Positions 1-44,610 of a stretch of 44,610 nt of DNA are shown piece by piece (within the stretch, counting starts at the first letter, position 1; each line of letters opens with the position of its first letter). The position numbers were made by a program, and so were the translations under genes. The stretch covers positions 1 through 44,610 of the forward strand of contig JAODMR010000153.1 in assembly GCA_025465475.1 (NCBI GenBank), given 5' to 3'. Source of the stretch: Micrococcaceae bacterium. GTDB lineage: Bacteria > Actinomycetota > Actinomycetes > Actinomycetales > Micrococcaceae. The notes under the pieces are model-generated. The model did no database searches. It was not told the DNA's origin and saw nothing but the letters and a program-made list of their open reading frames with translations.

Positions 1-395
1 ACCCCCGGACGCAACAAAACACGCCCGAAAACCGGACCAACAAGGAAAGGATTTTCGCCACCCACACCGGGGCAACTCGAAGAACACTACCCCCAAACCA
101 CCCCCAACACAAATCCACCCCCACACCACATGGGGCGCGTGGAGGCCGGCCTGGAGTGCAGGCTCGTCCGTCCTGGTGAATGCGATCTCGACAAGCTCGA
201 TCAACGAGCGGGGTGGATCTCGACAAGCTCGATCAACGAGCGGGGCGGATCTCGACAGGCTCGATCAACGGGTGCGGAGTTCGAGCGGCCGGACCTTCTG
301 CCTCCATTCGGGGATGGGGTGCATAGGTCGACACTCGGCGGGCTTGTGCGGGGGGACAGTAGGCTGGTGGTTTCGATCGAATTCAAAGGATCCCC
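1..395. other. Left-edge region with no assignable gene
   Basis: The first ~130 bases are rich in A and C and poor in G. All three forward frames stay open across them, so they could be the Pro/Thr/Asn-rich tail of a gene that starts before the window. I cannot choose a frame and make no gene call. Bases 184-275 hold a 32-bp tandem repeat, listed separately. Bases 319-341 carry a copy of a motif (GTGCATA then TCGACACTCGG) that recurs near 8979-9064. An AAAGGA ribosome site precedes the HD gene at 396. Confidence 0.4.
184..275. repeat. 32-bp tandem repeat, about 2.9 copies, TCGACAAGCTCGA family
   Basis: Copies begin at 184, 216 and 248. Each carries GATCTCGACAAGCTCGATCA, or the variant with GG for AG. 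The core TCGAC-AAG-CTCGA is close to an interrupted palindrome bounded by TCGA. The same core, in both orientations, fills 21926-22190. Copies lie between genes and continue through open frames without respecting codons, so I read this as a non-coding repeat family. Confidence 0.8.
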
Positions 396-1160
396 ATGAC
401 TGAGCCACGGTTCACTGTTGAGACCGCCCGCGTGCTGGCCGACGTCGCGCACTTCCGGCAGAAGGACAAACTAAAGCGTCCGTACACGCAGCATGTGCAC
501 GCCGTGGGGGACGCCTTGGCCGATTTCGACGAGGACATCCAGATTGCCGGCTACCTCCATGACATAGCCGAGGACACTCCCATCTCACGGCAGGCGCTGC
601 TGGACATGGGCGTATCCATCCGGGCCGTGAACATCATCGAACGGGTCTCCCTGAACCTGTATGACGATCCTGACGACTATGCCGGGAGCATTCAATCCGT
701 AGCGCAGGACCACGACGCAACCTTGGTTAAGATTGCGGACAACGCCCATAATTCGTTGCCGGAGCGGGTGCAGGCCTTGGCTGAAAAGTGGCCCGACAAG
801 GTGCCGACGACCAAGTACTCTGAGGCCCGTCGCGTCCTGTACCGGGCCGTTCCGGCGGCAGAGGTGCGGCTCATCCTTCACCGCATCAATCCCAGTCTGC
901 TCCCAGAGTTAGAGGAGATCGCGGGTCCTTCGGACGGAGACGACATCACTGGAACGTTGCTCACACCGAGCCCTGCAGTCCAAGGCCCGGCCGATGAGGG
1001 GTCAAAAGCGACAACAGACGATGTCCCGGCCGACAACCCCAAGAATGACAGCCCCGAGAACGACAATCCCAAGAGCGACAACCCCACAGACGACGAGACC
1101 GGCCAGCTCGGCGAACTCGGAGCTAACGGGGATGAAGGGTATCAGGGCCCGGCCTCCTAG
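396..1160 (+). CDS. HD-domain protein, small alarmone hydrolase-like
   Basis: 254 residues. The N-terminal ~165 residues look like the HD hydrolase domain of RelA/SpoT and single-domain MESH1-type (p)ppGpp hydrolases: a His near residues 33-35, HDIAEDT at 55-61 with the metal-binding HD pair and the following ED, and VKIADNAHNS around 111-120 supplying the distal Asp. No synthetase or TGS/ACT region follows. The C-terminal third is a low-complexity acidic tail with repeats of the type DNPK/DSPE/DNPT, probably disordered. The ATG is preceded by AAAGGA at good spacing. It stands alone, convergent with the DUF1992 gene. Family knowledge suggests a Mn-dependent nucleotide pyrophosphohydrolase. 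The substrate (ppGpp or another nucleotide) is inference. Confidence 0.75.
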   Translation: MTEPRFTVETARVLADVAHFRQKDKLKRPYTQHVHAVGDALADFDEDIQIAGYLHDIAEDTPISRQALLDMGVSIRAVNIIERVSLNLYDDPDDYAGSIQSVAQDHDATLVKIADNAHNSLPERVQALAEKWPDKVPTTKYSEARRVLYRAVPAAEVRLILHRINPSLLPELEEIAGPSDGDDITGTLLTPSPAVQGPADEGSKATTDDVPADNPKNDSPENDNPKSDNPTDDETGQLGELGANGDEGYQGPAS

Positions 1161-1187
1161 TCAGGCCAAGCCTCCTAGTCATGGGCC

Positions 1188-1922
1188 TCAGGCCCTCGAG
1201 CCCCAAACCTTCGTCCACAGTCGGCGCCACCAGGACCGGTTCAATCCATCCGGCGGTTCCGAAAGGGCTGGGCCCCGCCTGCGCAGGCGGCGTTCATGCC
1301 ATAGGCGGACCTCCAACTCCACGTCCCGGACAGGGGTGACCACGGGTGGACCACCGAGCAGCTGTCGTCGGGCTTCAATCACGCGCCGGTTGAAAGAGTC
1401 CAGCAGGTCACGCACCTGGCGCTCGGTATAAAGCGCGTCCAGCCGTTGGTCCAAAGTCGCGTCCTCGGTTCGCAACAAAAACGGCTCGGGAGCGAGCCCG
1501 GTCAGCTTTTCGCGCTCGATGAGTCCTTTGACCCACCAGTCGGGGTCCAGTTGTTGACCCAAACCTGGTATCGGCTTGCCCGCCAACGATAAATTGTCGA
1601 ATTCGCCCCGCGCAATGGCATCACGCACCGCCGCATCTGCCTGAGCTGCCCGATCAGTCGTCAGGGGCCCTCGGGTGCCACCCCGCGCTCCGCCGGCTTG
1701 CCTTGTCTCCCTGTCTTGAGGCACGTCCCCAGCACTAGCTGGCGCCGGGGGCTCGTCGGGCGCCCAACGCGGCTTCTCATCAGCAGCTGTCGCGCCGGCA
1801 TCGGCGCGGGGCTGGCCGCCTTCGTCCGACCGGGCTGCTGTACGGGCCGCATCCCGCGCGGCCAGGTACTGAGCCGCCTTACGCATTCGAGCCTCATGCT
1901 CGTTCGCCGCGTTCCGTTCCAT
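1188..1922 (-). CDS. DUF1992 domain-containing protein
   Basis: 244 residues from the ATG at 1922, which has GGAAGGTGA upstream. The frame is open further upstream to 2081, but that extension looks non-coding. Residues ~1-110 are a hydrophilic charged region starting MERNAANEHEARMRKAAQYL. The C-terminal half holds the DUF1992 signature, including AIARGEFDNLSLAGKPIPGL and the WWVKGLIEREK segment, then a helical region rich in Arg and Leu. DUF1992 is the domain of DnaJ homologue subfamily C member 28 in eukaryotes. No bacterial function is firmly known. It is convergent with the HD gene, with only 27 bp between the two stops. Confidence 0.8.
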   Translation of the reverse strand: MERNAANEHEARMRKAAQYLAARDAARTAARSDEGGQPRADAGATAADEKPRWAPDEPPAPASAGDVPQDRETRQAGGARGGTRGPLTTDRAAQADAAVRDAIARGEFDNLSLAGKPIPGLGQQLDPDWWVKGLIEREKLTGLAPEPFLLRTEDATLDQRLDALYTERQVRDLLDSFNRRVIEARRQLLGGPPVVTPVRDVELEVRLWHERRLRRRGPALSEPPDGLNRSWWRRLWTKVWGSRA

Positions 1923-2166
1923 GGAGCCTGCGTCACCTTCCGGACCGACGGGCCCGCTTGTCCACTGCCTGGTTCCAGTATTCCGAGCCCCCGGCAGCGG
2001 GGGCAACCCAGTGTGCATGAGAAACAATTGTGGGCTTGTGGATGGAGCGACGGCGGGCAGCACACTTTGCCTGCCCGGCACTCAAGCGCCTGAGCGCGAA
2101 TGCGCCATCCCGACTAGCGCCCCCTGCGCCTCCCTGACTGAACTGCCTCCCGACGCCAATTGAGGC

Positions 2167-3066
2167 TTACCGTGCGGTGGCGTCCCTGGTGGTGGTGCGA
2201 ATGCGGTACAGGCTGGTGGAGGCTGTGATGTACAGGGTTCGTCCATCCGAGCCTCCAAAACAGAGGTTGGCGATTACCTCGGGAACCGGGATCCGACCGA
2301 TCAGGGCACCATCTGGCGCGAAAACCTGAACGGCATCCTGGCTGGAGGTCCAGATGTTGCCGTCCACGTCGACCCGGAACCCGTCCGGAAGTCCGGGGCT
2401 GACTTCGGCAAAAATCCTGCCGTTTTTCGCGTATCTGCCGTCAAAGATGTCGTAGGCGTGAATTGCGTGCCCCGAGTATCGTGCTGGCTTGTCCGGGTCC
2501 GGTGCGGCAAGGGATGAGTCAGCCACGTACAGCAGGTCCTCGTTCGGCGAGAATGCCAGCCCGTTGGGTGTCTCGACGTCAATTACCACGGGGTCGATGT
2601 CGCCGTTCGTGGGGTCGAAGCGAAACACATAGGAGTCCCGGTATTCCTGGATGCCCGGGTGGCCCTCTACGCTACGCAGGATTCCGTACGGGGGGTCCGT
2701 GAACCAGATGGTTCCGTCCGATTTGACCACCACGTCGTTGGGTGAGTTCAGCCGTACGCCGCGCCAGGAATCCACCAGGGTCTTTACTGTGCCGTCATCG
2801 TCGCGTTCCACCGCCCGCCGCCCGTGGGAGCACTGAATAACCGCGCCATCCCTATCCAGGGTCCGACCGTTAGTGAATTCCGCCTCGTCGTTGTACACGG
2901 TCAGTTGACCGGTCTCTTCACTGAATTCCACGATCCGGTTATTCGGGATGTCGCTGTACCGCACGGCTCGGCGTTCCGGCAGCCACACCGGCCCCTCAGC
3001 CCAAATGGTGCCGGTGGCAACCTTCTCCAGTGCGGCGCCGTCGGCCAGCAGATCACTCAGCTGCAT
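2167..3066 (-). CDS. SMP-30/gluconolactonase-like beta-propeller protein
   Basis: 299 residues, start ATG at 3066 with AAAAGGA upstream. The pattern is that of the SMP-30/gluconolactonase/LRE family: WAEGPVWLPE with the metal-binding Glu near the N terminus, RLNSPNDVVV with the metal-binding Asn, TPNGLAFSPNEDLLYVADSS with a further Asn and Asp, then LPDGFRVDVDGNIW. These enzymes are divalent-metal lactonases that open sugar lactones, acting here in the cytosol since no signal peptide is visible. The gene is solitary on the minus strand. It could supply the lactonase missing from the L-fucose genes 21 kb away, but nothing in the sequence ties them together. Confidence 0.85.
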   Translation of the reverse strand: MQLSDLLADGAALEKVATGTIWAEGPVWLPERRAVRYSDIPNNRIVEFSEETGQLTVYNDEAEFTNGRTLDRDGAVIQCSHGRRAVERDDDGTVKTLVDSWRGVRLNSPNDVVVKSDGTIWFTDPPYGILRSVEGHPGIQEYRDSYVFRFDPTNGDIDPVVIDVETPNGLAFSPNEDLLYVADSSLAAPDPDKPARYSGHAIHAYDIFDGRYAKNGRIFAEVSPGLPDGFRVDVDGNIWTSSQDAVQVFAPDGALIGRIPVPEVIANLCFGGSDGRTLYITASTSLYRIRTTTRDATAR

Positions 3067-3115
3067 CCTTGCATCCTTTTCATCGGTTCAATCTCGGCCG
3101 GGTGCTTTCCGCCAG

Positions 3116-3195
3116 GCCCGGGCCAAGTCCGGGTCGACTCCCGCCCTCTCCCAGCGCGCCTCTGCGTCGGGGAGAGGGCATTGCTTGGCCCGGGC
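3116..3195. repeat. Nested inverted repeat (12-bp outer, 10-bp inner stem)
   Basis: Outer arms GCCCGGGCCAAG (3116-3127) and CTTGGCCCGGGC (3184-3195) are perfect complements. Inside them GCCCTCTCCC (3143-3152) pairs with GGGAGAGGGC (3170-3179). With a two-base bulge the outer stem extends by CCAG/CTGG to about 3112-3201. It lies upstream of the SMP-30 gene on that gene's strand. Confidence 0.75.
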
Positions 3196-3229
3196 AGCTG
3201 GACAGATGCTCAAGCGCCCTGCCAACAAT

Positions 3230-3272
3230 GTACTCAGCAATTGCCAGCGAGGCGGTGCCAATTGCTGAGTAC
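3230..3272. repeat. Perfect 14-bp inverted repeat GTACTCAGCAATTG
   Basis: GTACTCAGCAATTG at 3230-3243 is exactly complementary to CAATTGCTGAGTAC at 3259-3272, with a 15-base loop. There is no T-run on either side, so it is not a typical intrinsic terminator. An operator pair or the ends of a small element are alternatives. Confidence 0.75.
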
Positions 3273-3487
3273 GGCGCGTTGCGGACCTGCACCACGACCG
3301 GTGCAGGAGATGACCAAGTCCTCCACTGGCCCGCCGTCGGCGTTCATCGCTCAGACCCGCCTTCCCACGTATTGCGGACGACGTATCGCGGATAATCTCG
3401 TTGCGTGCAGCGCCGAGCGAAACCCTGGGTTTCGCGGACGGAAGGCACGGGGGGACGGGATCAAAGGAGAAGCGATCGGCTGCGGTG

Positions 3488-3808
3488 TTAGGGGACGGTG
3501 AGTTCACCCATCCGGCCCCACCCTTCGGCGTCGATCTTTTCGCTGATGATCAGCGGCGTCTCGGTGAGCGCCTGAGGCATGTCCTGCATGGCCTTGGTGA
3601 AGTGCGCACTATTGACGTGTGCCTCTGCCGCGTCGTCCTGGAATGCTTCCACCAGCACGAACTCATGTGGGTTGTCGGCGCTGCGGGACCAGTCAAACCA
3701 TAGGTTGCCGGGTTCCTGGCGGGTTGCCTCCGTGAATTCCCGGGTCAGGTCCAGCCAGCGATCGGTCCAGTCCGGCTTGACGTGGAATTTGACGACGATG
3801 AAGATCAT
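3488..3808 (-). CDS. Antibiotic biosynthesis monooxygenase (ABM/YgiN-like) domain protein
   Basis: 106 residues from ATG 3808 (MIFIVVKFHVKPDW), preceded by GGAAGG at longish spacing. An upstream in-frame extension of 22 residues exists but breaks the family's typical start. The size and pattern fit the dimeric alpha+beta ABM family: an N-terminal beta strand, FTEATRQEPGNLWFDWSRS with the usual E-PG core, then FVLVEAFQDDAAEAHVNSAH with the His of the family followed by the helix and final strand. Members include quinol monooxygenases and heme-degrading enzymes that need no metal cofactor. The heme-ligand pattern is not evident. No operon partner is seen, and the substrate cannot be told. Confidence 0.85.
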   Translation of the reverse strand: MIFIVVKFHVKPDWTDRWLDLTREFTEATRQEPGNLWFDWSRSADNPHEFVLVEAFQDDAAEAHVNSAHFTKAMQDMPQALTETPLIISEKIDAEGWGRMGELTVP

Positions 3809-3882
3809 TTGTCTGGTTCTGCCTTCCGTACGGTTGCGGCAATGCTGATGCACTCCTGCGTCCATTCTGCCCACACCTGGAG

Positions 3883-4674
3883 CTAGCTAGGGGTGTCGTG
3901 CACCGGGCGCAGTCGAATCCGGATCGGGCCGCGTACGTCCGGGCCGGAAACCGGCTCACCGTGTTGGGTGACATCGACCAGCCCTTCCCCGGCGAGCTCA
4001 AAGGCAATCCGGCGTGCATCGGGCATCAGCAGCCGCCAGGTATCTCCGCCGATGCTGCGGGCTGCGTCGCTGGGGCACAAAGTCTTCTCTGGTCCTCGGG
4101 CCGCGGCGATGCGGAGGATTTCCTGCCGTAGCTCGACGACGGACGGTCCGGTTCTGATTCCCGCGTCGGGCCATTTTGGGGCGCCCGGGCTCCCGCTCGC
4201 CTCCGGGCTCTCGCTCGTTTCCCTGCTCTCGCGGGTCTCCCTGCTCTCACTCGTTTCCGGCGACTCGCTCGTCTCCTGCGTCTCCGGGGACTCCGACCTC
4301 TCCTGCAACTCCTGCGACTCCGATGTCAGATCAGCAAGGGCTGCGAGCGCGCCCTCCCAGCGCTGCTGGCGTTCCGGCTGGGATTGTTCCCACCACGGAG
4401 GCGTTCCGCGTTCACCCAACCCCTCCTTGGCCAGCTGCACCTTCCGGCGGGCTCCGCGGCGTGCGTCGTCGTCGTCCTTATGCACCCTGACGGCCGACCG
4501 GCCCTGCCCAAGGTAGGACAAAAGTTGCTGGCGAACGCCGTCGGGCAAGGATGGGTCTGTCCGTCGCCAACGGCGGCCGCTGTGCAGGAAGAAGCGCTCG
4601 TCGTCGGACGTACCTGGGGGCTGGGAGGCTGACTCGATTTCCCCACCGTATGCCGCGGGAGGTCCTGCCGCCAC
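3883..4674 (-). CDS. DUF3253 domain protein with acidic Ser/Glu/Thr repeat linker
   Basis: 263 residues if the GTG at 4674 is the start; no strong ribosome site supports it, so the N terminus is uncertain. Residues ~25-110 are a conserved hydrophilic module (FFLHSGRRWRRTDPSLPDG, then a charged helix and LGERGTPPWWE) seen in actinobacterial proteins sometimes misnamed Tol transporters. Residues ~120-165 are a repetitive linker built from SESPET and SRETRE units. The C-terminal ~85 residues match DUF3253: SVVELRQEILRIAAARG, the PSDAARSIGGDTWRLLM segment, and GLVDVTQHGEPV, a small winged-helix-like fold. The function is unknown. It is divergent from the hydroxyacid dehydrogenase gene. Confidence 0.75.
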   Translation of the reverse strand: MAAGPPAAYGGEIESASQPPGTSDDERFFLHSGRRWRRTDPSLPDGVRQQLLSYLGQGRSAVRVHKDDDDARRGARRKVQLAKEGLGERGTPPWWEQSQPERQQRWEGALAALADLTSESQELQERSESPETQETSESPETSESRETRESRETSESPEASGSPGAPKWPDAGIRTGPSVVELRQEILRIAAARGPEKTLCPSDAARSIGGDTWRLLMPDARRIAFELAGEGLVDVTQHGEPVSGPDVRGPIRIRLRPVHDTPS

Positions 4675-4754
4675 CGCGGGAGGACAGGACCGTCGGTCCG
4701 ACGGGCCATAATGGTCCCGGGCCGGGAAGTTCCCGCTCGTACAGGAGGGCTGCC

Positions 4755-5825
4755 ATGGCGCACGACGCCGGAATTCCGCTGGATGCGGGCGAGGCGCGTC
4801 GGCCGCTCATCGTGGCGACGCGCGCACTGCCTGACTCCACCCGCACCGCACTGACTGCCGTGGGAGAACTCCGCGTGGAGGAAAAGGGCCGCCCCCTGAC
4901 TCCTGAGGAGCTACGGTCTGCTGTCGCCGGCGCCGATGCCCTGGTGACTTACCTGCATGACCGGATTGACTCCTCCATCCTGGACGCGGCAGGACCGCAA
5001 CTGCGCTGCGTGGCCAACGTCGCGGCCGGCTACGACAACGTGGATGTTGATGCGCTGGCACACCGGGGAGTCATCCTGTCCAACACTCCCGGAGTGCTGA
5101 CGGAAGCGACGGCCGACCTGGCACTGGCCATGATCCTGGCGCTCACCCGCCGGATCGGTGAAGGCGAACGGCTGATTCGGGCCGGCAGGCCGTGGCGGTG
5201 GGAACCCGGCTTCCTGCTCGGCTCAGGACTGGCGGGCAAGACACTCGGCATCATCGGCATGGGCGGCATCGGCGCCGCCACCGCCCGTCGGGCCAGGGCT
5301 TTCGGCATGCAGATCCGCTACACCGGCCGGTCCCCGATCAGCCCGGAACTGGCCGCCGAGCTTAATACTGGGAACAAGCTGGAACTGGACGAGCTCCTGG
5401 CCGGAGCCGACGTCGTCAGCATCCATTGCCCCCTGACTCCGGCCACCCGCCATTTGCTGAACCGCGAGCGCCTGGCCGGCATGCGGCCCAGCGCCTACCT
5501 GATCAACACCTCACGCGGCGCCGTCGTGGACGAAGCAGCGCTCGTGGATGCCCTTGCTGCGGGCAGCATCGCCGGGGCGGCCCTGGATGTCTACGAACAC
5601 GAACCCGCCGTTCATCCCGGCCTCCTGGAACTCGAGAACGTGGTCCTGCTGCCGCACCTGGGCTCTGCCACGATTGAAACCCGGACGGCGATGGCTGACC
5701 TGGCCGCCAGCAACGTTGTCGCGGTAATGTCCGGCTCGCCGGCCGTCACCCCGGTCCCACTGCCGGGCACATCCGGCCGCGGGAGTTCCGGCGCGCCGGA
5801 CAGTCCCACAGGCCTCGCGAGATGA
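4755..5825 (+). CDS. D-2-hydroxyacid dehydrogenase (glyoxylate/hydroxypyruvate reductase-like)
   Basis: 356 residues. The ATG at 4755 has AGGAGGG seven bases upstream; a longer open frame back to 4551 lacks such support and overlaps the divergent gene. It has the NAD(P)-binding GMGGIG motif in GKTLGIIGMGGIGAATARR near residue 165, the catalytic Arg in NTSRGAVVDE, Glu in YEHEP and His in LLPHLGSAT, the full triad of the D-isomer-specific 2-hydroxyacid dehydrogenases. Family members reduce glyoxylate, hydroxypyruvate or 2-ketogluconate. The C-terminal ~25 residues are a Pro/Gly/Ser tail. Its stop overlaps the start of the next gene (ATGA), implying translational coupling. Confidence 0.9.
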   Translation: MAHDAGIPLDAGEARRPLIVATRALPDSTRTALTAVGELRVEEKGRPLTPEELRSAVAGADALVTYLHDRIDSSILDAAGPQLRCVANVAAGYDNVDVDALAHRGVILSNTPGVLTEATADLALAMILALTRRIGEGERLIRAGRPWRWEPGFLLGSGLAGKTLGIIGMGGIGAATARRARAFGMQIRYTGRSPISPELAAELNTGNKLELDELLAGADVVSIHCPLTPATRHLLNRERLAGMRPSAYLINTSRGAVVDEAALVDALAAGSIAGAALDVYEHEPAVHPGLLELENVVLLPHLGSATIETRTAMADLAASNVVAVMSGSPAVTPVPLPGTSGRGSSGAPDSPTGLAR

Positions 5826-6664
5826 CGGTCCTGATCGTCGGCTGTGGCGACCTCGGCACTGAAGCGGGCCTGCGCTTCGTCCAAGCCGGCGAGCGCGTGG
5901 TGGGCTGGCGACGCTCCCCCGAAAAGCTGCCTTCTGTCCTGGAAGGAGCCGAAGCTGACCTGCGCCGGGAGCTTCCGCGCCTTCCTGTGGACACCGACGT
6001 CGTCGTACTCGCTTCAGCCGCGGACGGCCCCTCTGAGGAGGCGTACCGGGCTGCCTACCTTGACGGCGCGCGAAACCTGCTCAGCGCGCTGAAGCGAGAC
6101 CGGGTGGTACCGCGGTTGCTGATATTTGTTTCCTCCACGGCCGTTTATGGGGACGCGGGCGGGGAAATGGTGGATGAAGCGACCCCGACGACGGCGACGG
6201 GCTTCAGTGGTCGGATCCTGCGGGAAACGGAGGAGTTGCTGCAGGAACAATCCTTTCCTACCGTGTCGCTCCGGCTCGGCGGCATATACGGCCCCGGACG
6301 TACCCGGCTCATAGACCAAATCCGCAGCGGCACTGCTGCCATTCCGCCGGACGTGCGCTACACCAACCGCATCCACCGCAACGACGCGGCAGCCGCCATT
6401 GTGCACCTGGCCGGCCTGGAAGCGCCGGAGCAGATTTACGTCGGCATCGATCTGGAGCCGGCCCCCCTGGCGGACGTCCTGCGGTTCCTCGCCGCCGAGC
6501 TTGGGGAACCGGATCCGCCGACCGGACCGGTTGACCCTCCCCGGGGCGGGAACAAGCGCTGCAGCAGCAAAAAGCTGCAGCGCACCGGGTTCACCTTCGC
6601 CTTTCCCAGCTATCGGGAGGGCTACCGCGAGGTCCTGCACGGGCACGGCATCCGGCACCCGTAG
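5822..6664 (+). CDS. NAD-dependent epimerase/dehydratase family (extended SDR) protein
   Basis: 280 residues, start coupled to the upstream stop by an ATGA overlap. The N terminus MTVLIVGCGDLGTEAG is the dinucleotide-binding loop in the GCGDLG form found in YeeZ-like atypical SDRs. A strand ending in FVSSTAVYGD gives the catalytic Ser/Thr region. In classical epimerases Tyr is followed by XXXK; here the equivalent region reads GRILRETEELL, so the Tyr-Lys dyad is absent or displaced. LRLGGIYGPGR is the typical substrate-side segment. It probably binds NAD(P) in the cytosol, but the reaction is uncertain. It forms a two-gene unit with the hydroxyacid dehydrogenase. Confidence 0.85.
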   Translation: MTVLIVGCGDLGTEAGLRFVQAGERVVGWRRSPEKLPSVLEGAEADLRRELPRLPVDTDVVVLASAADGPSEEAYRAAYLDGARNLLSALKRDRVVPRLLIFVSSTAVYGDAGGEMVDEATPTTATGFSGRILRETEELLQEQSFPTVSLRLGGIYGPGRTRLIDQIRSGTAAIPPDVRYTNRIHRNDAAAAIVHLAGLEAPEQIYVGIDLEPAPLADVLRFLAAELGEPDPPTGPVDPPRGGNKRCSSKKLQRTGFTFAFPSYREGYREVLHGHGIRHP

Positions 6665-6742
6665 CGGCTCGGGGGGAGCCGACCGGGGGAGCCGCCGGGA
6701 GACAGTCGCCGGGAGCCGACCGGGCGCAGGACGTCCCGGGCA
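6665..6742. other. Short convergent gap with small hairpin and direct repeat
   Basis: CGGCTC (6665-6670) and GAGCCG (6676-6681) form a 6-bp hairpin directly after the SDR stop. GGGAGCCGACCGGG occurs twice (near 6674 and 6711). There is no T-run, so it is at best a weak terminator between converging genes. Confidence 0.35.
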
Positions 6743-7666
6743 CTACGGCAGCTCGTCATCCAGGGTCGGAAAGGACGGCTGCGTGCCGTGCCGTTGCACC
6801 GAGAACGCCCCCACCCGAACGGCGAACCGGACGGCCTCGGAAAGGGAATCCCCCGCAGCCAGGCGGGCACTGAGTGCACCAACAAAGGCGTCCCCCGCGC
6901 CCGAGCTGTCCACGACCCGGTCCACTGGTGCAGCAGGTACCGTCGCCACGCCTCCGCCGTCGGTCGAGCAAAGCGCGCCCTGCGCGCCCCTGGTCAGGAC
7001 CACCGAGGCCGGACCACATTGCCGTAGTCGCTGCACGAGTTCCGGGTGGGAGGCAGGGATCTCGCTGTCCGGTTCCAGCTGGGCCAGCAGCAGGGAGGCC
7101 TCATGTTCATTGACTACCAGCGGGTCAGCGCGCCGGATCACCGCTGCATCCACCGGAATCACCGGTGCCAAATTGAGTACCAAGCGGTGGGCGGCGAGCG
7201 CCGCGGTGGCAGCGATGCCTGCGGCAGGGATCTCGCCCTGTAACACCACGACGGCTGCACGGCTGATCACATCAGCTGCGCTCCGGACCACCTCTTCATC
7301 CACGACGGCGTTGGCGCCGGGTACCACCACGATGGTGTTCTCGCCGTCGTCGGACACGGTGATAACGGCGATTCCGGTGGGCTGATCCACTCGGCGAACG
7401 TTGGAGAGGTCCACCCCTGCCCCCTCCAGCAGGGACAGGGCCAGTTCACCCGAGGCATCGACGCCGACCGCGCCTACCAGCGCGACGCGTGCGCCCAGCC
7501 GCGCCGCCGCCAGCGCCTGGTTGGCTCCCTTCCCGCCGGGGATGAGGTCAAGGTCGTTGCCGAGGACGGTTTCTCCCGGCGTCGGGTGGCGCCGCACCCG
7601 GACCACTTGGTCAACGTTCAATGACCCGACCACCACTACGCGCGCAGTGCCTGTCCCAGAATCCAC
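6743..7666 (-). CDS. rbsK: Ribokinase (PfkB family)
   Basis: 307 residues from the GTG at 7666, chosen because AAGGGAG lies eight bases upstream and the length then matches ribokinases; the open frame runs on to 7990 without family similarity. PfkB features in order: GSLNVDQVVRV at the N terminus, LIPGGKGANQALAAARLGA (first signature), VGAVGVDASGE, ENTIVVVPGANAV, NEHEASLLL, and the second signature DSSGAGDAFVGAL with the catalytic Asp. It phosphorylates D-ribose at O5 using ATP to feed the pentose phosphate pathway. There is no ribose transporter or regulator beside it. Ribokinase is the best call, but other sugar or nucleoside PfkB kinases cannot be excluded. Confidence 0.88.
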   Translation of the reverse strand: MDSGTGTARVVVVGSLNVDQVVRVRRHPTPGETVLGNDLDLIPGGKGANQALAAARLGARVALVGAVGVDASGELALSLLEGAGVDLSNVRRVDQPTGIAVITVSDDGENTIVVVPGANAVVDEEVVRSAADVISRAAVVVLQGEIPAAGIAATAALAAHRLVLNLAPVIPVDAAVIRRADPLVVNEHEASLLLAQLEPDSEIPASHPELVQRLRQCGPASVVLTRGAQGALCSTDGGGVATVPAAPVDRVVDSSGAGDAFVGALSARLAAGDSLSEAVRFAVRVGAFSVQRHGTQPSFPTLDDELP

Positions 7667-7801
7667 CGTCAGTTCTCCCTTCGTACCGGCCGGAGGCCGA
7701 TATGTCGGCATGCCCCGAACCGGGCTGGAGCATTTCAGCGTACCGGCAACAAGGTGCGCCCCCGGGCCCGGCAGGAACGGCTCCGTCGATAGGATGGCAG
7801 G

Positions 7802-8677
7802 ATGGCCGACGACCAGCACGATCACATCCCTCCGCACCGCCCCCCGGGTGCAACCCACGATCCCGGCCTCCCCGGCGAAATGCGGGAAGACCGGTTTGTG
7901 GGCGAGGAGGACCTGACCCGTTGGCGCTCCCCCATCGGCCGGTCGCTGGCCCGCGCGGCGCACGCTCTCGCCGCTCGGCTTGGCCCGCATGGCGCGCTGA
8001 TTCTCATCTTGGTCCTTGGTGGCCTCATCGCCGTCCTGCTGACCGTACTGTTTTCCGAAGTGTACGAGTCAGTGACCGAAGCTGATGGCGTGGCCGGCTT
8101 GGACCATCCCCTGCTGGAGACAGCCCTTGGCCTGCGCTCTCCCTTTGCCGACTCGGCAGTCACCGCGTACACCGACGTCGGTGGTGTCATTGGCATGCCC
8201 ATCCTGGCCCTGGTCATCATGTTTGTGCTCGCGTTCCGGCGCAAGTCCTGGACACCGGTGATCCTGATGCTCGCGGCGGCGGGAGGGTCCCTGTTGATGA
8301 CGATTGCCGGCAAGCAGCTGTTCGGGCGTTCCCGGCCACCGCTCGCCGATGCCGTCCCGCCCTACGAATATTCGCCGTCGTTCCCCAGCGGGCACACGCT
8401 CAACGCCTTTGTTATCGCGGGAATTGTGGCCTACCTGCTGATTCTGCGCCAGCACAGCAGGCGCGCCCGCGTCCTAACCATGACGATTGCCGCCCTGTTC
8501 GCGTTCACGATCGGGCTTAGCCGGGTCTTCCTGGGCCACCACTGGTTCACCGACGTGCTGGCTGCGTGGATCCTAGGGGCGGCCTGGTTGTCGCTGGTGA
8601 TCACCGCCCACCGCCTGTACCTCACCGTGCGGCACCATGCATCCCCTGCCATGGACACCGGTCCGCCTGCTACCTAG
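7802..8677 (+). CDS. PAP2-family membrane phosphatase
   Basis: 291 residues with an AGGATGGCAGG ribosome site. After a hydrophilic ~60-residue N terminus come about six membrane helices. All three type-2 phosphatidic acid phosphatase motifs are present: KQLFGRSRP (KX6RP), SFPSGHT (PSGH), and SRVFLGHHWFTDV (SRX5HX3D) with the nucleophilic His in the last. Enzymes of this family dephosphorylate phosphatidate, undecaprenyl pyrophosphate or related lipids on the outer membrane face. The presence of a TDVGG segment between helices fits the family. A role in undecaprenyl-pyrophosphate recycling or lipid turnover is inference. It is divergent from ribokinase. Confidence 0.9.
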   Translation: MADDQHDHIPPHRPPGATHDPGLPGEMREDRFVGEEDLTRWRSPIGRSLARAAHALAARLGPHGALILILVLGGLIAVLLTVLFSEVYESVTEADGVAGLDHPLLETALGLRSPFADSAVTAYTDVGGVIGMPILALVIMFVLAFRRKSWTPVILMLAAAGGSLLMTIAGKQLFGRSRPPLADAVPPYEYSPSFPSGHTLNAFVIAGIVAYLLILRQHSRRARVLTMTIAALFAFTIGLSRVFLGHHWFTDVLAAWILGAAWLSLVITAHRLYLTVRHHASPAMDTGPPAT

Positions 8678-8739
8678 GCTGAAAAGGAGCCGCGGCTGCT
8701 GTTGCGGCGTAGGACCATCCAGACAGGGAGAGTTGCATC

Positions 8740-8919
8740 GTGACTACAGCTGACAACGGCAAGATGGCACCTTTTGAGGACGACGGCGAGACGGCTGAGC
8801 CGCAGTCCGGGGAGTCACAGGAAGGAACCCTCGACGCGGGCGAAACGGCTGAACCGGACGCCGGGCAGGAGACGGGCGAGGACGCCAAGAACCCTCCGCT
8901 GCCTCGTCAGTGGAACTGA
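8740..8919 (+). CDS. Small acidic protein, 59 residues
   Basis: A GTG start with GGGAGAG eight bases upstream opens a 59-codon frame ending in TGA, 62 bp after the PAP2 gene. The protein is very acidic (about a quarter Glu/Asp) with an internal near-duplication, DDGETAEPQSG and DAGETAEPDAG, and ends PPLPRQWN. There is no membrane segment and no family that I recognise. The good ribosome site, the terminator-like hairpin right after the stop, and position in the PAP2 transcription direction support it as a real gene. Function unknown. Confidence 0.6.
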   Translation: MTTADNGKMAPFEDDGETAEPQSGESQEGTLDAGETAEPDAGQETGEDAKNPPLPRQWN

Positions 8920-8942
8920 GCTGACCGCAGCGCTGCCCCCAA

Positions 8943-8981
8943 CACCACACGCCCCGGAGGATATTCCCGGGGCGTGTGGTG
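8943..8981. terminator. 15-bp hairpin, probable bidirectional terminator
   Basis: CACCACACGCCCCGG (8943-8957) pairs perfectly with CCGGGGCGTGTGGTG (8967-8981) around a 9-base loop. It lies 23 bp after the small acidic gene and before the convergent LacI gene. There is no U-tract, as is common for actinobacterial terminators. Confidence 0.7.
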
Positions 8982-8986
8982 CATAA

Positions 8987-9064
8987 CTCGACACTCGGTC
9001 GCACCGCAGCGATGCTTATCTCGACACTCGGTCGCACCGCAGCGGTGCTTATCTCGACACTCGG
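8987..9064. repeat. 33-bp tandem repeat, about 2.4 copies
   Basis: CTCGACACTCGG occurs at 8987, 9020 and 9053, exactly 33 bp apart. The two full units differ by one base (GATGCTTAT versus GGTGCTTAT) and each carries TCGCACCGCAGCG. The array ends against the stop codon of the LacI gene. A related copy sits at 319-341. Confidence 0.85.
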
Positions 9065-9067
9065 CGG

Positions 9068-10159
9068 TTAGGAGGCGGCGGCTTCGGGAAGGGCTGACGG
9101 TGGAACGCCGATGGAGCCGCGCAGGATCAGCGTCGCCTCGAAGGCAGGGGTTGCCGGGACCTGCACTCGGCCGGAGATGCGGGCAATAACCGTCTTGGCC
9201 GCTGCTGCCCCAATGTCGTAGACCGGCTGGGCAATCACGCTCAGCGGTGGAGTCGTGAGCCTGGTCCACGGGAAATCGTCGTACATCAGGATCGACACCT
9301 CGCCGGGAATGTCCAGGTCCAGCGCCTGGATCTCCTCCACCACGCTGAGGGCGATCAGCCCGTCGGAGGCGACAATCGCCGTCGCCGGGTTGCTGCCTGC
9401 CAGCAGGTCCCGCGTTATGCGCCGGATACTGTCCGCGTTCCCGGCGTTCAACCGGACCAGGTCGGGAGGCAGGGACAGGCCGGCCTGTCCAAAGGCCTGT
9501 TCCATGCCGGTCAGGCGCTCCATGATTTGCGACGAGTGCAGACGGATGCCCGGCCGGTACGGCTCCCCCGAGTCGATGGTCGAAACGAACGCGATGCGGG
9601 TGTGCCCCTGCTCCAACAGGTGGCGGGTGGACGCGAACGCCACCGAGGTCATGTCAACGGCCATCACCTCGGCGGGAACTCCCTGGGCTTGCCGGTCAAC
9701 CAGCACCAGCGGGCGGCCGGACTCGTAAACTCGACGTAAATGTTCGGTTTCCAGCGACGATGCCGGAGCCACGATCAGCCCGTCAACGCGCTTATCCAGC
9801 AGCACCTGCACGGCGTCCCGCTCAATGGTCACATCCTCTCCGGTGTTGACCAGGATGACGTCGAACCCGGCACGCTTCGCGGTGTCCGAAATACCCCTCA
9901 TCAGCAGCCCAAAATGCGGGTTCTCTATATCCCCAACCACTACGCCCAGCGTGTGCGATTTCCCGGTATTCATGGTCCTGGCGAGCTCGTTGGGACGATA
10001 ATCAAGCTCCTGCGCGGCAGCCAGGACCCGCTCCCGGACGTCGTCACTAACGGCGCCATAATTGCCCAGCGCGCGGGCCGCCTGAGCCTTCGATACGCCG
10101 GCACGCTTTGCCACGTCAGCGACGGTCGCATCCCGCCGGACGGGTTGTAATCTTTCCAT
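9068..10159 (-). CDS. LacI-family transcriptional regulator
   Basis: 363 residues from ATG 10159, with GAAAGG upstream; the long frame beyond it is not supported. Residues ~10-60 form the LacI helix-turn-helix and hinge: [40 protein letters not shown] and LARTM. The rest is the periplasmic-binding-protein-like effector domain, with [26 protein letters not shown] and the usual [20 protein letters not shown] near the end. It is transcribed divergently from an ABC importer/oxidoreductase operon, with two matching near-palindromes in between, so it most likely represses that operon and responds to the imported compound or a catabolite. Its C terminus abuts the 33-bp repeat. Confidence 0.92.
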
Positions 10160-10179
10160 TTCAGCCTTTCGAAACACCC

Positions 10180-10209
10180 TTGACGGGTGGAGAAGCGATG
10201 ACCTACTGT
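10180..10209 (+). promoter_or_regulatory. Candidate promoter for the ABC importer operon
   Basis: TTGACG (10180-10185) and TACTGT (10204-10209) are separated by 18 bp. A start about seven bases later would put both operators within the first ~50 transcribed bases, as expected for LacI-type roadblock repression. Confidence 0.45.
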
Positions 10210-10224
10210 TCCTAGCAACCGATG

Positions 10225-10238
10225 TGAGTCCGGTCTCA
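10225..10238. promoter_or_regulatory. Operator 1, TGAGTCCGGTCTCA
   Basis: A near-palindrome with a CCGG centre and TGAG/CTCA ends; one base pair (T opposite T) breaks full symmetry. It is the exact reverse complement of operator 2, centres 25 bp apart. The central CG is typical of LacI-family sites. Confidence 0.65.
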
Positions 10239-10249
10239 AACCTACTCAC

Positions 10250-10263
10250 TGAGACCGGACTCA
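10250..10263. promoter_or_regulatory. Operator 2, TGAGACCGGACTCA
   Basis: Reverse complement of operator 1, so together they are also a 14-bp-arm inverted repeat with an 11-base loop. It lies between the divergent LacI and substrate-binding-protein genes. The hairpin reading is an alternative, but the internal symmetry of each arm favours protein binding. Confidence 0.65.
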
Positions 10264-10322
10264 GCAAGAGTTCCCCGTTCAGGCGGTTCATAACTGCCGC
10301 TCTTTCCACGATTGGACATGCA

Positions 10323-11195
10323 GTGATCAAAGGCTTCAAGCTTCGCCCCGCGGCCCTGGCCGCCACCGCGCTGGCAGCGGTCCTGGCCCTCTCCGGCTGT
10401 GGCGGCTCCGCTTCTTCCAGCACCTCCGAGTCCAACCCCTACGGCCTGATCCAGGCCGGCACCATTCGCGTGGCCAGCCTCGGTGATTCCAAGCCCTACA
10501 CATTCACCGACGCTTCCGGAAACTTCACCGGCTTTGACGTTGAGCTGTTCAAGGACGTGGCCCACCGCGCCGGCGTGGACAACGTCGTCTTCACCGGCCA
10601 GGACTTCTCCGGCCTGCTGGCAGCGGTTTCCAATGGCCAGTTCGACGTCGGCGCAGCGGCCATCGGCATCACCGACAAGCGCAAGCAGACGGTTGACTTC
10701 TCCGACGGCTATCTGGCCGGCTACCTGACCGTCATCACCACCAAGACCTCCGGCATCACGGACGTGGGCGGCCTGAACGGCAAGCGCCTGGGCGTGGTCC
10801 AAGGCACCCTGCAGGAGGCCTACGCCGTAAAGAACTTCCCCTCCGCCAACCTGGTCCGCTTCCCCGACAACAACACGGCCATCGCTGCCGTCAACAGCGG
10901 CACCGTGGACGCGCACTTCCTGGACTACGAGGCCGCCAAGGCCTACCAGGAGCAGTTCGGCCTGGTCAGCGCAGCGGACATCCCCTCCTTCGATGCTCCC
11001 GCCGGCTTCGCCGTCGCCAAGGGCAAAACCGCCCTGCTGGAGGCCCTGAACAAGGGCCTGGCCGATGCCATGGAGGACGGCACCTGGAAGAGCCTCTACC
11101 AGAAGTGGTTCCCCGGTTCACCGATGCCGACCCAGTACCTGCCCAAGGCGGACCAGGCAGCCAGCCCGGCTGCCACCGCGTCCGTTACCCCGTAA
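10323..11195 (+). CDS. Amino-acid-type ABC transporter substrate-binding lipoprotein
   Basis: 290 residues from the GTG at 10323. Residues 1-26 are a lipoprotein signal: positive start, hydrophobic run, then LSGC with the lipidated Cys at 26. The mature part is a family-3 extracellular solute-binding protein: [43 protein letters not shown] (the usual T-R motif is replaced), then [14 protein letters not shown] and [17 protein letters not shown]. It captures a polar amino acid or amine-like ligand outside the membrane and delivers it to the permease encoded next. It is the first gene of the operon, followed by a strong hairpin before the permease. The ribosome site is weak (GGA). The ligand cannot be read from sequence. 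Confidence 0.9.
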
Positions 11196-11219
11196 CTACC
11201 GCACGCAGCATTGCATCCC

Positions 11220-11252
11220 GCTGCGGGCCGACCACCCGGGACGGCCCGCAGC
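11220..11252 (+). promoter_or_regulatory. 11-bp hairpin between binding-protein and permease genes
   Basis: GCTGCGGGCCG (11220-11230) pairs perfectly with CGGCCCGCAGC (11242-11252), loop 11 bases. In importer operons such intergenic stems commonly protect or partly terminate the mRNA so the binding protein is made in excess. That role here is inference. Confidence 0.7.
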
Positions 11253-11282
11253 CCCCCCAACTCCTAAACCCTGAGAGCAATC

Positions 11283-12071
11283 ATGGACTGGCTCAACACC
11301 ATCATCCGCACCTTCTTCGACTTCAAGGCGATGGCCGAGGTGCTGCCCCAGCTCCTCGGGGTCGGCCTGCTGAACACCCTCATCATTTCCGTGTCGGCCA
11401 CCGTCATCGGCGTGGTGCTGGGCATGATCGTCGCAGTCATGGGCATCTCGCCCTCCAAATGGCTGCGCCTTCCGGCCCGTATCTACACCGACCTTTTCCG
11501 CGGCCTCCCGGCGATCCTGACCATCCTGCTAATCGGACAGGGCTTCGCCAAACTTAGTCAAAGCATTTTCGGGCCGTCGCCGTATCCGTTGGGGATCGTG
11601 GCCCTGAGCCTCATCGCCAGCGCCTACATCGGCGAAATTTTCCGCGCCGGCATTCTCGGCGTCGAGAAGGGCCAGCTGGAGGCCTGCCGTGCCTTGGGCA
11701 TGAGCTATGCCAAGGCCATGGCCCTGGTCGTGGTGCCGCAGGGTGTGCGCCGCGTGCTGCCCGCCCTGGTCAACCAGTTCATCGCCATCGTCAAGGACTC
11801 GTCCCTGGTCTACTTCCTGGGCCTGCTGGTCAGCGAGCGCGAACTGTTCCGGGTCGGCCAGGACGCCGCGGTCTTGTCCGGCAACCTGTCCCCGCTGGTC
11901 ATGGCGGGCATCTTCTACCTGGTGATCACCGTCCCGCTGACGCACCTGGTCAACTACTTCGACAACCGCTTCCGAACCGGCCGCCGGCGCCCCACCGCCC
12001 CGAGCAGTGGCCTGAATGAAGTGCAAGAACTCAGCGCGGTTTCACCGCTCACCACCGGGAGCAACACATGA
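11283..12071 (+). CDS. Amino acid ABC transporter permease (HisM/GlnP type)
   Basis: 262 residues, about five membrane helices. [20 protein letters not shown] is the typical N-terminal TM segment of polar-amino-acid permeases, and the cytoplasmic EAA loop [20 protein letters not shown] contacts the ATPase. The helix following it ends in [11 protein letters not shown], also standard. Only one permease is encoded, so the channel is probably a homodimer. The C-terminal ~30 residues are hydrophilic. Its stop overlaps the ATPase start by ATGA, so the two are translationally coupled. Confidence 0.93.
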
Positions 12072-12835
12072 GCCTCACATCATCATCGCGAGCCGACATC
12101 GAGACCTTCCGCGGCTCCAGCCTGGAATTGCGCAACCTGACGATGGCCTACGGCGACATCGAAGTGCTGCGTAATGTCAGCCTGATTGTCGACCCGGGCA
12201 CCACCACCTGCATCATCGGTCCCTCCGGGTCCGGCAAGTCCACCCTGCTGCGGGGCATCAACCGGCTGCACGAACCCAAGAGCGGGGAAGTGCTGCTGAA
12301 CGGCGAAAACGCCTTGACAGCCAAACCGGACACGCTGCGCCGTCGTATCGGCATGGTCTTTCAGCATTTCAACCTGTTCCCCGATCACACGGCCCTGGAA
12401 AACGTCTCCCTCTCACTGCGCAAGGTCAAGGGCATGTCCAAGGCCGAAGCTACAGAAAGGGCGCAGCGCCGGCTTGCAGAAGTCGGCCTGGCCGAACGGG
12501 CCGACCACCGCCCACGGGACCTGTCCGGCGGCCAGCAGCAACGCGTCGCAATCGCCCGCGCGCTGGCCATGGAACCGGAAGTCATGTTGTTCGATGAAGC
12601 CACCAGCGCGCTCGACCCGGAACTGGTCAAGGGAGTGCTGAACCTGATGGCTGGCCTGGCGGGTCGCGGCATGACCATGGTGGTGGTGACGCACGAAATG
12701 GGCTTCGCCCGCAAAGTGGCTGACCAGGTCGTATTCATGGATGAGGGCGAAGTGGTGGAGGCCGGACGGCCTGGCGACCTGTTCGACCGGCCCCGGAGTG
12801 AACGCCTGCAGCGGTTCCTGTCCGAGGTGCTGTAA
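12068..12835 (+). CDS. Amino acid ABC transporter ATP-binding protein (GlnQ type)
   Basis: 255 residues with every ABC motif: Walker [11 protein letters not shown]-loop in [18 protein letters not shown], signature [15 protein letters not shown], Walker [15 protein letters not shown], and switch His in [15 protein letters not shown]. The [11 protein letters not shown]-like Q-loop and HEMGFA are diagnostic of the polar-amino-acid subfamily. It powers import by the permease encoded just upstream. A ~20-residue N-terminal extension precedes the domain. The stop and the start of the dehydrogenase gene overlap (TAATG). Confidence 0.95.
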
Positions 12836-13884
12836 TGCCTGAGACCTCCGCACGGATCCGCACAGCCATAATCGGCTTCGGGATCTCCGGCCGCGTCTTC
12901 CACGCCCCGCTGATCAGCAGTGATCCCGCCTATTCCCTCGACATCATCGCCACCGCAAACCCGGAACGGGCAACGACGGCGGCGCGACTTCACCCGCAGG
13001 CACGGATCGTCCCTGCCGCGGACGACGTGTTCGCCCTGGCTGGCGAGTTGGACCTGGTGATTCTGTGCACGCCCCCCGGGCTGCATTACGTCCAGGCCGC
13101 AGCAGCCATCGACGCAGGGCTATCCGTCGTCGTGGACAAACCGTTTGTCCCCACCTCCACCCAGGGCGAGGAACTCATCGCACGGGCCGAAGCGGCAGGG
13201 CTCACCCTCACTGTCTTCCAAAACCGCCGGTGGGACGCCGACTTCCTTACGCTCCGTCGGTTGCTGGCAGAGGGCAGCGTGGGAAACGTCGAGTCCTTTG
13301 AATCCCGTTTCGAGTGGTGGCGGCCGGAAGGGTTCGGCAACTGGCGGGACACAACTCCCGTCCGTGAGGCAGGCGGCATCCTGCATGACCTCGGTGCCCA
13401 CCTGATCGACCAGGCACTGCAGCTATTTGGCCCCGTCGCCGAGGCCTACGGCGAAACCAACGCGCCGGCAGGCGCGGGCACGGACGGACCAGGTGCGGAT
13501 ACCGCTGCGTTTGTATCGCTGCGGCACGATTCGGGGGTCCGCACCCGGCTCTGGATGAATGGCCGTGCAGCGTTGCAGGGCCCCAGGTTCTTCCTGCTGG
13601 GGTCCGCGTCCGGATACCGCAAGCACGGCCTAGACGGCCAGGAACCATCGCTGGATGCTGGCATGCTCCCCACCGAGGCCGGTTACGGGGATGAGCCGGA
13701 GGGGTCCTGGGGGGAGCTGGGCATCGGCGCGGACGTTCAGGCAGTCCCGGCAGAACGGGGAGCGTACCCGCAGTTTTACCGGCTGCTCGCTGCTGCACTG
13801 CTGCACGGCGGTTCGTTGCCCGTGGACCCGGCGGAATCGCTCGCGGCCCTACGCATCATCGAAAAAATCCACGGCATCAGCTGA
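12835..13884 (+). CDS. Gfo/Idh/MocA-family oxidoreductase
   Basis: 349 residues, start overlapping the ATPase stop by one base. N-terminal Rossmann fold: AIIGFGISGRVFHAPLI (GFGISG), IIATANPERA, and DLVILCTPPGLHY. The catalytic-region motif appears as VVVDKPFVPT (DKP in place of the usual EKP), followed by FQNRRWDADFLTLRRLL and the second-domain segment GGILHDLGAHLIDQALQLFG with the conserved Asp and His. The NAD(P)-dependent substrate is usually a sugar, inositol or sugar-acid moiety. Being inside an amino-acid-type importer operon, it may oxidise the sugar-like part of an imported conjugate; that is inference. Confidence 0.92.
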   Translation: MPETSARIRTAIIGFGISGRVFHAPLISSDPAYSLDIIATANPERATTAARLHPQARIVPAADDVFALAGELDLVILCTPPGLHYVQAAAAIDAGLSVVVDKPFVPTSTQGEELIARAEAAGLTLTVFQNRRWDADFLTLRRLLAEGSVGNVESFESRFEWWRPEGFGNWRDTTPVREAGGILHDLGAHLIDQALQLFGPVAEAYGETNAPAGAGTDGPGADTAAFVSLRHDSGVRTRLWMNGRAALQGPRFFLLGSASGYRKHGLDGQEPSLDAGMLPTEAGYGDEPEGSWGELGIGADVQAVPAERGAYPQFYRLLAAALLHGGSLPVDPAESLAALRIIEKIHGIS

Positions 13885-13958
13885 AGCGACCCTTAGACCG
13901 ACTTCGACCCTGCCAGCCTTTCGCTCCATCATTGACGACGAAGAAAAGAGAACCAACC

Positions 13959-15083
13959 GTGAATTCCGACGTTTCCACCCAACAGGTCGCTGTGATCGGT
14001 GGAGGAATCCTGGGCGTATCCACCGCTGTCCACCTGCTGCGTGGTGGTGCCTCCGTGCAGCTGCTGACGGAGGGCCCGCTGGCCAGTGGAGCCACCGGAC
14101 GCTCCTTGTCCTGGCTCAACTCCGCCGGCGAGCGCTCCAACCCCTACCACGAGCTGCGGGTGGCAGGCATCGACCGGTACCGCACGCTCTTCGCCGCTGA
14201 CCCTTCACGGGACTGGCTGCAGTTCCGGGGCGGTCTGTTCTGGCAGGCCGAGGGCCGGCTGGAGGACACCGTTGCCCGGCACCGCTACGAGAAGTCCCAC
14301 GCCTATGACTCGCACCTTCTGGAGCCGGCCGCCGTCGGCGATGCCGCCCCGGAAGTCAACCCGTCGGCGGTCAGCGAGGCTGCCATCTTCAATCCCGGCG
14401 AGGGCTGGGTAAGCTTGCCCGACCTGGTCGAGCACCTGATGAACGAGTTCCATGAACTGGGCGGTTCGCTGCTGGTCAACGCCGGCAGGGTCTCCGTGGA
14501 GGTTCAGGACGGCCGGGCGACGGGCGTCCGCACGGCGACCGGCGAAACCTACGCCGCAGACGCCGTCGTGGTGGCTTGCGGCGCTGCCACCCCCGACGTC
14601 GTCGCTCCCCTGGGCGTGACCATCGACAATGCCTCTCCGGTCTCCATGCTGGTGCTGACCAAGCCCTTGGAGAACGCACCGACAGTGGTAATGAACACCC
14701 CCCGGGCAGCGGTCCGTCCCAATCCCGGTAACACGCTGGCACTGGACCACGACTGGTATGAGGAATCCATCACCGAACACGGGGACGGAACCTTCAGCAT
14801 TCCGGAGGACGTGGTGCAGGAACTCGCCGATGAAGCATCGAAATTGCTGGCCGGCAATCCGGAGTTGAAGCCCGCCTCCTGGAAGATCGGCCGGAAACCG
14901 ATCCCCGGGGATGGCGAGCCCGTGTTCGGTGAGCTGGAGAAGGTCCCCGGTTGCTTTGTCGCCTTCACCCACTCCGGTGCCACGCTGGGGCTCATCGCCG
15001 GGGAACTGCTCGCCGGCGAAGTCCTCTCGGGAGAGAAGCACCCGCTGTTCGCTACCTTCCGTCCCGAACGCTTCGCCGCGTAA
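13959..15083 (+). CDS. FAD-dependent amine/amino-acid oxidoreductase (DAO family)
   Basis: 374 residues from the GTG at 13959; an in-frame TTG at 13932 would add nine residues. The N terminus VAVIGGGILGVSTAVHLLRG is the FAD-binding GxGxxG fold, GATGRSLSWLNS lies next to the flavin, GEGWVSLPDLVEHL is substrate-side, and the C-terminal IPGDGEPVFGEL and THSGATLGLIAGELLAGEV complete the DAO/DadA-type domain. Such enzymes oxidatively cleave or deaminate secondary amines: sarcosine, D-amino acids, fructosyl amino acids. It is the last gene of the LacI-controlled operon, and a 24-bp terminator hairpin follows. The combination suggests breakdown of an N-substituted amino acid or opine/Amadori-like compound. 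Confidence 0.9.
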   Translation: MNSDVSTQQVAVIGGGILGVSTAVHLLRGGASVQLLTEGPLASGATGRSLSWLNSAGERSNPYHELRVAGIDRYRTLFAADPSRDWLQFRGGLFWQAEGRLEDTVARHRYEKSHAYDSHLLEPAAVGDAAPEVNPSAVSEAAIFNPGEGWVSLPDLVEHLMNEFHELGGSLLVNAGRVSVEVQDGRATGVRTATGETYAADAVVVACGAATPDVVAPLGVTIDNASPVSMLVLTKPLENAPTVVMNTPRAAVRPNPGNTLALDHDWYEESITEHGDGTFSIPEDVVQELADEASKLLAGNPELKPASWKIGRKPIPGDGEPVFGELEKVPGCFVAFTHSGATLGLIAGELLAGEVLSGEKHPLFATFRPERFAA

Positions 15084-15107
15084 CCTCCCGGGGCGCCCCA
15101 GCGCGTA

Positions 15108-15158
15108 CCCAAAACAGGTGCCCACCGGCTGATTCAGCCGGTGGGCACCTGTTTTGGG
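15108..15158. terminator. 24-bp perfect hairpin terminator
   Basis: Bases 15108-15131 pair without mismatch with 15135-15158 around a 3-base loop; the arms begin CCCAAAACAGGTGCCC. The right arm contains TTTT near its end. It closes the oxidoreductase operon 25 bp after the stop. Confidence 0.85.
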
Positions 15159-15189
15159 GCTGCCCGGCACCTTGGTCCACCCTTTAAAG

Positions 15190-16428
15190 GTGTCCGAATT
15201 CTATGACCTCCTGATTCCCTCCCTGGCGGCGCTGGCCGCGATCGGAGCCGGCCTGGTGCTGTCCTGGCTGATCCGCCGGGTGGTCCTGCGACTGAACCGG
15301 CGTGTGCCGGCTCTGGAACAGAGCACTCGCGTAGCCCGGTTACCCCTGCGGATCGTGCTGTGCCTGCTGGGCATCAAAATCGCCTTGGCCCTGACGACGA
15401 ACGACAGTCCCTGGCGGGACCGAGCGGACCATGTGCTGCTCGTGCTGCTGATCCTGGCCATCGGCTGGCTTGCCATCGCGGTGCTGTTGATTGTGGAAAC
15501 TGTCCTGCTGGCTCGATACCGGATGGACGTCACCGACAACCGCCGCGCACGCCGGCTACGCACCCAGGTGATCCTGGCCCGGCGCATCGGCGCAGCACTG
15601 ATCGTCGTACTGGCCCTGGGCTCGGTCCTGCTGACGTTTCCCGCCGTCCAGGCCCTGGGTGCGGGTCTGCTGGCCTCGGCAGGGGTGTTGTCCATCGTTG
15701 CCGGTCTGGCAGCCCAGACCTCCCTGGTCAACGTCTTCGCCGGCATCCAGATCGCCTTCACTGACGCCATCAGGGTGGACGACGTGGTGGTGGTGCAGAA
15801 GGAATGGGGCCGCATCGAGGAGATCACCCTCACCTACGTCGTGGTTCACCTCTGGGACGACCGGCGGCTGATCCTGCCGTCGACCTACTTCACCACCAAC
15901 CCCTTCGAGAACTGGACCCGGCGGCAGTCAGCCGTGATGGGTACCGTCGAGTTCGACCTGGACTGGCGGGCACCGGTGGACCTGATGCGCACCGAACTGC
16001 AGGCAATCCTCGACGGCACGGAACTGTGGGACGGCAGGACCGGCATCCTGCAGGTCACCGACGCCGTCGGAGGGTATGTCCGTGTTCGTGTCCTGGTCAG
16101 CGCCGCTGACAGCGCAGCCCTGTTCGACCTGCGCTGCCTGGTCCGTGAATCCCTGATTGGATGGCTGCAGCGAAACCATCCGGAGGCGCTGCCGCACGCA
16201 CGGTGGGAGCGCGTCACCCCAGCCGCTGCCACAGATCAGGACAGTACGACGGCGGGTCCCGGGACGGGCGCCGCTGCCGCCCCGCCGGGGCCCAAGGCAC
16301 AGCTGTTCACCGGATCCATCGAGGCGATCGAGCGTTCCCGCGCCTTTACCGGTCCTGGTGACGAGGCCTTCCGTGAACGGGAGCGGAAGATCGCCGACCA
16401 GAACCGGCGGGGGAACGACGACGACTAG
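15190..16428 (+). CDS. Small-conductance mechanosensitive channel (MscS family)
   Basis: 412 residues if GTG 15190 is used; a TTG at 15154 is inside the terminator, so it is rejected. The ribosome site is weak. There are four to five membrane helices in the first ~200 residues. The pore-lining segment reads LGAGLLASAGVLSIVAGLAAQ followed by TSLVNVFAGIQIAFTDAIRV, the classic TM3 plus beta domain. VDDVVVVQKEWGRIEEITL and RLILPSTYFTTNPFENW are the MscS beta-domain signatures. It opens on membrane tension to release solutes during osmotic downshift. The C-terminal ~75 residues are a Pro/Ala/Thr linker and charged tail. Its stop shares CTAG with the convergent M20 gene. Confidence 0.9.
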   Translation: MSEFYDLLIPSLAALAAIGAGLVLSWLIRRVVLRLNRRVPALEQSTRVARLPLRIVLCLLGIKIALALTTNDSPWRDRADHVLLVLLILAIGWLAIAVLLIVETVLLARYRMDVTDNRRARRLRTQVILARRIGAALIVVLALGSVLLTFPAVQALGAGLLASAGVLSIVAGLAAQTSLVNVFAGIQIAFTDAIRVDDVVVVQKEWGRIEEITLTYVVVHLWDDRRLILPSTYFTTNPFENWTRRQSAVMGTVEFDLDWRAPVDLMRTELQAILDGTELWDGRTGILQVTDAVGGYVRVRVLVSAADSAALFDLRCLVRESLIGWLQRNHPEALPHARWERVTPAAATDQDSTTAGPGTGAAAAPPGPKAQLFTGSIEAIERSRAFTGPGDEAFRERERKIADQNRRGNDDD

Positions 16429-17687
16429 GCGGCCACCGTGCCGATGCGGTCGAAGGCCAATTGGGCCAGCGCGGCGGCAGCGTCACCCAACACCGCATCA
16501 TCGAACAATACGAACGGCGAGTGGTTCCAGGCGGCCGACTCCAGGTTCACGTCCTGGGGCGAACAGGACAGGAACATGAACGTACCCGGCACTTCGTTCA
16601 GGACCAGTGAAAAGTCCTCCGAGCCCATCAGCGGATCCTTCCACAGCTGAACCCGCTCGCTGCCGAATGCCTGGGCAAGCACCGCCATGGAACGCTCCGT
16701 TGCGGCCGTGTCATTGACGGTGACCGGATAGCGGACCGCAAAGTCCACCTCGGCCGTGCAGCCGTGGGCTGCGGCAATGCCGTGCGCCAGCTTTTCCGTC
16801 TCCGACACGAGCCGGTCAACGGACGCCTGGGACAGTGTCCGGACGGTGGCACCCAACCGGGCCGACGGTGGAATCACGTTGATGGCCTGACCGGCCTCCA
16901 ACTGCGTCACGCTCAGCACCACCGGATCAAACACCGAGAACCGCCGGGTGGTCATCGCCTGCAGGGCCGTAACCATTTCGGCCAGGGCCGGCACCGGGTC
17001 GATCGCCGTCTGTGGCTGTGAACCGTGGCCGCCGGAACCGTGCACAGTGATCCGCAACTCGTTGGCGCCGGCCATCAGCGGTCCGGGGCGGGTCCCAAAA
17101 ACACCAAACGGACCGGGGGTGACGTGAAGGCCGAAAGCTGCGATCGGGTGGTCACCGGCGGCGTCGAGCACACCCTCGTCGATCATGATGCCCGCTCCGC
17201 CGTCGCCCTCTTCACCCGGCTGGAACATGAAAATCACGTTTCCGGCCAGCTGCCCGCGGTGCGCCGTGAGCAACCGGGCCGCGCCGACCAACCCGGAGAC
17301 ATGCAGGTCGTGCCCGCACGCGTGCATGCTGCCGTTGGTGGAGGCGAAGTCCAAGCCGGTCTGCTCGCGGACCGGAAGGGCATCCATGTCTCCGCGCAGG
17401 AGCACGGTGGGCCCCGGCTGGGCGCCCCGCAGCACGGCGACGACCGACGTCGTCCCGTTGCCGAGGGTAACCTCCAGGTCCAGACCGGCCAGGGCGTCCA
17501 CGATGCGGCGCTGCGTTTCGGGCAGGTCAAGACCCACTTCGGGATTCCGGTGCAGCTCCCGGCGCAGCGACACCAGGCCGGGGAGCAGGCCCCGTGCCTC
17601 CTCAGCGAACGGTGGCCCAGCCGGTGCAGGGGCGACCGCTTGGTTGGCAACGTCGGTGGACAGGGGGGCTGCATCTTGTGGTGGCAA
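16425..17687 (-). CDS. M20-family amidohydrolase/peptidase
   Basis: 420 residues from a TTG at 17687 with GAGGA five bases upstream; a GTG at 17756 with AGGG upstream would add 23 residues, so the start is not settled. Motifs of the M20D (IAA-amino acid hydrolase/HipO/AmhX) group: SLRRELHRNPEVGLDLPET, LLRGDMDALPV, metal-binding HACGHDLH and MFQPGEEGDGGAG, the dimerisation-domain GSGGHGSQPQTAIDPV, and near the end MGSEDFS, then the segment normally contributing the last ligand (here WNHSPFVLFDDA, His present). It hydrolyses N-acyl or amide-linked amino acids with two divalent metals. The MarR-like gene is divergent and may regulate it. Confidence 0.9.
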   Translation of the reverse strand: MPPQDAAPLSTDVANQAVAPAPAGPPFAEEARGLLPGLVSLRRELHRNPEVGLDLPETQRRIVDALAGLDLEVTLGNGTTSVVAVLRGAQPGPTVLLRGDMDALPVREQTGLDFASTNGSMHACGHDLHVSGLVGAARLLTAHRGQLAGNVIFMFQPGEEGDGGAGIMIDEGVLDAAGDHPIAAFGLHVTPGPFGVFGTRPGPLMAGANELRITVHGSGGHGSQPQTAIDPVPALAEMVTALQAMTTRRFSVFDPVVLSVTQLEAGQAINVIPPSARLGATVRTLSQASVDRLVSETEKLAHGIAAAHGCTAEVDFAVRYPVTVNDTAATERSMAVLAQAFGSERVQLWKDPLMGSEDFSLVLNEVPGTFMFLSCSPQDVNLESAAWNHSPFVLFDDAVLGDAAAALAQLAFDRIGTVAA

Positions 17688-17815
17688 GGAATTCCTCTTC
17701 GTCGCGGGCGGGGCCAGCCAGGTCCGGCTACTGCCAACGCTACCAACATGGCCCACCCGTTGGCCCTGTCCGTGCGCAGCACGCCGGGCTACAGTGCTGT
17801 CAGGAGGAGGATCTC

Positions 17816-18241
17816 ATGCCGTTGGAACGACCCCTGGGGTACTGGTTGAAGCTGGTGGACGGGCTGATCAGCCAGCAGTTCGAAGCCATCGTCGAGGAGC
17901 ACGGGGTAACCCGGCGGCAGTGGCAGGTGCTGAACCTGCTCGCTGACGCACCGCACCGCCTGCCGGAGCTCGCTGAGGCGCTGAAGCCGTTCGTGGAGGG
18001 CGCGGAGGAGCCCCTCGAAGCGGAAGTCGACGAACTCGTGGGCAGCGGCTGGGTGGATGACGGCGGCGGCTTACTGAGCATCACCGAACGTGGCCGGGCC
18101 AGCCTGCTCACCATCAGCGAAATCGTAGCCCGCAACCGGGAGCAAATTTCTCAAGGCATTCCCGAAGAGGAATATGCGACCACTGTGGACGTGCTGCAGC
18201 GGATGGCACGGAATCTGGGCTGGAGAGAGACCGCCTCCTGA
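17816..18241 (+). CDS. MarR-like winged-helix protein
   Basis: 141 residues, ATG with AGGAGGAGG upstream. Pattern of the MarR fold: an N-terminal helix LGYWLKLVDGLISQQFEAI, then GVTRRQWQVLNLLADAP, the recognition region LPELAEALKPFVEGAEE, a wing in GSGWVDDGGGLLSITERG, and a C-terminal dimerisation helix. The DNA-recognition helix is less basic than usual. It is divergent from the M20 hydrolase with ~130 bp between, which hints at local control, but I saw no palindrome there. Confidence 0.82.
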   Translation: MPLERPLGYWLKLVDGLISQQFEAIVEEHGVTRRQWQVLNLLADAPHRLPELAEALKPFVEGAEEPLEAEVDELVGSGWVDDGGGLLSITERGRASLLTISEIVARNREQISQGIPEEEYATTVDVLQRMARNLGWRETAS

Positions 18242-18316
18242 TAGGCAGGACATACCGGGAAGACTGTCGGTGCCCCCTGATACCGTGGGCGGACAATTTC
18301 CTTCCGGAGGGGCAAC

Positions 18317-21300
18317 GTGTTTTTCCTCGATTCCGCTGTCGCCGGCCAACCGGCGGATCTGATCTTTTCCGCCAGCGACCTCGTCATTGCCGCCGAATGC
18401 GAATACCGGCTACTGCGCCAACTGGATGAGAAGCTTGGCCGGCGGATCCGCCCGGAGTTTGAGCCCGACCCGATGCTGCAGCGGGCCGCAGTACTGGGCG
18501 ACGTCCACGAACACCGCGTCCTTGCGGACTTCGTGGCGACCCACGGTTCGTGGAACCCGAACATAGGTTCCGGTGTCTATGAGATCTCACCGATAGCCTC
18601 CGACACAGGAATGGACCGCGCCCTGCTGGCGGCCAAGCACAGGGAGTCCCTCGACGCCCTAAAGCGTGGCGCCGATGTGGTGTTTCAAGCATCATTTTTC
18701 GATGGCAGCTTCCACGGGCGCTCGGACTTTCTGGTCCGCACCGCGACAGGTCAGTATGCCATCTATGACACCAAGCTGGCGCGCCACGCGAAGGTGACGG
18801 CCCTGCTCCAATTGGCAGCCTATGGCGACCAACTGCTGCGCATGGGATTGGAGCCGGACCCCACCATGACATTGGTGCTGGGCAATGGTGTCCACAGCGA
18901 CCACGTTCTGCGGGACGTGTTGCCCGTTTTTTACCAACGCCGTGCCCGGTTCCTGTCGATCACGGGGGCGCACCGAAAAGAATCGGCCGTCGAGTGGGGC
19001 GACGCGCGCTACACCGCGTGCGGACGTTGTGACTACTGCGCCGAGCAGGTGGAACTGCACAGGGACCTGCTGCTGGTGGCGGGCATGACCGGCAGCCGAA
19101 GGGCCAAGCTGCAGCACGCTGGAATCCACACCATCGAGCAACTGGCGGAACTTCCGGCAGGAACAGACTCCACCCTCAACCGGCTTCGCGACCAGGCACG
19201 TCTGCAAACCGGCCGGGCGGAGCTCGACGGCGAGGTCAGCTATCCGGATGGCAAGGGAACCGAAAGCACCTTGGGCTACCGGATCCTGCCGGAGAACACG
19301 CTGGACAGGCTGCCACCTCCCAGCCCCGGTGACATCTTCTTCGACTTCGAGGGCGATCCGTTGTGGCAGGACCCTCTCACCGGGAGTTGGGGCATCGAGT
19401 ACCTGTTCGGCGTCCTGGAAAACCCGGAAAGCGCGGGCGCGAAACCGGTCTTTCGGCCCTTCTGGGCACACAACCGCCTCCAGGAGCGACAGGCGTTCAC
19501 GGATTTCCTGGCATACCTGAAAGCGCGCCGGCAACGGTGGCCGGATCTCCACGTCTACCACTACGCATCCTACGAGAAGACAGCGCTGCGACACCTGTCC
19601 CTGACCCACGTCGTGGGTGAGGCCGCCGTGGACGAGCTGCTGCGGGACGGCGTCCTCGTTGACCTGTACGAGACCGTCCGGCACAGCGTCAGGATTTCGG
19701 CGGGTTCCTACAGCATCAAGAAGCTCGAACCGCTGTATATGGGTACCAACCTTCGCAGCGGCGAGGTGAAGGACGCGGGAGCGTCGGTGGTGGCATACGC
19801 CAACTACTGCACCGCCAGGGACGAGGGTCGGGCGGAGGAGGCTGCTGACATCCTGGCCGCCATCAGCGACTACAACGAGTACGACTGCCTTTCCACGCTG
19901 GAACTGCACAATTGGCTCCTGTCCCGTGCCGCGGAGCGCGGCATCGGCGCCCGCATCCAGCAGGCCGGGGAACCGGAGGAGGAACAGCCCGGCTACGAGC
20001 CCACGCCGGAGGAAACGGCCCTGCTCGCCTATCTTGAGACCCTGCCCCAAAACGTGCCCGCGAACCCAGATGAGCAGGCCGTCGCCCTGCTGGCCGCGGC
20101 GGTGGGGTATCACCGCAGGGAAGACAAACAGTTCTGGTGGGCGCATTACGACCGGCTTAACACCCCACCGGCCGATTGGGTGGACCTCCGCGACGTCTTC
20201 CTGGTTGAGCAGGGGCAGGTCCTGAGCGACTGGGCCAAACCCTCGCCGCGCAGTAATCCGGCCAGGACCATCCGCCTGTCCGGACATCTCGCGGAAGGAT
20301 CAAATTTCACCCCCGGCGGTTCACGGAACTTTTTCCGCATGTATGCCGACCCCTTGCCCGACATGCTGCTAACCCCGGAAAATGCCCGGAACGTCCGGGC
20401 CGGGCAATTCGGTGGCGTCGAGGTGGTTGAACTGGACCGGGACGCGGAGCTGGACCTGCTCGTCATCAGGGAATCCCTGCCGCGCGGGGCAGAACCCTAC
20501 GGCCAGTTACCCCTTGCGTTGACCGCCGGTGCGCCCGTGCGCACCACCGGCCAGAGGGACGCCATAGCCTCATTGGCCGCTGCCGTTGCCTCCCGCCTGC
20601 CCGACATGCTGGATCATCCCGGCATCGATCTGCTGCGCCGGCGCCCGCCACGGCTGCGTACCCTGACCTCATTGCCACCAGTAGGGCCGGGACAGGACGG
20701 CTACGTGGAAGCCATAACAGCCGCCGTGGCGGACCTCGACTCCTCATACCTTGCCGTGCAGGGCCCACCCGGAACGGGCAAGACGCACGTCGGCGCCCAC
20801 GTGCTGGCCCGGCTGGTTGAACGGGGCTGGAAGATTGGCGTGGTCGCGCAGTCCCACGCCGTTGTGGAGAACATGCTCTCCGCCGCCGTCGTCAAGGCGG
20901 GCGTTCCGGCTGACCGGACAGCCAAGAAACAGGTCGATCAAAGCCTCCCCGTGCCCTGGCATGGCACGTCGGAGGAAGACGTCCAGCGGCTACTTGCCTC
21001 TTCCGGCGGCGCCCTGATTGGCGGAACTGCCTGGACCATGACCGGGTCAAGTGTCCCTCCCGGGTCGCTGGACCTGCTGGTCATCGACGAAGCCGGGCAA
21101 TTTTCCTTGGCCAACACGCTGGCGGTGTGCCGGGCAACGCGACGGCTGCTGCTGCTCGGCGATCCGCAGCAGCTTCCCCAGGTATCCCAGGGCAGGCACC
21201 CCGCTCCGGTGGATGAGTCGGCGCTGGGCTGGCTGTCCCGAGGGCACCATGTGCTGCCGGAGGAATTCGGGTACTTCCTTGCGACCACGTGGCGGATGCA

Positions 21301-21928
21301 CCCTGAGCTGTGTGCCGCGGTATCGGCGTACGCCTATGATGGCAAACTGCGGTCGGCACCGGCAGCCACGCTCCGGCGGCTAGAAGGCCCTGCGGCGGGG
21401 TTGGCCAGCAGCATGGTGCAGCATTCGGGGAACTCCACCTCCTCCCCTGAGGAGGCGGAGGAGGTGGTCCGCCAGGTGAAGCTGCATCTGGGTTGTTCCT
21501 GGCTGGACCCCTCCGTGGACGACGGGTCCGGGCGTGGATCCGGTGCCCGCCCGCTGGAATTGCAGGACATCCTGGTGGTGGCCGCCTACAACGCGCAGGT
21601 GCAACTGATCCGCACAGCCTTGGAAATCGCGGGGCTGGGGAAGGTCCGGGTGGGAACAGTGGACAAGTTCCAGGGCCAGGAAGCAGCAATCGTGCTCGTG
21701 TCCCTGGCCGCCTCGACACCACATGACGTTCCTCGCGGCATGGACTTCCTGCTGTCGCGAAACCGGATCAACGTCGCCATCTCCCGGGGCCAATGGCGCG
21801 CCGTAGTGGTGCAATCCCCGGCCCTGACCGATTACCTTCCGGCCCACCCCGCCGGCTTGGAACAACTCGGTGCGTTCCTAGGCCTCTGCTCCCCGGTCAA
21901 CCCCTCCCCCGATCGGCCCCGTCGGTGA
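18317..21928 (+). CDS. TM0106-type RecB-like nuclease fused to RNase-H-fold exonuclease and SF1 helicase
   Basis: 1203 residues; GTG start with GGAGGGG upstream. (1) Residues ~15-245: PD-(D/E)XK nuclease with GRSDFLV near 136, YDTKLAR near 150 and the QLAAYGDQL helix, closing with CGRCDYC at ~235-241, a Cas4/AddB-like Fe-S candidate. (2) Residues ~255-290: helix-hairpin-helix-like AGIHTIEQLAELP. (3) Residues ~340-545: RNase_H_2/YprB-like DEDD exonuclease, with FFDFEGDP, YHYASYEKTAL and YNEYDCLSTLELHNWL. (4) Residues ~800-1195: SF1 helicase with GPPGTGKT, VIDEAGQFS, LLGDPQQLPQ, TWRMHPEL, VDKFQGQE and NRINVAISR. All catalytic residues seen are intact. It likely acts in DNA end processing or repair; a defence role is possible, but no partner gene is nearby. 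Confidence 0.9.
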   Translation: MFFLDSAVAGQPADLIFSASDLVIAAECEYRLLRQLDEKLGRRIRPEFEPDPMLQRAAVLGDVHEHRVLADFVATHGSWNPNIGSGVYEISPIASDTGMDRALLAAKHRESLDALKRGADVVFQASFFDGSFHGRSDFLVRTATGQYAIYDTKLARHAKVTALLQLAAYGDQLLRMGLEPDPTMTLVLGNGVHSDHVLRDVLPVFYQRRARFLSITGAHRKESAVEWGDARYTACGRCDYCAEQVELHRDLLLVAGMTGSRRAKLQHAGIHTIEQLAELPAGTDSTLNRLRDQARLQTGRAELDGEVSYPDGKGTESTLGYRILPENTLDRLPPPSPGDIFFDFEGDPLWQDPLTGSWGIEYLFGVLENPESAGAKPVFRPFWAHNRLQERQAFTDFLAYLKARRQRWPDLHVYHYASYEKTALRHLSLTHVVGEAAVDELLRDGVLVDLYETVRHSVRISAGSYSIKKLEPLYMGTNLRSGEVKDAGASVVAYANYCTARDEGRAEEAADILAAISDYNEYDCLSTLELHNWLLSRAAERGIGARIQQAGEPEEEQPGYEPTPEETALLAYLETLPQNVPANPDEQAVALLAAAVGYHRREDKQFWWAHYDRLNTPPADWVDLRDVFLVEQGQVLSDWAKPSPRSNPARTIRLSGHLAEGSNFTPGGSRNFFRMYADPLPDMLLTPENARNVRAGQFGGVEVVELDRDAELDLLVIRESLPRGAEPYGQLPLALTAGAPVRTTGQRDAIASLAAAVASRLPDMLDHPGIDLLRRRPPRLRTLTSLPPVGPGQDGYVEAITAAVADLDSSYLAVQGPPGTGKTHVGAHVLARLVERGWKIGVVAQSHAVVENMLSAAVVKAGVPADRTAKKQVDQSLPVPWHGTSEEDVQRLLASSGGALIGGTAWTMTGSSVPPGSLDLLVIDEAGQFSLANTLAVCRATRRLLLLGDPQQLPQVSQGRHPAPVDESALGWLSRGHHVLPEEFGYFLATTWRMHPELCAAVSAYAYDGKLRSAPAATLRRLEGPAAGLASSMVQHSGNSTSSPEEAEEVVRQVKLHLGCSWLDPSVDDGSGRGSGARPLELQDILVVAAYNAQVQLIRTALEIAGLGKVRVGTVDKFQGQEAAIVLVSLAASTPHDVPRGMDFLLSRNRINVAISRGQWRAVVVQSPALTDYLPAHPAGLEQLGAFLGLCSPVNPSPDRPRR

Positions 21929-22190
21929 TCGAGCCTGTCGGTGATCGAGCCTTTCGAGATCGGCCCCGTCGGTGATCGAGCCTGTCGAGATCGGCCCCGT
22001 CGGTGATCGAGCCTGTCGAGATCCGACCCTGGTCTCGACAAGCTCGACCAACGAACCCGATGATCGAGCCCTGGTCTCGACAAGCTCGATTAACGAACCC
22101 GGTGATCGAGCCTGTCGAGATCCGACCCTGGTCTCGACAAGCCGGGGTCTCGACAAGCTCGACCAACGACGACAGACTCGACCAACGAAC
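21926..22190. repeat. Dense TCGACAAGCTCGA-family repeat array in both orientations
   Basis: TGATCGAGCC recurs at 21926, 21942, 21973 and 22004, the last three at 31-bp period with GAGATCGGCCCCGTCGG between. From ~22030 inverted copies TCTCGACAAGCTCGACCAACG follow, ending near 22170. Because both orientations are present, long stems can form. The array separates the convergent helicase and Old Yellow Enzyme genes and may double as a terminator. It is the same family as 184-275. Confidence 0.85.
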
Positions 22191-22210
22191 CCAGACTGAC
22201 TAACGAGGGG

Positions 22211-23284
22211 TTAGTTGGCCAGGGCTGGGTAGTCGGTGTAGCCCTCGGCTCCATCGGCGTAGAACGTGAGCGGGTTGGGCTCGTTCAACGGCAGGTCTTC
22301 GTACCAGCGGCGCACCAGGTCGGGGTTGGCAATGGCGGGACGGCCCACCACAACGGCGTCGGCGTGGTCCTCGGCCACCAGGGCCAGTGCTTCCTCGCGT
22401 GTGGTGATCACACCGAAGCCGCTGTTGATGAGCACCGGACCGCCGAACCTGTTGCGCAGATCCTGCACCAAGGTTCCCAGCGGATCGCGGTGCAGGATGC
22501 TGAGATAAGCCAACTGCAGGGGCGCGATCGTGTCGACCAGGATGCCGTATGTGGCCAACACGTCCTGGGCATCCGTTTCCAGGGCGTCCTGGATATTGTG
22601 CTCCGGGGAGATGCGAAGGCCAACCCGGCCGGCACCGATGGCGGCAGCCACGGCCTCCACCACCTCAATCACGAAGCGCGCCCGGCCGGCCGGGGAACCG
22701 CCGTGGCTGTCGGTCCGCTGGTTGGAGGCCGGGGACAGGAATTCGTGCAGCAGATAGCCGTTCGCCGCGTGAAGTTCGACGCCGTCGAAGCCGGCCTCGA
22801 TGGCGTTGCGGGAAGCCTGCACGAACTCCTGGACAATTGCCGGCAGCTCCTCAGGGGTCAGCTCACGCGGTACCGGGTAAGGCTCCTTGCCGTCATAAGT
22901 GTGGGTTTGCCCTTCAATGGCGATCGCGCTGGGCCCGACAACCTCGAAGCCCCCGGTAGTCGCTTCATGCGTGACCCGACCGGCGTGCATGACCTGGGCA
23001 AAGATGCGGCCGCCCTCGTCATGGACCGCTGTCGTGACGTTCTTCCAGCCGGCAAGCTGTGCCTCGGTCACCAGGCCGGGCTGGCCGGGAAAACCTTGGC
23101 CAGCGTGGCTGGGGTAGGTTCCTTCACTGACGATCAGGCCCAACGACGCACGCTGCCGGTAGTGCTCCACGACCAACGGCCCCGGCACGCCCTCCCGCCC
23201 GGACCTCATCCGGGTCAATGGCGCCATGACGACGCGGTTGGGTAGTTCCAGTTCACCAAGGGTCAGGGGGGAGAAAAGCTTCAC
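22211..23284 (-). CDS. Old Yellow Enzyme family alkene reductase
   Basis: 357 residues, GTG start at 23284 with AAGAAGG upstream. FMN-binding TIM barrel: LFSPLTLGELELPNRVVMAP with the N-terminal TRMRS segment carrying the flavin-side Thr, GQVMHAGR-like region (FAQVMHAGRVTHE), GVELHAANGYLLHEFLSP with the substrate-binding His/Asn pair, SNQRTDSHGGS, and the C-terminal FGVITTREEAL plus ADAVVVGRPAIANPDLVRR. The tail FYADGAEGYTDYP is typical of classical NemA/OYE members. It reduces activated C=C bonds or nitro groups using NAD(P)H. It is divergent from the FadR-type regulator. Confidence 0.93.
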   Translation of the reverse strand: MKLFSPLTLGELELPNRVVMAPLTRMRSGREGVPGPLVVEHYRQRASLGLIVSEGTYPSHAGQGFPGQPGLVTEAQLAGWKNVTTAVHDEGGRIFAQVMHAGRVTHEATTGGFEVVGPSAIAIEGQTHTYDGKEPYPVPRELTPEELPAIVQEFVQASRNAIEAGFDGVELHAANGYLLHEFLSPASNQRTDSHGGSPAGRARFVIEVVEAVAAAIGAGRVGLRISPEHNIQDALETDAQDVLATYGILVDTIAPLQLAYLSILHRDPLGTLVQDLRNRFGGPVLINSGFGVITTREEALALVAEDHADAVVVGRPAIANPDLVRRWYEDLPLNEPNPLTFYADGAEGYTDYPALAN

Positions 23285-23411
23285 GGCGCCTTCTTTCGTT
23301 CAACGTGTCGTTGATGGCGGCAACCGGGCTGATGGGCGTCCTATTCCACGTTGAGACTGACATCACCCGCCCGTGGGATGGCCGTCAGGGTGGGCCGTTA
23401 CGATTGACCCC

Positions 23412-24083
23412 ATGGCCGTGACTGATGCAGCAATCCTGAAAATCAAGGAGATGATCCTGCACGGCGAGCTCAAGCCGGGTGACCGGCTGCCGCCGGAGAA
23501 GGAGCTCAGCGAGAACCTGGGTCTGTCACGCAGTTCCCTGCGCGAGGCCGTCAAGGCGCTGGAAATCATTCGAGTCCTGGACGTCCGTCGTGGCGACGGA
23601 ACCTACGTCACCAGCCTGGAACCGCGGCTGCTCATGGAGGCCATGTCCTTTGTGGTGGACCTGCATCAGGACACCTCCATTCTGGAGGTCTTCGAGGTCC
23701 GGCGCATTCTGGAACCGGCGGCTGCCGCGATGGCCGCGCACCGCATGGACGGATCGCACCTGGAGCGCCTTCGAGGCTGCCTGGCAGCTGTTGACCCGGA
23801 GACGCAGGCCGAAGATTTGGTTGGGCACGACCTGCAGTTTCACGCGATCATTGCCGAGGCGGCGGGCAACAGTTACCTGATGAGCCTCTTGGACAGCCTG
23901 TCCAGCGGCACCGTGCGGGCCCGGGTCTGGCGTGGCCTGACCGAGAACGATGCGGTGGCGCGCACGCTGCAGGAGCACGCAGCCATTACCGATGCCCTGG
24001 AGCAGCGGGACGCGGAACTGGTCCGCTCCCTGCTGACCGTGCACATCTCCGGAGTGGAAAGCTGGCTGCGGGCCGCTCTCTAG
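23412..24083 (+). CDS. FadR-subfamily GntR transcriptional regulator
   Basis: 223 residues from ATG 23412; no strong ribosome site, so leaderless translation is possible. N-terminal winged helix: AILKIKEMILHGELKPGDRL, ELSENLGLSRSSLREAVKAL and VLDVRRGDGTYVT. The C-terminal FCD domain has EVFEVRRILEPAAAAMAA, VGHDLQFHAIIAEAAGN (metal-binding Asp and His) and LQEHAAITDALEQRD with a further His, so it probably binds a metal and a carboxylated ligand such as a sugar acid. It is followed 21 bp later by the convergent aldo/keto reductase of the fucose set, making it the obvious candidate to bind the palindrome at 26440. Confidence 0.9.
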   Translation: MAVTDAAILKIKEMILHGELKPGDRLPPEKELSENLGLSRSSLREAVKALEIIRVLDVRRGDGTYVTSLEPRLLMEAMSFVVDLHQDTSILEVFEVRRILEPAAAAMAAHRMDGSHLERLRGCLAAVDPETQAEDLVGHDLQFHAIIAEAAGNSYLMSLLDSLSSGTVRARVWRGLTENDAVARTLQEHAAITDALEQRDAELVRSLLTVHISGVESWLRAAL

Positions 24084-24103
24084 AAGGCCCGACTGGGGAA
24101 GGC

Positions 24104-25078
24104 TCAGGAGACCCAGCCGGTGGGATCCGGAATGAGGCCCCTATCGTGCAGGTCGCTCCAGAAGTCGTCCGGCAGCGGCGTCTGCATCCGACCCAGGTTT
24201 TCGCGCACCTGCTCCGCCGAGGCAGCGCCCGCCACGACCCCCACCACGGCAGGGTGCAGCAGGCCGAACTGCAGGGCCGCGGTCGGCAGTTCGACGCCGA
24301 GCTCGGTACAGGCTGCCGCCAGGCGCCGTGCACGCTCAATAATGTTCGCCGGCGCCTGCGCGTAGTTGTAGGGCACCTCGTCGGGGACCGTTGGGCGGGC
24401 CATCAGGCCCGAGTTGAATACCGACGCGTTCACCACCCCCACCCGACGTTCCACGCATGCGGGAAGCAGCTCCGCGAGGGCGGGTTGTTCCAGCAGCGTG
24501 AACCGGCCGGCGAGCATGATCAGGTCCAGGTCGGCACGCTGCACGCACGCCAACAACGCCTCCGCCGAATTCGAGCCCACCCCGATGGATCCAACCAGTC
24601 CCTCAGCGCGGATCTTCTCAAGCTCGGGCAGGGCTTGCTGGATGCCGCTTTCAAGGTCGTAGACATCCGGGTCGTGCAGGTACAGAACATCAACGGAGTC
24701 CAGGCCCAGGCGGGTCAGTGAGTCTTCCAGGCTTCGACGAACGCCCTTCGGCGAGGGATCCCAGACCCGGCGAAAGTCAGCCGGAACGTCAAAACCGTCA
24801 TCGTCCTTGAACTGCCGGGGGTTCACGTCGGGAACCAGAACCCGGCCGACTTTCGTCGACACCACGAACTCCGACCGCGGCTTGCCTGTCAGAACTGCGC
24901 CGAGCCGGCGTTCGGACAGCCCCAAACCGTAGTGCGGTGCGGTGTCGAAATACCTCACCCCGCCCTGCCAGGCGGCTTCGATGGCGTCGGTTGCTTCGGC
25001 GTCGGTAATGGCAGCGAAAAGATTGCCAAGCCCCGCCCCACCCAGGCCCAGTACACCGAAGGTTGCCCTGTCCAGCAT
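24104..25078 (-). CDS. Aldo/keto reductase, probable L-fucose (D-threo-aldose) 1-dehydrogenase
   Basis: 324 residues from ATG 25078, two bases after the dehydratase stop, so the genes are co-transcribed. (alpha/beta)8 AKR barrel: FGVLGLGGAGLGN, RYFDTAPHYGLGLSERRLG with catalytic Tyr and Asp, VSTKVGRVL with Lys, and DVLYLHDPD with His, completing the tetrad. VFNSGLMA and ALQFGLLHPAVVGVVAGA are typical of the L-galactose/D-threo-aldose dehydrogenase group. It would oxidise L-fucose to L-fucono-lactone with NAD(P). The neighbouring L-fuconate dehydratase supports this. Pyridoxal dehydrogenase-like activity is the alternative. Confidence 0.85.
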   Translation of the reverse strand: MLDRATFGVLGLGGAGLGNLFAAITDAEATDAIEAAWQGGVRYFDTAPHYGLGLSERRLGAVLTGKPRSEFVVSTKVGRVLVPDVNPRQFKDDDGFDVPADFRRVWDPSPKGVRRSLEDSLTRLGLDSVDVLYLHDPDVYDLESGIQQALPELEKIRAEGLVGSIGVGSNSAEALLACVQRADLDLIMLAGRFTLLEQPALAELLPACVERRVGVVNASVFNSGLMARPTVPDEVPYNYAQAPANIIERARRLAAACTELGVELPTAALQFGLLHPAVVGVVAGAASAEQVRENLGRMQTPLPDDFWSDLHDRGLIPDPTGWVS

Positions 25079-25080
25079 GG

Positions 25081-26403
25081 TTACGCCCCTATCGGCTCTG
25101 CCGCAAGGCCCGCCCACACCGGACCCGACGGGTAGGTGTGGCTGGTGATCGTCCCGGGTAGTATCTCGCTGCCCCCGCCGGGCTCCGACGGTGGCCAGTA
25201 CCGGCCGGAATGGACGGTGACAGGCACAGCGAAATGCTCGTGCAGATGGTCAACGAACTCGATCATCCGGTCCTCCTTGCTGCCGCTAAGCGCCACGTAA
25301 TCGAACATGGCCAGATGCTGCACAGCTTCACAGAGGCCCACCCCGCCGGCGTGCGGGCACACCGGGACGCCGAACTTGGCGGCAAGCAGCAGGATGGCCA
25401 CGTTTTCGTTAACTCCAGCCACGCGGGCCGCATCAATCTGCAGCACGGACAGTGCCTCCGCCTGGAGCAGTTGCTTGAAAACAATGCGGTTCTGCACGTG
25501 TTCCCCGGTGGCAACCGGGATGGGAGCCACGCCACGGGCGATGGCGGCATGACCGAGGATATCGTCGGGGCTGGTGGGCTCCTCAATCCATGCGATGTCA
25601 TATGGGGCCAGGTGCTTCATCCAGTCGATGGCTTCCTGGACTCCCCACCGCTGGTTGGCGTCCACCGCGATACGCACATCCGGCCCCACTGCCGCACGGG
25701 CGGCCCGCACCCGGCGGATGTCGTCGTCCAGGTCGGCTCCGACCTTGAGTTTGATCTGAGTGAAGCCTTCGGCGAGCGCCTCCCGGGCCAGACGGGACAG
25801 CTTTTCGTCGCTGTAGCCCAGCCAACCGGGTGTGGTCGTGTAGGCGGGATAACCCTCCGTCTGCAGGGCCTCTTCCCGGTTTGCCCGTCCGGGCTCGGCG
25901 GCACGCAGCAGGGCCAGGGCTTCCGCGGGGGTCAGCGCATCCTCGATGTAGCGGAAGTCGACAAGTTCAACGAGTTCTTCCGGCGTCATCCGGGCGAGCA
26001 GCTGCCAGAGCGGCAGGTTGGCCCGCTTTGCCTTGAGGTCCCACAGCGCGTTGATGATGGCGCCGATCGCCATGTGCAAGACGCCCTTTTCCGGTCCGAG
26101 CCAGCGCAGCTGCGAATCGTGAACAAGCATCTTCCAGGTTGCCCCCATGGCGTCCAGCAGGTCCTCCACCCGCCGGCCGACCAGATACGGAGCCAATGCA
26201 GCGACGGCAGCCGTCTCAACGTCGTTGCCGCGCCCGATCGTGAAAACGAAGCCGTGGCCCTCAAGGCCGTCATCACTGTCCGTCCGCAGCCGGACATAGG
26301 CGGCGGAGTAGTCGGGATCGGGGTTCATCGCATCCGAACCGTCCAATTCCCGCGAGGTGGGAAACCGGATGTCGTGCGTGTCTACGGCGGTAATGATGCT
26401 CAC
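25081..26403 (-). CDS. L-fuconate dehydratase (enolase superfamily)
   Basis: 440 residues; GTG at 26403 with AGGAG upstream, matching the usual length. The N terminus [20 protein letters not shown] and [15 protein letters not shown] is characteristic of L-fuconate dehydratase and its ENOSF1 homologues. Barrel motifs: FTQIKLKVG (catalytic Lys), [10 protein letters not shown] (metal Asp), [10 protein letters not shown] (metal Glu), ATGEHVQNR (metal Glu) and [11 protein letters not shown] (catalytic His). It removes water from L-fuconate to give 2-keto-3-deoxy-L-fuconate using Mg2+. Together with the adjacent AKR, FAH and SDR genes it defines the non-phosphorylative L-fucose route. Confidence 0.92.
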
Positions 26404-26439
26404 GGCTGCTCCTGCTCGGGAATGTGTCTCCTGCCACCT

Positions 26440-26454
26440 AAACATCGGATGTTT
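26440..26454. promoter_or_regulatory. 15-bp palindromic operator AAACATCGGATGTTT
   Basis: Seven-base arms AAACATC and GATGTTT around a single G; the outer CTA/TTAG bases nearly extend it. It sits in the 159-bp gap between the divergent dehydratase and FAH genes, 37 bp upstream of the dehydratase GTG. Odd-length, TCNGA-centred palindromes fit GntR-type dimers. Confidence 0.7.
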
Positions 26455-26562
26455 TAGCCTGTCAACGGTTCAGCTTTGCCGGAACCTGCCTTACGCTGGG
26501 CTGCAGCAGTAAGCTGCGCCGGTCCACATGGACCCCAGGCGCCAAAAAGCAAAGGACGGCTA

Positions 26563-27489
26563 ATGAAACTGGTGCGCCTGGGTGAGCCCGGTCGGGAAAT
26601 ACCGGCAATCATCGTGGAAACTGACGGTGGTGTGGAGCAGGTGTTTGATGTCCGCTCACTGGCGACTGATTTCGACGGCGACTTTCTCGCCTCCGACGGG
26701 ATCGACCGGATCCGCAGGGGTTTGGCGCAGGACAGATTCCCCCTGCTGGAAGGTGCCGACCGGATGCGGCTTGGCACGCCAATCGCCAGGCCGCGCAACC
26801 TGCCCTGCGTGGGCCTTAACTACGCCGCCCATGCAGCAGAGTCGGGCGTCCCGGCACCGACGGTACCCGTGGTGTTCCTCAAGCCGGGCAACACGGCCGC
26901 CGGACCCTTCGATCCGGCCCCCATTCCGCCTGCCAGCCAAAAGTACGACTGGGAAGTGGAACTTGGCGTGGTGATCGGCCGTCCCGCGAGTTATTTGGCC
27001 TCCCGTGCCGAGGCAACGGACGTCATCGCCGGCTATCTGGTCGCCAACGATTTGTCGGAACGGGATTACCAAATGAACGGCCCGGCCGGGCAGTGGACGA
27101 AGGGGAAGTCCCTGCCGCAATCCACGCCGCTCGGACCTTGGCTCGTCCCCGCGGACGAGGTGGATCCGGGTGGTTTACGGCTGCGAAGCTGGGTGAATGG
27201 GGAAGCACGCCAGGACTCAAGCACCGCGGACCTGATTTTCGACGTTGCCACGATCGTGCACCATTTGAGCCAATACATGCTGCTGGAACCGGGGGACGTG
27301 ATCCTGACCGGCACTCCCGAGGGCGTGGCACTGTCCGGCAGGTTCCCCTACCTTCAGGACGGTGACGTGTTCGAGGCCGAAATCGAGGGTCTCGGCCGGC
27401 AGCGACAGGAGTATTTCCGCGTCACGCCCCGAAGCGACAGCGCGGACCCCTTCTCGGTGGCGGGCGCGGCCGGCGTCGCGCGTTCCTGA
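26563..27489 (+). CDS. FAH-family hydrolase, probable 2,4-diketo-3-deoxy-L-fuconate hydrolase
   Basis: 308 residues from ATG 26563 with AAAGGA upstream. A short N-terminal domain (MKLVRLGEPGREIPAI) precedes the fumarylacetoacetase fold: CVGLNYAAHAAESG with the catalytic His, PVVFLKPGNT, YDWEVELGVVIG with the metal-binding Glu pair, YLVANDLSERDYQ with the metal Asp, TKGKSLPQSTPLGPWL with the Lys, and DVILTGTPEGVAL. The family cleaves C-C bonds of beta-diketo acids with Mg2+. With an L-fuconate dehydratase beside it the likely reaction yields pyruvate and L-lactate. Its stop overlaps the SDR start (TGATG). Confidence 0.88.
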   Translation: MKLVRLGEPGREIPAIIVETDGGVEQVFDVRSLATDFDGDFLASDGIDRIRRGLAQDRFPLLEGADRMRLGTPIARPRNLPCVGLNYAAHAAESGVPAPTVPVVFLKPGNTAAGPFDPAPIPPASQKYDWEVELGVVIGRPASYLASRAEATDVIAGYLVANDLSERDYQMNGPAGQWTKGKSLPQSTPLGPWLVPADEVDPGGLRLRSWVNGEARQDSSTADLIFDVATIVHHLSQYMLLEPGDVILTGTPEGVALSGRFPYLQDGDVFEAEIEGLGRQRQEYFRVTPRSDSADPFSVAGAAGVARS

Positions 27490-28247
27490 TGCCGACCGAA
27501 CTGGAGGGTCTCGCCGCCCTTGTTACTGGAGGCGCCTCGGGGATTGGTGCTGCCATCGCAGCCAGGCTCCAGAACCTTGGAGCCGTCGTCTCGGTGCTGG
27601 ACCTGCAGGCCTCGAACCTCCCGGACGGGCAGCACGGGTTCGCGTGCGATGTCACTGACGACGCCGGGGTCCGTTCGGCGGTGCGCGCCGCCGCCGAACA
27701 GTGCAACGGGCTGGACCTGCTGATCAACAACGCGGGAATCGGCGCGGCCGGCACGGTGGAAGACAACGACGACGACGAATGGCACCGCGTGTGGGACGTG
27801 AACGTGGTCGGCATGGTCAGGGTGAGCCGCGCTGCGCTGCCATATCTGCGCCGTTCACCGTCAGCTGCCGTGGTGAACACCTGCTCGGTGGCCGCGACGG
27901 TGGGCCTGCCGGAAAGGGCTCTGTACAGCGCCAGCAAGGGAGGCGTCATGGCGCTGACCCAGGCCATGGCCGCCGACCACCTCCGCGAAGGAATCCGCGT
28001 CAACGCTGTCCTGCCGGGAACGGCTGACACGCCATGGGTGGCCCGCCTGCTTGAGGCCGCACCTGACCCGGACGCCGAGCGTGCCGCATTGGCGGCACGC
28101 CAGCCACACGGACGCCTGGTCACCGCCCGGGAGGTGGCTGACGCTGTTGCCTATCTGGCCAGTCCCCGCTCCGGGTCCACCACCGGCACCACCTTGACAG
28201 TCGACGGGGGCCTGAGTGCCCTCCGACTCCGGCCACAGGGAACCTGA
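27489..28247 (+). CDS. SDR, probable 2-keto-3-deoxy-L-fuconate dehydrogenase
   Basis: 252 residues, translation coupled to the FAH gene by TGATG. Classical SDR features: TGGASGIGAA (cofactor loop), Asp in VLDLQ suggesting NAD preference, FACDVTD, LLINNAGIG, NTCSVAATVG with the catalytic Ser, YSASKGG with Tyr and Lys, and a C-terminal TGTTLTVDGGLSA. In the non-phosphorylative fucose route the SDR oxidises C4 of 2-keto-3-deoxy-L-fuconate before hydrolysis by the FAH enzyme, which fits the gene pair. It is the last gene before the shared terminator and tRNA. Confidence 0.9.
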   Translation: MPTELEGLAALVTGGASGIGAAIAARLQNLGAVVSVLDLQASNLPDGQHGFACDVTDDAGVRSAVRAAAEQCNGLDLLINNAGIGAAGTVEDNDDDEWHRVWDVNVVGMVRVSRAALPYLRRSPSAAVVNTCSVAATVGLPERALYSASKGGVMALTQAMAADHLREGIRVNAVLPGTADTPWVARLLEAAPDPDAERAALAARQPHGRLVTAREVADAVAYLASPRSGSTTGTTLTVDGGLSALRLRPQGT

Positions 28248-28310
28248 CGGCTCGCCCTGGCCCCGCAAGGGACACCGGGCTGAGCGGAACGGTATAAAAG
28301 GGCCTAAACG

Positions 28311-28344
28311 AAAGGAACCCCCGGTTTTCACCGGGGGTTCCTTT
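28311..28344. terminator. Bidirectional intrinsic terminator
   Basis: AAAGGAACCCCCGGT (28311-28325) pairs perfectly with ACCGGGGGTTCCTTT (28330-28344), loop TTTC. It has T-rich ends on both strands, serving the fucose SDR on plus and the tRNA on minus, which ends six bases away. Confidence 0.92.
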
Positions 28345-28350
28345 ATTGCG

Positions 28351-28433
28351 TGCGCGAGGGGGGATTTGAACCCCCACGCCCTTTCGGACACTGGCACCTG
28401 AAGCCAGCGCGTCTGCCGTTCCGCCACTCGCGC
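28351..28433 (-). tRNA. tRNA-Leu (anticodon CAG)
   Basis: 83 bases. Acceptor GCGCGAG pairs with CTCGCGC, discriminator A, no encoded CCA. Anticodon arm CTGGC-TTCAGGT-GCCAG gives CAG for codon CTG. The D-arm contains GGCGGAACGGCAGAC, a long variable arm (TGTCCGAAAGGGCG) is typical of class II Leu tRNA, and the T-arm is GGGGGTTCAAATCCCCC. Transcription runs leftward into the terminator at 28311-28344. Confidence 0.96.
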
Positions 28434-28488
28434 GCAGCCATTCATACCGTTCCATCCGGAGACAAAACCTGTTTGAACAACGGGATCA

Positions 28489-28518
28489 AGCATAACGGAG
28501 ATTTCGGTGATTACCTAA
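28489..28518 (-). promoter_or_regulatory. Candidate promoter of tRNA-Leu
   Basis: On the minus strand TTAGGT (28518-28513) and TATGCT (28494-28489) are spaced by 18 bp, giving a ~50-base leader before the tRNA 5' end at 28433. Confidence 0.4.
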
Positions 28519-28777
28519 ACGGGCTTCGGAAGGGGGCCTACCGTGCCCTTACCGTGCTCCTTCCCTACCTTCCGCTTCGCCTCGTGCGGCCCTCACGCGC
28601 CACTCGTGCGCCGCTGTGAAAGCCGGCATCGCGCTCCGCCGCGGCCCCTAATGGGGTTTTCCCAGAGGCGCCAAGTAGTATCGGAGGGAAAGCTGGCCGC
28701 CCGGCCCGTCACTTTCGGGTGCGGTTTGGAGGTGGTGGCATGAATGCCCGCGGGTCGACGAACGGAAGGAGAGCGCC
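28519..28777. other. Leader region of the fhaA operon
   Basis: There is no gene in this part of the 344-bp gap between the tRNA and fhaA. A -10-like TAGTAT at 28676-28681 lacks a clear -35 partner. GGAAGGAG precedes the fhaA ATG by seven bases. The operon promoter very likely lies here, but I cannot place it firmly. Confidence 0.4.
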
Positions 28778-29542
28778 ATGGGACTGTTGGACAACGTCGA
28801 AAAAGGCATTGAAAAGGCCGTTCGCGGGGCCTTCTCCCGGGGCTCCAAATCCTCTGTCCAGCCCGTGGAGATCGCCAGCCGGCTACGCCGCGAACTCGAT
28901 GACAAGGCCATGACACTCGCTGCCGGCAGAACCCTCGCGCCGAACGTTTTCGAAGTCACCCTCAGCGCGCCCGACTTTGACAGTGCCAGAAGCTGGGGAA
29001 CCGCGCTGGCTGAAGAACTATGCGACGTCGTCATCCGGCACGCCCGCAGCCAGGGCTACGCTCTGCAGGGTCCTGTGCGGGTCACCTTCACGCAGGACGA
29101 GGAGCTGAAGGCGGGCTCCTTCGAGGTGCTGTCCACCACGGAGCGCGGCGGAGAACAGGCAGCCTCCAGCCCACGACCGGACAACTCCCGGGCCAACTAT
29201 CCGGCTACGGCGCCTGCTGCCCCGCCGCGGTCCCCCGCGCGGTTCCAGCCGGTGCTGGATATCGATGGTCAGCGCTATTCCCTGAATGCTGACTCCATTA
29301 TTCTCGGCCGGTCCTCGGAGGCAGACATCCTCATTGACGACACCGGCGTTTCCCGGCGGCACCTGGAGATCCGGACGGAAAATGGCGCCTCCACCGCCGT
29401 CGACCTGGGCTCCACCAATGGGAGCTACGTCAACGGGCAACGCGTGCAGGGCAGTGCGCCCCTCACAGACGGATCCGCCATTTCCATGGGACGCACCAAA
29501 ATTGTCTTCCGGCTGATACCGCTGGCGAACGGACAGCGGTAA
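28778..29542 (+). CDS. fhaA: FHA-domain protein FhaA (DUF3662 + FHA)
   Basis: 254 residues. N-terminal DUF3662 module (MGLLDNVEKGIEKAVRGAFS, then VQPVEIASRLRRELDDKAM and APNVFEVTLSAPDF), a Pro/Ala linker ~125-160, and a C-terminal FHA domain with ILGRSSEADILIDDTGVSRR and DLGSTNGSYVNG, carrying the phosphothreonine-binding Arg, Ser and Asn. In mycobacteria FhaA binds phosphorylated pseudokinase MviN and restrains peptidoglycan synthesis. It is the first gene of a seven-gene operon: fhaB starts immediately after its stop. Confidence 0.95.
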   Translation: MGLLDNVEKGIEKAVRGAFSRGSKSSVQPVEIASRLRRELDDKAMTLAAGRTLAPNVFEVTLSAPDFDSARSWGTALAEELCDVVIRHARSQGYALQGPVRVTFTQDEELKAGSFEVLSTTERGGEQAASSPRPDNSRANYPATAPAAPPRSPARFQPVLDIDGQRYSLNADSIILGRSSEADILIDDTGVSRRHLEIRTENGASTAVDLGSTNGSYVNGQRVQGSAPLTDGSAISMGRTKIVFRLIPLANGQR

Positions 29543-30022
29543 ATGAGCGACCTGACCGTCACCGTCCTCCGGTTCGGCTTCCTCATCCTGCTCTGGGTGC
29601 TGATCTTCAGCATCGTCGGAGTGATGCGGCGTGACCTGGTCATCGGCCGCAAGGCAAAGGTCGGCACTCCCACCGCACGGGAGGTCCGGCGCCACCCCGA
29701 GCTGACCGAGGAACCGGTCCCCTCCCGGCAGCAGGCCCGGCGCCTGGTCGTGACGGAAGGTCCGCTGGCCGGAACCGCCATGGACCTGGCGGCAAGTCCC
29801 ATCCTGCTGGGCCGCGCACAGGAAGCCACCCTCGTGCTTGAGGATGACTATGCGTCCGGCCGACACGCCCGCCTCTTTCCGCAGGGCAGCCGCTGGTTCA
29901 TTGAAGATCTGGGCTCCACCAACGGGACCTTCCTGGGCTCGCAGCAATTGACCCGCGCGCTGCCGGTGGAACCAGGGGTCCCCATTCGGATCGGTAAGAC
30001 GGTCATCGAATTGAGGCCGTAG
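29543..30022 (+). CDS. fhaB: FHA-domain membrane protein FhaB (FipA)
   Basis: 159 residues, ATG directly after the fhaA TAA. One N-terminal membrane helix (TVLRFGFLILLWVLIFSIVG, ~7-28), a basic linker, then an FHA domain from ~75: ILLGRAQEATLVLEDDYASG with RH following, and DLGSTNGTFLGSQQL. It docks phosphothreonine partners at the membrane; in mycobacteria it links to FtsZ and FtsQ and is targeted by PknA/PknB. The start of pstP overlaps its TAG stop. Confidence 0.95.
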   Translation: MSDLTVTVLRFGFLILLWVLIFSIVGVMRRDLVIGRKAKVGTPTAREVRRHPELTEEPVPSRQQARRLVVTEGPLAGTAMDLAASPILLGRAQEATLVLEDDYASGRHARLFPQGSRWFIEDLGSTNGTFLGSQQLTRALPVEPGVPIRIGKTVIELRP

Positions 30023-31743
30023 TGGTGGCTGAACGTCCCCTGCTGCTGCGTTATGCCGCACGATCGGATGTGGGCCTGATCCGGGCAAAAAACGACGATT
30101 CAGCGTACGCGGGCCAGTACCTGGCCGTCGTCGCCGATGGCATGGGCGGGCACGCCGGTGGCGACGTCGCCAGCGCCTCGACGGTTCTGGACCTGATCCA
30201 CCTCGATCACAACCTGTACTCCGACGACGCCGGGACGCTCCTGGCCGACGAGATTCAAACCGCGAACTCGCTGCTGTCGGAACTGGTGCACGAGAGCCCC
30301 AAACTGGCCGGCATGGGCACCACCGTCACCGCCCTGTTGCTGTCCGGCCACACGCTTAAGTTTGCGCACATTGGAGATTCACGCGCCTACCGGCTGAAAA
30401 ATGGCGTATTCGAGCAAATCAGCGTGGACCACACCTTCGTTCAGCGCATGATCGAGGAGGGCAGGTTACGCCCGGAGGACGCCGAGTCGCATCCACACAA
30501 AAATGTGCTCATGCGCGTCCTGGGTGACGTCGATGCCAGCCCCGAACTCGACCTGGCAACCTTCGAAGCCGAACCCGGGGAACGCTGGCTGCTTTGCTCG
30601 GATGGGCTGAACTTCGTTCGGCCGAGCCTCGTCGAGGACGTGATGCGCAGCGGCGCCGGTCTGGCCGACACCGCTGACACCCTGGTTCGACTGACCTTGG
30701 AAGCGGGCGCTCCCGACAACGTCTCGGTAGTGGTGTTCGAAGTGGCTGTCGCCACGAACGACGACGTCCCGACCGCCGCCCTGCAAACGGTGCCGGACGC
30801 TTCCCTCCGGTCGGCCGCGATCCCCCCTGCCGGCGCCGAGGGGGCACCCGGGGCAGCAACCGCGTCACCGGCAACCTCGGCACCGACAACAATGGCAACC
30901 GCAACGACCGCGGGCCTCCAAATTGCCGCTCCCGCAGCGGCACCTGCACCCGCCGCCGTCGTCGGGACCGGCACTCCTGCGGCAGAAGCTGGGCACGAAC
31001 CGGCCAACGCCGATGCAGACCCCGCCGGCACCGGCGGCTCGGTCGAAAAGACCGAGGACCTCGGAGCGCACTTGTCAGCCGAAGTCATTCGGGCCGAACT
31101 GGCCGAACGGCCCCACGAATTGGTCGGCGCTGCCCGGCTGGCCCTGGACTCGGGGAAGATCCCGACTATCGGCAATAAGCCACGGCCCCGAAGGGCGGCA
31201 GCCGTCCTGACGCACCGCACAGGACCCCTGGCCTTGGCTCCCGAGGACGATGAACCGGACGTGGCCCCGCCGTTGCGGCGGCGCCGCTTCCTGCTCCTGA
31301 TCGGAGCAGCCGTCATCGTGCTTGCGCTTGTCCTTTCGGCCTGGCTGGCCTACGCCTGGACACAGACCCGTTACTACGTGGGAGAATCCGCCGGCCGCGT
31401 GGCCATCTACAACGGCGTCTCCCAACCGCTTGGGCCGATCAGCCTGTCCCATGTATACCGGGAGACCACCATTGAGGTCTCCTCGTTGCCCGAATTCTCC
31501 CGACAGCGGCTCAGCCAGACGGTGCCTGCAGCGAACCTCAAAGACGCGCAGGACATCATCACCGGGCTGCAACTGGGGACCGGGACGGGAACGCAGGACT
31601 GTTCATCCGCCAGCGCGACATCGTCGCCGTCCCCCACCGCAACCACTGAGGCACCGTCCCCGAGTGGTCCGCCCACCGCCAGCGGTTCGGCAAGGCCCGG
31701 TACTTCCACCACATCGTCAGCATGTTCCGGAGGAACCCCATGA
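30022..31743 (+). CDS. pstP: PP2C-type serine/threonine phosphatase PstP
   Basis: 573 residues; GTG at 30022 overlapping the fhaB stop, with a second GTG one codon on. Cytosolic PP2C domain ~8-245 with IRAKNDDSAYAG, VADGMGGHAGGDVAS (metal Asp and Gly), FAHIGDSRAYRL, MRVLGDVDASPELD, WLLCSDGLNFV and APDNVSVVVFEV. A long Ala/Pro/Thr linker (~250-410) leads to one membrane helix (~420-446) and an extracellular Ser/Thr/Pro tail. It reverses PknA/PknB phosphorylation of kinases and cell-wall proteins. The linker is longer than in mycobacterial PstP. It overlaps rodA by ATGA. Confidence 0.95.
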   Translation: MVAERPLLLRYAARSDVGLIRAKNDDSAYAGQYLAVVADGMGGHAGGDVASASTVLDLIHLDHNLYSDDAGTLLADEIQTANSLLSELVHESPKLAGMGTTVTALLLSGHTLKFAHIGDSRAYRLKNGVFEQISVDHTFVQRMIEEGRLRPEDAESHPHKNVLMRVLGDVDASPELDLATFEAEPGERWLLCSDGLNFVRPSLVEDVMRSGAGLADTADTLVRLTLEAGAPDNVSVVVFEVAVATNDDVPTAALQTVPDASLRSAAIPPAGAEGAPGAATASPATSAPTTMATATTAGLQIAAPAAAPAPAAVVGTGTPAAEAGHEPANADADPAGTGGSVEKTEDLGAHLSAEVIRAELAERPHELVGAARLALDSGKIPTIGNKPRPRRAAAVLTHRTGPLALAPEDDEPDVAPPLRRRRFLLLIGAAVIVLALVLSAWLAYAWTQTRYYVGESAGRVAIYNGVSQPLGPISLSHVYRETTIEVSSLPEFSRQRLSQTVPAANLKDAQDIITGLQLGTGTGTQDCSSASATSSPSPTATTEAPSPSGPPTASGSARPGTSTTSSACSGGTP

Positions 31744-33161
31744 GCCAGCTCTTCACAGTCGCCAAACCCCGGCGCAATGTCGAACTCGCCCTGCTGGTGC
31801 TCGCCCTGGGCTTGGGCATGTTCGCCAGTTTCCTGGTCAACGTCAACACTGGAGTCTCCTACGACGACGAGTTCTACTCCCAAGCCTCCGTGCTGGCCGT
31901 CCTATCCTTGTGCGCGCATATAACCCTGCGCTTCCGGGCGAAATATGCTGATCCAGTTATACTTCCGGTCGTGGTTGCGCTTAACGGGATCGGGCTCGCC
32001 ATGATCCACCGCGTCGATATCGCCACCGACGACGCCGCCGCGCCCCGGCAATGGCTCTGGACCGGCGTCGCCGTCGTCGCCGCCATCATCGTCTTGTGGC
32101 TGCTTCGAGATCACCGGATCCTGCGTCGGTTCACCTACATTTCGCTCATCGTCAGCGTCATCCTGCTGCTCATGCCGTTGATTCCTGGATTGAGCGCCGG
32201 CGACGTCAACGGTGCCAACGTCTGGATCCGGATCGGGGACAACTCCTTCCAGCCGGGTGAGATCGCCAAAATTACGCTGGCCATCTTCTTTGCCGGTTAC
32301 CTGTCATCAAACAGGGACCTGATCCTGCTGGCCGGCAAGAAGATTGGCCCCCTGCAGCTTCCCCGGGTCAGGGACCTGGGGCCGATGGTCGTGGCCTGGC
32401 TCGCCAGCGTCGGCGTGCTGGTCTTCCAGCACGACATCGGTTCCTCCGTGTTGTTCTTCGGGCTGTTTATGACCATGATCTACGTGGCGACCAGCCGGAT
32501 CAGCTGGGTCGTCATCGGCGTCGTATTGATCGCCGCCGGCGGCGTGATGGCCGCCCGGATCTTCCCCCACGTCTCCGCACGGGTGGACAGCTGGCTGAAC
32601 GCCTTCGATCCGGAAGTCTACGGACGGGCCGTGGGCGGGAGCGGGCAGATCGTCCAGGCGCTCTTCGGCATGGCCAACGGCGGTCTGATTGGCACTGGCC
32701 TCGGCAAGGGCCAACCGGAAATGGTGCCCTTCTCCAACAGCGACATGATCATCGCCACGATCGGCGAAGAACTGGGCATGATCGGGCTGTTCGCCGTCGT
32801 CCTGCTGTACCTGCTGCTCATTACCAGGGGCTTCCGGGCCGCGCTCGGCACCCGGGACGCCTTCGGAAAGCTGCTGGCGTGCGGCCTGTCCTTCGCCATT
32901 GCACTGCAATGCTTCGTGGTCATCGGCGGCGTGACCCGGTTGATCCCGCTCACCGGCCTCACCACGCCCTTCCTGGCCGCGGGCGGATCCTCCCTGCTGG
33001 CCAACTGGATCATCGTCGCCCTGCTGCTGCGCATTTCCGACGCGTCGCGCCGCCCACTGCCGGCACCAGGGACACCAGGAACCCCCACGCCTGCCGGCAG
33101 CGGCGCCACCGCGGGCACACCCGACCGCTCAACAACCACCGAGGCGGTGCAGACCCTGTGA
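31740..33161 (+). CDS. rodA: SEDS peptidoglycan polymerase RodA (FtsW/RodA/SpoVE)
   Basis: 473 residues from ATG 31740 (CCGGAGGA upstream, ATGA overlap with pstP). About twelve membrane helices. SEDS hallmarks: GANVWIRIGDNSFQPGEIAK (the W-I-x-I-G-x-FQP-E-K motif), FQHDIGSSVLFFGLFMTMIY with the catalytic Asp region, YQ-type loop replaced by PEVYGRAVGGSGQIVQALF, MANGGLIGTGLGKG, IIATIGEELGMIG and GVTRLIPLTGLTTPFLAAGG. It polymerises lipid II into glycan strands together with its partner transpeptidase PbpA, encoded next with a GTGA overlap. The cytoplasmic tail is Pro/Thr-rich. Confidence 0.95.
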   Translation: MSQLFTVAKPRRNVELALLVLALGLGMFASFLVNVNTGVSYDDEFYSQASVLAVLSLCAHITLRFRAKYADPVILPVVVALNGIGLAMIHRVDIATDDAAAPRQWLWTGVAVVAAIIVLWLLRDHRILRRFTYISLIVSVILLLMPLIPGLSAGDVNGANVWIRIGDNSFQPGEIAKITLAIFFAGYLSSNRDLILLAGKKIGPLQLPRVRDLGPMVVAWLASVGVLVFQHDIGSSVLFFGLFMTMIYVATSRISWVVIGVVLIAAGGVMAARIFPHVSARVDSWLNAFDPEVYGRAVGGSGQIVQALFGMANGGLIGTGLGKGQPEMVPFSNSDMIIATIGEELGMIGLFAVVLLYLLLITRGFRAALGTRDAFGKLLACGLSFAIALQCFVVIGGVTRLIPLTGLTTPFLAAGGSSLLANWIIVALLLRISDASRRPLPAPGTPGTPTPAGSGATAGTPDRSTTTEAVQTL

Positions 33162-34624
33162 ACCAGGCCATTCGCAGCTCGTGGATCGTCGCCATCGCCC
33201 TCTTCGCGCTGATTTTCGGATCCATCACCTATGTGCAGTTCTTCGCCGTCGACGACCTGAAGAACAACCCCAACAACAACCGGGCGCTCATCCAGTACTA
33301 CTGCAACGACCGGGGACCCATCCTTGTGGCCGGTCAACCCATCGCCCAGTCCGTCGTGTCGCAGGACAAGTGCCAGTACCAGCGCGAGTACCTCAACCCG
33401 GAACTGTATGCGGGCCTGACAGGCTTCCTCTCCCGCAACTACGGCCAGTACGGGATCGAAGAGGCGGAAAAGGACGAACTGACCGGGAACAGCAACGACG
33501 CCCTCTACGACCGGGTCATGCAGGTGCTTTCCGGAACCCAGCCCAAGGGACGATCGGTGGAACTGACCATCGACCCGCAGATCCAGCAAATGGCCTACAA
33601 CATGATTCCGGACGGGCAGCGCGGCTCCATTGTCGTGATGAACCCGAAGACCGGAGCGATCATCGCCATGGTGTCCAAGCCCTCCTATGACACCAACCTG
33701 CTGGCGGGCCACGACAGCGCCCAGGTAGCCGAAAACTACAACCGCCTGGTGCAAATCCCTGACATCAACATGTTCGGGTCAAGTGCCTACCGACAGCTGT
33801 ACTCCCCCGGCTCGGTGTTCAAGCTCGTGGACACCGCGGCCGCCCTGGCCTCCGGGAAGTACAACAAGGACAGTGTGCTGGACAATCCGGCCGCCCTGAC
33901 TTTCGCCGGCACCTCCGTCACCCTGCCCAACTACGTCAACGGCGGGTGTGCGACCCGAACCACCGCCGATTTCTCCTTCGCCCTGGAACAGTCCTGCAAT
34001 ACCCCGTTCGCAAAGATCGCACTTGATCTGGGCCAGGACGCCATCACCGAGCAGGCGGAGAAGTTTGGCTTCAACGACGACAATCTCAGCTTTCCGGATG
34101 GGGTGCAGACCAGCCGGTTCCCCGGCGGTGACGGGCAACTCGGAGATGCGGAACTCGCGCGCAGCGCCATTGGTCAGCAGGACGTGCGAAGCACTCCGTT
34201 GGAAATTGCGATGATGACAGCCGCCATAGCCAACGGGGGCCAGCAGATGAAACCGAACCTGATCAAGGCCATCCGGACCCCTGACCTTAAGCCTGTGCAG
34301 GAGTTCACCCCGGAACTGCTGAGGCAGTCCACCACCCCCGAGATCGCCCAGCAGATGACCGAGTGGATGACCAACGTCGTGGACAAGGGCATCGCCAAGG
34401 CGGCCGCTGTTCCCGGCATCAAAGTCGCCGGTAAAACCGGCACCGCAGAGGGCGACACCTCCTCAGCCAACGGCACGAACAACTCGTGGTTCACCGGGTT
34501 CGCGCCCGCCAATGACCCCCAGGTCGTGGTCTCGATCGTCATGCCCGACGTTGACATCGCCACCGGCGCCAAATTGACCAGTCCCAACGCAAGCAAACTC
34601 TTCCAGGCGGTGTTGAATAAGTGA
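33158..34624 (+). CDS. pbpA: Class B penicillin-binding protein PbpA
   Basis: 488 residues. The GTG at 33158 overlaps the rodA stop (GTGA); a longer frame back to 32879 lies inside rodA and is rejected. One N-terminal membrane anchor ([20 protein letters not shown]), a dimerisation region with [14 protein letters not shown], then the transpeptidase domain with SVFK (nucleophile Ser219), SCN (Ser279) and KTGTAE (426-428). It crosslinks peptidoglycan outside the membrane in complex with RodA. The presence of Cys in SCN and near residue 48 is as in actinobacterial homologues. GTGA overlap with pknA. Confidence 0.95.
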
Positions 34625-36507
34625 GGCCTTCTTCGGGAATCACGTTAGGCGGCAGATTCCAGCTCACTACCCGCGTCGCCATCGGCGGCATGGGGGAGGT
34701 CTGGAGGGCACAGGACCTGGTCCTTGGCCGCATTGTGGCCATCAAGATCCTCAAGGAGGAGTACACGGGGGACCCCGGGTTCCTTGAACGGTTCCGCGCC
34801 GAAGCCCGCCACACCGCCCTACTGAACCATGTGGGCATCGCCAACGTCTTTGACTACGGCGAGGAGGAAGGCTCCGCCTACCTGGTGATGGAACTGGTAC
34901 CGGGTGAACCTCTGTCCACGATCATTGACCGTGAGCACATGCTTTCCGCTGACCGCACCCTGTCGATCATTTCGCAAACCGCCCAGGCATTGTCGGTGGC
35001 CCATGCCCAGGGACTGGTGCACCGGGACATCAAGCCAGGCAACCTGCTGATCACTCCCGAGGGACGCGTCAAAGTCACCGACTTCGGCATCGCCCGGCTG
35101 GCCGACCAAGTGCCGCTGACCCAGACGGGACAGGTCATGGGGACGGCCCAGTATCTGGCTCCCGAGCAGGCGACCGGGCAGGTTGCCACAGGCGCCAGCG
35201 ACATATACTCGCTGGGCATCATCGGCTACGAGTGCATCACCGGTCACCGGCCGTTCTCCGGGGAGTCACAGATAGCGATCGCCCTGGCACAGGTGAATGA
35301 CGCCCCGCCACCGCTGCCGGAAACCCTCCCCACTCCGGTGCGGGCCCTCCTGATGTCCATGCTTGCCAAGGACCCGGTGAACCGGCCAGCCAACGCGGTG
35401 AAGCTCTCCGAGGCTGCCGAAGCTATCCGCAACGGGGACATCCGAGCCGCACACGCCGCCGTTCCGGGAATGCTGCTGTTCGAAGCCACCACCGGGCCCA
35501 TCACCGCCCCCGTCGACGTCCAGTCGACGGCTCCCACGACTGTCGTAGGGCGCCCACAGGAACGCACGGAACCGGCGACGTCAGCGCTGCCAACGGTGGC
35601 CGGCGCCGCCCTTGGTGCCGGCGCCGGTGCCGCAGTTGCCCGGCCGGAGGCCCTGGCCGCAGAACGCCAATGGCAGGACGAGGACGAGCAGGAGCCAACG
35701 GAGCCTCCCGCACGGCGGGGCCGCAACCCCTGGACCTGGCCCCTCGTGGCACTGGTGGCGTTGTTGTTGTTCGTCGCCGTGGTCGTTTTGCTCCAGCAGT
35801 TGAACTTTTTCAGTTCCACCAAGAGCCCTGCCACGACTCCGGCGATCACCTCCGCCCGCAGCTCTGTTGCGCCCTCATCCTCCGTCGCTTCCAGCACCAC
35901 CTCGCAGCCACCGAGCACCACCGCGCCGGCTGAGACTACGACGGCGTCCGACATCGTGACGCTGTTCCCTGACCAATACAAGGGGAGGCCCTTCGCCGAC
36001 GTGCAGGCCGACCTGATCGGCGCAGGGATGCAGGTCGCGGGCAAGGAGGTCCCCGACGCCAACACTCCGGCCGGCATCGTAACGGCCATTGACCCGGCCG
36101 GGCCCACGGAAAAGGGCACCCTCATCACCGTCACGTATTCCAAGGGACCGGACCTGTCCACAGTTCCCGCCGTTGCTCCCGGATCCAGCGTCCAGGCCCT
36201 TACCAATGCGTTGACCCAGGCGGGCCTGGCCCTCGGTTCCGCCACTGAGCAGGCCAGCAACTCCGTGCCCAAGGGCCAGGTGGTGTCCATTAGCCCGCAA
36301 CCTGGAACCCAGGTAGCCAAGGGATCCGCGGTGAATTACGTGGTGTCCTCGGGACCGCCGACGCCCGCGCCGGCACCGGCACCGACCGCCACCGCCACCG
36401 CCACCGGTCAGCCAACCGTGACCCAGCAGGCAACCCAGGCCGCACCCACGCAGCAGGCGACTCAGGGTGCAGTTGTGCAGGGCTTGAAAGAAACGGGAAA
36501 ACCATAG
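34621..36507 (+). CDS. pknA: Serine/threonine protein kinase in the PknA position, with PASTA-like repeats
   Basis: 628 residues, GTG overlapping the pbpA stop. Kinase domain ~12-275: [11 protein letters not shown] glycine loop, IVAIKILK with the ATP Lys, [21 protein letters not shown], an activation loop with [19 protein letters not shown], and [12 protein letters not shown]. An Ala-rich juxtamembrane linker leads to a membrane helix near 370-395, then a Ser/Thr stretch and two PASTA-like modules (~448-510 and ~512-580) ending in Pro/Ala/Gln-rich sequence. PASTA modules bind muropeptides or lipid II; mycobacterial PknA lacks them. Substrates probably include FhaA/B, PbpA partners and division proteins. 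A hairpin separates it from pknB. Confidence 0.92.
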
Positions 36508-36529
36508 ATTGCCTTCACCGTTTTCCCGT
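36493..36529 (+). promoter_or_regulatory. 10-bp hairpin spanning the pknA stop, upstream of pknB
   Basis: ACGGGAAAAC (36493-36502) pairs perfectly with GTTTTCCCGT (36520-36529); the pknA TAG lies in the loop region. A -10-like TATTAT (36529-36534) follows. It could attenuate, process or re-initiate expression of pknB. Confidence 0.55.
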
Positions 36530-36566
36530 ATTATCGCGAACCCCAACGACCGGAAAGGATCGCTGA

Positions 36567-38516
36567 ATGATGAGCACGACGCGTGTCCTTAACGGCCGCT
36601 ATGAACTGAGTGACCTGCTCGGCCGGGGCGGTATGGCTGACGTCTACAAGGGCAGGGACATCCGACTGGGCCGCACCGTTGCGGTCAAGCTGCTGCGCGC
36701 CGACCTCGCCCGGGACCCCCAGTTCCAGGCGCGGTTCCGGCGGGAGGCGCAGGCAGTGGCGGGGCTCAACCATCCCGCCATCGTTGCCGTCTATGACACG
36801 GGCGAATATCCGGTGCAGGACGACGTGCACGGCCAATCGAAGGTGCCGTACATCGTCATGGAGTGCGTGACCGGCCGCACGCTACGGGATCTGATCCGAT
36901 CAAAGGATCTGACCATCGCGCAGTCGGTTGACTACCTCCTGGGTGTGCTGTCGGCGCTCGAATACAGCCATCGCTCAGGGATCGTGCACCGCGACATCAA
37001 ACCGGCCAATGTCATGGTCACTGATGACGGCAACGCGGTCAAGGTGATGGACTTCGGCATCGCCCGGGCGATCGCCGACTCCACAGCCACCATGACGCAG
37101 ACCCAAGCAGTCCTCGGCACTGCGCAATACCTGTCACCGGAACAGGCACGTGGTGAAACCGTGGACTCCCGCAGTGATCTGTATTCGGCGGGCTGCCTGC
37201 TGTACGAAATGCTGACCGGACGTCCGCCGTTCATGGGGGACAGTCCCGTGTCGGTGGCCTACCAACATGTCCGCGAAACAGCGGAGGCCCCAAGCTTCCA
37301 CAACCCTGCCGTGACGCCGGCCCTGGACAGCGTGCTGATCCGAGCCCTGCAGAAAAACCGGGCTGACCGGTTCCAGGATGCCGCTGCCTTCCGGCGGGCC
37401 TTGACGGCAGCAAAGGCGGGGATTCCCGTCGAGCCATTTTCCGCCAGTGAGGCACCCACCGATCCCGACGGCGTCGAGCAGGCTTCGCCGCGGCCGTCCA
37501 AGACGACGATGAGCCCGACCCCTGCGGTACTGGTCCAATCCACCGATGGTTCCGACCACGAGCCGGCGACGCGTGCCATGGCCCGCGTCCTGGCGGGAGG
37601 TCCGTTGACGACGGGACCGACCCTGAACACCGATGCAGAGGAACTGCTGCATCTGCCTGCGGGCCGGGCGCCCGACCGGCAGGCCCGAAAACGGCGTGGG
37701 ACGTGGATTGCCACCTTCTGCGTGTTCCTGGCCCTGGTCCTTGCCGGCGGAGGGCTCGTCGTGTGGAACCTGATGACCGCTGAGCCCGCGCACGTACCCC
37801 GCGTTGCCATTCCGGCGGTAGAAACAATGGGAGAAACCGACGCCTTGGCAGCTCTGTACAACGCAGGGCTCAAGCCAAGCATCGAGCGGACCTTCGACGA
37901 TGCGGTACCCAAGGGGCAGGCCGTACGGACCGATCCCCCCGGAGGGTCCGAAGTGAACCCGCAGTCGGCGGTGAAACTGGTTATCTCCAACGGACCGTCA
38001 GCCACCACCATTCCGGATACCTTGGTCAAGTCAACTGAAGCTTCCGCCCGGGACGCACTGAAGAATTTGGGCCTGGTCGCCGGCGACACCCAACTCGTCA
38101 ACGATGGCACCATCGGCCAGGGTATGGTCGTGAACACCAATCCCGCCGTCGGCCAGCAGGCACCTGCAGGTTCGCGCGTGGATCTGATGGTCTCCACCGG
38201 TAAAGTCACCATGCCAGCCCTCTACGGTTTGCCGCAGGCTGACGCCGAAGCGGCCGTCAAGGCGGCGTCACCCACCCTGCAGGTGACCTTCGTGCCCAAG
38301 GAGAACGGCGTCGTGGAGCCGGGAAAGGTGACCAACCAGTCCTCCGAAGCGGGTTCGAGCGTTGACCAGTACTCCACCGTGACGGTGGAGGTGGCGGCGG
38401 TTCCGGCTCCGGTTCCCGAACCGGAACCAACCCCGGAACCAACACCGACCGCCACAGCCTGCGCCTCCGCCAAGGCCAAGAACTGCACGACGCCGCCCCC
38501 TACTCCCAAGAAGTAG
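36567..38516 (+). CDS. pknB: PASTA-domain serine/threonine protein kinase PknB
   Basis: 649 residues; ATG with GGAAAGGA upstream (a second ATG follows directly). Kinase ~8-275: LGRGGMADVYKG, VAVKLLR, IVHRDIKPANVM, VMDFGIARA, activation loop TMTQTQAVLGTAQYLSPEQ with the two Thr that are autophosphorylated in homologues, and SRSDLYSAGCLLYE. A linker with acidic and Thr patches leads to a membrane helix at ~379-401 (WIATFCVFLALVLAGGG). Three PASTA modules (~410-480, 480-548, 548-615) precede a Pro/Glu/Thr tail with two Cys. It senses peptidoglycan fragments and controls growth and division. It is the last gene of the operon, convergent with pabA. Confidence 0.96.
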   Translation: MMSTTRVLNGRYELSDLLGRGGMADVYKGRDIRLGRTVAVKLLRADLARDPQFQARFRREAQAVAGLNHPAIVAVYDTGEYPVQDDVHGQSKVPYIVMECVTGRTLRDLIRSKDLTIAQSVDYLLGVLSALEYSHRSGIVHRDIKPANVMVTDDGNAVKVMDFGIARAIADSTATMTQTQAVLGTAQYLSPEQARGETVDSRSDLYSAGCLLYEMLTGRPPFMGDSPVSVAYQHVRETAEAPSFHNPAVTPALDSVLIRALQKNRADRFQDAAAFRRALTAAKAGIPVEPFSASEAPTDPDGVEQASPRPSKTTMSPTPAVLVQSTDGSDHEPATRAMARVLAGGPLTTGPTLNTDAEELLHLPAGRAPDRQARKRRGTWIATFCVFLALVLAGGGLVVWNLMTAEPAHVPRVAIPAVETMGETDALAALYNAGLKPSIERTFDDAVPKGQAVRTDPPGGSEVNPQSAVKLVISNGPSATTIPDTLVKSTEASARDALKNLGLVAGDTQLVNDGTIGQGMVVNTNPAVGQQAPAGSRVDLMVSTGKVTMPALYGLPQADAEAAVKAASPTLQVTFVPKENGVVEPGKVTNQSSEAGSSVDQYSTVTVEVAAVPAPVPEPEPTPEPTPTATACASAKAKNCTTPPPTPKK

Positions 38517-38538
38517 GGGCCTGCGGTGCGACCTGCCG

Positions 38539-39177
38539 TTACTTACTGATGAGCGGACTCAGGGTTGATGCCATTTCCGCGGCACCGGCCAGGCCCAGCG
38601 ACTCCAGCCAGTTGCCAAGCATCTGGTAGCCGCCCTCCGTCAGCACTGATTCCGGATGGAACTGCACGCCGTACAGCGGGGCAGTGCGGTGGGCGAGCCC
38701 CATGATGATGCCGCTCTCGGTACGGGCGGTGACTTCCAGCTCGGCCGGGATCGACTCGCTGACTGCGGCCAGGGAGTGGTAGCGCGTGGCAGTGAAGGGG
38801 CTCCGCAGGCCGGCGAAGACGTTCGCGCCTTCATGCAGAACGTCGGAAGTCTTTCCGTGCATCAGCTCAGGGGCGTGGGTGACGGTTCCGCCGTAGGCTT
38901 CGGCCAGCGCCTGGTGCCCCAGGCAGACGCCGAGCATCGGCTTGCCGTTGTCGCCGCACCATTTGATGAGGTCAATGCACACGCCGGCCTCGGCAGGGTT
39001 ACCCGGCCCGGGAGATATGAGGACCCCGTCGCGTGGCTCCGCCAGGGCAATCGCCTCCTCCAGGGTGACGTCGTCGTTGCGGACGACAGTGGTCTCGGCC
39101 CCGAGTTGCTGGAGGTACCCGACGAGGGTGTACACAAAGCTGTCATAGTTGTCGATGACCAGGATGCGTGTTGTCAT
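38539..39177 (-). CDS. pabA: Aminodeoxychorismate/anthranilate synthase glutamine amidotransferase
   Basis: 212 residues, a full-length class I glutamine amidotransferase: ILVIDNYDSFVYTLVGYL, ISPGPGNPAEAG (oxyanion region), GVCLGHQALAEAYGG with nucleophile Cys85, and YGVQFHPESVLT with His174 and Glu176. It releases ammonia from glutamine for the chorismate-using partner in folate (PabB) or tryptophan (TrpE) synthesis; the two families cannot be told apart here. This gene is conserved beside pknB across Actinomycetota, annotated trpG or pabA. It is divergent from crgA. Confidence 0.92.
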   Translation of the reverse strand: MTTRILVIDNYDSFVYTLVGYLQQLGAETTVVRNDDVTLEEAIALAEPRDGVLISPGPGNPAEAGVCIDLIKWCGDNGKPMLGVCLGHQALAEAYGGTVTHAPELMHGKTSDVLHEGANVFAGLRSPFTATRYHSLAAVSESIPAELEVTARTESGIIMGLAHRTAPLYGVQFHPESVLTEGGYQMLGNWLESLGLAGAAEMASTLSPLISK

Positions 39178-39406
39178 GGCTGGGAATCAGAACCAATCGT
39201 TGAGGTTGTGCAGCGGCCCGCAGAAGCTGCGGACTCCTGATTCTATCGCCTGGCCGTCCGATGGTCCCGATCCCGGTTGGGCAGAACCGGTTAGAATGGC
39301 ACCCAGAGCCACCGTTGCCGGACCCTTTTACGGGATTCCAGCAGCCTGCATCCAACCGCTACAGCAAGCGGCCCGGCCTGGCGCCGTGCCCGGACAAGGA
39401 GTTCCT

Positions 39407-39661
39407 GTGCCCGAGTCGAAACCCCGCCGCCGCGAGTCCCGCAGCGTTCCGGCCCAACCGGCCGCGAAGGCCTACAAGCCCAATGCCGTCTGGTTCAAGC
39501 CCGTGATGGTCGGCCTCATGGTGTTGGGGCTGCTGTGGATCATCGTCTTTTACCTCACCAACGGCATGTGGCCCATCCCCAACATCGGCAACTGGAACAT
39601 CGCCGTCGGTTTCGGCATTGCCATTGCAGGGTTCCTCATGACCACGCAGTGGCGGTCCTAG
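39407..39661 (+). CDS. crgA: Cell division protein CrgA
   Basis: 84 residues from GTG 39407 with AAGGAG upstream; the longer frame from 39149 overlaps pabA and lacks support. A basic cytoplasmic N terminus (PESKPRRRESRS) is followed by VWFKPVMVGLMVLGLLWIIV (first helix), the conserved external loop YLTNGMWPIPNIGNWN, and a second helix ending MTTQWRS. CrgA is a small two-helix membrane protein that coordinates FtsZ, FtsQ and PBPs at the septum and is unique to Actinomycetota. Its place next to the pknB operon is conserved. Confidence 0.95.
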   Translation: MPESKPRRRESRSVPAQPAAKAYKPNAVWFKPVMVGLMVLGLLWIIVFYLTNGMWPIPNIGNWNIAVGFGIAIAGFLMTTQWRS

Positions 39662-39679
39662 CCAGTTCACTGACCCTGG

Positions 39680-39771
39680 CCTGCTTTTGCTTACACGGGC
39701 CTGCTTCTGCTTACACAGGCCTGCTTGTGCTTACACGGGCCTGCTTGTGCTTACACGGGCCTGCTTCTGCC
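39680..39771. repeat. 20-bp tandem repeat, four full copies plus a partial
   Basis: The unit CCTGCTTGTGCTTACACGGG starts at 39680, 39700, 39720, 39740 and (partial) 39760, with one- or two-base differences. It begins 18 bp after the crgA stop. Confidence 0.9.
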
Positions 39772-39855
39772 TTCGCGCTCTGCCCGGCCGCTTTGCTTCT
39801 TTCTGCGCCTGCCCATTGCTTCTGCGCCCCTCGTTGTCGGCCCGCCGTATCAACC

Positions 39856-39935
39856 TGCACCACTTTGCCGAAGACATAGCCGCAATTGACGGTATATCGC
39901 TGGGTTTAATGGTGTCTGCGGCCCAAAGTGGTGCA
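39856..39935. repeat. Inverted-repeat element A with TGCACCACTTTG ends
   Basis: TGCACCACTTTG at 39856-39867 and its exact complement at 39924-39935. The stem continues imperfectly inward (CCGAAGACA against TGTCTGCGG). The same ends bound element C at 40156-40236 with nearly the same length but a different interior. Confidence 0.85.
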
Positions 39936-39975
39936 GCACGCAACGCCGGGTGACCCGTGCGGCCATGCCGGCCAC

Positions 39976-40058
39976 CTGGACGGGCCCCAATGCGGTCGCC
40001 CGTCCGTGCGGCCAAGCCCGCTACCCCTACGGGCCACAAATGCCGGTGGCCCGTCCAG
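39976..40058. repeat. Inverted-repeat element B with CTGGACGGGCC ends
   Basis: CTGGACGGGCC (39976-39986) pairs with GGCCCGTCCAG (40048-40058). Smaller stems nest inside, e.g. ACGGGCCAC with GTGGCCCGT. The overall span of 83 bp matches elements A and C, but the ends differ. Confidence 0.7.
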
Positions 40059-40155
40059 CAACTGTCTGTTGTGGGAGCTTTTGGGTTTGTCGCGGTTTCC
40101 TGTGCCAAAGGCTCCACCGGATACACGGGCGTTCACCTCTAGGCCGGTATGGATG

Positions 40156-40236
40156 TGCACCACTTTGCCGGGCTCAGAGTCCCAGCTAACGCCATGTCGT
40201 GGGAGTATCACCGGGGTGGCGGCTCAAAGTGGTGCA
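40156..40236. repeat. Inverted-repeat element C with TGCACCACTTTG ends
   Basis: TGCACCACTTTG (40156-40167) and CAAAGTGGTGCA (40225-40236), 81 bp end to end, identical 12-bp arms to element A. The flanks CAGCACGC after the right arm are also shared by A and C. Confidence 0.85.
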
Positions 40237-40493
40237 GCACGCCTCACGTCTGGTGGACCAAAGGTTCTGGTGCGGACCATGCGTCAGCTAACCCGGCTCA
40301 GTGGTCGACGAACCCGCCCCAGACACCCCGCTACATCCAGCCCGCACACTGAAGGCTTGCTGCGTCCAGTTTCACGCACCGCATCCGGTCCGTCCGCCGC
40401 GTCCGATCCCCGCCCGCTGCGTCCCCGCCCGCCGCATCCGGTCCACCCCGCGTCCGTTGAGCTCCTCCGGTCAGAAGAACACGTGGCGCAAGG

Positions 40494-40509
40494 AAAACCC
40501 CGGGAGGGG
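40494..40509 (-). terminator. Terminator of the acidic repeat protein gene
   Basis: Directly after the TAG stop on the minus strand: CCCC-TCCC-GGGG followed by TTTTCC. The stem is short but has a T-run in the right place. Confidence 0.6.
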
Positions 40510-40851
40510 CTATTTGTCGTGACTGACCGTTCCTGCGGCACCATAGTCGCCGTCGTCGTACTGTCCTGCCTGCTCGTCGTCCTCGTCGAGGGCCTTTGAT
40601 GAACCGGCAGAGCCGAAGTCGCCTTCCGGATACTGTCCGGGCTGGCCTTCGGATTCGATTTCGTGCTCATCCGTCAGCGGGTCAACGCCTTCGACGTTCC
40701 CAGCCGTGCCGTAGTCCCCCTGGACGTACTGACCCTCACTGGCGGACGAATCCGACGAATCGCTTGACGCCGAACCCCCATGCACGTATTCGCCCCTTGC
40801 CCCTTCCTCTGCTGAATCGTTGCCGCTGCTATGTTCCCGGTGTTCTGTCAT
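40510..40851 (-). CDS. Small acidic protein with GQYxxGDYGxAG repeats
   Basis: 113 residues from ATG 40851 with GGAGGGA upstream; the frame runs on to 41022 but that part crosses the DnaA-box cluster. It is strongly acidic with no hydrophobic segment. Four copies of a repeat: GEYVHGGSASS (degenerate), GQYVQGDYGTAG, GQYPEGDFGSAG and GQYDDGDYGAAG, separated by Asp/Glu/Ser linkers such as VDPLTDEHEIESEGQ. No family recognised; likely disordered, with aromatic Tyr/Phe spaced in acidic sequence. A terminator follows the stop. It lies between crgA and the DnaA-box cluster. Function unknown. Confidence 0.7.
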   Translation of the reverse strand: MTEHREHSSGNDSAEEGARGEYVHGGSASSDSSDSSASEGQYVQGDYGTAGNVEGVDPLTDEHEIESEGQPGQYPEGDFGSAGSSKALDEDDEQAGQYDDGDYGAAGTVSHDK

Positions 40852-40933
40852 TCCGATCCCTCCAGTTCTCACGCAGGTACCGCCCGTTGCCCTCAGTGTA
40901 GCCAGCAAAGCTACCGGGGAGTAGGGCCCAAAC

Positions 40934-41248
40934 TTATCCCCAAAAACCTGTGGAGAACGCGTCCGCAGTTTGGGGATAAGTGGATAACGCTGTGGCTTGT
41001 CGGATGCCAATGCTAGCCTCACAGGTTGTTGACAGGTTTATCCACAGGAGTGGACAACTTTGCGGGGCGGGATGCCGATATTGGATGAAAGAGCGCCGCT
41101 GGCACTGTCCACACCTGTGGAGTTACATGTGTGTAAGTTGTCCCCAATGTGCACAACCATGTGGATAAGGCTCTGTTCCCACAACGAGCTTCGAATTCGA
41201 AGAACATGCGTGTAAGTTATGCCCACGTGTGGACGACGCTGTGGACAA
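40934..41248. promoter_or_regulatory. Cluster of about 11 DnaA-box-like 9-mers
   Basis: Exact matches to the consensus TTATCCACA or TTGTCCACA: 41038 (+), 41160-41168 (-), 41240-41248 (-). TTATCCCCA at 40934 (+) and 40971 (-), and TTGTCCCCA at 41138 (+). One-mismatch boxes at 40979 (-), 41049 (-), 41105 (+), 41148 (-) and 41228 (-). Both orientations occur. A 14-bp palindrome (41189-41202) and an imperfect ~30-bp direct repeat (41124 and 41204) are also inside. There is no gene across 40852-41321. The density resembles actinobacterial oriC, but dnaA and dnaN are not adjacent. Confidence 0.75.
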
Positions 41249-41262
41249 CAGCGGGAAAAGAC

Positions 41263-41297
41263 AAAAAAACCGCCCGCGTCCAGAAGGACGCGGGCGG
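41263..41297 (-). terminator. Intrinsic terminator of the rhomboid gene
   Basis: CCGCCCGCGTCC (41270-41281) pairs with GGACGCGGGCGG (41286-41297) around a 4-base loop. On the minus strand the stem is followed by seven T (41269-41263). Very strong intrinsic terminator, 25 bp after the rhomboid stop. Confidence 0.95.
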
Positions 41298-41321
41298 TTA
41301 CGTGGCAGTCGGCTCCACAAC

Positions 41322-42197
41322 TCACAGCACGTACTGCACCGCCTCGGCGTGGATGGCTGCCGCCCGTACAACGGTCAAGACGACCAACAGCAGCACCACG
41401 ACGGCCAAACCACCCCACTGGTATAGCCCCCGACGGGCACGCGCAGGTACGTATGCCAGAACAACGGCGGCCAGCCCCCCGGCCAGCAATCCGCCCAGGT
41501 GGGCCTGCCACGCGATGCCAGCCACGAAAAAGCCCAGGGCGGCGTTGATTGCTATCAACACCACGATCTGGCGAACGTCCCCGCCCCGCTGGCGTTGAAC
41601 GACGAAGAGAGCCCCGAACAACCCGAATATGGCTCCAGAAGCACCCACAACGGGAACGCCCAAGGGGGAAAGCAGGAGGACCCCTACCGAGCCGCCAAAC
41701 GCCGAAATGAGGTAGAGCGCAAGGAATCGTGCCCGGCCCAAGACCGGTTCAAGTGCATTGCCCAGGATCCACAGGGCATACATGTTGAACAGGATGTGGG
41801 GAAGGAAGTTCTGCGAGTGCAGGAACGCCGCGGTGAGCATACGCCAGGGCTGGAATTCGGTATACACAGGGGCATACCAAAGGGTCGTCTCCACCGACAA
41901 TCCCGGCAGAAACTGCAGCAGGAAAGCCAGAGCGCACATCACGATCAGGGTCAGGGTGACGACCGGTTTGCCGCCCGCCCGCACCGTGCCGCCGTAGCCG
42001 GAACGGTAGGTGGGGGCGGAGCGGGAAGCCTCGGCAACACAATCGACACACTGCACGCCAACCGCAGCTGGCCGCTGGCAATCGCTGCAGGCAGGCCGGC
42101 CGCACCTTTGGCAGCGCACATAGGAGATCCGGTCCGGATGACGGGGGCAAACAGGAACCTGGGTACCGGCATCCGGCATCGTGGATCCATAGCTCAT
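41322..42197 (-). CDS. Rhomboid-family intramembrane serine protease with zinc ribbon
   Basis: 291 residues. The N terminus (~17-53) is a B-box-like zinc-binding module: CPRHPDR, CQRCGRPACSDC, CVDC. Six or seven membrane helices follow. Rhomboid features: RMLTAAFLHSQNFLPHILFN (HxxxN oxyanion helix), GASGAIFG with catalytic Ser187, and WQAHLGGLLAG with catalytic His233. It cleaves membrane-protein segments within the bilayer. It is second in a two-gene unit after the cyclophilin gene (48 bp gap). Such zinc-ribbon rhomboids are conserved near ppiA and crgA in Actinomycetota. Confidence 0.94.
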   Translation of the reverse strand: MSYGSTMPDAGTQVPVCPRHPDRISYVRCQRCGRPACSDCQRPAAVGVQCVDCVAEASRSAPTYRSGYGGTVRAGGKPVVTLTLIVMCALAFLLQFLPGLSVETTLWYAPVYTEFQPWRMLTAAFLHSQNFLPHILFNMYALWILGNALEPVLGRARFLALYLISAFGGSVGVLLLSPLGVPVVGASGAIFGLFGALFVVQRQRGGDVRQIVVLIAINAALGFFVAGIAWQAHLGGLLAGGLAAVVLAYVPARARRGLYQWGGLAVVVLLLVVLTVVRAAAIHAEAVQYVL

Positions 42198-42245
42198 GTG
42201 CAGATGTACTCGCTGCCGTATAGAAGGTGGGCGGTGGGTGCTGGG

Positions 42246-42788
42246 TTAGAGCTGTTCGACGGTGATGCTGTTGATGACGACGTCCTGGCGTGGCTTGTCC
42301 CCGGGGCCGGTGGCGACACCCTCGATGGCGTCAACAACTGCCTTGGACTCATCGTCAGCCACTTCGCCGAAGATGCTGTGCTTGCCCTGCAGCCAGGTGG
42401 TCGGGACCGTCGTGATGAAGAACTGGGACCCATTGGTACCGCGTCCACCCTGAATGCCGGCATTCGCCATGGCCAGCTTGTAGGGCTCATTGAAGCTCAG
42501 CTCCGGGTGGATCTCGTCGTCGAACTGGTAACCCGGTCCGCCCACGCCGCGGCCAAGCGGGTCACCGGCCTGAACCATGAAGTCTTTGATGATGCGGTGG
42601 AAGATGGTGCCGTCATAAAGCGGCGCGTTGGTCTTTTCGCCGGTCGCCGGGTGGGTCCATGTCGTCTCACCGGTGGCCAGGCCAACGAAGTTCTTGACAG
42701 TCTTGGGCGCGTGGTTACCGAAGAGGTTCACGACGATGTCGCCCTGGTTGGTGTGGATGGTTGCTTTGGCTGTAGGAATAGCATTCAT
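42246..42788 (-). CDS. ppiA: Cyclophilin-type peptidyl-prolyl cis-trans isomerase
   Basis: 180 residues from ATG 42788 with GGAAG upstream; a frame extending to 42839 is not needed. Cyclophilin core: ATIHTNQGDIVVNLFGNHAP, TIFHRIIKDFMVQAGDPLG (catalytic Arg and Phe region), LAMANAGIQGGRGTNGSQFF with Gln and Phe, and WLQGKHSIFGEV with Trp. No signal peptide, so cytosolic. It speeds proline isomerisation during folding. This is the origin-proximal ppiA of actinobacteria, co-directional with rhomboid and divergent from the hendecad-repeat gene. Confidence 0.95.
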   Translation of the reverse strand: MNAIPTAKATIHTNQGDIVVNLFGNHAPKTVKNFVGLATGETTWTHPATGEKTNAPLYDGTIFHRIIKDFMVQAGDPLGRGVGGPGYQFDDEIHPELSFNEPYKLAMANAGIQGGRGTNGSQFFITTVPTTWLQGKHSIFGEVADDESKAVVDAIEGVATGPGDKPRQDVVINSITVEQL

Positions 42789-42988
42789 GCGGCCATTCTT
42801 CCACGCGGGGGCTGACAGTATCCTGGAATTACCCGTCATTGCGCGGAAAGTGAACCGTCCGAAGCCGGTTGTCCGCCACGGAAAGGGGCGGCACGGATCC
42901 TCCGCGCCCGTCGTTCAAGGGAATAGCCGGAAGCAATCAATGCACGTAGGCTATGGAAAGACTTGCCAAACAAATCCGGGAGGACGTT

Positions 42989-43993
42989 GTGAAGAAAGCA
43001 GACCGCACCAGCCACAACCTGGAGGAAGCGCTCACCAGCGGCGTTAAGACTGCCCGCGAATGGGCAACTCCTCGGGTAGAGACGGCCCGCGTGTGGGTAG
43101 CCCCGCATGTCGAAACGGCTCAGGTATGGGCCGGCCCGCGCGTGGAAACCGCGCTGGGCTGGGCCGTCCCCAAGCTCGAGAAGGGACTCGAGACTGCATC
43201 CCCAAAGGTGCAGGAAAGCCTGCGCAAGGCAGCCCATGCAACGGCCGAAGGCGTCGCAACTGTCACGCCGAAAATCCAGGAAAGCCTGGATAAGCTGGCG
43301 CCGCGAATCGCCGAGGTGATCGATGGTGCCGCACCAAAGATCCAGGGACGTCTGGACAAGGCCACGCCTGCCCTGGCCACCGCCAAGGAGAAGGTCGTCG
43401 GTTTGTACCTGCCCGCCCTGTCCGACAAGTTCGGTGCGGCAGCGGAAGCCGTGAGCAAGGCCCTGGACAGCGCGCAAAGCCCCGAGCAGGTGGAACTGAT
43501 CGTTGCCAGGTTGACCGGCAACAAGAAGGCCATTGCCAAGGCACAAAAGGCCGCGGCAGAGGCAGCCAAGCAGGCAGCGGAACAAGCCCGGCGTGAACAG
43601 CGCCGTGGCGGCAAGGGTTGGCTGATTTTCGGTGTGATTGCCGCCGCTGGTGCAGCGGGAGTCGCTGCCTGGAAGGCTTCCCAGCCGGTGGAGGACCCCT
43701 GGAAGTCGCCGGCGCCGGTGGCGTCGGGCAGCGCCAACACTCCCACTCCCACTCCCGTTGCGACGACTCCGGAACCAGCTCCGGCAGCCGCACCGGCGAC
43801 CGCTTCTGCCATCGACGATTCTGCCGCTGATGGCGGTGAATCAGCCCAGCACGTGGCCGGTCCCCTCGGGAACGACGACGGCGGAACGACAGAAAGTGCC
43901 AACGGAACTGGCACAGCAGCCACCGACGCCAAGACGGCGATGCACAACATCGCCGCCGCTTCCGATGAGAAGCTCAAGCCGACTGACAAGTAA
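42989..43993 (+). CDS. Membrane protein with 11-residue repeats, DUF5324-like
   Basis: 334 residues from GTG 42989, chosen for GGGAGGA five bases upstream; an ATG at 42953 would add 12 residues. Residues ~20-130 are 11-residue repeats in which Pro-basic-Val/Ile recurs: WATPRVETARV, WVAPHVETAQV, WAGPRVETALG, WAVPKLEKGLE, later TPKIQESLDKL, APRIAEVIDGA, APKIQGRLDKA. This predicts amphipathic helix, as in apolipoprotein or LEA-like proteins. A Lys/Ala coiled stretch (KAQKAAAEAAKQAAEQARR) leads to one membrane helix (GWLIFGVIAAAGAAGVAAW), then a Pro/Thr/Ala tail. It resembles streptomycete DUF5324 proteins encoded in the same neighbourhood, from memory. Function unknown. Confidence 0.75.
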   Translation: MKKADRTSHNLEEALTSGVKTAREWATPRVETARVWVAPHVETAQVWAGPRVETALGWAVPKLEKGLETASPKVQESLRKAAHATAEGVATVTPKIQESLDKLAPRIAEVIDGAAPKIQGRLDKATPALATAKEKVVGLYLPALSDKFGAAAEAVSKALDSAQSPEQVELIVARLTGNKKAIAKAQKAAAEAAKQAAEQARREQRRGGKGWLIFGVIAAAGAAGVAAWKASQPVEDPWKSPAPVASGSANTPTPTPVATTPEPAPAAAPATASAIDDSAADGGESAQHVAGPLGNDDGGTTESANGTGTAATDAKTAMHNIAAASDEKLKPTDK

Positions 43994-44006
43994 CATCGGC
44001 TGACAT

Positions 44007-44040
44007 CCGGAAGGGGCTCCCGCAAGGGGGTCCCTTCCGG
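44007..44040 (+). terminator. Hairpin after the hendecad-repeat gene
   Basis: CCGGAAGGGGCTCCC (44007-44021) pairs with GGGGGTCCCTTCCGG (44026-44040) with two mismatches, loop GCAA. No T-run. Confidence 0.7.
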
Positions 44041-44071
44041 CGTTTGGGCGCGGGAGTGTACATTGCTCCTG

Positions 44072-44610
44072 ATGGCAACTCCCCAGCAGGAACGGCCGTC
44101 CTTCCCGGCAACGCCGCCGGTTCGGACGTGGATGCCCTCTGTTTCCATCATCATTCCCGCCCGCAACGAGGAAGCAGTTCTTCGCGCCTGCGTTCTGGCC
44201 GCCCTGCAGCAAAGCGTTCCGGCCAAGGAAATCATCGTCGTGGACAACGACTCCACGGATGGCACGGTCGACGTGGTTCGCCAGCTCCAGCAGCAACACC
44301 CGTCAGCTTCCCTGATCCTGCAACGCCAATCAGCGCAGTTGGGCTTGGTCCCCACCCGCAACGTTGGCTTTGACAGCGCCACCGGGGACATCCTGGGCAG
44401 GATCGACGCCGACTCCGTACTGGCGCCGGACTGGGTGGAGCAGGTCCAGGAGGCCTTCCTCGACCCGGAGGTGGCAGCGGCCACGGGTCCGGTGGTCTAT
44501 TACGACATGCCGCTGCAACAGTTTGGTTTGCGGGCTGACGACCGGATGCGCCGGCTGATGCTCCTGCTGGCCCGGAACCGGTATCGCTTTCTTTTCGGCT
44601 CCAACATGGC
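44072..44610 (+). CDS. Family 2 glycosyltransferase (3' end outside window)
   Basis: 179 codons from ATG 44072 before the window ends. GT-A fold N terminus: MPSVSIIIPARNEEAVLRAC, EIIVVDNDSTDGTVDVV (nucleotide-binding Asp), LGLVPTRNVGFDSATGDIL, and the metal-binding DxD as RIDADSVLAPDWVEQV. The truncated end RFLFGSNMA is typical of the acceptor-side segment. It transfers a sugar from a nucleotide donor to a lipid or polysaccharide, probably at the inner membrane face. No clear ribosome site; an upstream start cannot be excluded. Confidence 0.88.
   Translation, partial: MATPQQERPSFPATPPVRTWMPSVSIIIPARNEEAVLRACVLAALQQSVPAKEIIVVDNDSTDGTVDVVRQLQQQHPSASLILQRQSAQLGLVPTRNVGFDSATGDILGRIDADSVLAPDWVEQVQEAFLDPEVAAATGPVVYYDMPLQQFGLRADDRMRRLMLLLARNRYRFLFGSNM

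What the first reader, a model, noticed from the sequence alone, without database searches (positions are those of the whole stretch)
40934..41248. Origin-like DnaA-box cluster between rhomboid and a small acidic gene
About eleven DnaA-box-like 9-mers in 315 bp, three exact (TTATCCACA twice, TTGTCCACA once), in both orientations, in a gene-free stretch. Density is that of an actinobacterial oriC, yet no dnaA or dnaN flanks it; the local genes (crgA, rhomboid, ppiA) normally lie some 10-20 kb from dnaA. A box cluster outside oriC that modulates initiation is known in Streptomyces coelicolor, and datA/DARS loci in E. coli. This could be such a titration or reactivation site, or an unusual or second origin.
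Basis: partly seen in the sequence, partly recalled or inferred. Interest (0 to 1): 0.82.

Follow-up and report, generated by a model that had tools for sequence, protein, structure and literature searches.

The report
Conserved DnaA-box and palindrome cluster
Probably about 15 kb from the gene for the replication starter protein DnaA, this bacterium and many relatives keep a gene-free stretch packed with DnaA-binding sequences around a conserved palindrome, probably a switch that limits when the chromosome is copied, or possibly a second start point.

Summary
Window 40934-41248 has 12 DnaA boxes with at most one mismatch, three exact: the tightest group of exact boxes in the 3.54-Mb draft genome, denser than its own dnaA-dnaN gap (6 boxes). 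All 23 family genomes examined have 4 or more boxes 3' of the same rhomboid gene. The boxes surround a 14-bp palindrome, TTACA-N4-TGTAA (41123-41136), found there in 23/23 family, 19/20 named Micrococcaceae and 31/54 other actinobacterial loci; two control patterns gave 0/110 each; a box abuts 82 of 91 palindromes. Outside Micrococcaceae the site mostly lies between directly convergent genes (40 of 47 named loci), which speaks against a promoter there. The usual oriC core is intact between dnaA and dnaN. I read the cluster as an origin-near DnaA control site (titration or nucleotide switching) with an unidentified partner protein: the kind known from B. subtilis, S. coelicolor and E. coli datA/DARS, with the palindrome as an apparently new part. 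Strand-composition hints that replication may start at the cluster in some relatives are confounded and rest on few genomes. DnaA binding and function are untested.

The parts
40934..41248 (.). DnaA-box cluster: 12 boxes with at most 1 mismatch at 40934+, 40949-, 40971-, 40979-, 41038+ (exact), 41049-, 41105+, 41138+, 41148-, 41160- (exact), 41228-, 41240- (exact)
   Evidence: conserved in relatives
41123..41136 (.). palindrome TTACA-TGTG-TGTAA, presumed site of an unidentified dimeric protein, flanked by boxes 41105+ and 41138+/41148-
   Evidence: one of 4 copies of TTACAN4TGTAR in the genome (reversed control pattern 0)
41202..41215 (.). degenerate second copy of the palindrome (GAACATGCGTGTAA; 2 mismatches to TTACAN4TGTAA), as in relatives with two modules
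   Evidence: my reading of the sequence; two-module relatives
41258..41299 (-). likely intrinsic terminator of the rhomboid gene (14-pair stem at 41268-41299, then T-rich tail), between rhomboid and cluster
   Evidence: consensus match: 2 sites in the region, 0.8 expected in shuffles
41322..42197 (-). rhomboid protease gene (Pfam Rhomboid), the conserved neighbour
42246..42839 (-). ppiA, cyclophilin-type isomerase, conserved upstream neighbour of the rhomboid
40510..40851 (-). small acidic repeat protein; among 110 loci searched by tblastn only the own one (L004) matches
   Evidence: no Pfam family (scanned as the longer ORF 40510-41022)
39149..39661 (+). ORF holding crgA (CrgA domain, residues 88-169), pointing towards the rhomboid

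Best explanation
The cluster is an origin-near DnaA-binding control site, not the main oriC. Proposed mechanism: DnaA fills the paired boxes and a second, unidentified dimeric protein binds the abutting palindrome TTACA-N4-TGTAA. Together they build a nucleoprotein complex that holds DnaA away from oriC, or changes its bound nucleotide. Because the site lies near oriC it is doubled soon after initiation, which would help to block a second round. Shown: the boxes, the palindrome, their spacing, their conservation beside the same gene, and an intact oriC core elsewhere. Inferred: the distance in this draft genome, DnaA binding, the partner protein, and the effect on initiation.
For: Boxes far above chance and conserved beside the same gene. 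Palindrome (at most 1 mismatch) in the 1.3 kb 3' of the rhomboid in 23/23 family genomes examined, 19/20 named Micrococcaceae and 31/54 other actinobacteria; 0/110 for each of two control patterns; 82 of 91 palindromes have a box (at most 2 mismatches) within 3 bp, against 10% of random positions. 49 palindromes in 83 kb of such DNA against 2 in 1205 kb elsewhere in the longer loci. Outside Micrococcaceae the site is mostly between directly convergent rhomboid and crgA genes: 40 of 47 named loci, of which 26 have the palindrome and 31 at least two boxes in the first 300 bp, so a promoter role is unlikely there. The dnaA-dnaN gap carries a conserved oriC core (box pair, then TTATTAACACTAC..AATCCC, then AT-rich DNA): 0-7 mismatches of 27 in 19 of 21 family gaps, 0 in the own genome, against 6-13 in 42 clusters. 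A putative oriC published for a Micrococcaceae member (Kocuria rhizophila) lies between dnaA and dnaN with a DUE, DnaA-trios and box arrays (PMC12500396, passages). Clusters outside oriC repress untimely initiation in B. subtilis and S. coelicolor (PMC5742627, passage); deleting six of them in B. subtilis gives early initiation (PMC13220808, passage).
Against: No binding or deletion data. In many Micrococcaceae the site is not between directly convergent genes (4 of 20 named loci are; others have ORFs between rhomboid and crgA, some reading away from the cluster), so a promoter role is less unlikely there. Gene-corrected strand composition places the replication switch nearer the cluster than dnaA-dnaN in G031 and G024, which a pure control site does not predict. 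The lowest-GC 40-bp stretch in clusters of relatives is often as AT-rich as in their oriC gaps, so a duplex-opening role is not ruled out. The 27-position core was written from the gaps it scores, and its scores overlap with clusters at 6-7 mismatches. The partner protein is unknown.
Confidence: 0.55

Rival explanations
1. The cluster is a working origin (main or second) in cluster-bearing Micrococcaceae; dnaA, dnaN, gyrB and gyrA would then be replicated head-on from it.
For: Switch-point likelihood on fourfold-site GC skew, gene orientation modelled: G031 best at +15.0 kb from dnaA (support 7-19.5 kb; lnL +3.1 for the cluster over dnaA-dnaN), G024 at +13.0 kb (support -1.5 to 19.5; lnL +1.5). 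G030, with only 4 boxes though it keeps palindromes, and G043, another family without box cluster or palindrome at this place, are best at +0.5 kb (lnL -2.4 and -3.3). Codon-usage classification: dnaN-to-rhomboid genes lagging-like in G031 and G024, weakly in G028, leading-like in G030. Box number against composition difference in 22 Micrococcaceae: Spearman -0.49, p 0.02; independent contrasts r -0.42, p 0.05. Box pairs followed by AT-rich TGTTAATAAC in many clusters.
Against: Raw skew minima at the cluster are largely expected where genes converge, because coding-strand skew is negative in almost every gene class; G037 has its local minimum at the rhomboid without a palindrome, and G056 reads lagging-like there by skew without one. 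Five of nine genomes do not resolve the switch: G034, G035 and G037 are flat, G028 peaks at +73 kb near the scan edge, G056 at -39.5 kb. G035 reads leading-like by codon usage (0.0005 of lagging bootstraps reach it, though its leading and lagging sets hardly differ) and G043 is unresolved there. The oriC core is conserved at dnaA-dnaN, not here. Own cluster: lowest 40-bp GC 0.40 against 0.275 at dnaA-dnaN.
Confidence: 0.2
2. DnaA acts here as a transcription factor for the gene beyond the cluster (the acidic gene in the own genome, other ORFs in relatives).
For: In the own genome the cluster begins 82 bp before the acidic ORF. In many named Micrococcaceae an ORF reading away from the cluster follows it. 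A second box cluster lies upstream of dnaB in relatives, where control of transcription is plausible.
Against: The neighbouring ORFs differ between genomes while the cluster stays; the acidic gene was found in no other locus searched. In 40 of 47 named loci outside Micrococcaceae the genes converge directly. No sigma-70-like promoter in 40450-41500 (only 0.1 expected by chance, so weak evidence). No Rfam family reaches its gathering score.
Confidence: 0.15
3. The conserved unit is mainly the site of the palindrome-binding protein (for example a nucleoid or segregation factor), with DnaA boxes recruited secondarily.
For: The palindrome arms are the most invariant part of the aligned sites, in part because the sites were chosen by them, and the pattern occurs elsewhere at low number (4 copies in the own genome, control 0; 94 against 34 forward matches over 37 family genomes, my addition).
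Against: Boxes abut 82 of 91 palindromes; outgroups without a recognised palindrome can still carry boxes, and box density in 54 other actinobacterial loci is 7.8 per kb in the first 300 bp against 0.53 per kb beyond.
Confidence: 0.08

Closest known systems
oriC-proximal DnaA-box clusters of Bacillus subtilis (Okumura et al. 2012; seen only as cited in passages of PMC5742627 and PMC13220808)
   Same: Box clusters outside oriC; their loss gives early initiation
   Different: Different phylum and genes; I know of no abutting palindrome there (recalled)
Streptomyces coelicolor DnaA-box clusters H69, H24 and D78 (Smulczyk-Krawczyszyn et al. 2006; paper not held; cluster names recalled)
   Same: Actinobacterial box clusters that repress untimely initiation (as cited in PMC5742627). 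By recalled cosmid names H69 may be the crgA region and H24 the dnaB region, matching this cluster and the dnaB cluster
   Different: Orthology not tested; a palindrome is not reported as far as I recall; high-affinity box TTGTCCACA (table in PMC4285127, passage)
Escherichia coli datA and DARS1/DARS2
   Same: Non-coding DnaA-box clusters with partner-protein sites (IHF, Fis) that control DnaA activity (PMC5742627, passages)
   Different: Sequences, partner and positions differ; nucleotide switching here is conjecture
Actinobacterial oriC (dnaA-dnaN gap; for example the putative one of Kocuria rhizophila, PMC12500396, passages)
   Same: Many boxes in both orientations in a gene-free stretch
   Different: No DnaA-trio core found, not beside dnaA, bears the palindrome

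Membership tests
DnaA-box cluster outside oriC (B. subtilis / S. coelicolor type) | box density far above background, outside oriC | tested here: met
DnaA-box cluster outside oriC (B. subtilis / S. coelicolor type) | conserved position in relatives | tested here: met
DnaA-box cluster outside oriC (B. subtilis / S. coelicolor type) | binds DnaA; loss advances initiation | not testable with these tools
   needs ChIP and deletion
DnaA-box cluster outside oriC (B. subtilis / S. coelicolor type) | orthology with S. coelicolor H69 | not tested
   paper not held; cosmid names recalled
datA / DARS | specific box arrangement with IHF or Fis sites; stimulates ATP hydrolysis or ADP release | not testable with these tools
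   no assay; the box arrangement was not compared; the palindrome could play the partner role (inference)
oriC | cluster of DnaA boxes | tested here: met
oriC | DnaA-trio / unwinding core after a box | tested here: not met
   6-13 mismatches to the dnaA-dnaN core in 42 clusters (the gaps themselves: 0-7 in 19 of 21, 9 and 13 in two); trio run at most 1 in 41 of 43 clusters, 2 in two; but the same scan finds 3 or more in only 6 of 21 dnaA-dnaN gaps, so it is weak
oriC | AT-rich unwinding element | tested here: inconclusive
   own cluster 0.40 lowest 40-bp GC against 0.275 at dnaA-dnaN; relatives overlap
oriC | replication-strand switch at the site | tested here: inconclusive
MtrA binding site | 5'-GTCACAGCG-3' (M. 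tuberculosis, listed in PMC4285127, passage) | not tested
   the palindrome is a 14-bp dyad; no motif comparison was run

The most novel reading that the evidence does not exclude
In cluster-bearing Micrococcaceae chromosome replication starts at, or also at, the cluster 3' of the rhomboid gene, some 13-16 kb from dnaA. There DnaA and a new palindrome-binding initiator partner open the DNA, while the dnaA-dnaN oriC is retained as an ancestral or alternative origin.
Probability: 0.18. Interest if true: 0.88.

Novelty: new variant of a known kind. Interest (0 to 1): 0.62.

Why it matters
As far as I know, control of replication initiation in actinobacteria is studied mainly in Streptomyces and Mycobacterium. 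A site conserved in most Micrococcales loci examined, with a specific palindrome beside the DnaA boxes, gives a handle on an unknown DnaA partner protein: the palindrome can be used as bait. It also makes a simple question testable in soil bacteria: does deleting some 350 bp of gene-free DNA change when, or where, the chromosome starts to replicate?

Tried and rejected
Raw GC-skew minimum at the cluster taken as proof of an origin: rejected, because coding-strand skew is negative in nearly all gene classes, so convergent junctions give local minima.

The D test (upstream + genes minus downstream - genes, 45 loci) was confounded by gene-specific codon use; among loci with few boxes values range from -0.12 to +0.25. 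It was kept only within Micrococcaceae with independent contrasts (p 0.05; 16 of the 20 named loci, leaving out L189, L190 and L197 for short flanks and L209 for its broken rhomboid frame, plus the 6 family genomes with long stretches). Codon classification hardly separates leading from lagging genes in G034, G035, G056 and G037 and leaves G043 unresolved.

Mycobacterial loci as evidence of lineage loss: rejected. None of the 13 has boxes or palindrome to speak of (0-1 boxes, 0 palindromes), but none has ppiA or crgA beside its rhomboid either, so they are a different place and serve only as a control.

'Convergent genes throughout': rejected on recount. Directly convergent rhomboid and crgA in 40 of 47 named loci outside Micrococcaceae and mycobacteria, but in only 4 of 20 named Micrococcaceae; for this I lowered the control-site reading from 0.58 to 0.55 and raised the transcription rival from 0.12 to 0.15.

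DnaA-trio scan: too strict, because the adjoining box often has 2 mismatches; the 27-position core was used instead. Low GC as a discriminator: overlapping. RNA element: nothing over the gathering score. The relaxed box pattern was too loose. Papers: ten searches of open-licence PMC papers gave, in their listings and the passages I read, no description of this cluster or palindrome; most subscription papers are not held, and most listed papers were not opened.

Full report
What is there. Between a rhomboid gene (41322-42197, -) and a small acidic ORF (40510-40851, -) lie 12 DnaA boxes with at most one mismatch, three exact, in 315 bp. The draft genome has 43 exact boxes in 3.54 Mb; the three here form its tightest group. 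The dnaA-dnaN gap on contig C94 has 6 boxes and the gap before dnaA has 4. The last long ORF of C94 (read as gyrA, by order) ends at 19101 of 19357, and the window's contig ends 3.4 kb beyond the cluster. By synteny the cluster should lie some 13-16 kb from oriC (inference; in relatives with both matches on one contig 12.6-22.6 kb in 32 of 33).

Conservation. I held rhomboid loci of 23 of the 37 family genomes with a match, the own genome included. In all 23 the 1.3 kb 3' of the rhomboid has 4-14 boxes, median 8. Of 20 named Micrococcaceae loci (Arthrobacter, Pseudarthrobacter, Paenarthrobacter, Haematomicrobium, Nesterenkonia, unclassified), 18 have at least 4 boxes and 19 the palindrome; the miss for the palindrome is L209, whose rhomboid frame is broken so that the tested stretch is misplaced. 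Among 54 other actinobacterial loci (two, L207 and L233, hold under 300 bp there) the first 300 bp hold 7.8 boxes per kb against 0.53 per kb further on, and 37 have at least two. The 13 mycobacterial loci have 0-1 box and no palindrome, but their rhomboid is not beside ppiA or crgA: a different place, so a control, not a loss.

Setting. Of 47 named loci outside Micrococcaceae and mycobacteria, 42 have crgA pointing back at the rhomboid and 40 have no ORF of 90 codons between them; of these 40, 26 have the palindrome and 31 at least two boxes in the first 300 bp. Of 20 named Micrococcaceae, 18 have crgA converging but only 4 directly; the others have one or more ORFs between, in either orientation. 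In the own genome the acidic gene stands there; only the own locus matches it among the 110 searched. A terminator-like hairpin separates rhomboid and cluster.

A new part. The clusters hold a palindrome TTACA-N4-TGTA(A/G). In the longer loci, 49 copies (at most one mismatch) lie in 83 kb of rhomboid-downstream DNA and 2 in 1205 kb elsewhere; one of those two is in L209 with the broken frame. Two control patterns gave 0 of 110. The arrangement is regular: box, 3-4 bp, box, reverse box, 0-1 bp, palindrome, in some lineages a forward box directly after; 82 of 91 palindromes have a box within 3 bp, against 10% of random positions. In the own genome the pattern occurs at 4 places, one being 41123-41136, with 0 for the reversed pattern; 50 of 59 genomes have at least one match, and its listing was cut. 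At another of the 4 places, C69:51182, a CTATCCACA starts 42 bp on. What binds the palindrome is unknown; outgroup variants such as TCACACCGGTGTCA suggest a core broader than my pattern.

Where is the origin? The dnaA-dnaN gap has a conserved core: a box pair, then TTATTAACACTAC-AATCCC, whose other strand reads mostly as TA(A/G) trinucleotides (DnaA-trio definition: passage of PMC5742627), then AT-rich DNA. The own gap matches all 27 specified positions; 19 of 21 family gaps have 0-7 mismatches (G016 has 9, G018 13), 42 clusters 6-13; the consensus was written from these gaps. A published Micrococcaceae genome places a putative oriC there (PMC12500396, passage). Against this, cumulative GC skew bottoms out at the cluster in G028 and G024, but coding-strand skew is negative in nearly every gene class, so convergent genes alone can do this. 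With gene orientation modelled, four of nine genomes give a bounded estimate: G031 and G024 favour the cluster (lnL +3.1, +1.5; G024's interval includes dnaA-dnaN), G030 (4 boxes) and G043 (other family, no cluster) favour dnaA-dnaN (-2.4, -3.3); the other five do not resolve it. Codon classification agrees for G031, G024 and G030, weakly for G028; G035 goes the other way with little power. G056 reads lagging-like by skew without a palindrome. This is an interesting coincidence on few genomes, with gene-specific codon use not fully removed.

Interpretation. I favour an origin-near DnaA control site with a partner protein, working like B. subtilis clusters, S. coelicolor clusters or datA/DARS (passages of PMC5742627, and PMC13220808). 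It meets the positional features of such clusters; binding and effect are untested. Membership in datA/DARS cannot be claimed. As an oriC it fails the unwinding-core test. It may be orthologous to S. coelicolor cluster H69, but that rests on recalled cosmid names; the paper is not held.

A companion. A second box cluster lies directly upstream of dnaB in relatives: of 10 sites inspected, 8 show the DnaB start by my reading of the sequence, one (G037) has rplI- and ssb-like genes beside it, one (G034 -53201) is elsewhere. In the own genome dnaB is at C136:25095-25400 (-), with an exact box at 25622.

Noticed in passing
G000:C136:25622 and relatives (G024 -39.7 kb, G031 -31.8 kb, G035 -45 kb, G030 -47.8 kb, G034 -65.6 kb, G028 +62 kb from dnaA): A second DnaA-box cluster lies just upstream of dnaB, near rpsF/ssb/rplI-like genes; possibly DnaA control of the helicase gene, or another titration site.
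   Followed up: partly
G000:C69:51182, C19:28384, C158:39: The other copies of TTACAN4TGTAR in the genome; one has a near DnaA box 42 bp on (start to start). They may mark other targets, or the gene, of the palindrome-binding protein.
   Followed up: no
window 40510-40851 (-): Small acidic protein with three repeats of the type GQY-x-x-GD(Y/F)G-x-AG; no Pfam family and, among 110 loci searched, no match but the own locus.
   Followed up: partly
G018 (same family): Genome without any TTACAN4TGTAR, with a divergent dnaA-dnaN core (13 mismatches) and 9 boxes in that gap; may have lost the partner protein.
   Followed up: no
window 18317-21928 (+): Large ORF with RNase H-like (RNase_H_2) and helicase-type AAA domains, not a usual member of this neighbourhood as far as I recall.
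   Followed up: no
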